Below the pieces are notes generated by a model that was not told the DNA's origin, searched no databases, and saw only the letters and a list, made by a program, of their open reading frames with translations. Position numbers and translations under genes: made by a program. Positions 1 through 64,000 of a stretch of 64,000 nucleotides of DNA are shown piece by piece; the stretch's first letter is position 1, and each line of letters starts with the position of its first letter. Origin of the DNA: Salvelinus alpinus (Eukaryota > Chordata > Actinopteri > Salmoniformes > Salmonidae); contig NC_092091.1 of the NCBI RefSeq assembly GCF_045679555.1, positions 90,862,880 through 90,926,879 of the forward strand, written 5' to 3'.

Positions 1-2087
<2,087 letters not shown>

Positions 2088-2187
2088 NNNNNNNNNNNNN
2101 NNNNNNNNNNNNNNNNNNNNNNNNNNNNNNNNNNNNNNNNNNNNNNNNNNNNNNNNNNNNNNNNNNNNNNNNNNNNNNNNNNNNNNN
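2088..2187. other. Assembly gap of 100 N
   Basis: Exactly 100 N characters interrupt the sequence directly after the 34-bp array. A round 100 usually marks a gap of unknown size, so the length of the array and its right flank are unresolved. Confidence 0.98.
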
Positions 2188-2256
2188 AAGAGTCTCCGAA
2201 CACTTCCTGTCAGATTAACATGTCTCCATCACAAGTCTTCATCACCAACTAAACTT
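2188..2256. repeat. 69-bp segment duplicated at 6,784-6,852
   Basis: The sequence from aagagtctccgaacac to aaactt directly after the gap is repeated in direct orientation at 6,784-6,852. There it forms the left border of another minisatellite. Its place at the gap edge makes a misjoin possible. Confidence 0.9.
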
Positions 2257-2349
2257 ATATACCATTATATACCTGAATCAGACTGTCCAGGACTAGAAAA
2301 TGACCGGTTATCTGGAGTTGAACTTAGAGTAGATCAACGTTACCTCGCT

Positions 2350-3925
2350 AACTCCTCCAACCTGGTTGGTAGGACACCCCTCGAGGAAAGCCTGTTTGCT
2401 AGGACATCCCTCGGGGAAATCCTGGTTGGTAGAACACCCCTCTGGGAAAGCCTGGTTGGTAGGACACCCCTCGGGGAAAGCCTGCTTGGTAGGACACCCC
2501 TAGAGGAAAGCCTGGTTGGTAGGACACCCCTCGGGGAAAGCCTGGTTGGTAGGACACCCCTCGGGGAAGCCTGGTTGGTAGGACACCCCTCGGGGAAAGC
2601 CTGGTTGGTAGGACACCCCTCGGGGAAAGCCTGGTTGGTAGGACACCCCTCGAGGAAAGCCTGGTTGGTAGGACACCCCTCGGGGAAAGCCTGGTTGGTA
2701 GGACACCCCTCGGGGAAAGCCTGCTTGGTAGGACACCCCTAGAGGAAAGCCGGTTTGTTAGGACACCCCTCGAGGAAAGCCTGGTTGGTAGGACACCCCT
2801 CGGGGAAAGCCTGGTTGGTAGGACACCCCTCGGGGAAAGCCTGCTTGGTAGGACACCCCTAGAGGAAAGCCGGTTTGGTAGGACACCCCTCGGGGAAAGC
2901 CTGGTTGGTAGGACACCCCTCGGGGAAGCCTGGTTGGTAGGACACCCCTCGGGGAAAGCCTGGTTTGTAGGACACCCCTCGGGGAAAGCCTGGTTGGTAG
3001 GACACCCCTCGAGGAAAGCCTGGTTGGTAGTACACCCCTCGGGGAAAGCCTGGGTGGTAGGACACCCCTCGGGGAAAGCCTGGTTGGTAGGACACTCCTC
3101 GGGGAAAGCCTGGTTTGTAGGACACCCCTCGGGGAAAGCCTGGTTTGTAGGACACCCCTCGGGGAAAGCCTGGTTTGTAGGACACCCCTCGGGGAAAGCC
3201 TGGTTTGTAGGACACCCCTCGGGGAAAGCCTGGTTGGTAGGACACCCCTCGGGGAAAGCCTGGTTGGTAGGACACCCCTCGGGGAATGCCTGGTTGGTAG
3301 GACACCCCTCGGGGAAAGCCTGGTTGGTAGGACACCCCTCTGGGAAAGCCTGGTTGGTAGGACACCCCTCGGGGAAAGCCTGGTTGGTAGGACACCCCTC
3401 TGGGAAAGCCTGGTTGGTCGGACACCCCTCGGGGAAAGCCTGGTTGGTAGGACACCCCTCGTCGAAAGCCTGGTTGGTAGGACACCCCTCGAGGAAAGCC
3501 TGGTTGGTAGGACACCCCTCGGGGAAAGCCTGGTTGATAGGACACCCCTCGGGAAAGCATGGTTGGTAGGACATCCCTCGGGGAAAGCCGGGTTGGTAGG
3601 ACACCCCTCGGGGAAAGCCTGGTTTGTAGGACACCCCTAGGGGAAAGCCTGGTTGGTAGGACATCCCTCGGGGAAAGCCTGGTTGGTAGGACACCCCTCG
3701 GGGAAAGCCGGGTTGGTAGGACACCCCTCGGGGAAAGCCTGGTTGGTAGAACACCCCTCGGGGAAAGCTTGGTTGGTAGGACACCCCTCGGGGAAAACCT
3801 GGTTGGTAGGACCCCCCTCGGGGAAAGCCTGGTTTGTAGGACACCCCTCAGGGAAAGCCTGGTTTGTAGGACATCCCTCTGGGAAAGCCTGATTTGTAGG
3901 ACACCCCTCGGGAAAGCCAGTCTGT
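2350..3925. repeat. 30-bp minisatellite array (about 52 copies)
   Basis: Tandem copies of a 30-bp unit (core ggttggtaggacacccct) show scattered substitutions and occasional 1-bp deletions. Because 30 is divisible by three, long open frames appear on both strands, including one of 481 codons on the minus strand. They encode only a 10-residue periodic peptide, have no splice or start context, and change frame with each 1-bp indel, so they are not treated as genes. Confidence 0.95.
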
Positions 3926-4045
3926 CAACATGTCCTGCTTTTTAAAGCATCTATACCGCCACCTGCTGTCAGTCCACTGCTGCTACTTAAACAACACAGG
4001 AACTAAATCTGCCACCCTCAACCAAGCATGTGAAAGAGTGTCTTA

Positions 4046-4159
<114 letters not shown>

Positions 4160-4169
4160 ATGTGTTTGT

Positions 4170-4470
4170 GCAGCTCCTCTCACCCTCCTCCCATTCTCCA
4201 CTCCTCATCCTCTCCTCCCCCTCCCCTCATCCCCCACTCCCTCTTCTCCTCCTCCTCTCATCCCCCTCTCCTCCTCCTCTCCTCCTTCTCTCCTCCTCTC
4301 CTCTCACCCTCCTCCCATTCTCCACTCCTCCTCCTCTCCTCCTCTCATCCCCCTCCCCTCATCCCGCACTCTTCCTTTTCTCCTTCTCCTCTCACCCCCC
4401 TCTCCTCCTCTCCTCCTCCTCTCCTCCTCTCCTCCCCCTCTCATCTTCCCCCTCTCATCCCCCTTCTCAC
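4170..4470. repeat. Polypyrimidine (TCC)n-rich tract
   Basis: About 300 bp of almost pure C/T on the + strand, in irregular ctcctcctctc units. The Ser/Pro/Leu frames through it are low-complexity artefacts. Confidence 0.9.
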
Positions 4471-4601
4471 TCTTAGAACTTCATGTTTCCAATGGCTACA
4501 GCCCCATCACACACACCAACTCTCTATAATTGTCTCACTGCTAGTGATATAGGGGTTGGGGGCCAAGGAGTCTGACGTAACCATGGCAAAAGCATTATGT
4601 T
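4471..4601. repeat. 131-bp segment duplicated at 6,076-6,206
   Basis: From tcttagaacttcatg to agcattatgtt this matches 6,076-6,206 in the same orientation with about ten differences. The shared part includes ggggccaaggagtctgacg. It has diverged more than the 69-bp pair at 2,188, so the two duplications probably differ in age. Confidence 0.88.
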
Positions 4602-4652
4602 GCCGACGGAGACATGGAGAGGACGAAAAAGGGGGAAAAAGAAGTTAAGGAA

Positions 4653-5085
4653 AAGACTGTCTCAATACAGACCAATCAGTTATAGACTGTCTCGATACAG
4701 ACCCGTCAGGTATAGACTGTCTCGATACAGACCCGTCAGGTATAGACTGTCTCGATACAGACCAGTGAGTTATAGACTGTCTCGACACAGACCCGTCAGT
4801 TATAGACTGTCTCGATACAGACCCGTCAGTTATAGACTGTCTCGATACAGACCCGTCAGTTATAGACTGTCTCAATACAGACCCGTCAGTTATAGACTGT
4901 CTCAATACAGACCCGTCAGTTATAGACTGTCTCAATACAGACCCGTCAGTTATAGACTGTCTCAATACAGACCAGTCAGTTATAGACTGTCTCAATACAG
5001 ACCAGTCAGGTATAGACTGTCTCAATACAGACCAGTCAGGTATAGACTGTCTCAATACAGACCAGTCAGTTATAGACTGTCTCAA
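4653..5085. repeat. 30-bp minisatellite array (about 14 copies)
   Basis: Tandem 30-bp units with core tatagactgtctcaatacag. The periodic Arg/Tyr/Ser frames on both strands follow from the 30-bp period. Confidence 0.95.
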
Positions 5086-5123
5086 ACGTCATTCTATTCC
5101 ATTTGTAGTGTATAGGAAATATT

Positions 5124-5236
5124 ATTCAGTACTCAGACCCCTTGACTTTTTCCACATTTTGTTACATTACAGCCTTATTCAAAAATGTATTATATTGTTT
5201 CCCCCCCCTTCATCAATCTACACACAATTATCCATA
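5124..5236. mobile_element. Tc1/mariner-like terminal fragment
   Basis: The text attcagtactcagacccc followed by ttgactttttccacatttt resembles the end of a Tc1-like transposon family that I recall as very common in salmonids. Only about 110 bp is present. It is cut off where the LTR sequence at 5,241 begins, which suggests a nested insertion. No transposase is present. The family call is from memory. Confidence 0.6.
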
Positions 5237-5240
5237 ATTA

Positions 5241-5643
5241 TGACGCTGGTATAAATGGGTTGGGAGACAGGCGCAGGAATGCGTAATAGGAGTTTTTATT
5301 TCCCAAATTACAGCGTGCCGTGTAAAGGCACGGGGACGAAGACCAAACAAACACGTACACAAAACACAGGGTAGAAACCCAAACAAAAGAGCGAGGAGTA
5401 CCTCGAATAAATACACAACCGCACAATCATTATCACACGGGACGAGACCCGTAATCATCTGCATATTACACGTGGCACGAAAGCACAAAACAACATAGGA
5501 CAGATACTCACACGAACCAACAGACAATAATAACAATAATCGCCAGGACAACGGTAAACAAAATGGCACACTTCTACAATTACTAATCAAAGGGAATAGA
5601 GACCAGGTGTGCGTGATGACAGTTCCCGGAGGGATCCGTGACA
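5241..5643 (-). mobile_element. LTR (3' LTR of a truncated retroelement)
   Basis: Read on the minus strand, a poly-G tract (complement of the C run at about 5,647-5,662) is followed by TGTCACGG, and the segment can be closed at a terminal CA near 5,241. That gives about 403 bp with the TG...CA ends of an LTR. The order poly-G then TGTCACG is the same as at the 3' LTR of the complete element at 25,554, so this looks like a related family. No second LTR copy or coding region lies nearby. The left boundary is approximate. Confidence 0.6.
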
Positions 5644-5773
5644 GTACCCCCCCCCCCCCCCCGACGCGCTCCCCTAGCAGTGCAACGACACCGGCCTCGA
5701 GGGCGATCACAGGAACGCAGTATGGGTCAATCAGGACCCGATGCAGCTGCCGAAGTTGCGGCGGCATCAGATA

Positions 5774-5930
5774 TACACAGGCAGCACAATTCATATATTT
5801 TTTCCCCCCCACTAGTTGGTCTTTTGACCAGTCACATCAGATCTTTTTACATCAGATCATTTTCAGAGCGGATCTGATCGGTCAAAAGACCATTTGGTGA
5901 AACAAAGATCGGAATTGTGCCGCCTGTGTA
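5774..5930. mobile_element. MITE with 19-bp terminal inverted repeats
   Basis: The left end tacacaggcagcacaattc (5,774-5,792) is inverted at 5,912-5,930 with 18 of 19 matches. Inside are further inverted motifs, ggtcttttgacc and ggtcaaaagacc. The 157-bp length, terminal inverted repeats and lack of coding sequence fit a non-autonomous DNA transposon. I do not see a clear target-site duplication, so the superfamily is left open. Confidence 0.8.
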
Positions 5931-5999
5931 AATGAAGCACGTTCCCTTTATGTTGCACTACAAACACACGCACACCGACCTACAAACCTACACACACAT

Positions 6000-6003
<4 letters not shown>

Positions 6004-6072
<69 letters not shown>
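6004..6072. repeat. (CA)n microsatellite
   Basis: About 70 bp of CA dinucleotide, directly left of the duplicated segment at 6,076. Confidence 0.95.
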
Positions 6073-6075
<3 letters not shown>

Positions 6076-6076
<1 letters not shown>

Positions 6077-6206
6077 CTTAGAACTTCATGTTGCCAATGG
6101 CTACAGGCCTATCACACACACCAACTCTATATAATTGTCACACTGCTAGTGAGAAAGGCGTTGGGGGCCAAGGAGTCTGACGTAACCATGGCAACAGCAT
6201 TATGTT
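6076..6206. repeat. Second copy of the 131-bp duplicated segment
   Basis: Partner of 4,471-4,601 in direct orientation, 1,605 bp downstream. Both copies directly follow low-complexity DNA: a pyrimidine tract there, a CA run here. Confidence 0.88.
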
Positions 6207-6235
6207 TTGGACCATTTGGAAAGCAGTCATGGTTA

Positions 6236-6780
6236 TTCATTTATTTTTATTTTACCTTTATTTAACTAGGCAAGTCAGTTAAGAACACATTATTATTTAC
6301 AATGACGGCCTCTCAAAAGTCCTCCTGCGGGGACGGGGGCTGGGATTAAAAATAAAAAATGTAATAAAAATTGGACAAAACACACATCACGACAAGAGAG
6401 ACACCACAACACTACATAAAGAGAGACCTAAGACAACAACACAGCAAGGCAGCAACACATGACAACACAGCATGGTAGCAACACAACATTGTAGCAGCAC
6501 AAAACATGGTACAACAAATATTGGGAACAGACAACAGCACAAAGGGCAAGAAGGTAGAGACAACAATACATCACACGAAGCAGCCACAACTGTCAGTAAG
6601 AGTGTCCATGATTGAGTCTTTGAATGAAGAGATGGAGATAAAACGGTATAGTTTGAGTTTTTGTTATAACAGCTTAATATCATTTATAATACTGTACAAC
6701 CTAGTAGGTAACAGGCAGAATCTAAGACCTGAAACGATGAGTGAAGGTGCTGGAGGCAAAATGCAAAACTGGTGAAAAGA
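6236..6780 (-). mobile_element. 5'-truncated LINE-like fragment, minus strand
   Basis: Read on the minus strand, this ends in the tail seen in the SINEs of this window (complement of tttatttaactaggcaagtc, then the complement of ttatttacaatgacggcct). Before the tail lies about 450 bp rich in acaacacagcaaggcagcaa-type text. Sharing a 3' tail between a SINE and its partner LINE is a known pattern, and the tail resembles the salmonid RSg-1 type from memory. No intact reverse transcriptase frame is present. Confidence 0.55.
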
Positions 6781-6783
6781 GGA

Positions 6784-6852
6784 AAGAGTCTCCGAACACT
6801 TCCTGTCAGATTAACATGTCTCCATCACAAGTCTTCATCACCAACTAAACTT
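6784..6852. repeat. Second copy of the 69-bp duplicated segment
   Basis: Matches 2,188-2,256 in direct orientation. Here it leads straight into the 34-bp array beginning at about 6,870, whereas at 2,188 it follows the gap. Confidence 0.9.
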
Positions 6853-6869
6853 TGGGTCAGTCGACCTTC

Positions 6870-8332
6870 GTCAGAGCTTCTCCTATGAGGTGAACATGTC
6901 TTCATCAGAGCTTCTCCTATGAGGTGAACATGTCTTCATCAGGGCTTCTCCTATGAGGTGAACATGTCTTCATCAGGGCTTCTCCTATGAGGTGAACATG
7001 TCTTCATCAGGGCTTCTCCTATGAGGTGAACATGTCTTCATCAGGGCTTCTCCTATGAGGTGAACATGTCTTCATCAGGGCTTCTCCTATGAGGTGAACA
7101 TGTCTTCATCACGGCTTCTCCTATGAGGTGAACATGTCTTCATCAGAGCTTCTCCTATGAGGTGAACATGTCTTCATCACAGCTTCTCCTATGAGGTGAA
7201 CATGTCTTCATCAGAGCTTCTCCTATGAGGTGAACATGTCTTCATCAGAGCTTCTCCTATGAGGTGAACATGTCTTCATCACAGCTTCTCCTATGAGGTG
7301 AACATGTCTTCATCACAGCTTCTCCTATGAGGTGAACATGTCTTCATCACAGCTTCTCCTATGAGGTGAACATGTCTTCATCACAGCTTCTCCTATGAGG
7401 TGAACATGTCTTCATCAGGGCTTCTCCTATGAGGTGAACATGTCTTCATCAGAGCTTCTCCTATGAGGTGAACATGTCTTCATCAGAGCTTCTCCTATGA
7501 GGTGAACATGTCTTCATCAGAGCTTCTCCTATGAGGTGAACATGTCTTCATCACAGCTTCTCCTATGAGGTGAACATGTCTTCATCACAGCTTCTCCTAT
7601 GAGGTGAACATGTCTTCATCAGGGCTTCTCCTATGAGGTGAACATGTCTTCATCAGGGCTTCTCCTATGAGGTGAACATGTCTTCATCACAGCTTCTCCT
7701 ATGAGGTGAACATGTCTTCATCAGAGCTTCTCCTATGAGGTGAACATGTCTTCATCACAGCTTCTCCTATGAGGTGAACATGTCTTCATCAGAGCTTCTC
7801 CTATGAGGTGAACATGTCTTCATCACAGCTTCTCCTATGAGGTGAACATGTCTTCATCAGGGCTTCTCCTATGAGGTGAACATGTCTTCATCAGAGCTTC
7901 TCCTATGAGGTGAACATGTCTTCATCACAGCTTCTCCTATGAGGTGAACATGTCTTCATCACATCTTCTCCTATGAGGTGAACATGTCTTCATCAGAGCT
8001 TCTCCTATGAGGTGAACATGTCTTCATCAGGGCTTCTCCTATGAGGTGAACATGTCTTCATCAGGGCTTCTCCTATGAGGTGAACATGTCTTCATCAGGG
8101 CTTCTCCTATGAGGTGAACATGTCTTCATCAGGGCTTCTCCTATGAGGTGAACATGTCTTCATCAGGGCTTCTCCTATGAGGTGAACATGTCTTCATCAG
8201 GGCTTCTCCTATGAGGTGAACATGTCTTCATCACAGCTTCTCCTATGAGGTGAACATGTCTTCATCAGAGCTTCTCCTATGAGGTGAACATGTCTTCATC
8301 AGGGCTTCTCCTATGAGGTGAACATGTCTTCA
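6870..8332. repeat. 34-bp minisatellite array (about 43 copies)
   Basis: Homogeneous 34-bp units with core cttctcctatgaggtgaaca. Variation is confined mainly to two or three bases after ttcatca (ggg, gag, cag, cgg). These positions could be read as a variant string like a minisatellite code. No long frame persists because 34 is not divisible by three. Confidence 0.97.
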
Positions 8333-8583
8333 TTCATCTGAGTCTCTGGGTGGTTTGGTTTCCAAGGTGACCATCAACCGCTGACAGGTCAGTTTACCGC
8401 TGACGGGGTTCAGGATGAGAACCAGTCGGGTGTAATTCTTGTCAGATTAATGACCAGCCGGGGGACACAAGTCACCAATGTCCCAGCTCGTTTACCGGCC
8501 CCGGTAACGGTAAACCTAATTAACGCTGCAAATTGTCAACTGCCTGATCTCCATGGCAACCACAAAAACAGGGTGTGTTGTTG

Positions 8584-8584
<1 letters not shown>

Positions 8585-8674
<90 letters not shown>
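8585..8674. repeat. (GT)n microsatellite
   Basis: About 90 bp of GT dinucleotide after ttgttgttgtg. Confidence 0.97.
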
Positions 8675-8678
<4 letters not shown>

Positions 8679-8814
8679 TGGATGTGTGTGTAACACAGTG
8701 AGACGTTGACAAATGAAGGACTATGTTCACACACACACACTAACACACACAACATGTCACTTAGGGCCCTTCTGCATGGTGTGTGTACAGAGACCAACAA
8801 GCCACTGCATCCCC

Positions 8815-9170
8815 TCATTATGAGTCTAGATGTTTTGTGGGGCCCTACCCTCCATCACAGTCCCTCATGATGAGTCTAGATGTTTTGTGGGGCCCCCACC
8901 CTCCATCACAGTCCCTCATGATGAGTCCAGATGTTTTGTGGGGCCCCCACCCCCCATCACAGTCCCTCATGATGAGTCCAGATGTTTTGTGGGCCCCCAC
9001 CTCCATCACAGTCCCTCATGATGAGTCCAGATGTTTTGTGGGGCCCCCACCTCCATCACAGTCCCTCATGATGAGTCCAGATGTTTTGTGGTGCCCTACC
9101 CCCATCACAGTCCCTCATGATGAGTCCAGATGTTTTGTGGGGCCCTACCCTCCATCACAGTCGCCCATCA
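8815..9170. repeat. About 50-bp minisatellite (about 7 copies)
   Basis: Units of 48-50 bp with core gatgagtccagatgttttgt, separated by variable C runs. The C-run length differences explain the unequal unit lengths. Confidence 0.93.
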
Positions 9171-9309
9171 TTGATACTGTGGTTTCCATTCGGGACGTAG
9201 ACCAGATATGAGAAAACATTAGATGTTAAACTCCCGTGTGGTTTTGATTTTACCCATAATCCTTTTAGAGACTGAAGGAACACAATAACATTTCTGTTGC
9301 ATGATGGAT

Positions 9310-9530
9310 GAGTTTGTTTCTTTCTCTCAATCTGTCAGTTTTACATTCTGTCTCTCTCTCTCTCTGTTTTTCTATCTGTCAGTTTTACATTCTGTCTCTC
9401 TCTCTCTCTGTTTTTCTATCTGTCAGTTTTACATTCTGTCTCTCTCTCTCTCTGTTTTTCTATCTGTCTGTTTTACATTCTGACTATCCCTCTCTCTCTC
9501 TGTCTGTTCCGCTTTTTATTCACTCATGTG
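9310..9530. repeat. Pyrimidine-rich repeat (about 45-bp units)
   Basis: Four copies of a unit containing gtcagttttacattctgtct followed by (TC)n and gtttttctatc. The Ser/Leu/Phe frames are low complexity. Confidence 0.88.
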
Positions 9531-9991
<461 letters not shown>

Positions 9992-10159
9992 CGGTTGCAC
10001 CTAAACACACACAGCAGATTGGACATCATTGACTATGCAGAGTCAAGATTGATTCATTACCGTCTTTTAACGAGCTCATATAACAAGGACAAAAACACAC
10101 AAACACACAATTACTTGGCTAATATAAAGTGGACTATCTTTAGTACAGTCATTTAACCA

Positions 10160-10670
10160 TGACAAATGTTACATGGGAGAATGTACAGTAATTAGCATTG
10201 GTTAGCAAGCCTATGATGTTGCATGGGAGACTGAACAATAATTAGCATTGGTTAGCAAGCCTGTGATGTTACATTGGAGACTGAACAATAATTAGCATGG
10301 GTTAGCAAGCCTGTGATGTTACATTGGAGACTGAACAATAATTAGCATTGGTTAGCAAGCCTATGATGTTACATTGGAGACAGAACAATACTTAGCATGG
10401 GTTAGCAAGCCTATGATGTTGCATTGGAGACTGAACAATAATTAGCATTGGTTAGCAAGCCTATGATGTTGCATTGGAGACAGAACAATAATTAGCATTG
10501 GTTAGCAAGCCTATGATGTTGCATTGGAGACTGAACAATAATTAGCATGGGTTAGCAAGCCTATGATGTTACATTGGAGACTGAACAATAATTAGCATGG
10601 GTTAGCAAGCCTATGATGTTACATTGGAGACTGAACAATAATTAGCATGGGTTAGCAAGCCTGTGGCTGT
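10160..10670. repeat. 50-bp minisatellite array (about 10 copies)
   Basis: Tandem units with core gaacaataattagcattggt and ggttagcaagcctatgatgt. Substitutions (g/t after agcat, g/a in ct[ag]tgatg) vary from unit to unit. Confidence 0.96.
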
Positions 10671-10724
10671 TACACCCTATTCACTAGCTAGTACACTACT
10701 TATGACTATAATATACATTAGTTT

Positions 10725-10975
10725 AACTAAGGCTGGGTCCTAATGGGTATCAGACATTAAGGCTGGGCCCTAATGGGTATCAGACATTAGTTTAACTAAG
10801 GCTGGGCCCTAATGGGTATCAGACATTAGTTTAACTAAGGCTGGGCCCTAATGGGTATCAGACATTAGTTTAACTAAGGCTGGGCCCTAATGGGTATCAG
10901 ACATTAGTTTAACTAAGGCTGGGTCCTAATGGGTATCAGACATTAAGGCTGGGTCCTAATGGGTATCAGACATTA
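10725..10975. repeat. 39-bp minisatellite (about 7 copies, some shortened)
   Basis: Unit core aaggctgggccctaatgggt followed by atcagacattagtttaact. The second and the last repeat steps lack the agtttaact segment, giving units about 10 bp shorter. Confidence 0.94.
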
Positions 10976-10977
10976 GT

Positions 10978-13900
10978 TTTGTCTCACAGTGAGTTATCTA
11001 ACTGCAGTGTCACCATTCCTCTGTCCTCACAGTGAGTTATCTAACTGCAGTGTCACCATTCCTCTGTCCTCACAGTGAGTTATCTAACTGCTGTGTCACC
11101 ATTCCTCTGTCCTCACAGTGAGTTATCTAACTGCAGTGTCACCATTCCTCTCTCCTCACAGTGAGTTATCTAACTGCTGTGTCACCATTCTTCTGTCCTC
11201 ATAGTGAGTTATCTAACTGCAGTGTCACCATTCCTCTGTCCTCACAGTGAGTTATCTAACTGCAGTGTCACCATTCCTCTGTCCTCACAGTGAGTTATCT
11301 AACTGCAGTGTAACCATTCCTCTCTCCTCACAGTGAGTTATCTAACTGCAGTGTCACCATTCCTCTGTCCTCACAGTGAGTTATCTAACTGCAGTGTCAC
11401 CATTCCTCTGTCCTCACAGTGAGTTATCTAACTGCTGTGTCACCATTCTTCTGTCCTCACAGTGAGTTATCTAACTGTAGTTTCACCATTCTTCTGTCCT
11501 CACAGTGAGTTATCTAACTGCTGTGTCACCATTCCTCTGTCCTCACAGTGAGTTATCTAACTGCAGTGTCACCATTCCTCTGTCCTCACAGTGAGTTATC
11601 TAACTGCTGTGTCACCATTCCTCTGTCCTCACAGTGAGTTATCTAACTGCAGTGTCACCATTCCTCTCTCCTCACAGTGAGTTATCTAACTGCTGTGTCA
11701 CCATTCTTCTGTCCTCACAGTGAGTTATCTAACTGCAGTGTCACCATTCCTCTCTCCTCACAGTGAGTTATCTAACTGCAGTGTCACCATTCCTCTGTCC
11801 TCACAGTGAGTTATCTAACTGCTGTGTCACCATTCTTCTCTCCTCACAGTGAGTTATCTAACTGCAGTGTCACCATTCCTCTCTCCTCACAGTGAGTTAT
11901 CTAACTGCTGTGTCACCATTCCTCTGTCCTCACAGTGAGTTATCTAACTGCTGTGTCACCATTCCTCTGTCCTCACAGTGAGTTATCTAACTGCAGTGTC
12001 ACCATTCCTCTGTCCTCACAGTGAGTTATCTAACTGCTGTGTCACCATTCTTCTCTCCTCACAGTGAGTTATCTAACTGCAGTGTCACCATTCCTCTGTC
12101 CTCACAGTGAGTTATCTAACTGCTGTGTCACCATTCTTCTCTCCTCACAGTGAGTTATCTAACTGCAGTTTCACCATTCCTCTGTCCTCACAGTGAGTTA
12201 TCTAACTGCAGTGTCACCATTCCTCTGTCCTCACAGTGAGTTATCTAACTGCAGTGTCACCATTCCTCTGTCCTCACAGTGAGTTATCTAACTGCTGTGT
12301 CACCATTCTTCTGTCCTCACAGTGAGTTATCTAACTGTAGTTTCACCATTCTTCTGTCCTCACAGTGAGTTATCTAACTGCTGTGTCACCATTCCTCTGT
12401 CCTCACAGTGAGTTATCTAACTGCAGTGTCACCATTCCTCTGTCCTCACAGTGAGTTATCTAACTGCTGTGTCACCATTCCTCTGTCCTCACAGTGAGTT
12501 ATCTAACTGCAGTGTCACCATTCCTCTCTCCTCACAGTGAGTTATCTAACTGCTGTGTCACCATTCTTCTGTCCTCACAGTGAGTTATCTAACTGCAGTG
12601 TCACCATTCCTCTCTCCTCACAGTGAGTTATCTAACTGCAGTGTCACCATTCCTCTGTCCTCACAGTGAGTTATCTAACTGCTGTGTCACCATTCTTCTC
12701 TCCTCACAGTGAGTTATCTAACTGCAGTGTCACCATTCCTCTCTCCTCACAGTGAGTTATCTAACTGCAGTGTCACCATTCCTCTGTCCTCACAGTGAGT
12801 TATCTAACTGCTGTGTCACCATTCTTCTCTCCTCACAGTGAGTTATCTAACTGCAGTGTCACCATTCCTCTGTCCTCACAGTGAGTTATCTAACTGCTGT
12901 GTCACCATTCCTCTGTCCTCACAGTGAGTTATCTAACTGCAGTTTCACCATTCCTCTGTCCTCACAGTGAGTTATCTAACTGCAGTGTCACCATTCCTCT
13001 GTCCTCACAGTGAGTTATCTAACTGCAGTGTCACCATTCCTCTGTCCTCACAGTGAGTTATCTAACTGCTGTGTCACCATTCCTCTGTCCTCACAGTGAG
13101 TTATCTAACTGCTGTTTCACCATTCTTCTGTCCTCACAGTGAGTTATCTAACTGCAGTGTCACCATTCTTCTGTCCTCACAGTGAGTTATCTAACTGCAG
13201 TGTCACCATTCCTCTGTCCTCACAGTGAGTTATCTAACTGCAGTGTCACCATTCTTCTGTCCTCACAGTGAGTTATCTAACTGCAGTTTCACCATTATTC
13301 TGTCCTCACAGTGAGTTATCTAACTGCAGTGTCACCATTCTTCTGTCCTCACAGTGAGTTATCTAACTGCTGTGTCACCATTCTTCTGTCCTCACAGTGA
13401 GTTATCTAACTGCTGTTTCACCATTCTTCTGTCCTCACAGTGAGTTATCTAACTGCTGTGTCACCATTCCTCTGTCCTCACAGTGAGTTATCTAACTGCA
13501 GTGTCACCATTCCTCTGTCCTCACAGTGAGTTATCTAACTGTAGTTTCACCATTCTTCTGTCCTCACAGTGAGTTATCTAACTGCTGTGTCACCATTCTT
13601 CTGTCCTCACAGTGAGTTATCTAACTGCTGTGTCACCATTCCTCTGTCCTCACAGTGAGTTATCTAACTGCTGTGTCACCATTCCTCTGTCCTCACAGTG
13701 AGTTATCTAACTGCTGTGTCACCATTCCTCTGTCCTCACAGTGAGTTATCTAACTGCAGTGTCACCATTCCTCTGTCCTCACAGTGAGTTATCTAACTGC
13801 AGTGTCACCATTCCTCTGTCCTCACAGTGAGTTATCTAACTGCAGTGTCACCATTCCTCTGTCCTCACAGTGAGTTATCTAACTGCAGTGTCACCATTCC

Positions 13901-14130
13901 GCTGTCCTCACAGTGAGTTATCTAACTGCTGTGTCACCATTCCTCTGTCCTCACAGTGAGTTATCTAACTGCAGTTTCACCATTCCTCTGTCCTCACAGT
14001 GAGTTATCTAACTGCTGTGTCACCATTCCTCTGTCCTCACAGTGAGTTATCTAACTGCAGTTTCACCATTCCTCTGTCCTCACATTGAGTTATCTAACTG
14101 CAGTTTCACCATTTCTCTGTCCTCACAGTG
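10978..14130. repeat. 43-bp minisatellite array (about 73 copies)
   Basis: A 3.15-kb array with core cacagtgagttatctaactg. Units vary at a few fixed sites (gcagtg or gctgtg; cctctg, ttctg or cctctc). The order of variants from about 11,395-11,880 recurs from about 12,255-12,740, indicating block duplication. Each unit contains a pyrimidine stretch plus CAG overlapping a GTGAGT donor-like hexamer. No gene is evident around it. Confidence 0.97.
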
Positions 14131-14286
14131 AGCTGACTAACTGTAGCGTTACCATGCCAACTCTATGACGCAATAATAACTGGTTAGATTCCAGAACCGG
14201 TTCTGGTTAGATCATTACCCTGACAACATTGACATCTGGTGGCCAGTCGTTGTCAGTGCACAACCTCTGGTAAAGGAGAGATAGTC

Positions 14287-14430
14287 ATGCATGTTATTAC
14301 CTGACTGGGTTCATACCTCTGTTCTCCAACAGGGACATCTACCATGCATGGTATTACCAGACTGGGTTCATACCTCTGTTCTCCAACAGGGACATCTACC
14401 ATGCATGGTATTACCTGACTGGGACCTCTG
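14287..14430. repeat. 57-bp direct repeat (about 2.5 copies)
   Basis: Unit from catgcatg through gactgggttcatacctctgt to gggacatctac. The third copy is shortened within gactgggacctctg. Confidence 0.88.
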
Positions 14431-14989
14431 TTCTCCCAACATGGTTTGACTAGACTGATATAATTTCTAACTGTCGTGTCACAAAAGTCTAAAGGAAGTT
14501 TAAAGGAACACTGATTTTAGAACAGAGGTGGGCAACATCCAGCCCACGAGCCTGATACAGAATTGTCCTGGTATTGAAGGACCACAGAAGTTTCTTTAAA
14601 AACATGTACTTTACTGCCACCTAGTGGACATGAATTATATTACTTTTCTCCCAACATAATGTAGTTGATTTTGTGTTGCCAAAATGCACCAAAACCCATA
14701 AATATGCAGAGTATTTCATTAGAAATAGTAGATTCATTACCTTAACACCTTCAATGTTGAGTTTAAATTAATATAAGTTAGGCTAATCAGTGAGCAGACA
14801 CACACATCAGCACCCTGCACCTCTACTCCATCCATCTAATCAGGTCTTTATGACCTCACAGAGAGACACATGGAACGGTACTGCATCACAACACACGTTG
14901 CCCCTGGATACAGAATGGCTCTAGAACGCACTTACAGAGTCCAGTTGTAAACTGAAAGCCTAGGTACAGTGAGCAGTGTGTAACACTAG
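14431..14989. other. Non-tandem sequence, nothing recognised
   Basis: About 560 bp of mixed, AT-rich sequence without tandem structure, long open frame or terminal repeats that I could detect. It may be old dispersed-repeat DNA. Confidence 0.5.
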
Positions 14990-15108
14990 TCTGGTACTAG
15001 TCTGGCACTTCTCTGGCACTTCTCTGGCACTAGTCTGGCACTAGTCTGGCACTAGTCTGGCACTAGTCTGGCACTAGTCTGGCACTAGTCTGGCACTAGT
15101 CTGGCATG
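14990..15108. repeat. 12-bp tandem repeat (ctggcactagt)
   Basis: About nine units of the type ggcactagtct. Two units near 15,003-15,030 read ggcacttctct. Confidence 0.95.
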
Positions 15109-15254
15109 GGAACGTGAAGGAAGCAACACTTCCAGAAAGGATCAGATGAGAGACAAGTTCTGCTGTCTTTTTAGGGCTGGATAGAAGTGTAAACAGAGAG
15201 GTAAAGAATATCAATATAGATAAATATAGAGTTGTTTAGAGAAAGAGAAAGGTA

Positions 15255-17412
15255 GTGTTCGATAAAGAGAGGAAAGATGATAGCAGTTTAGAGAGAGAGG
15301 AAAGATGATAGTAGTTTAGAGAGGAAAGATGATAGTAGTTTAGAGAGAGGAAAGATGATAGTAGTTTAGAGAGGAAAGATGATAGCAGTTTAGAGAGAGA
15401 GGAAAGATGATAGTAGTTTAGAGAGGAAAGATGATAGTAGTTTAGAGAGAGGAAAGATGATAGTAGTTTAGAGAGAGAGGAAAGATGATAATAGTTTAGA
15501 GAGAGAGGAAAGATGATAGTGGTTTAGAGAGATGAAAGGTGATAGTAGTTTAGAGAGAGAGGACAGATGATAGTAGTTTAGAGAGAGGAAAGATGATAGT
15601 AGTTTAGAGAGAGAGGACAGATGATAGTAGTTTAGAGAGAGGAAAGATGATAGTAGTTTAGAGAGAGAGGACAGATGATAGTAGTTTAGAGAGAGGAAAG
15701 ATGATAGTAGTTTAGAGAGAGGAAAGATGATAGTAGTTTAGAGAGAGGAAAGATGATAGTAGTTTAGAGAGAGGAAAGATGATAGTAGTTTAGAGAGAGA
15801 GGAAAGATGATAGTAGTTTAGAGAAAGAGGACAGATGATAGTAGTTTAGAGAGAGGAAAGATGATAGTAGTATAGAGAGAGGAAAGATGATAGTAGTTTA
15901 GAGAGAGAGGAAAGATGATAGTCGTTTAGAGAGAGAGGAAAGATGATAGTAGTTTAGAAAGAGGACAGATGATAGTAGTTTAGAGAGAGGAAAGATGATA
16001 GTAGTATAGAGAGAGGAAAGATGATAGTAGTTTAGAGAGAGAGGAAAGATGATAGTCGTTTAGAGAGAGAGGAAAGATGATAGTAGTTTAGAGAGAGGAA
16101 AGATGATAGTAGTATAGAGAGAGGAAAGATTATAGTAGTTTAGAGAGAGAGGAAAGATGATAGTCGTTTAGAGAGAGAGGAAAGATGATAGTAGTTTAGA
16201 AAGAGGACAGATGATAGTAGTTTAGAGAGAGAGGAAAGATGATAGTAGTTTAGAGAGAGGAAAGATGATAGTAGTTTAGAGAGGAAAGATGATAGTAGTT
16301 TAGAGAGAGGACAGATGATAGTAGTTTAGAGAGAGAGGAAAGATGATAGCAGTTTAGAGAGAGAGGAAATATGATAGTAGTTTAGAGAGAGGAAAGATGA
16401 TAGTAGTTTAGAGCGAGAGAGGAAATATTATAGTAGTTTGGAAAGATGATAGTAGTTTAGAGAGAGGAAAGATGATAGTAGTTTAGAGAGAGAGGAAAGA
16501 TGATAGTAGTTTAGAGAGAGAGGAAAGATGATAGTAGTTTAGAGAAAGAGGACAGATGATAGTAGTTTAGAGAGAGGAAAGATGATAGTAGTATAGAGAG
16601 AGGAAAGATGATAGTAGTTTAGAGAGAGAGGAAAGATGATAGTCGTTTAGAGAGAGATGAAAGATGATAGTAGTTTAGAAAGAGGACAGATGATAGTAGT
16701 TTAGAGAGAGGAAAGATGATAGTAGTATAGAGAGAGGAAAGATGATAGTAGTTTAGAGAGAGAGGAAAGATGATAGTCGTTTAGAGAGAGAGGAAAGATG
16801 ATAGTAGTTTAGAGAGAGGAAAGATGATAGTAGTATAGAGAGAGGAAAGATTATAGTAGTTTAGAGAGAGAGGAAAGATGATAGTCGTTTAGAGAGAGAG
16901 GAAAGATGATAGTAGTTTAGAAAGAGGACAGATGATAGTAGTTTAGAGAGAGAGGAAAGATGATAGTAGTTTAGAGAGAGGAAAGATGATAGTAGTTTAG
17001 AGAGGAAAGATGATAGTAGTTTAGAGAGAGGACAGATGATAGTAGTTTAGAGAGAGAGGAAAGATGATAGCAGTTTAGAGAGAGAGGAAATATGATAGTA
17101 GTTTAGAGAGAGGAAAGATGATAGTAGTTTAGAGCGAGAGAGGAAATATTATAGTAGTTTGGAAAGATGATAGTAGTTTAGAGAGAGGAAAGATGATAGT
17201 AGTTTAGAGAGAGAGGAAAGATGATAGTAGTTTAGAGAGAGAGGAAAGATGATAGTAGTTTAGAGAGAGGAAAGATGATAGTAGTTTAGAGAGAGAGGAA
17301 AGATGATAGTAGTTTAGAGAGAGGAAAGATGATAGTAGTTTAGAGAGAGAGGACAGATGATAGTAGTTTAGAGAGAGAGGAAAGATGATAGTAGTTTAGA
17401 GAGAGAGGAAAG
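15255..17412. repeat. 22-26-bp purine-rich minisatellite with a 721-bp block duplication
   Basis: Units of 22-26 bp with core gaaagatgatagtagtttag and a variable number of GA steps. The rare variant gagcgagagaggaaatatta at 16,411 recurs at 17,132. The matching variant order around both shows a 721-bp block duplicated in tandem. About 85 units in total. Confidence 0.95.
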
Positions 17413-17419
17413 ATGTCTG

Positions 17420-17660
17420 AAAACAAAAATCAAGCAACATGCAACAATTTCAATGAATTTACTGAGTTACAGTTCAAACAAGGAAATCAGACAATTGAAA
17501 TATATTCATTAGAGCTTAATCTATGGATTTCTCATGACTGAGCAGGAGGGGTGCAGCCGTGGGTGGCCCTGGGAGGGCATAAGACCAACCACTGGGGAGC
17601 CAGGCCCTGTCAATCAAAATGTGTTTTTCCCCACTAAAGGGCTTTACTACATATGTCTGG
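17420..17660. mobile_element. Tc1-like transposon remnant
   Basis: Text such as tttactgagttacagttcaa and aaggaaatcagacaattgaa, then ctatggatttctcatgactg, resembles a degraded Tc1-like family that I remember from salmonids. Only about 240 bp is recognisable and there is no transposase frame. The call is from memory. Confidence 0.5.
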
Positions 17661-17799
17661 TGAGTGAAGGGCGGAGCTACGGAGGAGAGGCGTTGCGTGA
17701 CAAAGTGGAGGAAAACAGAGATCTGCGGGCCCTGCCGACACACACACTCAGAGCACACACACACACTGCACTCTTAATGTTGCTTTGGGTTCACTAAGC

Positions 17800-18600
17800 T
17801 ATCCAGCTTTCCCTCTTCGCTCTGCCCTCTCTCCTCCTCCTCTCCCACCGTACCTCATCCCCTCTCTCCTCCTCTTCTCATACCATACCTCATCTCCTCT
17901 CCTCCTCTCACCTCTCCCACCATACCTCATCCCCTCTCTCCTCCTCTTCTCATACCATACCTCATCTCCTCTCCTCCTCTCCCACCATACCTCATCCCTT
18001 CTCTCCTCCTCTTCTCATACCATACCTCATCTCCTCTCCTCCTCTCCCACCATACCTCATCCCCTCTCTCCTCCTCTTCTCATACCATACCTCATCCCAT
18101 CTCTCCTCCTCTCCCACCGCACCTCATCCCCCTTTCTCCTCCTCCTCTCCCACGTACCTCATCTCCTCTCTGCTCCTCCTCTCCCACCGCACCTCATCCT
18201 CTTTCTCCTCCTCCTCTCCCACCGCACCTCCTTTCTCCTCCTCCTCTCCCACCGTACCTCATCCTCTTTCTCCTCCTCCTCTCCCACCGCACCTCATCTC
18301 CTCTCTCCTCCTCCTCTCCCACCGCACCTCATCCTCTTTCTCCTCCTCCTCTCCCACCGCACCTCATCTCCTTTCTCCTCCTCCTCTCCCACCGTACCTC
18401 ATCTCCTCTATCCTCCTCCTCTCCCACCGTACCTCATCTCCTCTATCCTCCTCCTCTCCCACCATACCTCATCCTCTTTCTCCTCCTCCTCTCCCACCGC
18501 ACCTCATCTCCTTTCTCCTCCTCCTCTCCCACCGCACCTCATCTCCTCTCTCCTCCTCCTCTCCCAACATACCTCATCTCCTCTCCTCCGTCTCATCTCT
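17800..18600. repeat. Pyrimidine-rich minisatellite (about 36-bp units)
   Basis: Units of the type ctcctcctctcccaccgtac plus ctcatctcctctct, almost pure pyrimidine on the + strand. The 417-codon Ser/Leu/Pro frame across it and into the next array is a repeat artefact. Confidence 0.93.
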
Positions 18601-18837
18601 CTCTCTCCCTATTTCTATTTGCCCCTCTCTCATCTCTGGTCCGCTCTCTCTTTCTCTCTCCCTGTCTTTCTATTTCCAGACCCCCTTCCCCCTCACTGTC
18701 CTTCTGTCCCTCAACCCCCTGTCGTTCATCTCTTTCCTATATTTACCCCTCTCCCTCCCTCCATCTCTCTCTCATTCTCTGTGTTTAACCCAAAGCCAGA
18801 GGGATCTACTACACCCATTACAAAAACAAGACGCCTG

Positions 18838-19690
18838 TGTTATAATCATTACCAACTGACAGGTCCATGTTATAATCATTACCAACTGACAGGTCCGTGT
18901 TATAATCATTACCAACTGACAGGTTCGTGTTATAATCATTACCAACTGACAGGTCCGTGTTATAATCATTACCAACTGACAGGTCCGTGTTATAATCATT
19001 ACCAACTGACAGGTCCGTGTTATAATCATTACAACTGACAGGTCCGTGTTACAATCATTACCAACTGACAGGTCCATGTTATAATCATTACCAACTGACA
19101 GGTCCATGTTATAATCATTACCAACTGACAGGTCCGTGTTATAATCATTACCAACTGACAGGTCCGTGTTATAATCATTAACAACTGACAGGTCCGTGTT
19201 ATAATCATTACAACTGACAGGTCCGTGTTACAATCATTACCAACTGACAGGTCCATGTTATAATCATTACCAACTGACAGGTCCGTGTTATAATCATTAC
19301 CAACTGACAGGTCCGTGTTATAATCATTACAACTGACAGGTCCATGTTATAATCATTACCAACTGACAGGTCCGTGTTATAATCATTACCAACTGACAGG
19401 TCCGTGTTATAATCATTACAACTGACAGGTCCGTGTTATAATCATTACAACTGACAGGTCCGTGTTACAATCATTACCAACTGACAGGTCCATGTTATAA
19501 TCATTACCAACTGACAGGTCCATGTTATAATCATTACCAACTGACAGGTCCGTGTTATAATCATTACAACTGACAGGTCCATGTTATAATCATTACAACT
19601 GACAGGTCCGTGTTATAATCATTACAACTGACAGGTCCATGTTATAATCATTACAACTGACAGGTCCATGTTATAATCACTACCAACTGA
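18838..19690. repeat. 30-bp minisatellite array (about 28 copies)
   Basis: Unit core ataatcattaccaactgaca plus ggtccgtgtt. Many units lack one c (attacaactg) and are therefore 29 bp, so open frames shift and do not persist. Confidence 0.96.
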
Positions 19691-19789
19691 CAGTTCAAAT
19701 CTTGTTGACTCTTCCTAGATTGTAAAATAGAGAACTGAACATTGTCAGCCCAAGGATATGCTGGTGAGTCAATGTTAATGTCTGAAATG

Positions 19790-20755
19790 GCAACATATCC
19801 CCTAGATAGTGCACTACTTTAGACCAGGGCCCATGTCCTCAATGTTACCATATCCCCTAGATAGTGCACTACTTTAGACCAGGGCCCATGTCCTCAATGT
19901 TACCATATCCACTAGATAGTGCACTACTTTAGACCAGGGTCCATGTCCTCAATGTTACCATATCCCCTAGATAGTGCACTACTTTAGACCAGGGCCCATG
20001 TCCTCAATGTTACCATATCCCCTAGATAGTGCACTACTTTGACCCGGGCCCATGTCCTCAATGTTACCATATCCCCTAGATAGTGCACTACTTTAGACCA
20101 GGGCCCATGTCCTCAGTGTTACCATATCCCCTAGATAGTGCACTACTTTGACCCGGGCCCATGTCCTCAATGTTACCATATCCCCTAGATAGTGCACTAC
20201 TTTAGACCAGGGCCCATGTCCTCAATGTTACCATATCCCCTAGATAGTGCACTACTTTAGACCAGGGCCCATGTCCTCAATGTTACCATATCCCCTAGAT
20301 AGTGCACTACTTTAGACCAGGGCCCATGTACTCAATGTTACCATATCCCCTAGATAGTGCACTACTTTAGACCCGGGCCCATGTCCTCAATATTACCATA
20401 TCCCCTAGTTAGTGCACTACTTTAGACCAGGGCCCATGTCCTCAATGTTACCATATACCCTAGATAGTGCACTACTTTAGACCAGGGACCATGTCCTCAA
20501 TGTTACCATATCCCCTAGATAGTGCACTACTTTAGACCAGGGACCATGTCCTCAATGTTACCATATCCCCTAGATAGTGCACTACTTTAGACCAGGGCCC
20601 ATGTCCTCAATGTTACCATATCCCCTAGATAGTGCACTACTTTAGACCAGGGCCCATGTCCTCAATGTTACCATATCCCCTAGATAGTGCACTACTTTAG
20701 ACCAGGGCCCATGTCCTCAATGTTACCATATCCCCTAGATAGTGCACTACTTTGA
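19790..20755. repeat. 55-bp minisatellite array (about 17 copies)
   Basis: Unit contains atatcccctagatagtgcac and tactttagaccagggcccat. The tagtgcactactttagacca part corresponds to the dispersed gtgcactatatagggaatag motif read in the opposite direction, so this array was probably seeded by one copy of that dispersed repeat. Confidence 0.95.
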
Positions 20756-20794
20756 CTCTAAAACGTTAGACAGTTGATGTCTGAATTGGAAACA

Positions 20795-20910
20795 TATTCC
20801 ATAGACATGACTAGGTTTCCATGACTACATGACTAGGTTTCCATGACTACATGACTACATGACTAGGTTTACATGACTACATGACTATGTTTCCATGACT
20901 ACATGACGTT
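20795..20910. repeat. Short tandem repeat (catgactacatgactaggtt)
   Basis: Irregular copies of gactacatgactaggtttcc spanning about 115 bp. Confidence 0.85.
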
Positions 20911-21299
20911 GTTTAAATGCATAATTACTTCCCAGATACAGTGTAAAGACAGCTGTCTTATTTTAGTTATCTTAGCAAATTGGAGCAGGTGCCATACCGT
21001 AGTCGGCCTAATTTGCCGCGTGCATACATGAACCAATCAAACGCTTTAACCCCCGAGGGCACTTGATGGCAGGGGGCGAGGGACACACACACACATCTAT
21101 GTCGAGGGGGGGGGGGGGGGGGGGGGGGCGCACGCTCTCAGGTCGCGTCGTCCTTCCCTCTGTGAGCTTCTCGTGCCTCTTCTTTCTCACGCGATCGCTT
21201 AATTCGATAGGAGTTCACTTGAGCGTAGATGGATGGAAGAACAGGAGGAAGAGTTAAATATATATATACCCCCTCTTTTACGCTACTGCTACTCTCTGT
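20911..21299. other. Unassigned sequence with a poly-G run
   Basis: Mixed sequence with a run of about 23 G at 21,106-21,128. I see no supported gene. Confidence 0.6.
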
Positions 21300-21715
<416 letters not shown>

Positions 21716-21942
21716 TATTTGAATCTATAGAATCTATATGAAATCTATACATCTTATAAGTGTAAAATATATAATTTTAAATCTATAAAATAGGTTGTAA
21801 TCTACAGTATATCATACTTAGCCTTTAGTCTATTAATAACTAGTAATTGTATGACCAAATACGCTGAAAGATGAAAAGGAAATCCCACAACTCTCGGAGG
21901 ACAGTGGAGGTCTAGAAGTGCTTCTTAATTGTTATTAATTAA

Positions 21943-22971
21943 CCTCTTGGTGTTGTCAACATCCGCTGAATTGCAGAGCGCCAAATTCAAATTCAATTAC
22001 AAAAAATATTTAATTTTCATGAAATCACAAGTGCAATATACCAAAACACAGCTTAGCTTGTTGTTAATCCACCTGGCGTGTCAGATTTTGAAAAAAAAAA
22101 GCTTTACAGCGAAAGCAAACCAAGCGTTTGTGTGAGGACATCGATCAGTAGACAAAACATTACAAAGAGCTAGCAGCAAAGTAGCTTGGTCACGAAAGTC
22201 AGAAAAGCAATAAAATGTATTGCTTACCTTTGATGTTCTTTGGATGTTTGCACTCACGGACATCCCAGCTATAACAGGGCCCAGTTACACAATAAATGTT
22301 TTGTTTTGTTCGATAAAGATTAGTTTTATATCCAAAAACCTCCATTTGGTTGGCGCGTTTTGTTGAGTAATCCACAGGCTCGTGCAGGTCACGACGGGCA
22401 GACAAAAATTCCAAATAGTATCCGTAAAGTTCGTAGGAACATGTCAAAGTTTTTTAGAATCAATCCTCGGGTTGTTTTTAACATAAATAATCGACAATAT
22501 TTCAACCGGACGGTAAACTATTCAATACAAGAGAGAAAGAAAATGTCTTGTTACCAGTGTCGCGCGCAGGAACTAATCTAAGGACATCTGGCAGTCCACT
22601 GACGCGATGTGATCAATCTCGCTCATTTTTCAGAATAAAAGCTTGAAACTATGTCTAAAGACTGTTCACACCCTGTAGAAGCCATAGGAAAAGGAATCTG
22701 GTTGATATCCCTTTATATGGAGGATAGGCAGGCAATCGACTAGGGAGGTTTCAAAATAAAAGGCACTTCCTGGTTGGATTTTCCTCAGGTTTTCGCCTGC
22801 AATATCAGTTCTGTTATACTCACAGACAATATTTTGACAGTTTTGGAAACTTTAGAGTGTTTTCTATCCTAATCTGCCAATTATATGCATATTCTAGCAT
22901 CTGGGCCTGATAAATAGGCAGTTTACTTTGGGAACGTTACAGTATTTAAAAATACTGCCCCCTAGCTTCGA
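21943..22971. mobile_element. piggyBac-like non-autonomous element (probable)
   Basis: TTAA is present at 21,939-21,942 and 22,972-22,975. The right half resembles the right half of the element at 26,080-27,908: both contain gagtgttttctatcc, atatgcatatt and aggcagttta in the same order near the end. The two outer ends do not match each other as inverted repeats (cctcttgg versus tcgaagct), so one end may be lost. No transposase is present. The right TTAA opens the 50-bp array. Confidence 0.6.
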
Positions 22972-23480
22972 TTAACAGCAGACTAGTGGATATGTCTCTG
23001 AGCGTAGTTAGGACATAATGATTAACAGCAGACTAGTGGATATGTCTCTGAGCGTAGTTACAGTAGCATCTCATAACGATTAACAGCAGACTAGTGGATA
23101 TGTCTCTGAGTATAGTTACAGTAGCATCTCATAACGATTAACAGCAGAATAGTGGATATGTCTCTGAGCATAGTTAGGACATAATGATTAACAGCAGAAT
23201 AGTGGATATGTCTCTGAGCGTAGTTACAGTAGCATCTCATAATGATTAACAACAGAATAGTAGATATGTCTCTGAGCGTAGTTAGCATCTCATATCGATT
23301 AACAGCAGAATAGTGGATATGTCTCTGAGCGTAGTTAGTAGCATCTCATAATGATTAACAACAGAATAGTAGATATGTCTCTGAGCGTAGTTAGCATCTC
23401 ATAACGATTAACAGCAGAATAGTGGATATGTCTCTGAGTATAGTTAGGACGTAACGATTAACAGCAGAATAGTGGATATG
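22972..23480. repeat. 50-57-bp minisatellite, left part
   Basis: Units with core attaacagcagaatagtgga and tatgtctctgagcgtagtta. Their ends vary (ggacataacg, or cagtagcatctcataacg). The same array continues at 25,988-26,079 and 27,909-28,170, having been split by two mobile elements. Confidence 0.95.
23476..23480 (+). other. Target-site duplication, left copy (ATATG)
   Basis: The five bases atatg directly before the LTR element are repeated directly after it at 25,988-25,992. Removing the element and one copy restores the array text gtggatatgtctctgag. Confidence 0.9.
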
Positions 23481-23915
23481 TGTCACGCCCTGGCCTTAGT
23501 ATTCTTTGTGTTCTGTATTATTTTAGTTAGGTCAGGGTGTGACATGGGGAATGTTTGTGTGTTTTTGTCTCGTCTTGGGTGGTTATATGGTATAGGGGGT
23601 GTTGGGTTTAGTGTATGGGGTTGTGTTTAGTGTATGTGTCTAGGTATGTCTATGGTTGCCTGAGTGGTTCTCAATCAGAGACAGCTGTCTTTCATTTGTC
23701 TCTGATTGGGAGCCATATTTAAGGCAGCCATAGGCATTATGCGTTTGTGGGTAATTGTCTATGTCATTGTGTAGTGTTTAGTGTCAGCACTATTTTGTTT
23801 ATATAGCTTCATGGTCGTCAGTTTGTTGTTTTTGTTTCGTCGTTATAATTAAAAAGAATGTATTTTTCACACGCTGCGTTTTGGTCCTCTCTTCCACGTC
23901 AAGACGATCGTGACA
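23481..23915 (+). mobile_element. 5' LTR of a complete LTR retroelement
   Basis: A 435-bp sequence beginning TGTCACGCCCTGG and ending GATCGTGACA, with the 5'-TG...CA-3' ends of an LTR. It is nearly identical to 25,554-25,987; small differences include tatggtataggg versus tatggtaaggg and one short A/T indel. The high identity points to a recent insertion. Confidence 0.92.
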
Positions 23916-25553
23916 GAATTACCCACCAAACTGGGACCAAGCAGCGTGATAAGCGGCAGCAGGAACATACACAGGATTTATGGCAATGGGAGCAGGTTCT
24001 GGACTATACTACGTGGGAGGAGATCGACAGGTGGGCCATCGACCCAAGGCGAATGCCGGAGCCCGCCTGGGATTCTCTGGAACAGTGCGAGGAGGGATAC
24101 CGGCGAATGGAGGCAGCACGACGACGCGGTAGGAAGCCTGTGAGTCAGCCCAAGGGCTACAAGGGAGTGTGGCGAAGTCAGGTAGGAGACCTGCGCCAAC
24201 TCCCCGAGCTTACCGTGGAGCGCAAAAGTACGGGCAGACACCGTGTTATGCGGTAGAGCGCACGGTGTCTCCTGTACGTGTGCATAGCCCGGTGCGGGTT
24301 ACTCCACCTCCCCGCACTGGCAGGGCTAGTTTGGGCATTGAGTCAGGTGCCATGAAGCCGGCTCAACGCGTCTGGTCTCCAGTGCGTCTCCTCGGGCCGG
24401 CATACATGGCACCAGCCTTACGCATGGTGTCCCCGGTTCGCCTACACAGCCCAGTGCGGGTTATTCCACCTCCCCGCACTGGTCGGGCTACGGGGAACAT
24501 ACAACCAGGTAAGGTTGGGCAGGCTCAGTGCTCAAGGGAGCCAGTACGCCTGCACGGTCCGGTATTTCCGGCGCCACCTCCCCGCCCCAGCCCAGTACCA
24601 CCAGTGCCTACACCACGCACCAAGCCTCCTGTGCGTCTCCAGAGTCCTGTGCGTCCTGTTGCTGCTCCCCGCACTAGCCTGAAGGTGCGTGTCCTTAGCC
24701 CGGTACCTCCAGTTCCGGTACCACGCACCAGGCCTACAGTGCGCCTCAGCCGGCCAGAGTCTGCCGTCTGCCCAGCGGCGCCTGAACTGCCCGTCTGCCC
24801 AACGCCGTCTGAGCTGTCCGTCTGCCAAGCGCCGCCTGTGCTGCCTGTCTGTACTGAGTCTTCAAAGCCGCCCGTCTGTCCTGAGCCTTCAAAGCCGCCC
24901 GTCTGTCCTGAGCCTTCAAAGCCGCCCGTCTGTCCTGAGCCTTCAGAGCCGTCCGCCAGACAGGAGCCGCTAGAGCCGTCCGCCAGACAGGAGCCGCTAG
25001 AGCCGTCCGCCAGACAGGAGCCGCTAGAGCCGTCCGCCAGACAGGAGCCGCTAGAACCTTCCGCCAGACAGGAGCCGCCAGAGCCTTCCGCCAGACAGGA
25101 GCAGCCAGAGCCTTCCGCCAGCCATGAGCAGCCAGAGCCTTCCGCCAGCCATGAGCAGCCAGAGCCTTCCGCCAGCCATGAGCAGCCAGAGCCTTCCGCC
25201 AGCCAGGATCTGCCAGAGCCGCCAGTCAGCCAGGATCTGCCAGAGCCGCCAGTCAGCCAGGATCTGCCAGAGCCGCCAGTCAGCCAGGATCTGCCAGAGC
25301 CGCCAGTCAGCCAGGATCTGCCAGAGCCGCCAGTCAGCCAGGATCTGCCAGAGCCGCCAGCCAGCCAGGATCTTCCAGAGCCGCCAGTCAGCCAGGATCT
25401 ACCAGAGCCACCAAAGCTGGTATTGCAATGGTGGAGGGGGGCCACGTCCCGCACCCGAGCCGCCGCCATAGGAAGGCCCACCCCGGACCCTCCCCTTCTG
25501 TGTCAGGTTTTGCGGCTGGAGTCCGCACCTTTGGGGGGGGGGGGGGGGGGTAC
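23916..25553 (+). mobile_element. Internal region of non-autonomous LTR element with a broken Pro-rich ORF
   Basis: A 1.64-kb interior without the motifs of reverse transcriptase, RNase H, protease or integrase. A first frame ends at 24,256 and contains TWEEIDRWAIDP and EARRRGRKP-like charged text. A second frame, shifted by one, is open from about 24,169 to 25,572. It encodes proline-rich repeats (SPVRVTPPPRTGRA type), then 7- to 9-residue tandem repeats of the types EPSARQE and PEPPVSQDL. The two frames overlap, so a frameshift relative to an ancestral single frame is plausible. A poly-G run (25,533-25,550) sits just before the 3' LTR in the polypurine-tract position. Function of the protein is unknown. 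Mobilisation would need proteins from another element. Confidence 0.8.
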
Positions 25554-25987
25554 TGTCACGCCCTGGCCTTAGTATTCTTTGTGTTCTGTATTATTTTAGT
25601 TAGGTCAGGGTGTGACATGGGGAATGTTTGTGTGTTTTTGTCTCGTCTTGGGTGGTTATATGGTAAGGGGGTGTTGGGTTTAGTGTATGGGGTTGTGTTT
25701 AGTGAATGTGTCTAGGTATGTCTATGGTTGCCTGAGTGGTTCTCAATCAGAGACAGCTGTCTTTCATTTGTCTCTGATTGGGAGCCATATTTAAGGCAGC
25801 CATAGGCATTATGCGTTTGTGGGTAATTGTCTATGTCATTGTGTAGTGTTTAGTGTCAGCACTATTTTGTTTATATAGCTTCACGGTCGTCAGTTTGTTG
25901 TTTTTGTTTCGTCGTTATAATTTTAAAAAATTTATTTTTCACACGCTGCGTTTTGGTCCTCTCTTCCACGTCAAGACGATCGTGACA
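25554..25987 (+). mobile_element. 3' LTR of the same retroelement
   Basis: A 434-bp partner of 23,481-23,915 in direct orientation, bounded on the right by the ATATG target duplication at 25,988-25,992. It shows that the element is structurally complete, 2,507 bp in all. Confidence 0.92.
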
Positions 25988-26079
25988 ATATGTCTCTGAG
26001 TATAGTTAGCATCTCATAACGATTAACAGCAGAATAGTGGATATGTCTCTGAGTATAGTTAGCATCTCATAACGATTAA
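25988..26079. repeat. 50-bp minisatellite, middle part
   Basis: About two units (tatgtctctgagtatagtta, gcatctcataacgattaac) between the LTR element and the piggyBac-like element. They are part of the array at 22,972-23,480. Confidence 0.95.
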
Positions 26080-27908
26080 CTTCTACCGACTCAGAAACCC
26101 GGATCCGGGAGCACCCCCCACCCCCCCACCAGTAAAAAAGCTGAATAGCATAGCTAGCATAGCGTCACAAGTAAATACTAGCATCTAAATATCATTCAAT
26201 CACAAGTCCAAGATACCAGATGAAAGATCCACTTCTTGTGAATCCAGCAATCATTTCTGATTTGTAAAATGTTTTACAGGGAAGACACAATATGTAAATC
26301 TATTAGCTAACCACGTTAGCAAAAGACACCATTTTTCTTTGTCCACCATTTTTTCTCTCCACCAGTAGCTATCACCAATTCGGCCAAATAAAGATATTGA
26401 TAGCCACTAACCAAGAAAAAACCTCATCAGATGACAGTCTGATAACATATTTATTGTATAGGATAGGTTTTGTTAGAAAAATGTGCATATTTCAGGTAGA
26501 AATCATAGTTTACAATTGCACCCACCATCACAACTCGACTAGAATAAATACAGAGAGCAACGTGTATTACCTAATTACTAATCATAAAACATTTCTTAAA
26601 AATACACAGCTCACAGCAATGGAAAGACACAGATCTTGTGAATTCAGACAATATTTCAGATTTTCTAAGTGTTTTACAGCGAAAACACAATAAATCGTTA
26701 TATTAGCATACCACATGTGCAAACGTTACCCCAGCATTAATTCAAGGCAAAGAGAGCAATAACGTTATCACCACCAAAATATATAAATTTTTTCACTAAC
26801 CTTCTCAGAATTCTTCCGATGACACTCCTGTAACATCATATTACAACATACATATAGAGTTTGTTCGAAAATGTGCATATTTAGCCACAAAAATCGTGGT
26901 TATACAATGAGAATAGTAGCCAAACTGGCCAGAAAATGTCGGGCGCCATCTTGGAGAGTGATCTAGTCTAATCTATAACTAATCATAAACTTGACTAAAA
27001 AATACAGGGTGGACAGGAATCGAAAGACAAATTAGTTCTTAATGCAATCGCTGAATTACATTTCTAAAATTATCCTTACTGTGCAATACTGGGTCCGCCA
27101 AAGCGAAGCTACACAAAAAAAAAATGGCGATATATGCGTTTAACATTTTTCAACAGAACAGCGATTTATCATCATAAATAGTTCTTACTATGAGCTGTTC
27201 TTCCATCAGAATCTTGGGCAATGTATCCTTTCTCCGGTCTAATCGTCTTTTGGTCGAAAGATGTCCTCTTGTCCCATCGAAATGGCCACTAACGTTCGGT
27301 ATGTACAGGAAAAGTGCCCAGCTCTTGGAAGGGCGTCACAAAGAAATGCCTCAAAATCGCACTAAACGGATATAAATTGCTATAAAACGGTTTAAATTAA
27401 CTACCTTATGATGTTTTTAACACCTATAACGAGTAAAAACATGACCGGCGATATATTACTGGCTAAACCAAAGCTTGGAAAGAGGCCAGTCCGACGTCCA
27501 TCGTGCGTCAAGCGCAGGGAACAAAAGAAAGGTACATCCGGTCTTTGGCCTTTTATACAGGCCCTGATTGCGCAATCGACTCCATTCAAATTGTCACCAC
27601 TTACTGACATCTAGAGGAAGGCGTAGGCAGTGTTTGTATCCTCATAGCATTCACAGGGACATTAAAACTGACCTGGGACCAGAGGCCAAGATTTCTGAAA
27701 TCTCACTCCCTGTCAGGAAAAGTGCTGTAGAATGAGTTCTGTTCCACTCAGAGACATAATTCCAACGGTTATAGAAACTAGAGAGTGTTTTCTATCCAAT
27801 AATAACAATAATATGCATATTGTACGAGCATGAATTGAGTACTAGGCAGTTTAATTTGGAGACAAATTTATGCTAAGTCGAAACAGCACCCCCTATATTC
27901 GCAAGAAG
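26080..27908. mobile_element. piggyBac-like non-autonomous element, 1,829 bp, TTAA target
   Basis: The element lies between TTAA at 26,076-26,079 and TTAA at 27,909-27,912, both of which belong to minisatellite text (gattaac). Its ends are imperfect inverted repeats: cttctaccga on the left and, reading inward from the right, cttcttgcga. The TTAA target duplication is characteristic of the piggyBac superfamily. No transposase-length frame is present; the longest frame is about 100 codons. It is a non-autonomous derivative. Confidence 0.8.
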
Positions 27909-28170
27909 TTAACAGCAGAATAGTGGATATGTCTCTGAGTATAGTTAGGACATAATGATTAACAGCAGAATAGTGGATATGTCTCTGAGTATAGTTAGGA
28001 CATAATGATTAACAGCAGAATAGTGGATATGTCTCTGAGTATAGTTAGGACATAATGATTAACAGCAGAATAGTGGATATGTCTCTGAGCGTAGTTAGGA
28101 CATAACGATTAACAGCAGAATAGTGGATATGTCTCTGAGCGTAGTTAGGACATAACGATTAACAGCAGAA
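27909..28170. repeat. 50-bp minisatellite, right part
   Basis: Five units of gattaacagcagaatagtgg plus atatgtctctgagtatagtt plus aggacataat. They continue the array broken by the two insertions, are very uniform, and use the ggacata[at][tc]g ending. Confidence 0.95.
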
Positions 28171-28789
28171 TATCCTACAACCACGACATTCATAGTCCTT
28201 TGAATATCACCTTTTCATACACACTAATATCTCAACCTAACTGTTTCAAACAAAGTGTACACTACTCAGCACACCGCTTTAGTTCACTTACTTACCTTGT
28301 ACCGTGACCTGAAGACGTTAGCTTAAAAAGTGTGTGAGGGGCTCAGAGATTGGGGTGGGGGGGTAGGAGTGGGGTTTATAGGTCCCTGTTTCTCACCCCT
28401 TTGTCCTCGTGACGAGCCGGGTCCTGACAGAGGTCAACGTACCATGAAGGAGGTTAAACAAACGGTCGTTAAGCATTTTAATCCCTCCGACGGATAGAGA
28501 GATACAACGATGGAGTGGTTCTACAGATGTGGTATCCTAATTCGAGCCCGTTTACTACAGCAACAGGAAATGTGATTTATTAGGTGAATTGTAATGAATT
28601 GACTTTTTTTTGTAAGTGTTTTTAACATTTTTCGTTAGGGCATATCAAAATCAGAAGTATCATCGTGAAAATTACATATTTTAGAAGCGTTTAAAATAAA
28701 ATCTAATAAACTACAAGTTTTGTATTTCCTGCCGAGCGGGAAAATTCTCATCAAAAAAATAGTGATCAAATTAAGATCCCTACATCTGT
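28171..28789. other. Unassigned sequence, no gene seen
   Basis: Mixed, partly AT-rich sequence of about 620 bp with a short G-rich stretch near 28,350. No long frame, terminal repeat or tandem repeat was found. Confidence 0.5.
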
Positions 28790-28880
28790 ATAGTTTTGCT
28801 CTGAGGCTATGTCCTAAATGGCACCCTATTCCCTTTGTAGTGCACTACATTTGATTACGGTCTATAGGGCCATGGTCTAA
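28790..28880. repeat. Dispersed gtgcactac-type repeat fragment
   Basis: The sequence atggcaccctattccctttg then tagtgcactacatttgatta is one copy of the dispersed motif, in the orientation opposite to those at 36,625. Confidence 0.75.
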
Positions 28881-29044
28881 AATGAGTCGTATAGGCCGTA
28901 TATGAACTATATGAACTAACTCAGATCGGAAGGTTGAGAGTTCGATCCCCGGCCCGAGTCATACCAAACACTGTAAAAATGGGTCCCCGTGCATCTCTGC
29001 CTGGGAACTCAGCAGGAAATAGATTGGGGGTAAAGACCTGTAAC

Positions 29045-30378
29045 AGACTAGTGTTCTGTTCAAGGGGTGTACTGGTACATCAAGCTGTCTCACTACAGAA
29101 ACAGGAGATAGACTAGTGTCCTGTCCAGGGGGTGTACTTGTACATCAAGCTGTCTCACTACAGAAACAGGATATAGACTAGTGTCCTGTCCAGGGGGTGT
29201 CCTGGTACATCAAGCTGTCTCACTACAGAAACAGGAGATAGACTAGTGTCCTGTCCAGGGGGTGTACTGGTACATCAAGCTGCCTCATAACAGAAACAGG
29301 AGATAGACTAGTGTCCTGTCCAGGGGGTGTACTGTACATCAAGCTGTCTCACAACAAAAACAGGAGATAGACTAGTGTCCTGTCCAGGGGGTGTACTGGT
29401 ACATCAAGCTGTCTCACTAGAGAAACAGGATATAGACTAGTGTCCTGTCCAGGGGGTGTCCTGGTACATCAAGCTGTCTCACTACAGAAACAGGAGATAG
29501 ACTAGTGTCCTGTCCAGGGGGTGTACTGTACATCAAGCTGCCTCATAACAGAAACAGGAGATAGACTAGTGTCCTGTCCAGGGGGTGTACTGTACATCAA
29601 TCTGTCTCACTACAGAAACAGGAGATAGACTAGTGTCCTGTCCAGGGGGTGTACTGGTACATCAAGCTGTCTCACTACAGAAACAGGAGATAGACTAGTG
29701 TCCTGTCCAGGGGGTGTACTGTACATCAAGCTGCCTCACTACAGAAACAGGAGATAGACTAGTGTCCTGTCCAGGGGGTGTACTGTACATCAAGCTGTCT
29801 CACTACAGAAACAGGAGATAGACTAGTGTCCTGTCCAGGGGGTGTACTGGTGCATCAAGCTGCCTCACTACAGAAACAGGAGATAGACTAGTGTCCTGTC
29901 CAGGGGGTGTCCTGTACATCAAGCTGTCTCACTACAGAAACAGGAGATAGACTAGTGTCCTGTCCAGGGGGTGTACTGTACATCAAGCTGCCTCATAACA
30001 GAAACAGGAGATAGACTAGTGTCCTGTCCAGGGGGTGTACTGTAATCAAGCTGTCTCACTACAGAAACAGGAGATAGACTAGTGTCCTGTCCAGGGGGTG
30101 TACTGTACATCAAGCTGCCTCACTACAGAAACAGGAGATAGACTAGTGTCCTGTCCAGGGGGTGTACTGTACATCAAGCTGTCTCACTACAGAAACAGGA
30201 GATAGACTAGTGTCCTGTCCAGGGGGTGTACTGTAATCAAGCTGTCTCACTACAGAAACAGGAGATAGACTAGTGTCCTGTCCAGGGGGTGTACTGTAAT
30301 CAAGCTGTCTCACTACAGAAACAGGAGATAGACTAGTGTCCTGTCCAGGGGGTGTACTGTACATCAAGCTGTCTCACT
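29045..30378. repeat. 63-66-bp minisatellite array (about 21 copies)
   Basis: Unit contains gactagtgtcctgtccaggg, ggtgtactgtacatcaagct and gtctcactacagaaacagga. Length varies through tactggtac or tactgtac, and through loss of ac in tgtaatcaag. Confidence 0.95.
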
Positions 30379-30409
30379 CCAATGCTCCTAGGAGCCATTC
30401 TGGCTCGTA

Positions 30410-30530
30410 CAAGGCTAGGCTATCTACTCTGGCCAAAAGTAGTGCACTATGTAGGGAATAGGGTTCCATAGGGCTCTGGTCTAAAGTAGTGCACTATATA
30501 GGGAATAGGGCACCATTTCAGATTAATCCC
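30410..30530. repeat. Dispersed gtgcactat-type repeat, two units
   Basis: Two copies of agtagtgcactat[ag]tagggaa plus tagggttccatagggctctg, the same motif as at 36,625-36,770. Confidence 0.8.
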
Positions 30531-30711
30531 CAGACACCAACTGTGTTAAAACTGAACTCAAACAACCTGGACAGCACAGCTGCACTCAGACCTACAGACA
30601 ACTAGATTAAAGATAATCACATCTCACTAACTGGTATAGGAAATACTGAAGATAATCACATCTCACTAACTGGTACAGGAAATACTGAAGTCAATCACAT
30701 CTCACACTTGA

Positions 30712-31392
30712 CTGACTGGCTGACTGGCTAACTGATTGACTGACTGACTAGCCGGCTGCCTGGCCGACTGGCCGACTGACCGACTGACTGGCTGACTAAT
30801 AGACTGACTGGCTGGCTGACTGGCTGGCTGACTGACTGATTGACTGACTGACTGATTGTCTGGCTGACTGACCGACTGACTGACTGACTGGCTGACTGAC
30901 TGATTGACTGGCTGACCGGCTGACTGGCTGACCGGCTGACTGGCCAACTGACTGACCGGCTGTCTGGCCGGCAGACCGGCCGACCGACTGGCTGACTGGC
31001 TGACCGGCTTGCTGACTGGCTGACTGACTGGCATATTGACTGACTGGCTGACTGACCGACTGACTGGCTGACTGACTGCCTGACCGGCTGGCTGGCTGAC
31101 TGACCGGCTGACTGACTGGCTGACTGACTGACTGGCTGACTGATTGACTGGCTGGCTGACTGACCGACTGACTGGCTGACCGGCTGACTGATTGATTGGC
31201 TGGCTGACTGACCGGCTGACTGACTGACTGGCTGACTGGTTAACTGACTGACTGGCTGACTGGCTAAATGACTGACTGACTGGCTGACTGGTTAACTGAC
31301 TGACTGACCGGCTGACTGACTGGCTAACTGACTAACTGACTGGCTGACTGGCTAACTGACCGGCTGACTGACTGACTGGCTGACTGGCAGAT
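30712..31392. repeat. (CTGA/CTGG)n tetranucleotide tract
   Basis: About 680 bp of irregular four-base steps (ctga, ctgg, ccga, ccgg, ttga). The Ser/Gln/Pro/Val frame on the minus strand is a product of this tract. Confidence 0.95.
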
Positions 31393-31439
31393 AGAAAGGG
31401 ACCTGTTGGCACTGGGAAAGGTTAAGGAGCAGGCCTGAT

Positions 31440-33840
31440 TAAACCCGGGTAAGGTTAGACAGAGTAGAAAGGGGCCTGTTGGTAAAGGTAGACAGAGTAG
31501 AACGATGCAGGGACAGGGGTTATTCTGAAGGACTGTGGAAGATATAGGGACAGGGGTTATTCTGAAGGACTGTGGAAGATATAGGGACAGGGGTTATTCT
31601 GTAGGACTGTGGAAGAGATAGGGACAGGGGTTATTCTGTAGGACTGTGGAAGATATAGGGACAGGGGTTATTCTGTAGGACTGTGGAAGATATAGGGACA
31701 GGGGTTATTCTGTAGGACTGTGGAAGATATAGGGACAGGGGTTATTCTGAAGGACTGTGGAAGATATAGGGACAGGGGTTATTCTGAAGGACTGTGGAAG
31801 ATATAGGGACAGGGGTTATTCTGTAGGACTGTGGAAGAGATAGGGACAGGGGTTATTCTGTAGGACTGTGGAAGATATAGGGACAGGGGTTATTCTGTAG
31901 GACTGTGGAAGATATAGGGACAGGGGTTATTCTGTAGGACTGTGGAAGATATAGGGACAGGGGTTATTCTGTAGGACTGTGGAAGATATAGGGACAGGGG
32001 TTATTCTGTAGGACTGTGGAAGATATAGGGACAGGGGTTATCCTGTAGGACTGTGGAAGATACAGGGACAGGGGTTATTCTGTTGGACTGTGGAAGATAT
32101 AGGGACAGGGGTTATATTGTAGGACTGTGGAAGAGATAGGGACAGGGGTTATTCTGAAGGACTGTGGAAGAGACAGGGACAGGGGTTATTCTGTAGGACT
32201 GTGGAAGATACAGGGACAGGGGTTATTCTGTAGGACTGTGGAAGATACAGGGACAGGGGTTATTCTGTAGGACTGTGGAAGATACAGGGACAGGGGTTAT
32301 TCTGTTGGACTGTGGAAGATATAGGGACAGGGGTTATTCTGTAGGACTGTGGAAGAGATAGGGACAGGGGTTATTCTGAAGGACTGTGGAAGAGACAGGG
32401 ACAGGGGTTATTCTGTAGGACTGTGGAAGAGACAGGGACAGGGGTTATTCTGTAGGACTGTGGAAGATACAGGGACAGGGGTTATTCTGTAGGACTGTGG
32501 AAGATACAGGGACAGGGGTTATTCTGAAGGACTGTGGAAGAGACAGGGACAGGGGTTATTCTGTAGGACTGTGGAAGAGATAGGGACAGGGGTTATTCTG
32601 TAGGACTGTGGAAGATACAGGGACAGGGGTTATTCTGTAGGACTGTGGAAGAGATAGGGACAGGGGTTATTCTGTAGGACTGTGGAAGATATAGGGACAG
32701 GGGTTATTCTGTAGGACTGTGGAAGATATAGGGACAGGGGTTATTCTGTAGGACTGTGGAAGATATAGGGACAGGGGTTATTCTGTAGGACTGTGGAAGA
32801 TATAGGGACAGGGGTTATTCTGTAGGACTGTGGAAGATATAGGGACAGGGGTTATTCTGTAGGACTGTGGAAGATACAGGGACAGGGGTTATTCTGTTGG
32901 ACTGTGGAAGATATAGGGACAGGGGTTATTCTGTAGGACTGTGGAAGAGATAGGGACAGGGGTTATTCTGAAGGACTGTGGAAGAGACAGGGACAGGGGT
33001 TATTCTGTAGGACTGTGGAAGATACAGGGACAGGGGTTATTCTGTAGGACTGTGGAAGATACAGGGACAGGGGTTATTCTGTAGGACTGTGGAAGATACA
33101 GGGACAGGGGTTATTCTGTTGGACTGTGGAAGATATAGGGACAGGGGTTATTCTGTAGGACTGTGGAAGAGATAGGGACAGGGGTTATTCTGAAGGACTG
33201 TGGAAGAGACAGGGACAGGGGTTATTCTGTAGGACTGTGGAAGAGACAGGGACAGGGGTTATTCTGTAGGACTGTGGAAGATACAGGGACAGGGGTTATT
33301 CTGTAGGACTGTGGAAGATACAGGGACAGGGGTTATTCTGAAGGACTGTGGAAGAGACAGGGACAGGGGTTATTCTGTAGGACTGTGGAAGAGATAGGGA
33401 CAGGGGTTATTCTGTAGGACTGTGGAAGATACAGGGACAGGGGTTATTCTGTAGGACTGTGGAAGATATAGGGACAGGGGTTATTCTGTAGGACTGTGGA
33501 AGAGATAGGGACAGGGGTTATTCTGTAGGACTGTGGAAGATACAGCGACAGGGGTTATTCTGTAGGACTGTGGAAGATACAGCGACAGGGGTTATTCTGT
33601 AGGACTGTGGAAGATATAGGGACAGGGGTTATTCTGTAGGACTGTGGAAGATACAGGGACAGGGGTTATTCTGTAGGACTGTGGAAGATACAGGGACAGG
33701 GATTATTCTGTAGGACTGTGGAAGAGATAGGGACAGGGGTTATTCTGTAGGACTGTGGAAGAGATAGGGACAGGGGTTATTCTGTAGGACTGTGGAAGAT
33801 ACAGGGACAGGGGTTATTCTGTAGGACTGTGGGAGAGATA
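31440..33840. repeat. 37-bp minisatellite array (about 64 copies)
   Basis: A 2.4-kb array with core gggacaggggttattctgta plus ggactgtggaagatata. Variant sites (gaagga, gttgga, agatac, agagat, agagac) recur in the same order from about 32,240-32,650 and 33,070-33,470, showing block duplication. Confidence 0.97.
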
Positions 33841-33954
33841 GGGCGTTCTGAGGCTTGATAATGATAGGCAGAGTTTAAAGAGGACTGCTTGTGGTGGCCG
33901 GCTGGCCGGGTAAAGGACACGCCAGGCTGGATGAGGATCAGGGAGGATCATGGG

Positions 33955-35462
33955 GGGGGGGAGCGGGAATAGAGAGTGAGGGGAGAGGTTGGAGAGGGGT
34001 AGGGGGAGAGGGAAGAGCGGGAAGAGGGGGAAGAGAGGGGGAGGCTGGGAGAGAGAAGGGAGGGAAGAATGGGAAGAGAGGGGGAGGCTGGAAGAGAGAA
34101 GGGAGGAGAGTAGGGGGAAAGCAGGGGAGGATGGGGGAGAGAATGGAGGAGAGTAGGGGGGAAGCAGGGGAGGCTGGGGAGAGAATGGAGGAGAGTAAGG
34201 GGAAAGCAGGGGAGGCTGGGAGAGAGAAGGGAGGAGAGTAAGGGGAAAGCAGGGGAGGCTGGGGGAGAGAAGGGAGGAGAGTAGGGGAAAGCAGGGGAGG
34301 CTGGGGGAGAGAAGGGAGGAGAGTAGGGGTGAGCTGGGGAGGCTGGGAGAGAGAAGGGAGGAGAGTAGGGGAAAGCAGGGGAGGCTGGGGGAGAGAAGAG
34401 AGGAGAGTAGGGGAAAGCTGGGGAGGCTGGGAGAGAGAAGGGAGGAGAGTAGGGGGGAAGCAGGGGAGGCTGAGAGAGAGAAGGGAGGAGAGTAGGGGGG
34501 AAGCAGGGGAGGCTGGGAGAGAGAAGGGAGGAGAGTAGGGGGGAAGCAGGGGAGGCTGAGAGAGAGAAGGGAGGAGAGTAGGGGGGAAGCAGGGGAGGCT
34601 GGGAGAGAGAAGGGAGGAGGGTAGGGGGGAAGCAGGGGAGGCTGGGAGAGAGAAGGGAGGAGAGTAGGGGGGAAGCAGGGGAGGCTGGGAGAGAGAAGGG
34701 AGGAGAGTAGGGGGGAAGCAGGGGAGGCTGGGGGAGAGAAGGGAGGAGAGTAGGGAGAAAGCAGGGGAGGCTGGGAGAGAGAAGGGAGGAGAGTAGGGGG
34801 GAAGCAGGGGAGGCTGGGGGAGAGAAGGGAGGAGAGTAGGGGGGAAGCAGGGGAGGCTGGGGGAGAGAAGGGAGGAGAGTAGGGGGGAAGCAGGGGAGGC
34901 TGGGAGAGAGAAGGGAGGAGAGTAGGGGGGAAGCAGGGGAGGCTGGGGGAGAGAAGGGAGGAGAGTAGGGGGAAAGCAGGGGAGGCTGGGAGAGAGAAGG
35001 GAGGAGGGTAGGGGGGAAGCAGGGGAGGCTGGGAGAGAGAAGGGAGGAGAGTAGGGGGAAGCAGGGGAGGCTGGGGGAGAGAAGGGAGGAGAGTAGGGGG
35101 GAAGCAGGGGAGGCTGGGGGAGAGAAGGGAGGAGAGTAGGGAGAAAGCAGGGGAGGCTGGGAGAGAGAAGGGAGGAGAGTAGGGGGGAAGCAGGGGAGGC
35201 TGGGGGAGAGAAGGGAGGAGAGTAGGGGGGAAGCAGGGGAGGCTGGGGGAGAGAAGGGAGGAGAGTAGGGGGGAAGCAGGGGAGGCTGGGAGAGAGAAGG
35301 GAGGAGAGTAGGGGGGAAGCAGGGGAGGCTGGGGGAGAGAAGGGAGGAGAGTAGGGGGAAAGCAGGGGAGGCTGGGGGAGAGAAAGGAGGAGAGTAGGGG
35401 GGAAGCAGGGGAGGCTGGGGGAGAGAAGGGAGGAGAGTAGGGGAGAAGCAGGGGAGGCTGGG
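33955..35462. repeat. 43-bp polypurine minisatellite (about 35 copies)
   Basis: Nearly pure G/A on the + strand; unit core ggctgggagagagaagggag plus gagagtaggggggaagcagg. The minus-strand frames of 554 and 591 codons through it encode only Pro/Ser/Leu repeats and are rejected as genes. Runs of G and strand asymmetry allow triplex or G-quadruplex structure. Confidence 0.96.
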
Positions 35463-35599
35463 GCTGTCTGCCATCAGAGCAGGGGGTGGTGGTCCACGTG
35501 CCACATCGGTGAGACGGCCCAGTGTACACAGAGAAATATGAGCTAAATAGTCTGGTAATACACACAGACCAAGAGAGACAGAAACACACACAGACAGGG

Positions 35600-35759
35600 A
35601 ACAGATTAACATTAGGGCTCTGGTCTACTATACAGGGAACAGGTTAACATTAGGGCTCTGGTCTACTATACAGGGAACAGGTTAACATTAGGGCTCTGGT
35701 CTACTATACAGGGAACAGGTTAACATTAGGGCTCTGGTCTACTATACAGGGAACAGGTT
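35600..35759 (+). repeat. 38-bp array, left block in forward orientation (about 4 units)
   Basis: About 4.2 units of acaggttaacattagggctc plus tggtctactatacaggga. The block ends at the palindromic junction gaacaggttaacctgttc, centred between 35,759 and 35,760. Confidence 0.96.
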
Positions 35760-36367
35760 AACCTGTTCCCTGTATAGTAGACCAGAGCCCTAATGTTAAC
35801 CTGTTCCCTGTATAGTAGACCAGAGCCCTAATGTTAACCTGTTCCCTGTATAGTAGACCAGAGCCCTAATGTTAACCTGTTCCCTGTATAGTAGACCAGA
35901 GCCCTAATGTTAACCTGTTCCCTGTATAGTAGACCAGAGCCCTAATGTTAACCTGTTCCCTGTATAGTAGACCAGAGCCCTAATGTTAACCTGTTCCCTG
36001 TATAGTAGACCAGAGCCCTAATGTTAACCTGTTCCCTGTATAGTAGACCAGAGCCCTAATGTTAACCTGTTCCCTGTATAGTAGACCAGAGCCCTAATGT
36101 TAACCTGTTCCCTGTATAGTAGACCAGATCCCTAATGTTAACCTGTTCCCTGTATAGTAGACCAGAGCCCTAATGTTAACCTGTTCCCTGTATAGTAGAC
36201 CAGATCCCTAATGTTAACCTGTTCCCTGTATAGTAGACCAGAGCCCTAATGTTAACCTGTTCCCTGTATAGTAGACCAGAGCCCTAATGTTAACCTGTTC
36301 CCTGTATAGTAGACCAGAGCCCTAATGTTAACCTGTTCCCTGTATAGTAGACCAGAGCCCTAATGTT
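35760..36367 (-). repeat. 38-bp array, central inverted block (16 units)
   Basis: Exactly 608 bp, 16 x 38, of the same unit in the opposite orientation (core cctgttccctgtatagtaga). Both edges are palindromic junctions: ggttaacc on the left and taatgttaacatta on the right. Two units carry agatccc in place of agagccc. Confidence 0.96.
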
Positions 36368-36405
36368 AACATTAGGGCTCTGGTCTACTATACAGGGAAC
36401 AGGTT
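36368..36405 (+). repeat. 38-bp array, right block in forward orientation (1 unit)
   Basis: A single forward unit after the inverted block, ending at ggttgtcatt where unique sequence resumes. Confidence 0.94.
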
Positions 36406-36487
36406 GTCATTATGGATGCAGGCTGAATCAGAGCAGCTATAGTTGGTTAAACATGTGGACAGGTCTACAGAACAAGGTCTTGAATAG

Positions 36488-36560
36488 ATCACACACGAAC
36501 ACACACACACACCCACACACACACACCAGCACGCACACACACACACCAGCACACACACAC
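36488..36560. repeat. Imperfect (CA)n microsatellite
   Basis: CA dinucleotides interrupted by ccc, cag and cgc. Confidence 0.9.
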
Positions 36561-36624
36561 CTAAAACCGAAGCTGAAAACAATTATTGGAATTGTTCAGG
36601 AAATAACTTTTACAACAACTACCA

Positions 36625-36770
36625 ACATATGTGCACTATATAGGGGATAGGGTGCCATAGGGCTCTGGTCTAAAGTAGTGTACTATATAGGGAATAGGGT
36701 GCCATAGGGCTCTGGTCTAAAGTAGTGCACTACGTAGGGAATATGGTGTCATTTGGGACGCAGGCATTCC
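36625..36770. repeat. Dispersed gtgcactatatagggaatagg repeat
   Basis: Three consecutive units of gtgcactatataggggatag, gggtgccatagggctctggt, ctaaagta, ending in catttgggacgcaggc. This is the clearest full-form copy of the motif that appears to underlie several arrays in this window. Confidence 0.85.
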
Positions 36771-36986
36771 CCTGGTTTGGTGAGAGTGCAGGTAGGTTAT
36801 AGTGTTGTGTTTCATCTCAATGACTTCCCGTTACATTGGATCGGATAAGTTAACAACTTTAATTTAACATAGGCCTTTATTTTTTATGTATTTTTTGAAG
36901 TACAGGCCTGTATGGGAACGATGATTAAACCTAAAAGATATTTTGGACGAATTACAATAAAATATTTTTTTTAAATCACGAGATCC

Positions 36987-37264
36987 CACTTGGCACAGAC
37001 GTCATTTCAACGTCTAATTTTGATTTACGTTTCAACTTTTCAACTATTGTGAATTCGATGTGAAACTGCAACAACAAACAAAAAAAATCACAATGTCATT
37101 GAATTTAGGTTGAAAGTTAGCGAAACAAATTGGAAATGAATTTACCTTGATGACTTTGTGCAAATCCAATGGGTTGTCCACGTTGATTCAACGTCTTCAC
37201 GTTAATATATTTGGTTGGAATGACGTGGAATCAAACTTTGATTCAACCAGTTTTTTGCCCAGTG
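36987..37264. mobile_element. MITE-like element with CACTGGGCA ends
   Basis: The left end cacttggca and the right end tgcccagtg (reverse complement cactgggca) are inverted repeats with 8 of 9 matches. The interior has repeated ttcaacgtc and gttgattcaacgtc motifs in both directions. The 278-bp length and lack of coding sequence fit a non-autonomous DNA transposon. The superfamily is not certain. Confidence 0.6.
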
Positions 37265-38240
37265 CGGATAGGACGGATGACGAGTCCGCCTATTAAAAGA
37301 CGCAGGCTAGACTTAGTAGGCGAAGTGGTTGATTTCAACATTCAAATTCAAGGTATTTCGAGTGATAAAGGCATAACCATAATAACCATAATTCCTTAGC
37401 AAGCTCATCTTTAAATCTAACGGAGTGAAACAACGCGGCGTCTATCAAGGACACCGGACAGGTTTCTCCGCTCGTAAATGATCAGACGTTAGGCTACACA
37501 TGAAATGACAAATCCGACTTGACAAAACCGTAACATTTTACAAATATTTAGCACAAAGAATAAACCTACAAAACAGGCCAAGTATTTTTATTTTTAATCA
37601 ACAATGTGATTAATTCCAGCACGAAAAAAAAAAAAGAACATTCAACATTGTTTTATCGAATATAGTCCCAATGCGGCATGACTGCGGGAATGTTTTTACA
37701 ATGATGACCGAGAGAAAACGTGTGCATTGGATTCCATAAATAAGTCGTGCTACTCTTTGTGTTATTGATTTACTTAATTATTTTATTTTCTGTGGAGGAA
37801 TTCAATAAACTATTATAGAATCAACTGGACTATATGACGACATAAACAAATTATGTTCCATAAGGTTTGATAAAAAAAAAAAAAAATGTGCCACAAATTC
37901 TCATTAATTTCTTACGATATGTTAATGTTCAACACAAAAGACGGGTTGAAATTACAAAGGACGTGGAAATTCAGTGGGCCCATATGACTATATTTGGGGG
38001 GTTGTATTTTTGAGCTGCATTAATAAACAATGTAAGAAATGCATTGTATGTCTAAGCTGTTTGCGCTCAAGTTTTGAACAATGCAGCATTTCATTTGTTC
38101 ACCAAAGCAGGCTTTCAATACTTCACGTAAATAAATAAAAGTAGCCTAAGTAAATAAATAAATTCACTCAGACTGGTAACTCATAAAATATATAAAATAA
38201 CGTAATTACAATTGTATCGGCTAATTTGTATTTGTTTTTC
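37265..38240. other. AT-rich, largely single-copy sequence upstream of hmx1
   Basis: About 1 kb without tandem repeats, rich in motifs such as attaatt, ttacttaatta and aataaataa. Contains A runs near 37,626 and 37,871. No long frame is present. Its non-repetitive nature, about 5 kb upstream of hmx1 in a repeat-dense region, makes it a candidate for conserved non-coding DNA, but conservation cannot be judged here. Confidence 0.4.
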
Positions 38241-38278
38241 TTCCCTTGTAGAACAAAGATTAAGAGACCAGTGCCCCT

Positions 38279-38302
38279 GGGGGGGGGGGGGGGGGGGGGG
38301 GG
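38279..38302. repeat. Poly-G run
   Basis: About 24 consecutive G. It is preceded and followed by cagtgcccctg, which is duplicated on the two sides. Confidence 0.93.
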
Positions 38303-38404
38303 CAGTGCCCCTGTGACAAGAATTTTGGACAGTGGCAACGATGATGATTATGAACATGGTCTTTTGCCTGCTAATGCAGTGAAGACAACGATATGACAAC
38401 AATA

Positions 38405-38690
38405 ACGTCTAATGTAACTGGCCCCTCTAACAGTACAACTGGCCCCTCTAACAGTACAACTGGCCCCAGCTTGCCCCCCCCCAGTTGAAATGGTCCAGAA
38501 CCGCCACTGATCCACCCTTCTACGCACTAAGAAGAGACCCCAAAATCCACCCACCCTTCTACACACTAAGAAGAGACCCCAAAATCCACCCACCCTTCTA
38601 CGCACTAAGAAGAGACCCCACAAATCCACCCACCCTTCGACGCACTCAGTCCAACCCCCCACCCCAAAAATACAAGACGTCATCAACAAC
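38405..38690. repeat. Two short tandem repeats (about 24 bp and 39 bp)
   Basis: Three copies of aactggcccctctaacagta lead into about four copies of a 39-bp unit with cacccttctacgcactaaga and agagaccccaaaatc. The frames of about 100 codons here come from the 39-bp period. Confidence 0.9.
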
Positions 38691-38869
38691 GAACCGCGCA
38701 GCTACTAGGGCCTTGACTCCAACCAGACGTGACAGGTCCGTGACCTCTCTGTGCACCGGGGTCATAGTACCGTTTCATTCACGTTATTGAGTGTCGTGTG
38801 AAGAGGAGCGCGCTCTCTGATCCGTGGTCAAAGGCTAACTCTGGCCTATAGGTACTATGAGAGAGTGAG

Positions 38870-39110
<241 letters not shown>

Positions 39111-39409
39111 AAATCATAAAGACATAATAAAAGCGTGTCTGGTTGCCATGTCACCCAGAAGGGTAAAAGCGGACATCAGCGATCATTTTAATATTCCTAT
39201 AAAGGATTATGAAACTGTGTTTTTCATTTAGGAAAGTCAATATTACCTTGAACCATAATTCATGCACAATAACATGGATAGCTCAGAACACTGGCCACTC
39301 GATGAGCTGGATTACATACACGTAAAAGTCTACACATATTCAGTGTTATTTAATATTAATTATAGGCGATCTCGGCTGTTCTTGAATACCTGAGTATTGT
39401 AACATCATT
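39111..39409. other. Single-copy-looking sequence, nothing recognised
   Basis: About 300 bp of AT-rich DNA without repeats or frames. It could hold regulatory sequence for hmx1, but nothing specific can be shown. Confidence 0.35.
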
Positions 39410-39590
39410 TTATATTTCAGTCATTTAGCAAACGCTCTTATCCAGAGCGACTTACAGGGGACATTAAATCGGGTTAGTGTCTTGCTCATGGGCACATCGA
39501 CACATTTTTCCCATCTCGTCGTCTACGAGGATTCGAACCGCTTCCTAACAGAATTCCTCTCATTCCGATCCCGGGCTATGGTTTGTAGGC
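39410..39590 (+). mobile_element. Dispersed teleost repeat (agcgacttacagg type)
   Basis: Text such as cagtcatttagcaaacgctc, ttatccagagcgacttacag, cttgctcatgggcacatcga and gaggattcgaaccgc matches, from memory, a repeat that is very common in salmonid and other teleost genomes. The order of the blocks is preserved. Class is uncertain. Confidence 0.6.
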
Positions 39591-39821
39591 CTACTCTTTT
39601 TAATTGAACTCGTGTTTTAAGCCTCCGTGTTTTGTCTGTAATATTTATGTCAGTAGGGTATAGGTCTTAAACACCTTTCTTTTCCGTGTCCAGCCCAACA
39701 TGAAATCCAAATGATGTCGGATGTGTTGTAGGCTTTAGGACCGAAGTTGAAAGCAAAGCATTAGGCCCATAGCCGTAATTCTTACACGATAATACGAATT
39801 TACATTGTGAAAGTATGTTTT

Positions 39822-40048
39822 CTTTATTTAACCTTTATTTATTTATTTAATTTAGTTAAGAACAAATTCTTATTTACAATGACAGCCTACACCGGTCAAA
39901 CCCGGACGACGCTGGGACAATTGTGCACCACCCTATGGGACACTCAATCACCGCCTTGATGTGATACAGCCTGGATTCGAACCAGGGACTGTAGTGACGC
40001 CTCTTGCACTGAAATGCAGTGCCGTTAGACAGCTGCGCTACTCGTGAG
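39822..40048 (-). mobile_element. tRNA-derived SINE, minus strand
   Basis: Read on the minus strand: a tRNA-like head with an A-box-like region (complement of agctgcgctac), a B box GGTTCGAATCC (complement at 39,973-39,983), then a body ending in the tail complement of tagttaagaacaaattctta. It has the structure of the salmonid SINEs with a LINE-type tail. It is the same family as the copy at 60,580. It is about 230 bp and nearly full length. Confidence 0.85.
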
Positions 40049-40261
40049 CCGGAGAGAAATAATGACGACTCAAAAAACAAAATGTCACACGTCCTCGGTT
40101 AGCAGAACTTCCCTTCTCTATGTGATTGGGAGATGTCTTAAATAATACACTCCGACGGCAGGAAGACGACTGCCGACAGTGAATTCTATTTTCCTCGATA
40201 TGCTCGAAAATATAAATTTTACCGGTCACTTATTGGAAATATTAACCTATAGCCGACATTT

Positions 40262-41062
40262 AGTATGGTCTTCCTAACTATGGTTTAATAACATACAGTC
40301 AAGATGACAGGGTCTTCCTAACTATGGTTTAATAACATACAGTCAAGACGACAGGGTCTTCCTAACTACGGTTTCATAACATACAGTCAAGACGACAGGG
40401 TCTTCCTAACTATGGTTTAATAACATACAGTCAAGATGACAGGGTCTTCCTAACTATGGTTTAATAACATACAGTCAAGACGACAGGGTCTTCCTAACTA
40501 TGGTTTAATAACATACAGTCAAGATGACAGGGTCTTCCTAACTATGGTTTAATAACATACAGTCAAGATGACAGGGTCTTCCTAACTATGGTTTAATAAC
40601 ATACAGTCAAGATGACAGGGTCTTCCTAACTATGGTTTAATAACATACAGTCAAGATGACAGGGTCTTCCTAACTATGGTTTAATAACATACAGTCAAGA
40701 TGACAGGGTCTTCCTAACTATGGTTTAATAACATACAGTCAAGATGACAGGGTCTTCCTAACTATGGTTTAATAACATACAGTCAAGATGACAGGGTCTT
40801 CCTAACTATGGTTTAATAACATACAGTCAAGATGACAGGGTCTTCCTAACTATGGTTTAATAACATACAGTCAAGACGACAGGGTCTTCCTAACTATGGT
40901 TTAATAACATACAGTCAAGATGACAGGGTCTTCCTAACTATGGTTTAATAACATACAGTCAAGATGACAGGGTCTTCCTAACTATGGTTTAATAACATAC
41001 AGTCAAGATGACAGGGTCTTCCTAACTATGGTTTAATAACATACAGTCAAGATGACAGGGTC
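40262..41062. repeat. 44-bp minisatellite array (about 18 copies)
   Basis: Very homogeneous units with core tcttcctaactatggtttaa plus taacatacagtcaagatgac. The only common variants are gatgac or gacgac and one tacggtttcat unit. This suggests recent expansion. Confidence 0.97.
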
Positions 41063-41514
41063 ATAACATAGTGCACTAATAATACACAAACAGAATGTAG
41101 AGAGAAAATAACAAAACATATTTAGCCTTTACTTGTCTACTCACACAGAAAAGCGCACACGGTAAGTCTACATTAATTAGTCTATAGAGCTGGAAAATAT
41201 TGCCCAAAAATCCATATTGCGGTAAATTGCCTGAATTGAAGCGATAATGATAAATAGAACGATACGTTTATAACTTTAATACGCACTACAGTTTTTTTTA
41301 AATGGTATTATCTACTACTAGTAGTTTGATGGTTGTAGACATACATTTTGTCCCATTTAACAAGCGCCCATATTAGCACTCGCGTCATTTCTCTAGTGAA
41401 GGCTTCTTATCTGTAAGGAATGGTATCAACAAAATACCAGCGATAAATGATCAGGTTGGTTTGTGTCGATCATTAGCAGTTTATCGTCCCAGCTCTACAA
41501 TAGAACCAATTAAC
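41063..41514. other. Unassigned sequence, no gene seen
   Basis: About 450 bp of AT-rich sequence without tandem structure or a long frame. Confidence 0.5.
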
Positions 41515-41706
41515 GCTTTACGCAGAGATATACGCAGAGATGTACGCAGAGCTTTACGCAGAGCTTTACACAGAGCTTTACGCAGAGCCATACGCAGAAG
41601 CCATACGCAGAGCTATACACAGAGATATACGCAGAGCTATACACAGAACTTTACGCAGAGCTATACGCAGAACTATACGCAGAGATATACGCAGAGCTAT
41701 ACGCAG
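41515..41706. repeat. 12-bp tandem repeat (tacgcagagcta)
   Basis: About 16 units of tacgcagagcta with variants (gata, cttt, cacag, one 13-bp unit). The Arg/Ala and Tyr/Ala frames across it are periodic artefacts of a unit divisible by three. Confidence 0.93.
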
Positions 41707-42129
41707 CGCGTTTTCGTCAACAAGAAAATGGACTCAAAGTAGTTTTTTATTTTTATTTTTTAACTATGATGCTTTTGAAGTCCTTATTTTTAGAGCCGAC
41801 ATGACAAGCAGCATATTGCGTTTTCCCGGTTAGCCAATAGGCGGCGGTGTATGTACAGTAGTAGATACGGACGGCTCTTCCTCTCCGCATACAGCGCTGT
41901 GGAACGTGGAACCATACGGGACCCGCGAGGAGGATGACTGTGCTCTCTATCTCTTCCTGTATTTTCATTTGCCTCCTAATTGACCCAAATAAAGGCTCGT
42001 TCACTGACTGACTGGGGGGGGGGGGGTTCTCCCTGGCCCCGGAGGTGCTCGCGCGCAGGCACACACACGCGCGCACTCAGCAATAGCTGAGGGGAGGCGA
42101 GAGGCGAGTCCCGGTCAGACAGAGTAATT
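41707..42129. other. GC-rising sequence upstream of hmx1, no gene seen
   Basis: The base composition changes from AT-rich to GC-rich towards 42,130, with a G run at about 42,014-42,026 and cgcgcg text. It may be the distal part of the hmx1 promoter region. No core element is distinct enough to call. Confidence 0.4.
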
Positions 42130-42245
42130 CTCGGCTCCGTCCCAAATGGTACGCTATACCTTTTTATAGTGCATACCTTTGACCAGGGTCTGTAGGGTTG
42201 TGGTCAAAAGTAGTGCACTGTGTAGGGGATAGAGTGCCATTTGCC
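42130..42245. repeat. Dispersed gtgcactac-type repeat fragment near the hmx1 promoter
   Basis: The sequence cgtcccaaatggtacgctat and tcaaaagtagtgcactgtgt then aggggatagagtgccat form two facing ends of the dispersed motif, about 430 bp upstream of the hmx1 start codon. Confidence 0.7.
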
Positions 42246-42470
42246 ACGGAAGGCTCTCTCCTCTCCTGGAGTAATCCCATTTGATATTGTGCTTGTCCAA
42301 TCAGCGGATACCCTCCGCTCGTCAACGGTTTGACTTGACTCGCTTCCCGCTGTAGGCTACTACCTCTCCGGTCTCTGCCCGGTGCTGTGCTGGCGCCACC
42401 GAGCTCCAGGGCCGCGCTGGTAACGAGTTCCACGTTTCGGTGAGGATTTATCATTTATAAACAGCGGTGA

Positions 42471-42537
42471 ATGGAGAAACCCGTTTGAGATGGTGCTTTT
42501 AATCTCTGACCGGGACACACGTCAACAACGAAAATAA
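42471..42537 (+). promoter_or_regulatory. Two short upstream ORFs in the probable hmx1 leader
   Basis: ATG at 42,471 opens a 5-codon frame ending TGA at 42,486-42,488. ATG at 42,490 opens a 15-codon frame ending TAA at 42,535-42,537. If transcription starts upstream of 42,471, both precede the hmx1 start and could lower its translation. The transcription start is not known. Confidence 0.35.
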
Positions 42538-42678
42538 CCGTTTTGTTTTGCGGGGTAATAGAACACACGTGCTCGTCGTCAACTGTGTGGACGGGTTGGA
42601 CGGACGCAGGAGGACCCGTCGTGATTGTTTTGTTCCAGTGGCCAGGAAATGTGCATATTTTTTTCAACTAAAAACATC

Positions 42679-43033
42679 ATGCACGACAAGGCGCCAGACA
42701 CTCAGGCTTCGACACCGTCAAAAGTCTCCTCGTTTTACATCGAAAACCTACTCGGCTCGAGGAAGAATGGAGAGTCAACGTCTTTCAACCGACAGGTCAA
42801 CAACAACAACAACAGCCAGTATAGTAGCAGGACCGCGGAGGAGAATGTGGAGAGGAATGAGATGGTCTACCCTAGCCGAGTCTTAGCGGGACATCCCAGC
42901 CAAGTGGCCGGTCAAGTGGCAGTCTGCTCCGGCCTCGGCGCCGAAGATTCCCCCCGGAGAGACTCGCAGTTAGAATGGTACAGAGCAGCCGCAGCCGTTA
43001 ACGTCAAACCACTCAGTCTCAAAAGGTCCAGCA
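42679..43033 (+). CDS. hmx1: hmx1 exon 1: HMX-class homeobox transcription factor, N-terminal part
   Basis: Encodes residues 1-118 and the first base of codon 119. The start at 42,679 gives MHDKAPDT. An in-frame ATG at 42,649 would add ten residues; the later one was preferred because it places the conserved motif in the usual N-terminal position. Residues 19-25, FYIENLL, are the eh1-like motif of HMX proteins (human HMX1 has a similar FLIENLL, from memory), a probable Groucho/TLE corepressor contact. The remainder is Ser/Asn/Arg-rich and low in predicted structure. The exon ends at agca|gtaagt, a strong donor, in phase 1. Reading on gives a stop after two codons, which supports splicing. The only acceptor with matching phase and HMX content downstream is at 57,292. 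The distance to it, 14.26 kb, is unusual for this gene family. The identification as hmx1 rests mainly on exon 2. Confidence 0.85.
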
Positions 43034-43656
43034 GTAAGTAGCCTATGTCTTTATTTTATTGGATAAATAGTTGTGTTTAATTGTTTTTAAACCGCATAAT
43101 CGAATCTACGGTATGAGTTACATTGTAAATAAAACGCCCAAAGAGCCATCGTTTAAATGTGACTGCATGGGCAATACAGTAATCTGTCTGTATTCCGTTA
43201 GATACATAGTCATATAATTATCTCTGACTGCATGATCGAAGCTGGTAGGATAGTCTATATTGTGTATATAAAAAAACAGCTTCTCATTGCGATCGAAGGG
43301 TTTGAATGGGCCAGTTATATTTGGCTATAACAACACGAGGTTTTAGGCCTGTATCCGACATCTAGGGCCTAAAACATCTCACAATAACCTTTATTTAATC
43401 AGTCCCATTGAGGTACAAAAAAAAACAACTATTTTTACCAGGGAGACCTGCCAAGGCGGTTTAACCACATTTCGACATGCATGTCGCGTAAGTAAACACC
43501 TGGGCCAAGAACATCTCACAATATGTTACGTCTATATCGTGTGTCGTGATAGTCCTATCGCGCATCACGGCTAAGCCTATATCTCTAATTACGCACTCTG
43601 CCTGTCACCGTGGTTACGGATCGCAAATGGCACCCTATTCCCTATATAGTGCACTA

Positions 43657-46600
43657 CTACTGATAGAGGGAAGTGTTATCTGGTCCTGTCTGGTCAGCCA
43701 GTCTACTGATAGAGAGAAATGTTCTCTGGTCCTGTCTGGTCAGCCAGTCTACTGATAGAGGGAAGTGTTCTCTGGCCCTGTCTGGTCAGCCAGTCTACTG
43801 ATAGAGGGAAGTGTTCTCTGGTCCTGTCTGGTCAGCCAGTCTACTGATAGAGGGAAGTGTCCTCTGGTCCTGTCTGGTCAGCCAGTCTACTGATAGAGGG
43901 AAGTGTCCTCTGGTCCTGTCTGGTCAGCCAGTCTACTGATAGAGGGAAGTGTTCTCTGGTCCTGTCTGGTCAGCCAGTCTACTGATAGAGGGAAGTGTTC
44001 TCTGGTCCTGTCTGGTCAGCCTGTCTATTGATAGAGGGAAGCATCCTCTGGTCCTGTCTGGTCAGCCAGTCTACTGATAGAGGGAAGTGTTCCCAGGTCC
44101 TGTCTGGTCAGCCAGTCTACTGATAGAGGGAAGTGTTCTCTGGTCCTGTCTGGTCAGCCAGTCTACTGATAGAGGGAAGCATCCTCTGGTCCTGTCTGGT
44201 CAGCCAGTCTACTGATAGAGGGAAGTGTTCTCTGGTCCTGTCTGGTCAGCCAGTCTACTGATAGAGGGAAGCATCCTCTGGTCCTGTCTGGTCAGCCTGT
44301 CTACTGATAGAGGGAAGTGTTCTCTGGTCCTGTCTGGTCAGCCAGTCTACTGATAGAGGGAAGTGTTCTCTGGTCCTGTCTGGTCAGCCTGTCTACTGAT
44401 ACAGGGAAGCGTCCTCCGGTCCTGTCTGGTCAGACAGTCTACTGATAGAGGGAAATGTCCTCTGGTCCTGTCTGGTCAGCCAGTCTACTGATAGAGGGAA
44501 GTGTTCTCTGGTCCTGTCTGGTCAGCCAGTCTACTGATAGAGGGAAGTTTCCTCTGGTCCTGTCTGGTCAGCCAGTCTACTGATAGAGGGAAGTGTTCTC
44601 TGGTCCTGTCTGGTCAGCCAGTCTACTGATAGAGGGAAGTCTTCCCTGGTCCTGTCTGGTCAGCCAGTCTACTGATAGAGGGAAGTGTCCTCTGGTCCTG
44701 TCTGGTCAGCCAGTCTACTGATAGAGGGAAGTGTTCTCTGGTCCTGTCTGGTCAGCCAGTCTACTGATAGAGGGAAGTGTTCCCTGGTCCTGTCTGGTCA
44801 GCCAGTCTACTGATAGTGGGAATCGTCCACTGGTCCTGTCTGGTCCACCAGTCTACTGATAGAGGGAAGTGTTCTCTGGTCCTGTCTGGTCAGCCAGTCT
44901 ACTGATAGAGGGAAGTGTTCTCTGGTCCTGTCTGGTCAGCCAGTCTACTGATAGAGGGAAGTTTCCTCTGGTCCTGTCTGGTCAGCCAGTCTACTGATAG
45001 AGGGAAGTGTCCTCTGGTCCTGTCTGGTCAGCCAGTCTACTGATAGAGGGAAGTGTTCTCTGGTCCTGTCTGGTCATCCAGTCTACTGATAGAGGGAAGT
45101 GTTCTCTGGTCCTGTCTGGTCAGCCAGTCTACTGATAGAGGGAAGTGTTCTCTGGTCCTGTCTGGTCAGCCAGTCTACTGATAGAGGGAAGTGTCCTCTG
45201 GTCCTGTCTGGTCAGCCAGTCTACTGATAGAGGGAAGCATCCTCTGTTCCTGTCTGGTCAGCCAGTCTACTGATAGAGGGAAGTGTCCTCTGGTCCTGTC
45301 TGGTCAGCCAGTCTACTGATAGAGGGAAGTGTTCTCTGGTCCTGTCTGGTCAGCCAGTCTACTGATAGAGGGAATTGTTCTCTGGTCCTGTCTGGTCAGC
45401 CAGTCTACTGATAGAGGGAAGTGTCCTCTGGTCCTGTCTGGTCAGCCAGTCTACTGATAGTGGGAAGCGTCCACTGGTCCTGTCTGGTCCACCAGTCTAC
45501 TGATAGAGGGAAGTGTTCTCTGGTCCTGTCTGGTCAGCCAGTCTACTGATAGAGGGGAGTGTCCTCTGGTCCTGTCTGGTCAGCCAGTCTACTGATAGAG
45601 GGAAGCGTCCTCTGGTCCTGTCTGGTCAGCCAGTCTACTGATAGAGGGAAGTGTTCTCTGATCCTGTCTGGTCAGCCAGTCTACTGATAGAGGGAAGTGT
45701 TCTCTGGTCCTGTCTGGTCAGCCAGTCTACTGATAGAGGGAAGTGTCCTCTGGTCCTGTCTGGTCAGCCTGTCTACTGATAGAGGGAAGCGTCCACTGGT
45801 CCTGTCTGGTCCACCAGTCTACTGATAGAGGGAAGTGTTCTCTGGTCCTGTCTGGTCAGCCAGTCTACTGATAGAGGGAAATGTTCTCTGGTCCTGTCTG
45901 GTTAGCCTGTCTACTGATAGAGGGAAGTGTTCTCTGGTCCTGTCTGGTCAGCCAGTCTACTGATAGATGGAAGTGTTCTCTGGTCCTGTCTGGTCAGCCT
46001 GTCTACTGATAGAGGGACGTGTTCTCTGGTCCTGTCTGGTCAGCCAGTCTACTGATAGAGGGAAGTGTCCTCTGGTCCTGTCTGGCCAGCCAGTCTACTG
46101 ATAGAGGGAAGTGTTCTCTGGTCCTGTCTGGTCAGCCAGTCTACTGATAGAGGGAAATGTTCTCTGGTCCTGTCTGGTCAGCCAGTCTACTGATAGAGGG
46201 AAGTGTCCTCTGGTCCTGTCTGGTCATCCTGTCTACTGATAGAGGGAAGTGTTCTCTGGTCCTGTCTGGTCAGCCTGTCTACTGATAGAGGGAAGTGTTC
46301 TCTGGTCCTGTCTGGTCAGCCAGTCTACTGATAGAGGGAAGTGTTCTCTGGTCCTGTCTGGTCAGCCTGTCTACTGATAGAGGGAAGTGTTCTCTGGTCC
46401 TGTCTGGTCAGCCAGTCTACTGATAGAGGGAAGTGTTCTCTGGTCCTGTCTGGTCAGCCAGTCTACTGATGGAGGGAAGTGTCCTCTGGTCCTGTCTGGT
46501 CAGCCAGTCTACTGATAGAGGGAAGTGTTCTCTGGTCCTGTCTGGTCAGCCAGTCTACTGATAGAGGGAAGTGTTCTCTGGTCCTGTCTGGTCAGCCAGT

Positions 46601-49600
46601 CTACTGATAGAGGGAAGTGTTCTCTGGTCCTGTCTGGTCAGCCAGTCTACTGATAGAGGGAAGTGTCCTCTGGTCCTGTCTGGTCAGCCAGTCTACTGAT
46701 AGAGGGAAGTGTTCTCTGGTCCTGTCTGGTCAGCCAGTCTACTGATAGAGGGAAGTGTTCCCTGGTCCTGTCTGGTCAGCCAGTCTACTGATAGAGGGAA
46801 GTGTTCTCTGGTCCTGTCTGGTCAGCCAGTCTGCTGATAGAGGGAAGTGTTCTCTGGTCCTGTCTGGTCAGCCAGTCTACTGATAGAGGGAAGTGTTCTC
46901 TGGTCCTGTCTGGTCAGCCAGTCTACTGATAGAGGGAAGTGTTCTCTGGTCCTGTCTGGTCAGCCAGTCTACTGATAGAGGGAAGTGTCCTCTGGTCCTG
47001 TCTGGTCAGCCAGTCTACTGATAGAGGGAAGCGTCCACTGGTCCTGTCTGGTCCACCAGTCTACTGATAGAGGGAAGTGTTCTCTGGTCCTGTCTGGTCA
47101 GCCAGTCTACTGATAGAGGGAAATGTTCTCTGGTCCTGTCTGGTTAGCCTGTCTACTGATAGAGGGAAGTGTTCTCTGGTCCTGTCTGGTCAGCCAGTCT
47201 ACTGATAGAGGGAAGTGTCCTCTGGTCCTGTCTGGCCAGCCAGTCTACTGATAGAGGGAAGTGTTCTCTGGTCCTGTCTGGTCAGCCAGTCTACTGATAG
47301 AGGGAAATGTTCTCTGGTCCTGTCTGGTCAGCCAGTCTACTGATAGAGGGAAATGTTCTCTGGTCCTGTCTGGTTAGCCTGTCTACTGATAGAGGGAAGT
47401 GTTCTCTGGTCCTGTCTGGTCAGCCAGTCTACTGATAGAGGGAAGTGTCCTCTGGTCCTGTCTGGCCAGCCAGTCTACTGATAGAGGGAAGTGTTCTCTG
47501 GTCCTGTCTGGTCAGCCAGTCTACTGATAGAGGGAAATGTTCTCTGGTCCTGTCTGGTCAGCCAGTCTACTGATAGAGGGAAGTGTCCTCTGGTCCTGTC
47601 TGGTCATCCTGTCTACTGATAGAGGGAAGTGTTCTCTGGTCCTGTCTGGTCAGCCTGTCTACTGATAGAGGGAAGTGTTCTCTGGTCCTGTCTGGTCAGC
47701 CAGTCTACTGATAGAGGGAAGTGTTCTCTGGTCCTGTCTGGTCAGCCTGTCTACTGATAGAGGGAAGTGTTCTCTGGTCCTGTCTGGTCAGCCAGTCTAC
47801 TGATAGAGGGAAGTGGTCTCTGGTCCTGTCTGGTCAGCCAGTCTACTGATAGAGGGAAGTTTTCTCTGGTCCTGTCTGGTCAGCCAGTCTACTGATAGAG
47901 GGAAGTGTTCTCTGGTCCTGTCTGGTCAGCCAGTCTACTGATAGAGGGAAGTGTTCTCTGGTCCTGTCTGGTCAGCCAGTCTACTGATGGAGGGAAGTGT
48001 CATCTGGTCCTGTCTGGTCAGCCAGTCTACTGATAGAGGGAAGTGTTCTCTGGTCCTGTCTGGTCAGCCAGTCTACTGATAGAGGGAAGTGTTCTCTGGT
48101 CCTGTCTGGTCAGCCAGTCTACTGATAGAGGGAAGTGTTCTCTGGTCCTGTCTGGTCAGCCTGTCTACTGATAGAGGGAAGTGTTCTCTGGTCCTGTCTG
48201 GTCAGCCAGTCTACTGATAGAGGGAAGTGTTCTCTGGTCCTGTCTGGTCAGCCAGTCTACTGATGGAGGGAAGTGTCCTCTGGTCCTGTCTGGTCAGCCA
48301 GTCTACTGATAGAGGGAAGTGTTCTCTGGTCCTGTCTGGTCAGCCAGTCTACTGATAGAGGGAAGTGTCCTCTGGTCCTGTCTGGTCAGCCAGTCTACTG
48401 ATAGAGGGAAGTGTTCTCTGGTCCTGTCTGGTCAGCCAGTCTACTGATAGAGGGAAGTGTTCCCTGGTCCTGTCTGGTCAGCCAGTCTACTGATAGAGGG
48501 AAGTGTTCTCTGGTCCTGTCTGGTCAGCCAGTCTACTGATAGAGGGAAGTGTCCTCTGGTCCTGTCTGGTCAGCCAGTCTACTGATAGAGGGACGCGTCC
48601 ACTGGTCCTGTCTGGTCCACCAGTCTACTGATAGAGGGAGTGTTCTCTGGTCCTGTCTGGTCAGCCAGTCTACTGATAGAGGGAAATGTTCTCTGGTCCT
48701 GTCTGGTTAGCCTGTCTACTGATAGAGGGAAGTGTTCTCTGGTCCTGTCTGGTCAGCCAGTCTACTGATAGATGGAAGTGTTCTCTGGTCCTGTCTGGTC
48801 AGCCTGTCTACTGATAGAGGGACGTGTTCTCTGGTCCTGTCTGGTCAGCCAGTCTACTGATAGAGGGAAGTGTCCTCTGGTCCTGTCTGGCCAGCCAGTC
48901 TACTGATAGAGGGAAGTGTTCTCTGGTCCTGTCTGGTCAGCCAGTCTACTGATAGAGGGAAATGTTCTCTGGTCCTGTCTGGTCAGCCAGTCTACTAATA
49001 GAGGGAAGTGTCCTCTGGTCCTGTCTGGTCATCCTGTCTACTGATAGAGGGAAGTGTTCTCTGGTCCTGTCTGGTCAGCCTGTCTACTGATAGAGGGAAG
49101 TGTTCTCTGGTCCTGTCTGGTCAGCCAGTCTACTGATAGAGGGAAGTGTTCTCTGGTCCTGTCTGGTCAGCCTGTCTACTGATAGAGGGAAGTGTTCTCT
49201 GGTCCTGTCTGGTCAGCCAGTCTACTGATAGAGGGAAGTGGTCTCTGGTCCTGTCTGGTCAGCCAGTCTACTGATAGAGGGAAGTGTTCTCTGGTCCTGT
49301 CTGGTCAGCCAGTCTACTGATAGAGGGAAGTGTTCTCTGGTCCTGTCTGGTCAGCCAGTCTACTGATGGAGGGAAGTGTCCTCTGGTCCTGTCTGGTCAG
49401 CCAGTCTACTGATAGAGGGAAGTGTTCTCTGGTCCTGTCTGGTCAGCCAGTCTACTGATAGAGGGAAGTGTTCTCTGGTCCTGTCTGGTCAGCCAGTCTA
49501 CTGATAGAGGGAAGTGTTCTCTGGTCCTGTCTGGTCAGCCAGTCTACTGATAGAGGGAAGTGTTCTCTGGTCCTGTCTGGTCAGCCAGTCTACTGATAGA

Positions 49601-52600
49601 GGGAAGTGTTCCCTGGTCCTGTCTGGTCAGCCAGTCTACTGATAGAGGGAAGTGTTCTCTGGTCCTGTCTGGTCAGCCAGTCTACTGATAGAGGGAAGTG
49701 TTCTCTGGTCCTGTCTGGTCAGCCTGTCTACTGATAGAGGGAAGTGTTCTCTGGTCCTGTCTGGTCAGCCAGTCTACTGATAGAGGGAAGTGTCCTCTGG
49801 TCCTGTCTGGTCAGCCAGTCTACTGATAGAGGGAAGCGTCCACTGGTCCTGTCTGGTCCACCAGTCTACTGATAGAGGGAAGTGTTCTCTGGTCCTGTCT
49901 GGTCAGCCAGTCTACTGATAGAGGGAAATGTTCTCTGGTCCTGTCTGGTTAGCCTGTCTACTGATAGAGGGAAGTGTTCTCTGGTCCTGTCTGGTCAGCC
50001 AGTCTACTGATAGATGGAAGTGTTCTCTGGTCCTGTCTGGTCAGCCAGTCTACTGATAGAGGGAAGTGTTCTCTGGTCCTGTCTGGTCAGCCTGTCTACT
50101 GATAGAGGGAAGTGTTCTCTGGTCCTGTCTGGTCAGCCAGTCTACTGATAGAGGGAAGTGGTCTCTGGTCCTGTCTGGTCAGCCAGTCTACTGATAGAGG
50201 GAAGTTTTCTCTGGTCCTGTCTGGTCAGCCAGTCTACTGATAGAGGGAAGTGTTCTCTGGTCCTGTCTGGTCAGCCAGTCTACTGATAGAGGGAAGTGTT
50301 CTCTGGTCCTGTCTGGTCAGCCAGTCTACTGATGGAGGGAAGTGTCATCTGGTCCTGTCTGGTCAGCCAGTCTACTGATAGAGGGAAGTGTTCTCTGGTC
50401 CTGTCTGGTCAGCCAGTCTACTGATAGAGGGAAGTGTTCTCTGGTCCTGTCTGGTCAGCCAGTCTACTGATAGAGGGAAGTGTTCTCTGGTCCTGTCTGG
50501 TCAGCCTGTCTACTGATAGAGGGAAGTGTTCTCTGGTCCTGTCTGGTCAGCCAGTCTACTGATAGAGGGAAGTGTTCTCTGGTCCTGTCTGGTCAGCCAG
50601 TCTACTGATGGAGGGAAGTGTCCTCTGGTCCTGTCTGGTCAGCCAGTCTACTGATAGAGGGAAGTGTTCTCTGGTCCTGTCTGGTCAGCCAGTCTACTGA
50701 TAGAGGGAAGTGTCCTCTGGTCCTGTCTGGTCAGCCAGTCTACTGATAGAGGGAAGTGTTCTCTGGTCCTGTCTGGTCAGCCAGTCTACTGATAGAGGGA
50801 AGTGTTCCCTGGTCCTGTCTGGTCAGCCAGTCTACTGATAGAGGGAAGTGTTCTCTGGTCCTGTCTGGTCAGCCAGTCTACTGATAGAGGGAAGTGTCCT
50901 CTGGTCCTGTCTGGTCAGCCAGTCTACTGATAGAGGGACGCGTCCACTGGTCCTGTCTGGTCCACCAGTCTACTGATAGAGGGAGTGTTCTCTGGTCCTG
51001 TCTGGTCAGCCAGTCTACTGATAGAGGGAAATGTTCTCTGGTCCTGTCTGGTTAGCCTGTCTACTGATAGAGGGAAGTGTTCTCTGGTCCTGTCTGGTCA
51101 GCCAGTCTACTGATAGATGGAAGTGTTCTCTGGTCCTGTCTGGTCAGCCTGTCTACTGATAGAGGGACGTGTTCTCTGGTCCTGTCTGGTCAGCCAGTCT
51201 ACTGATAGAGGGAAGTGTCCTCTGGTCCTGTCTGGCCAGCCAGTCTACTGATAGAGGGAAGTGTTCTCTGGTCCTGTCTGGTCAGCCAGTCTACTGATAG
51301 AGGGAAATGTTCTCTGGTCCTGTCTGGTCAGCCAGTCTACTAATAGAGGGAAGTGTCCTCTGGTCCTGTCTGGTCATCCTGTCTACTGATAGAGGGAAGT
51401 GTTCTCTGGTCCTGTCTGGTCAGCCTGTCTACTGATAGAGGGAAGTGTTCTCTGGTCCTGTCTGGTCAGCCAGTCTACTGATAGAGGGAAGTGTTCTCTG
51501 GTCCTGTCTGGTCAGCCTGTCTACTGATAGAGGGAAGTGTTCTCTGGTCCTGTCTGGTCAGCCAGTCTACTGATAGAGGGAAGTGGTCTCTGGTCCTGTC
51601 TGGTCAGCCAGTCTACTGATAGAGGGAAGTGTTCTCTGGTCCTGTCTGGTCAGCCAGTCTACTGATAGAGGGAAGTGTTCTCTGGTCCTGTCTGGTCAGC
51701 CAGTCTACTGATGGAGGGAAGTGTCCTCTGGTCCTGTCTGGTCAGCCAGTCTACTGATAGAGGGAAGTGTTCTCTGGTCCTGTCTGGTCAGCCAGTCTAC
51801 TGATAGAGGGAAGTGTTCTCTGGTCCTGTCTGGTCAGCCAGTCTACTGATAGAGGGAAGTGTTCTCTGGTCCTGTCTGGTCAGCCAGTCTACTGATAGAG
51901 GGAAGTGTTCTCTGGTCCTGTCTGGTCAGCCAGTCTACTGATAGAGGGAAGTGTTCCCTGGTCCTGTCTGGTCAGCCAGTCTACTGATAGAGGGAAGTGT
52001 TCTCTGGTCCTGTCTGGTCAGCCAGTCTACTGATAGAGGGAAGTGTTCTCTGGTCCTGTCTGGTCAGCCTGTCTACTGATAGAGGGAAGTGTTCTCTGGT
52101 CCTGTCTGGTCAGCCGGTCTACTGATAGAGGGAAGTGTCCTCTGGTCCTGTCTGGTCAGCCAGTCTACTGATAGAGGGAAGCGTCCACTGGTCCTGTCTG
52201 GTCCACCAGTCTACTGATAGAGGGAAGTGTTCTCTGGTCCTGTCTGGTCAGCCAGTCTACTGATAGAGGGAAGTGTTCTCTGGTCCTGTCTGGTTAGCCT
52301 GTCTACTGATAGAGGGAAGTGTTCTCTGGTCCTGTCTGGTCAGCCAGTCTACTGATAGATGGAAGTGTTCTCTGGTCCTGTCTGGTCAGCCTGTCTACTG
52401 ATAGAGGGACGTGTTCTCTGGTCCTGTCTGGTCAGCCAGTCTACTGATAGAGGGAAGTGTCCTCTGGTCCTGTCTGGCCAGCCAGTCTACTGATAGAGGG
52501 AAGTGTTCTCTGGTCCTGTCTGGTCAGCCAGTCTACTGATAGAGGGAAATGTTCTCTGGTCCTGTCTGGTCAGCCAGTCTACTGATAGAGGGAAGTGTCC

Positions 52601-55120
52601 TCTGGTCCTGGCTGGTCATCCTGTCTACTGATAGAGGGAAGTGTTCTCTGGTCCTGTCTGGTCAGCCTGTCTACTGATAGAGGGAAGTGTTCTCTGGTCC
52701 TGTCTGGTCAGCCAGTCTACTGATAGAGGGAAGTGTTCTCTGGTCCTGTCTGGTCAGCCTGTCTACTGATAGAGGGAAGTGTTCTCTGGTCCTGTCTGGT
52801 CAGCCAGTCTACTGATAGAGGGAAGTGGTCTCTAGTCCTGTCTGGTCAGCCAGTCTACTGATAGAGGGAAGTGTTCTCTGGTCCTGTCTGGTCAGCCAGT
52901 CTACTGATAGAGGGAAGTGTTCTCTGGTCCTGTCTGGTCAGCCAGTCTACTGATAGAGGGAAGTGTTCTCTGGTCCTGTCTGGTCAGCTAGTCTACTGAT
53001 GGAGGGAAGTGTCCTCTGGTCCTGTCTGGTCAGCCAGTCTACTGATAGAGGGAAGTGTTCTCTGGTCCTGTCTGGTCAGCCAGTCTACTGATAGAGGGAA
53101 GTGTTCTCTGGTCCTGTCTGGTCAGCCAGTCTACTGATAGAGGGAAGTGTTCTCTGGTCCTGTCTGGTCAGCCAGTCTACTGATAGAGGGAAGTGTTCTC
53201 TGGTCCTGTCTGGTCAGCCAGTCTACTGATAGTGGGAAGTGTTCTCTGGTCCTGTCTGGTCAGCCAGTCTACTGATAGAGGGAAGTGTTCTCTGGTCCTG
53301 TCTGGTCAGCCAGTCTACTGATAGAGGGAAGTGTTCTCTGGTCCTGTCTGGTCAGCCTGTCTACTGATAGAGGGAAGTGTTCTCTGGTCCTGTCTGGTCA
53401 GCCAGTCTACTGATAGAGGGAAGTGTTCTCTGGTCCTGTCTGGTCAGCCAGTCTACTGATAGAGGGAAGTGTTCTCTGGTCCTGTCTGGTCAGCCAGTCT
53501 ACTGATAGAGGGAAGTGTTCCCTGGTCCTGTCTTGTCAGCCAGTCTACTGATAGAGGGAAGTGTTCTCTGGTCCTGTCTGGTCAGCCAGTCTACTGATAG
53601 AGGGAAGTGTTCTCTGGTCCTGTCTGGTCAGCCTGTCTACTGATAGAGGGACGTGTTCTCTGGTCCTGTCTGGTCAGCCAGTCTACTGATAGAGGGAAGT
53701 GTTCTCTGGTCCTGTCTGGTCAGCCAGTCTACTGATAGAGGGAAGTGTTCTCTGGTCCTGTCTGGTCAGCCAGTCTACTGATAGAGGGAAGTGTTCCCTG
53801 GTCCTGTCTTGTCAGCCAGTCTACTGATAGAGGGAAGTGTTCTATGGTCCTGTCTGGTCAGCCAGTCTACTGATAGAGGGAAGTGTTCTCTGGTCCTGTC
53901 TGGTCAGCCTGTCTACTGATAGAGGGAAGTGTTCTCTGGTCCTGTCTGGTCAGCCAGTCTACTGATAGAGGGAAGTGTTCTCTGGTCCTGTCTGGTCAGC
54001 CAGTCTACTGATAGAGGGAAGTGTTCTCTGGTCCTGTCTGGTCAGCCAGTCTACTGATAGAGGGAAGTGTTCTCTGGTCCTGTCTGGTCAGCCAGTCTAC
54101 TGATAGAGGGAAGTGTTCTCTGGTCCTGTCTGGTCAGCCTGTCTACTGATAGAGGGAAGTGTTCTCTGGTCCTGTCTGGTCAGCCAGTCTACTGATAGAG
54201 GGAAGTGTTCTCTGGTCCTGTCTGGTCAGCCAGTCTACTGATAGAGGGAAGTGTTCTCTGGTCCTGTCTGGTCAGCCAGTCTACTGATAGAGGGAAGTGT
54301 TCTCTGGTCCTGTCTGGTCAGCCTGTCTACTGATAGAGGGAAGTGTTCTCTGGTCCTGTCTGGTCAGCCAGTCTACTGATAGAGGGAAGTGTTCTCTGGT
54401 CCTGTCTGGTCAGCCAGTCTACTGATAGAGGGAAGTGTTCTCTGGTCCTGTCTGGTCAGCCAGTCTACTGATAGAGGGAAGTGTTCCCTGGTCCTGTCTT
54501 GTCAGCCAGTCTACTGATAGAGGGAAGTGTTCTCTGGTCCTGTCTGGTCAGCCAGTCTACTGATAGAGGGAAGTGTTCTCTGGTCCTGTCTGGTCAGCCT
54601 GTCTACTGATAGAGGGAAGTGTTCTCTGGTCCTGTCTGGTCAGCCAGTCTACTGATAGAGGGAAGTGTTCTCTGGTCCTGTCTGGTCAGCCAGTCTACTG
54701 ATAGAGGGAAGTGTTCTCTGGTCCTGTCTGGTCAGCCAGTCTACTGATAGAGGGAAGTGTTCTCTGGTCCTGTCTGGTCAGCCAGTCTACTGATAGAGGG
54801 AAGTGTTCTCTGGTCCTGTCTGGTCAGCCTGTCTACTGATAGAGGGAAGTGTTCTCTGGTCCTGTCTGGTCAGCCAGTCTACTGATAGAGGGAAGTGTTC
54901 TCTGGTCCTGTCTGGTCAGCCAGTCTACTGATAGAGGGAAGTGTTCTCTGGTCCTGTCTGGTCAGCCAGTCTACTGATAGAGGGAAGTGTTCTCTGGTCC
55001 TGTCTGGTCAGCCTGTCTACTGATAGAGGGAAGTGTTCTCTGGTCCTGTCTGGTCAGCCAGTCTACTGATAGAGGGAAGTGTTCTCTGGTCCTGTCTGGT
55101 CAGCCAGTCTACTGATAGAT
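43657..55120. repeat. 46-bp minisatellite array, about 249 copies (11.5 kb), in hmx1 intron
   Basis: The unit contains agtctactgatagagggaag and tgttctctggtcctgtctgg plus tcagcc. Units differ at a few sites (gtgtcc, gcatcc, cgtccactgg, gcctgtc, ccaccag, aaatg). At least two 45-bp units are present (agggagtgttctc near 48,636 and 50,981). A 51-unit block is tandemly duplicated (47,675-50,019 and 50,020 to about 52,365), and 27-unit and 15-unit higher-order periods are also visible. The left edge lies inside a gtgcactac dispersed repeat copy. No open frame persists. Confidence 0.97.
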
Positions 55121-55144
55121 GGAGAGGTTCAATGAGTGTCTGTC

Positions 55145-56965
55145 TGTCTGTCTGTCTGTCTAAAATAGTGTACTAGATAGGGAATAGGGCCCTGGTCTAA
55201 AATAGTGTACTAGATAGGGAATAGGGCCCTGGTCTAAAATAGTGTACTAGATAGGGAATAGGGCTCTGGTCACTAGTAGTTCACTATATAGGGAAAAGGG
55301 CCCTGGTCACTAGATGTGCACTATATAGGGAATAGGGCTCTGGTCACTAGTAGTGCACTATATAGGGAATAGGGTTCTGGTCACTAGTAGTTCACTATAT
55401 AGGGAATAGGGCTCTGGTCACTAGTAGTTCACTATATAGGGAATAGGGCTCTGGGCACTAGTAGTTCACTATATAGTGAATAGGGCTCTGGTCTAAAGTA
55501 GTTCACTATATAGGGAATAGGGCCCTGGTCACTACTAGTTCACTATATAGGGAATAGGGCTCTGGTCACTAGTTGTTCACTATATAGGGAATAGGGCTCT
55601 GGTCACTAGTAGTTCACTATATAGGGAATAGGGCTCTGGTCACTAGTAGTTCACTATATAGGGAATAGGGCTCTGGTCACTAGTAGTTCACTATGTAGGG
55701 AATAGGGCCCTGGTCACTAGTAGTTCACTATACAGGGAATAAGGCTCTGGTCTCTAGTAGTTCACTATATAGGGAATAGTGCTCTGGTCACTAGTAGTTC
55801 ACTATATAGGGAATAGGGCTCTGGTCACTAGTTGTTCACTATATAGGGAATAGGGCTCTGGTCACTAGTAGTTCACTATATAGGGAATAGGGCTCTGGTC
55901 ACTAGTAGTTCACTATATAGGGAATAGGGCTCTGGTCACTAGTAGTTCACTATGTAGGGAATAGGGCCCTGGTCACTAGTAGTTCACTATACAGGGAATA
56001 AGGCTCTGGTCTCTAGTAGTTCACTATATAGGGAATAGTGCTCTGGTCACTAGTAGTTCACTATATAGGGAATAGGGCTCTGGTCACTAGTAGTTCACTA
56101 TATAGGGAATAGGGCTCTGGGCACTAGTAGTTCACTATATACTGAATAGGGCTCTGGTCACTAGTAGTTCACTATATAGGGAATAGGTTTCTGGTCACTA
56201 GTAGTTCACTATATAGGGAATAGGGCTCTGGTCACCAGTAGTTCACTATATAGGGAATAGGGCTCTGGTCACTAGTAGTTCACTATATAGGGAATAGGGC
56301 TCTGGTCACTAGTAGTTCACTATATAGGGAATAGGGCTCTGGTCACTAGTAGTTCACTATATAGGGAATAGGGCTCTGGTCACTAGTAGTTCACTATATA
56401 GGGAATAGGGCTCTGGTCACGAGTAGTTCACTATATAGGGAATAGGGCTCTGGTCACTAGTAGTGCACTATATAGGGAATAGGGCTCTAGTCACTAGTAG
56501 TGCACTATATAGGGAATAGGGCTCTGGTCACTAGTAGTTCACTATATAGGGAATAGGGCTCTGGTCACTAGTAGTGCACTATATAGGGAATAGGGCTCTG
56601 GTCACTAGTAGTTCACTATATAGGGAATAGGGCTCTGGTCACTAGTAGTTCACTATATAGGGAATAGGGCTCTGGTCTCTAGTAGTTCACTATGTAGGGA
56701 ATAGGGCCCTAGGTCAGAAGTAGTTCACTATATAGGGAATAGGGTTCTGGACACTAGTAGTTCACTATATAGGGAATAGGGCTCTGGTCACTAGTAGTGC
56801 ACTATATAGGGAATAGGGCTCTGGTCACTAGTAGTTCACCATATAGGGAATAGGGCTCTGGTCACTAGTAGTTCACTATATAGGGAATAGGGCTCTGGTC
56901 ACTAGTAGTTCACTATGTAGGGAATAGGGCCCTAGGTCAAAGGTAGTGCACTATTTAGGGAATTG
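55145..56965. repeat. 37-bp minisatellite array, about 49 copies, in hmx1 intron
   Basis: Unit agtagttcactatatagggaa plus tagggctctggtcact without its last base is a 37-bp tandem version of the dispersed gtgcactatatagggaatagg motif. The first units (aaaatagtgtactagatagg) and last units (aggtagtgcactatttaggg) are closest to the dispersed form. A seven-unit block of variants starting near 55,572 recurs near 55,831, an offset of 259 bp. Confidence 0.96.
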
Positions 56966-57292
56966 TACTTTTCAGAATGGGTAGGCACCCTGACCACCTT
57001 GGTTATCTCTCCATCAGTTATCTCTCCATCAGTTATCTCGACACCCTGTTATCTCTCCATCAGTTCTCTCTACACCATGTTATCTCTCCATTGGTTATCT
57101 CTCCATCAGTTCTCTCTCCGTCCTATTACTCTTTAAGCTCAAAGATTAACTATAGCTATAGGCCTATATTTTAACCCTTTGATTTTTGGCCAACTTCTGT
57201 TCTCAGCAACAGCCTATTTAAATCATTCTGACTTTGATGCCATGTGTCCATATTCGATTCACATTTTAATAATGTTGTATTTTTTTCCACAG

Positions 57293-57921
57293 ATCCCACA
57301 GAGGACAGTAGATGCTCAGATGCCCGTTGCTGCTCCCACTCAGCCAGCGACCGAGACTCCGTCTCTCCCGCGGTGTCAGAAGAACTCACTGAAGGCAGCA
57401 ACAAAACGGGACGGAAAACGGCAGACAGCAGCCTGACCGACGACAACGACGAGACGCAGAATGCCTTTGACGATCAGTCGGACCCGGAAGCCCCTCTGGA
57501 CCAGAGCTCTATCCGGAAGAAGAAAAGTAGAACCGTTTTCAGTCGGAGTCAGGTGTTTCAGTTGGAGTCGACGTTCGATACGAAACGGTACCTCAGCAGT
57601 TCTGAACGGGCAGGTATCGCGGCCTCTCTCCACCTAACGGAAACGCAGGTGAAAATCTGGTTCCAGAACCGACGGAATAAATGGAAGAGACAGCTGGCGG
57701 CGGATCTAGAGGCCGCAAACGTTTCCCGCTCGTCCCGACGGATAGTCAGAGTTCCGATTCTATATCACGAAAGCAACACGCCCTCGACGTTGCGTTTCAA
57801 CATCGACGTGTCCCAGGTCTCCCCACCGTTGATGAATTTCTCAAACCCTATGAACTATCCCTTCTCTTCGTTCGCTCACTCCGTGAGTTTACTACGCTCG
57901 CAAATGACCGGGTTGGTGTAA
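57293..57921 (+). CDS. hmx1: hmx1 exon 2: HMX homeodomain and C-terminus
   Basis: Completes a 327-residue nuclear DNA-binding protein (stop TAA 57,919-57,921). The acceptor restores codon 119 in phase. After an acidic, Ser-rich stretch with SDRDS (a family motif), the 60-residue homeodomain spans residues 194-253 (57,517-57,696). It has Arg5, Phe8, Leu16, Phe20, Trp48, Phe49, Gln50, Asn51 and Arg53 in place and the HMX signature [13 protein letters not shown]. The conserved segment VRVPILYHE follows. The protein ends [10 protein letters not shown], close to the human HMX1 end (LRAQMPGLV from memory) and unlike HMX2 or HMX3, which is the main reason for the hmx1 call. Known vertebrate Hmx1 acts in eye, ear and craniofacial development and binds CAAGTG-type sites. 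All key residues are intact, so the gene looks functional if its long intron is spliced. Confidence 0.92.
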
Positions 57922-58279
57922 AGACCAATTATCGAACTTTCATTTTTTTTTGTTCACGTCATATCATCATTTATTCAATTATTGAAGATAGGGGAATCGT
58001 GCAATAACAATACCTGCAATGGCCGCTGAAAACCAAACAAGTTAATTAAACAGTGTGAAGAAATGGCCTCAGACTCACAAATGATCGCGGTGTTTTTTAA
58101 TGTTGTAATTGTAGTACTTTACATATCTACTTGTATTATATTATCACCACACTAGATAATTATAGTGTTGTGCCGGCCCACATTGGTATGTTTTTTAATA
58201 CACACTTATTTGTACAAAGACTTTTATATCCAAAGCCAGTTTCTAACGTCACTTTTTCCCCCCACACAATATATCTCTA

Positions 58280-58285
58280 AATAAA
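58280..58285 (+). terminator. Candidate hmx1 polyadenylation signal (AATAAA)
   Basis: AATAAA lies 359 bp after the hmx1 stop codon. It is followed about 20-35 bp later by a GT-rich run (gtgtgtgtgtgtgtttgtct), the expected downstream element. It is the first such combination that I find after the stop. Confidence 0.6.
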
Positions 58286-58329
58286 CGAATCACAAGATAT
58301 GAGTGAAGTGTGTGTGTGTGTGTTTGTCT

Positions 58330-59125
58330 CTGCTGTTGTCCTGTGTGTCCTCCGGCAACGTGTTTGGGGTCAATTTCGTGCTATTTTGACTAAAATCCAG
58401 AGTTGAACCTGCGTGAGATTCGATTGATCAACTGTAGCCTAAAGTTGATCAATCCATGTGAAATTGTAAAGTCATTTGATTGTAATTTTGATCGGAATTG
58501 ACCCAATCTTTTTGGCTCCTCCATGACTATAGACTACACATATAGACTACTACATTTTATGTCGCCAGTTTTACTTCCGTCGAATAGACGCCAACGAGGA
58601 CAGAATAAGTAGCATGCAGCTAATGGCTATTTCGGACACATATCAGCGTATTGGCCTTCACTTAAAACACAAGTTCATTCGAAAAGTTACAAAATGAAGT
58701 GTGTAGCCTAAATCTGTAGGGGAGCGGAGAAGAAAACAAAAATGCCTTTTTGAAAGCTATATATTTAAAAAAAGAAGCTCCCGACACGTTTCCATGTTTT
58801 ACCCCAGCGGGAAAACAACATTTGACTTCATAGAATTATGTTTTAACATGGCCATGCCCGGCATGCAGACCCAACATGCTCTCTGCCCTGCAACTGAACT
58901 GCCCTCCTCACTTTAGGACGGAAAAAACATCCGTCTCTCCATTACAGGAAATATGGTATGATGTCATCCTTCATATTTATAAACACGCGCGGGGGTCATC
59001 GAAAGGACGTTGGTGAGAACAAATGAATTATAGGCACTGTTACATAACATGACATCACGCTACTACAACACCAGGCCCGAGCTGGCTGGCAGCTGGCAAG
59101 TTGTGAATGTGGGCCTCGGTAGACT
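58330..59125. other. hmx1-hmx4 intergenic sequence, no gene seen
   Basis: About 800 bp of AT-rich, non-tandem sequence. It could contain shared control elements of the two genes, but nothing can be shown from this sequence alone. Confidence 0.4.
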
Positions 59126-59129
59126 ACAC

Positions 59130-59918
59130 GACTCTATAAGAAACAGTTGAATAATATATAGTTGGTTTATAGATCTATATGGTAGGCCTCATATTTCTAG
59201 ATGGCCCGTAGTAGGCTACTGTATAAGAAACAGTTGAATAATATATAGTTGGTTTATAGATCTATATGGTAGGCCTCATATTTCTAGATGGCCCGTAGTA
59301 GGCTACTGTATAAGAAACAGTTGAACAATATATAGTTGGTTTATAGATCTATATGGTAGGCCTCATATTTCTAGATGGCCCGTAGTAGGCTACTGTATAA
59401 GAAACAGTTGAACAATATATAGTTGGTTTATAGATCTATATGGTAGGCCTCATATTTCTAGATGGCCCGTAGTAGGCTACTGTATAAGAAACAGTTGAAC
59501 AATATATAGTTGGTTTATAGATCTATATGGTAGGCCTCATATTTCTAGATGGCCCGTAGTAGGCTACTGTATAAGAAACAGTTGAACAATATATAGTTGG
59601 TTTATAGATCTATATGGTAGGCCTCATATTTCTAGATGGCCCGTAGTAGGCTACTGTATAAGAAACAGTTGAACAATATATAGTTGGTTTATAGATCTAT
59701 ATGGTAGGCCTCATATTTCTAGATGGCCCGTAGTAGGCTACTGTATAAGAAACAGTTGAACAATATATAGTTGGTTTATAGATCTATATGGTAGGCCTCA
59801 TATTTCTAGATGGCCCGTAGTAGGCTACTGTATAAGAAACAGTTGAACAATATATAGTTGGTTTATAGATCTATATGGTAGGCCTCATATTTCTAGATGG
59901 CCCGTAGTAGGCTACTGT
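59130..59918. repeat. 87-bp minisatellite (about 9 copies)
   Basis: Unit contains tataagaaacagttgaacaa, tatatagttggtttatagat and ggcccgtagtaggctactg. The first units have gaataatata and all later ones gaacaatata, so most copies come from one recent expansion. Confidence 0.96.
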
Positions 59919-59921
59919 GGC

Positions 59922-59998
59922 CAGGTCGCAGTTGGAAATTAGAACTTGTTCTCAACTGGACTACCTGGTTAAATAAAGGTGAAATAAAAAATAAAACT
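59922..59998 (+). mobile_element. 3' tail of a LINE/SINE
   Basis: The text gaacttgttctcaactggac then tacctggttaaataaaggtg and an A-rich end is the tail of a family of teleost retroelements. Only about 75 bp remains, fused to the end of the 87-bp array. Confidence 0.6.
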
Positions 59999-60579
59999 AT
60001 GATTATATTTTATTTACAACACAGGTAGACGTTTTATTCAGAGGATTCACGGACTCACTAAAGTAGCCTGTTTTATAATCCGAACTAATAGGCCTTAATG
60101 TGTAGATTATAGCTTTACTGTTTAACAACGCTTTAACTTTGTTGTCATAAATATGTATTTGTTATTATTAAACATTCAGTAGGCTATTGCCTGTATGTGG
60201 GAGACGCCGCTCCTTCGGGAGAAGGATACATGAGATAACTTATTTAGGAGTAAACACATATTTAGGAGTACAACAACACAATGCTGACGATATTCATCAC
60301 AATCAAATCCCATCGAAGACGATAGACGTTTTTGCATTTGGGAGAATGTATGGCCGCGCGGTTTTCCCGGGTAAAATAACGTACACTAATTCAAAATCCT
60401 TCTGCTATGGTTTATCTGTAAAATGGACAAAACATATCGTCACGATTATCATCTCAACAAACAATACAATAGAAGGTTATAGGCCTGGACTTTATTCTGG
60501 ACATTAAACAGTCTTCAATATGCTCAATATCATATGGATAAAAGTAGCCTACCCTAAACACATTCTAGGTCTATATAAA
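59999..60579. other. Unassigned sequence, no gene seen
   Basis: AT-rich sequence without tandem structure. A frame of about 106 codons at 60,187-60,507 begins at a non-ATG codon and shows no recognisable motif. Confidence 0.5.
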
Positions 60580-60778
60580 TAAGTGGCGCAGCGGTCTAAG
60601 GCACTGTATCTCAGTGCTAGAGGTTTCACTACAGACACCCTGGTTCGAATCTAGGCTGTATCACAACCGGCCGTGATTAGGAGTCCCGTAACTCGGCGAA
60701 CAATTGGCCCATCGTCGTCCGGGTTTTGCCGGTGTAGGCTGTCATCGTAAATAATAATTTACAGGCCTAGTTAAACAG
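60580..60778 (+). mobile_element. tRNA-derived SINE, plus strand
   Basis: A box region TGGCGCAGCGGTCTAAGGC and B box GGTTCGAATCT at 60,642-60,652, as in a leucine-tRNA-like head. A body follows with ccggccgtgattaggagtcc and gcccatcgtcgtccgggttt, and then the tail cctagttaaaca. It is the same family as 39,822-40,048, in the other orientation. It is about 200 bp and nearly full length. Confidence 0.87.
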
Positions 60779-60859
60779 GCCTCTGTTCTCCACTATAGAG
60801 TGTAGTCTTCTGGCATAATATTGATTATAGGCCCATACCTCATAGCCTTGTGCAAAACA

Positions 60860-61456
60860 CAGTGGCGTAAAAATACTTCAAAGTACTACTTAAGTAGTTA
60901 TTTTGGGGAGGTTTCTGTACTTTACTTGACTATTTATATTATTGACAACTTTTACTTCACTACATTCCTAATGAAAATAATGTATTTTTAACTCTTTACA
61001 TTGTCCCTGACACCCAAAAGTACTAGTTACATGTTGAATGCTTAGCAGGACAGGAAAATGGTCCAATTCACACACTTATCAAGAGAACATCCCTGGTCAT
61101 CCCTACTGCCTCTGATCTGGAGGACTCACTAAACAGCAATGCTTCGTTTGTAAAATATGTCTGGGTGTTGGAGTGTGCCTCCTGGCAATCCGTAAATCAA
61201 ATAAAATGGTGCCGTCTGGTTTGCTTAGTAAAAGGAATTTGAAATGATTTATACTTTTACTTTTACTTTCAATACTTAAGTATATTTTATCAATTGCAAT
61301 TATTTTTACTATTTAAGTATATTTAAAACCAAACCCTTTTAGACTTTTACTCAAGTAGTATTTTATTGGGTGACTTTCACTTTTACTTGACGTATTTTCT
61401 ATGAAGGTATCTTTACTATGACTCAAGTATGACGTTTGGGTATTTATCCACCGCTG
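60860..61456. mobile_element. hAT-like non-autonomous element
   Basis: Begins CAGTGGCGTAAAAATACTT and ends ATCCACCGCTG, whose reverse complement is CAGCGGTGGAT, so the ends are short imperfect inverted repeats of the CAGTGGYG type. The interior (ctacttaagtagt, acttttacttcactacattc) matches, from memory, a widespread teleost hAT-related repeat. The 8-bp flanks (gcaaaaca, gctgaata) are only half alike, so the target duplication has decayed or is absent. Confidence 0.72.
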
Positions 61457-61477
61457 GCTGAATATAGAAGCCTGAAG

Positions 61478-61668
61478 CGTTCTATTCTATGTGTTCTATT
61501 CTATGTGTTCTATTCTATGTGTTCTATTCTATGTGTTTTATTATATGTGTTCTATTCTATGTGTTCTATTCTATGTGTTCTATTCTATGTGTTCTATTCT
61601 ATGTGTTCTATTCTATGTGTTCTATTCTATGTGTTTTATTATATGTGTTCTATTCTATGTGTTCTATC
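61478..61668. repeat. 14-bp tandem repeat (gtgttctattctat)
   Basis: About 13 units, with two variant units reading gttttattatat 112 bp (8 units) apart. The Cys/Phe/Tyr frames in all three phases are artefacts. Confidence 0.95.
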
Positions 61669-62240
61669 AGTTAACGATTTTAGAAGATGCAAATAAATAA
61701 AAAATCGTTAACTAAGAAATTGCAATGCGGGTCTAAATGAACTGGAACTTGTTACACATAGAAATAGACCGAGGCTATTTTAACTTACAGTAAATGTTGT
61801 GTTCAATATGTTATTCCATCTAAATTAATGTAAATACTATTTATAATATATTTATATTGGTATTTCTCTTGTATTTTACTTTACTTACAGCTCATCGAAA
61901 AGGCCTCATTAAAACGTGAACTTCATTAAAACGCTGAAACCCCGTCATCCACCTCCCCTTCTACCAACGACAAAACCTCTGGTGGACATCGGGTTTGGAC
62001 CCAGCCAGCACCAGGTGTAAAAAGGATGTATTAGGTAACCTACCTTCTAAGGCAGAACTGCTGGGTCTATAGCTAGACATTATACTTTAACCAACCCAAA
62101 GCCATGAGTGCAGAATAATAAAATAGCCTATTCCTCAAATGCAGAACACCTCAAATTAAATTATTTATAATGATCCCTTTCCATTCTTCATTTCCTTTTT
62201 TAAACCAGCCTTTATACCAGATGCCAGGCTCAAAAAAAGA
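61669..62240. other. Sequence upstream of hmx4, no gene seen
   Basis: AT-rich, mostly single-copy sequence with no long frame. Lies directly upstream of the GC-rich hmx4 promoter region. Confidence 0.4.
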
Positions 62241-62269
62241 AGGGAAAAAACGATAACATTCTATTCCCC

Positions 62270-62561
62270 TCTCTCTTTTCCCCTCCCCTTGACGCAATTG
62301 GCCCCTCGCAGGCACTCCTCTTGTCCAATGGACGAGGGCGCACCAACGTTCCCTCCGGTCCGTGGAAGTAACAAGCGAGGCAGAGAGAGAGAGAGGCGCG
62401 CCGTGAAAGCCCCAGTCCAATCCCCTCATCATCCTCGCATGGAGCGTGGAGCGTCAAGACGTCGTTAAGAAGAGAGAAAGAGAGTTCCAAGTTCCACTTC
62501 TAGAGCGCAGGAACCTTTGGTTCCCAAAGTCCTTGCGGGAGAAAAGAGACTATTTCACTAA
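62270..62561 (+). promoter_or_regulatory. Putative hmx4 promoter and leader
   Basis: The base composition turns GC-rich. CCAAT boxes occur at about 62,326 (gtccaatgg) and 62,416 (gtccaatcc), with an AG tract near 62,383-62,395. I see no clear TATA box, so this would be a TATA-less developmental promoter. It is inferred from position and composition only. Confidence 0.4.
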
Positions 62562-62778
62562 ATGATGAGCAAAGTGGACGCGCCATGCAGGCCGACTGCC
62601 GCGTCTCTCAAATTCACCATAGACAATATTCTGAACCTGCAGACAAACTCGAGCGGTAACGGTAGGAAGACAGTTGACAGCTGTCATTCCGGTAGCAGGC
62701 TACAGAATAGCACGGGACTGTACTGGTTCGATGACCATCAACGGAGAATGGACCCTGCGACAAGGCTACATGATGAAG
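62562..62778 (+). CDS. hmx4: hmx4 exon 1: SOHo-type HMX homeobox protein, N-terminal part
   Basis: Encodes residues 1-72 plus one base (phase 1, as in hmx1). Two adjacent ATGs, 62,562 and 62,565, give MMSK or MSK; the first is used here, the second is equally possible. Residues 18-24, FTIDNIL, form the eh1-like motif expected at this place in HMX proteins and point to corepressor recruitment. The exon ends gaag|gtaggc. Unspliced reading reaches a stop after 13 codons. The intron, 62,779-62,980, is only 202 bp and ends ccgttctcag. The gene lies about 4.3 kb after the hmx1 polyadenylation signal on the same strand, the HMX1-HMX4 order known in non-mammalian vertebrates. Confidence 0.85.
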
Positions 62779-62980
62779 GTAGGCAACTGTTGCCTTATAT
62801 GGCAAAATATGAATGTTAAACAATGCACTATAGCGGAATAAATTGAATTTTTTGTAGCCTGATTCAACACAACGGGCCTAATGCTTTTGTATGTGTAGCA
62901 TAATATTGTAGCCTGATAAACTGTCAGCGTCATGCTATACATATTGCGGAATACAATTTCTGTCCCATTTCCGTTCTCAG

Positions 62981-63552
62981 AGCCGGATAACGACTGTAGC
63001 CCAACCGGAGGACCCAAGGCCGTCGCTATCACCCGGGAAGACTCGTTACAGATCACCGACAATTGCTTCGAAAGCGGAGACAGCGGCGACGACTGCTCCT
63101 CGACGCATCACACCGGGGACGGTGATAGCGGCGGCAAGAAAACACAACTGACAACCAAGAAAAAAACTCGCACCATCTTCTCCAAGAGACAGATCTTTCA
63201 GTTAGAATCTACTTTCGATATGAAGCGGTACCTTAGCAGCGCCGAGCGCGCCTGCCTCGCCAGTTCTCTCCAGTTAACGGAAACGCAGGTCAAAATCTGG
63301 TTCCAGAATCGAAGGAATAAATTGAAAAGACAGATTTCATCCGCGCTAGATGGTCCCAGCGGGGATTTCTCCGACGCGGGTCCGGGGAAGGCTCTGCAGC
63401 TCCCGGCCTTGTACAAAGACAGTAACCTGCTAGGAAGATGTTTGATGCCGATACCCCTGCCCATCGTATACCCTGGCAGTAGCACGCCTTATTTATGTTT
63501 TTCCAATGCCAGCAAGTACTTTAGTCTATTCGAAGGAGACGTTGTCCTGTAG
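62981..63552 (+). CDS. hmx4: hmx4 exon 2: SOHo-type homeodomain and C-terminus
   Basis: Completes a 262-residue predicted nuclear DNA-binding protein (stop TAG 63,550-63,552). An acidic Ser/Asp/Gly-rich stretch precedes the homeodomain at residues 132-191 (63,157-63,336). Arg5, Phe8, Leu16, Phe20, Trp48, Phe49, Gln50, Asn51 and Arg53 are all present. [13 protein letters not shown] and NRRNKLKRQ distinguish it from Hmx1-3, which read [13 protein letters not shown] and NRRNKWKRQ; both features are those I remember for chicken SOHo and fish hmx4. After the homeodomain come [12 protein letters not shown] and [14 protein letters not shown], likewise SOHo-like. Known roles of this gene are in eye and ear patterning. 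The last codons and the stop lie in a 39-bp tandem repeat, so the extreme C-terminus may have changed recently. The reading frame is intact. Confidence 0.87.
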
Positions 63553-63690
63553 ACAAGACCGAGTCTGTTTAAAGGAGACGTTGTCCTGTAGACAAGACCG
63601 AGTCTGTTTAAAGGAGACGTTGTCCTGTAGACAAGACCGAGTCTGTTTAAAGGAGACGTTGTCCTATTTAGACTTGGCCTAGTCTGTTCG
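63535..63690. repeat. 39-bp tandem repeat overlapping the hmx4 stop codon
   Basis: Units begin at 63,535, 63,574, 63,613 and 63,652 with ggagacgttgtcctgtagac plus aagaccgagtctgtttaaa; the fourth is diverged. The first unit contains the final codons (Gly-Asp-Val-Val-Leu) and the TAG of hmx4. Later units lie in the 3' untranslated region. Confidence 0.93.
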
Positions 63691-63874
63691 AAGGAGGCGT
63701 AGAGTTGGGCCTATATACTTTTCTGCATCGACGCCATAAAGACACTGTTTACAAGGTGGATATATCATGCCAATTTCAGCTTCCGCATTTAGCGATTTTT
63801 TTACCCCATCCTCATCTTGGTAAAAACGTAAGGTCGTGTCTGGCCCGTGTAGGCCTTTAAAGGCTACTTGTAAG
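63691..63874 (+). other. Probable hmx4 3' untranslated sequence
   Basis: Ordinary sequence after the stop. I find no AATAAA or ATTAAA between the hmx4 stop and the window end, so the transcript probably ends beyond the window. Confidence 0.5.
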
Positions 63875-64000
63875 GATAGCCTGTTGACCTAAGGCCTAAC
63901 TCAATCCTACTTGTCACATCGATAGCCTGTTGACCATAAGGCCTAGCTCAACCCTACTTGTCACATCGATAGCCTGTTGACCTAAGGCCTAGCTTAATCC
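63875..64000. repeat. 46-47-bp tandem repeat, cut by the window end
   Basis: Units gatagcctgttgacctaagg plus cctaactcaatcctacttgt plus cacatc begin at 63,875, 63,921 and 63,968 and continue past the window edge. Confidence 0.9.

Follow-up and report, generated by a model that had tools for sequence, protein, structure and literature searches.

Among the closest described systems, the intronic 30-bp variable number tandem repeat (VNTR) of human CACNA1C, TRACT, spans 3 to 30+ kb across people, and the portion of the report that we draw on associates its long alleles with reduced expression in both testis and fibroblasts (PMC13131567). Excerpts of further papers describe a 21-fold enrichment in human subtelomeres of VNTRs whose GC exceeds 60% and whose units are longer than 15 bp (PMC7608644), an increase of double-strand-break hotspots as rainbow trout chromosomes near their ends (PMC11703093), and the ability of MITEs to give rise to tandem repeats, as with Xstir, miDNA4 and others in Xenopus, whose arrays come from or lie beside a palindromic DNA-transposon-like element (PMC9659126). 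Atlantic cod, according to a part of its genome report, is another fish rich in tandem repeats, which make up about 8% of the assembly and are tied to assembly gaps and heterozygous lengths (PMC5241972). The adjacency of hmx1 and hmx4 is also known, from an excerpt of an earlier report (PMC7768253), and a search of the open-licence literature by titles and the starts of abstracts found no paper titled on such a minisatellite hmx1 intron in fish.

We read the hmx1 intron of Salvelinus alpinus as an intronic VNTR or minisatellite. Like TRACT, it holds a locus-specific minisatellite of many kilobases with distinct unit variants, for which length variation is to be expected; unlike TRACT, it is known from the sequence of one full allele, and its neighbourhood is full of other arrays. 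As in human subtelomeres, long-unit arrays are richer toward the ends. However, the human zone measures 5 Mb in the excerpt cited, whereas high repeat load was sampled here out to 15-21 Mb from the end of contig C6, and the 46-bp array, with a GC content of 52.6%, lies under the 60% limit of the human class. In contrast to the roughly 8% in cod, tandem repeats account for 53.6% of the 64-kb window, by which we mean the whole stretch of 64,000 nucleotides analysed, even outside the hmx1 intron. The features are as follows, in window positions.

42649..43033, plus strand: coding part of hmx1 exon 1; open frame, ATG at 42649, donor GTAAGT at 43034
43034..57292, plus strand: hmx1 intron; 14,259 bp, GTAAGT...CACAG, phase 1
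43625..43657, plus strand: terminus of a palindromic, MITE-like element dispersed in the genome; adjoins the 46-bp array
43657..55123, plus strand: 46-bp minisatellite, 249.3 copies (TRF); private to the hmx1 intron
55172..56963, plus strand: 37-bp minisatellite, 48.4 copies (TRF); member of a dispersed family
57002..57119, plus strand: 15-bp array; 7.7 copies in the window, 63.7 in the second hmx1-hmx4 copy described below
57293..57921, plus strand: hmx1 exon 2 with homeodomain; open frame, Pfam match
62562..63552, plus strand: hmx4; ATG at 62562, two exons in a frame open to 63552, separated by a phase-1 intron of 202 bp at 62779-62980

The original prediction of a giant hmx1 intron built from two adjacent arrays, beside an hmx4 with a 202-bp intron of the same phase, is confirmed to the base. 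By TRF, 13,259 of the 14,259 intron bases (93.0%) lie in the 46-bp and 37-bp arrays, both head-to-tail with units between 10 and 100 bp. Judged from the genome sequence alone, they sit inside the intron of an intact gene with GT-AG borders, phase 1 and open exons, whose joined frame runs for 337 codons plus a stop. An HMX-type homeodomain gene is found here beside a linked hmx4, with one Pfam Homeodomain match in each protein (PF00046, E 6.5e-22 for hmx1). The names hmx1 and hmx4, and that of an eh1-like motif near the N-terminus in hmx1 exon 1, are provisional and follow an earlier reading; HMX was not found among the best 60 of 124 sequence matches in a structure library, where other homeodomains appeared. 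In a DNA search of the assembly in which the best 40 of 1,065 candidates were scored, the sole match covering hmx1 exon 1 was that exon itself.

The 46-bp array is not a chance result. All 235 genome matches to a 30-base piece of its unit fall inside the hmx1 intron array, with none in 100 shuffles of the window, and dispersal of this repeat was rejected on that ground. Internally, the array contains an exact 2,100-bp duplication that starts at window position 47671 with an offset of 2,345 bp, or about 51 units, and block copies occur at lags of 51, 30, 27, 21 and 15 units. The 37-bp unit is dispersed, with 3,227 genome matches, and matches the end of the MITE-like element in inverted orientation (score 43, where 100 shuffles reached no more than 25). 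Allowing up to one mismatch, the 33 bases of that end occur 6,804 times in the genome, 3,427 and 3,377 on the two strands, and the reversed control not at all; the right end of the element could not be placed. The similarity that recalls the Xenopus repeats is confined to the 37-bp unit, with none seen for the 46-bp unit in a comparison with shuffles. Similarity to the element was seen for 7 of the 164 arrays in the region, whereas a null of shuffled units gave at most 1 over 100 runs, and this favours the seeding by an element that we propose below; that so few arrays show it, and that the 46-bp unit does not, counts against.

From the structure shared with hmx4, it had been proposed that the ancestral hmx1 intron was short. 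The proposal itself stands, now on different evidence. The nearest same-genome relatives of hmx1 besides the second copy, the genes on C11 and C31, each beside an hmx4-like gene, have introns of 757 and 770 bp in the same phase without large arrays, and tandem repeats make up 1.3% and 1.0% of those hmx1-hmx4 loci. We rejected hmx4 as the yardstick, because intron length differs by gene among the paralogs: 202, 231 and 231 bp for hmx4 at the three loci read versus about 0.76 kb for the two short hmx1 introns. Going by these paralogs, the ancestral hmx1 intron was probably short, and the two adjacent arrays would have lengthened the window copy. The C11 and C31 hmx1 introns do align with each other; the flanks of the window intron resemble them no better than shuffles do, on which ground an element conserved among the paralog introns was rejected. 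Comparison with those introns likewise led us to reject them as the home of a progenitor of the 46-bp unit.

Tandem repeats occupy 62.6% of the window, and since their share outside the intron is still more than half, the hmx1 intron is the extreme of a regional state. A neighbouring array, at 13.7 kb, is longer than that of the intron, and 256 kb of the region hold 164 arrays of period at least 10, totalling 133 kb, 30 of which reach at least 1 kb. In 40 one-kb samples at hand-picked round-number positions, of which C6 supplied 11 at 80 Mb and above, repeats made up 56% in the outermost 20 Mb of contigs (n=26) versus 14% deeper (n=14; Mann-Whitney p=0.0055); without C6 the fractions were 0.50 (n=15) and 0.17 (n=8), a descriptive contrast only. 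There were exceptions on both sides, with 6 of the 26 outer samples free of repeats and one inner sample, at 30 Mb on C11, all repeat. With about 10 Mb between it and the contig end, the hmx1 locus is outer but not strictly subtelomeric. Position alone is insufficient, since the C31 and C11 loci, 8.7 and 15.3 Mb from their contig ends, are both array-poor. A gene-specific reading of the intron expansion is weak. Two non-tandem stretches, used as DNA queries for a duplicate-chromosome copy and for the far end of the second hmx1-hmx4 copy, found dispersed elements instead, about 1.27 and 1.62 kb long and present in many copies 99-100% identical (best 40 candidates scored for each).

We consider it likely that the hmx1 intron is a locus-private VNTR, seeded by a MITE-like element and grown, mainly neutrally, in a minisatellite-rich outer region. 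Striking as it is, it is probably an ordinary product of regional repeat expansion. A short hmx1 intron of about 0.8-1 kb would have received a dispersed palindromic MITE-like element, perhaps in a single insertion; sequence of the element would have become the 37-bp array, and the 46-bp array would have grown in the interval from the left end of the element to the 37-bp array, through repeated copying of blocks of up to about 51 units each. The setting would be an outer chromosome region with minisatellite expansions at many sites, where the likeliest driver, we infer, is frequent double-strand breakage with unequal or template-switching repair. Such expansion may well have been neutral in the main, the gene remaining intact because its exons and splice sites are untouched.

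Several alternatives involve a second hmx1-hmx4 copy, on the same strand of the same scaffold 152.5 kb away. It lies on a 99-kb contig between two 100-N gaps (C6:90765780-90765879 and C6:90864967-90865066) and begins at the assembly gap inside a 37/38-bp array; the 46-bp array was not seen in it, and its exon 1 was not found among the same best 40 of 1,065 scored candidates. Eight of the ten arrays common to both copies differ in length, which agrees with the suggested variation between individuals, though the two copies may be duplicates instead of alleles. That the array length in part, and the second copy altogether, are assembly artefacts, the 2,100-bp duplication being misassembled and the 99-kb contig a haplotig or a misplaced contig of the duplicate chromosome, seems to us rather unlikely. 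Exact identity over 2,100 bp is what long-read misassembly could produce, the second copy is gap-bounded and truncated without exon 1, and five samples to the right of copy 1 match the second copy in order to about 91.018 Mb, L031 and L033 by non-array DNA and three by arrays only. The chum salmon assembly, in the part of its report drawn on here, collapsed highly similar duplicate regions, with more suspected among unplaced contigs (PMC10411575). Nevertheless, N letters occur in the window in a single run, at 2088-2187, an uninterrupted N-free stretch holds the array together with both flanks of the intron, and the second copy independently has a 37/38-bp array and a 15-bp array immediately left of exon 2, so this type of intron is real even should the copy number be inexact. 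A real 152-kb tandem duplication would fit the shared strand, scaffold and spacing, as well as the 0-4% mismatch outside arrays, a level that in our judgement exceeds, and varies more than, what ordinary alleles would show; we regard it as quite unlikely, given that both ends of the second copy fall at assembly gaps, that exon 1 is missing from it, and that upstream homology was not found to its left except for about 1.8 kb at 85-88% identity with similar spacing. This 1.8-kb stretch may be a dispersed repeat. Window hmx1 could also be a decaying duplicate under relaxed constraint while its counterparts on C11 and C31 do the work, so that a 13-kb insertion was tolerated, a possibility that we find doubtful but worth weighing. 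Between the C6 copies, 9 of 629 exon-2 bases differ and all nine change an amino acid; with 147 synonymous sites, zero synonymous among nine has a P of 0.06-0.09 even under neutrality. One homeodomain residue is T in window hmx1 but M in the second copy, in hmx1 on C11 and C31, and in hmx4 at all three loci (window, C11, C31), and the second copy carries an acceptor AAG in place of CAG besides its missing exon 1. Yet window hmx1 has an intact frame, a full homeodomain and splice sites that are strong by scores with generic position weights, and the adjoining hmx4 looks normal, with 9 of 14 differences between copies synonymous. Sequence errors in the second contig could yield such exon-2 changes, and essential vertebrate genes can have long introns.

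An effect on hmx1 splicing or expression timing, also suggested originally, has no support so far, the expansion being regional and the intron flanks without paralog similarity beyond shuffles; any such effect of the array is unproven and probably small. It is very unlikely, in our judgement, that array length delays transcription or alters splicing so as to tune expression timing, the precedent of the long CACNA1C alleles notwithstanding. With generic rather than fitted position weights, the 46-bp consensus unit has an acceptor-like site scoring 3.1, above 96.8% of 1,538 AG sites at the paralog loci (the real C11 and C31 hmx1 acceptors score 4.3 and 3.7), and a weak donor-like site scoring 0.9 (2.2 for hmx1's own donor, 0.56 for that of C31 hmx1). 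However, hmx1's own acceptor scores 8.6, far above the unit's, its intron shows no similarity to the paralog introns, and hmx1 is not singled out because the region carries the same repeat load. Transcription elongates at a few kb per minute, and 13 kb would cost only minutes. We give hardly any credence to a splice sink, in which array length would titrate splicing factors or divert exon-1 splicing such that hmx1 output varies among fish. Each of the roughly 249 units carries, on the sense strand, TACTGAT, which we take to be branchpoint-like from the general consensus, and the acceptor-like TGTCTGGTCAG, the donor-like site being weak; under that reading, length changes by blocks of tens of units could alter hmx1 output.

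The truncated second copy is a warning that assemblies can break at introns of this sort, perhaps with false gene duplicates as a result. The 46-bp unit, being at a single locus, offers a good marker for direct measurement of array mutation. The hmx1 locus demonstrates that the intron of a developmental regulator can swell hugely with satellite-like DNA while coding frame and splice sites stay intact. The larger point reaches beyond hmx1, as minisatellites make up about half of the sampled sequence in the outer parts of the sampled contigs of this 2.4-Gb genome.

The original prediction put the hmx1 intron at 43034-57292, and these coordinates proved exact when checked by reading frame, splice ends and a repeat finder. 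The features of the window pair are as follows.

42649-57921: hmx1, from ATG to end of stop codon; joined frame open
43034-57292: hmx1 intron, GT-AG, phase 1
43657-55123: 46-bp array in the hmx1 intron, 249.3 copies by repeat finder
55172-56963: 37-bp array in the hmx1 intron, 48.4 copies by repeat finder
62562-63552: hmx4, with a 202-bp phase 1 intron

The two arrays occupy 93.0% of the hmx1 intron, which is uninterrupted by any run of N. The assembly (2.37 Gb), in which the window occupies 90862880-90926879 of contig C6 (NC_092091.1), carries further hmx1-hmx4 pairs on contigs C11 and C31. All four of these genes have GT-AG introns, of 757 and 770 bp in hmx1 and of 231 bp in both hmx4. Tandem repeats make up 1.3% and 1.0% of these 7-kb loci. 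The proposal that the ancestral intron was short is thus supported for hmx1: with the C11 and C31 introns of this length in array-poor loci, an ancestral length of about 0.76 kb is probable. The window intron minus its two arrays, at 1,000 bp, comes near that. The C11 and C31 loci, 82% and 86% identical in their two longest aligned blocks, would fit a duplicated pair. Compared with their hmx1 introns, neither the flanks of the window intron nor the 46-bp and 37-bp units showed similarity better than shuffles.

Searched across the genome, a 30-base piece from the 46-bp unit matches 235 times at ≤2 mismatches, and the array by itself contains 235 such matches; the 46-bp repeat is therefore private to the window hmx1 intron. 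For the 37-bp unit, a 35-base piece gave 3,227 genome matches, the first of which to be listed fall on C6 (86.7-90.9 Mb), C1 (117.4 Mb) and C2 (115.5 Mb). The end of a dispersed palindromic MITE-like element, at 43625-43657, abuts the 46-bp array on the left and has 6,804 genome matches almost equally divided between strands; a stretch at ~42133-42255 is akin to it and matches across many contigs, often on both strands. The 37-bp unit aligns inverted with the left end of this element, above 100 shuffles, and among the region's 164 arrays 7 are similar to the element (at most 1 in each of 100 shuffled sets), which suggests that the element may have seeded the 37-bp array. Likeness of the 46-bp unit to the element was not significant. 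At 35594-36370, two adjoining 38-bp arrays have mutually reverse-complementary units, a mid-array orientation flip of the kind a palindromic seed would give.

The 46-bp array contains 49 kinds of unit, the commonest accounting for 116 of 246 full-length units; 19 of its 29 singletons lie in the first 50 units, and the last 50 are nearest the consensus. Its longest exact block copy spans 2,100 bp (lag ~51 units) and reflects either a recent event or an assembly duplication; others span 585 bp (lag 15 units), 418 bp (21), 417 bp (30) and 310 bp (27). Slippage of single units would seem to explain such block copying less well than unequal exchange or template-switching repair. Double-strand-break hotspots in trout increase toward chromosome ends, according to one study (PMC11703093), and breaks near chromosome ends could plausibly have driven array growth.

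Scored with unfitted position weights, the consensus 46-bp unit contains an acceptor-like site, which is middling at 3.1, and a donor-like site, which at 0.9 is weak yet outscores the presumed real C31 donor (0.56). Decoy splicing into the units is possible given these two sites, but hmx1's own acceptor scores far higher, at 8.6. The analysis brought no support for a timing effect of the array. The hmx1 array is best read as a genuine intronic VNTR, private to its locus and set in a region rich in minisatellites.

A second hmx1-hmx4 copy lies on C6, 152.5 kb from the window pair.

C6:90765880-90864966: second-copy stretch, ~99 kb between two 100-N gaps, reaching window position 2087
C6:90767654: second hmx1 exon 2, differing from the window copy at 9 of 629 bases
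C6:90772726-90773715: second hmx4

The stretch starts within a 38-bp version of the 37-bp hmx1 intron array, of which it holds 593 bp (15.6 copies); next comes a 15-bp array of 63.7 copies versus 7.7 in the window. Five samples right of the window pair match the stretch in the same order, two through non-array DNA at 94-100% identity and the other three through arrays alone, so that it looks collinear with that DNA over ~74 of 99 kb. Non-array mismatch was 0-4% in eight stretches compared. Among arrays of period 10 or more whole in both copies (arrays cut by a gap or masked stretch, and microsatellites, being omitted), 8 of 10 differ in copy number and 2 are equal. A 39-bp array at 63533-63665 overlaps the hmx4 stop codon and 3' region, with 3.4 copies in the window; its second-copy counterpart has 24.1 copies of a 41-bp unit. 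When hmx1 exon 1 and its flanks (1,641 bp) served as query, the only full-length match among the 40 candidates scored, out of 1,065, was the query's own locus. Gaps at both ends and the missing exon 1 make true tandem duplication less likely. The stretch is probably a false duplication or misplaced contig, with a haplotig and a misplaced duplicate-chromosome contig as the two candidates.

All nine exon-2 differences between the C6 hmx1 copies change amino acids; zero synonymous changes among nine has P 0.06-0.09 even under neutrality. The hmx4 copies differ at 14 sites, nine in exon 2 (5 synonymous) and five in exon 1 (4 synonymous, the other altering the last codon). One homeodomain site reads T in the window hmx1 but M in its second copy, in hmx1 of C11 and C31, and in three hmx4 proteins. 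The second-copy hmx1 acceptor is AAG. The pattern is a hint, short of proof, that constraint has relaxed in one copy or in both, and sequence errors may also have contributed.

The repeat expansion is not specific to hmx1, the surrounding region being repeat-laden too. Tandem repeats make up 62.6% of the window and 53.6% of it outside the hmx1 intron. The surrounding 256 kb hold 164 arrays that do not overlap and have periods of at least 10 (133,160 bp in total), 30 of them at least 1 kb; the largest, a 33-bp unit over 13.7 kb at C6:90738901, exceeds the hmx1 46-bp array. Two places 12 kb apart, L029 (C6:90960067-90963000) and L030 (C6:90975001-90978000), are both filled by one 45-bp unit; this array would exceed 17 kb if continuous, and its second-copy counterpart spans only 1.6 kb. 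An open frame at 24133-25572 contains a 27-bp proline-rich coding repeat, and another 27-bp repeat like it occurs near C6:90759295. Dispersed elements of ~1.27 kb (C6:90846917-90848197) and ~1.62 kb (C6:90947918-90950025, with inverted ends of ~200 bp), many of whose copies are 99-100% identical, are probably recently active DNA transposons.

Repeat share was sampled at 40 one-kb places at self-chosen round positions on six contigs, with 11 of the places on C6 at or beyond 80 Mb.

C6 80-101 Mb; C1, C3, C11, C20 and C31: sampled outer parts (L036-L075)

Mean repeat share was 56% within 20 Mb of a contig end (n=26) versus 14% deeper (n=14; Mann-Whitney p 0.0055; Spearman -0.47, p 0.002, over these chosen places). 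With C6 excluded the raw means were 0.50 (n=15) and 0.17 (n=8). Counter to a simple end rule, the hmx1 loci of C31 and C11 are array-poor at distances of 8.7 and 15.3 Mb from a contig end. Six of the 26 outer samples were without tandem repeat, and one inner sample was entirely repeat. In some cases the contig end may be a centromere, complicating a distance-to-end rule. The regional minisatellite load is perhaps a bigger story than the hmx1 intron.
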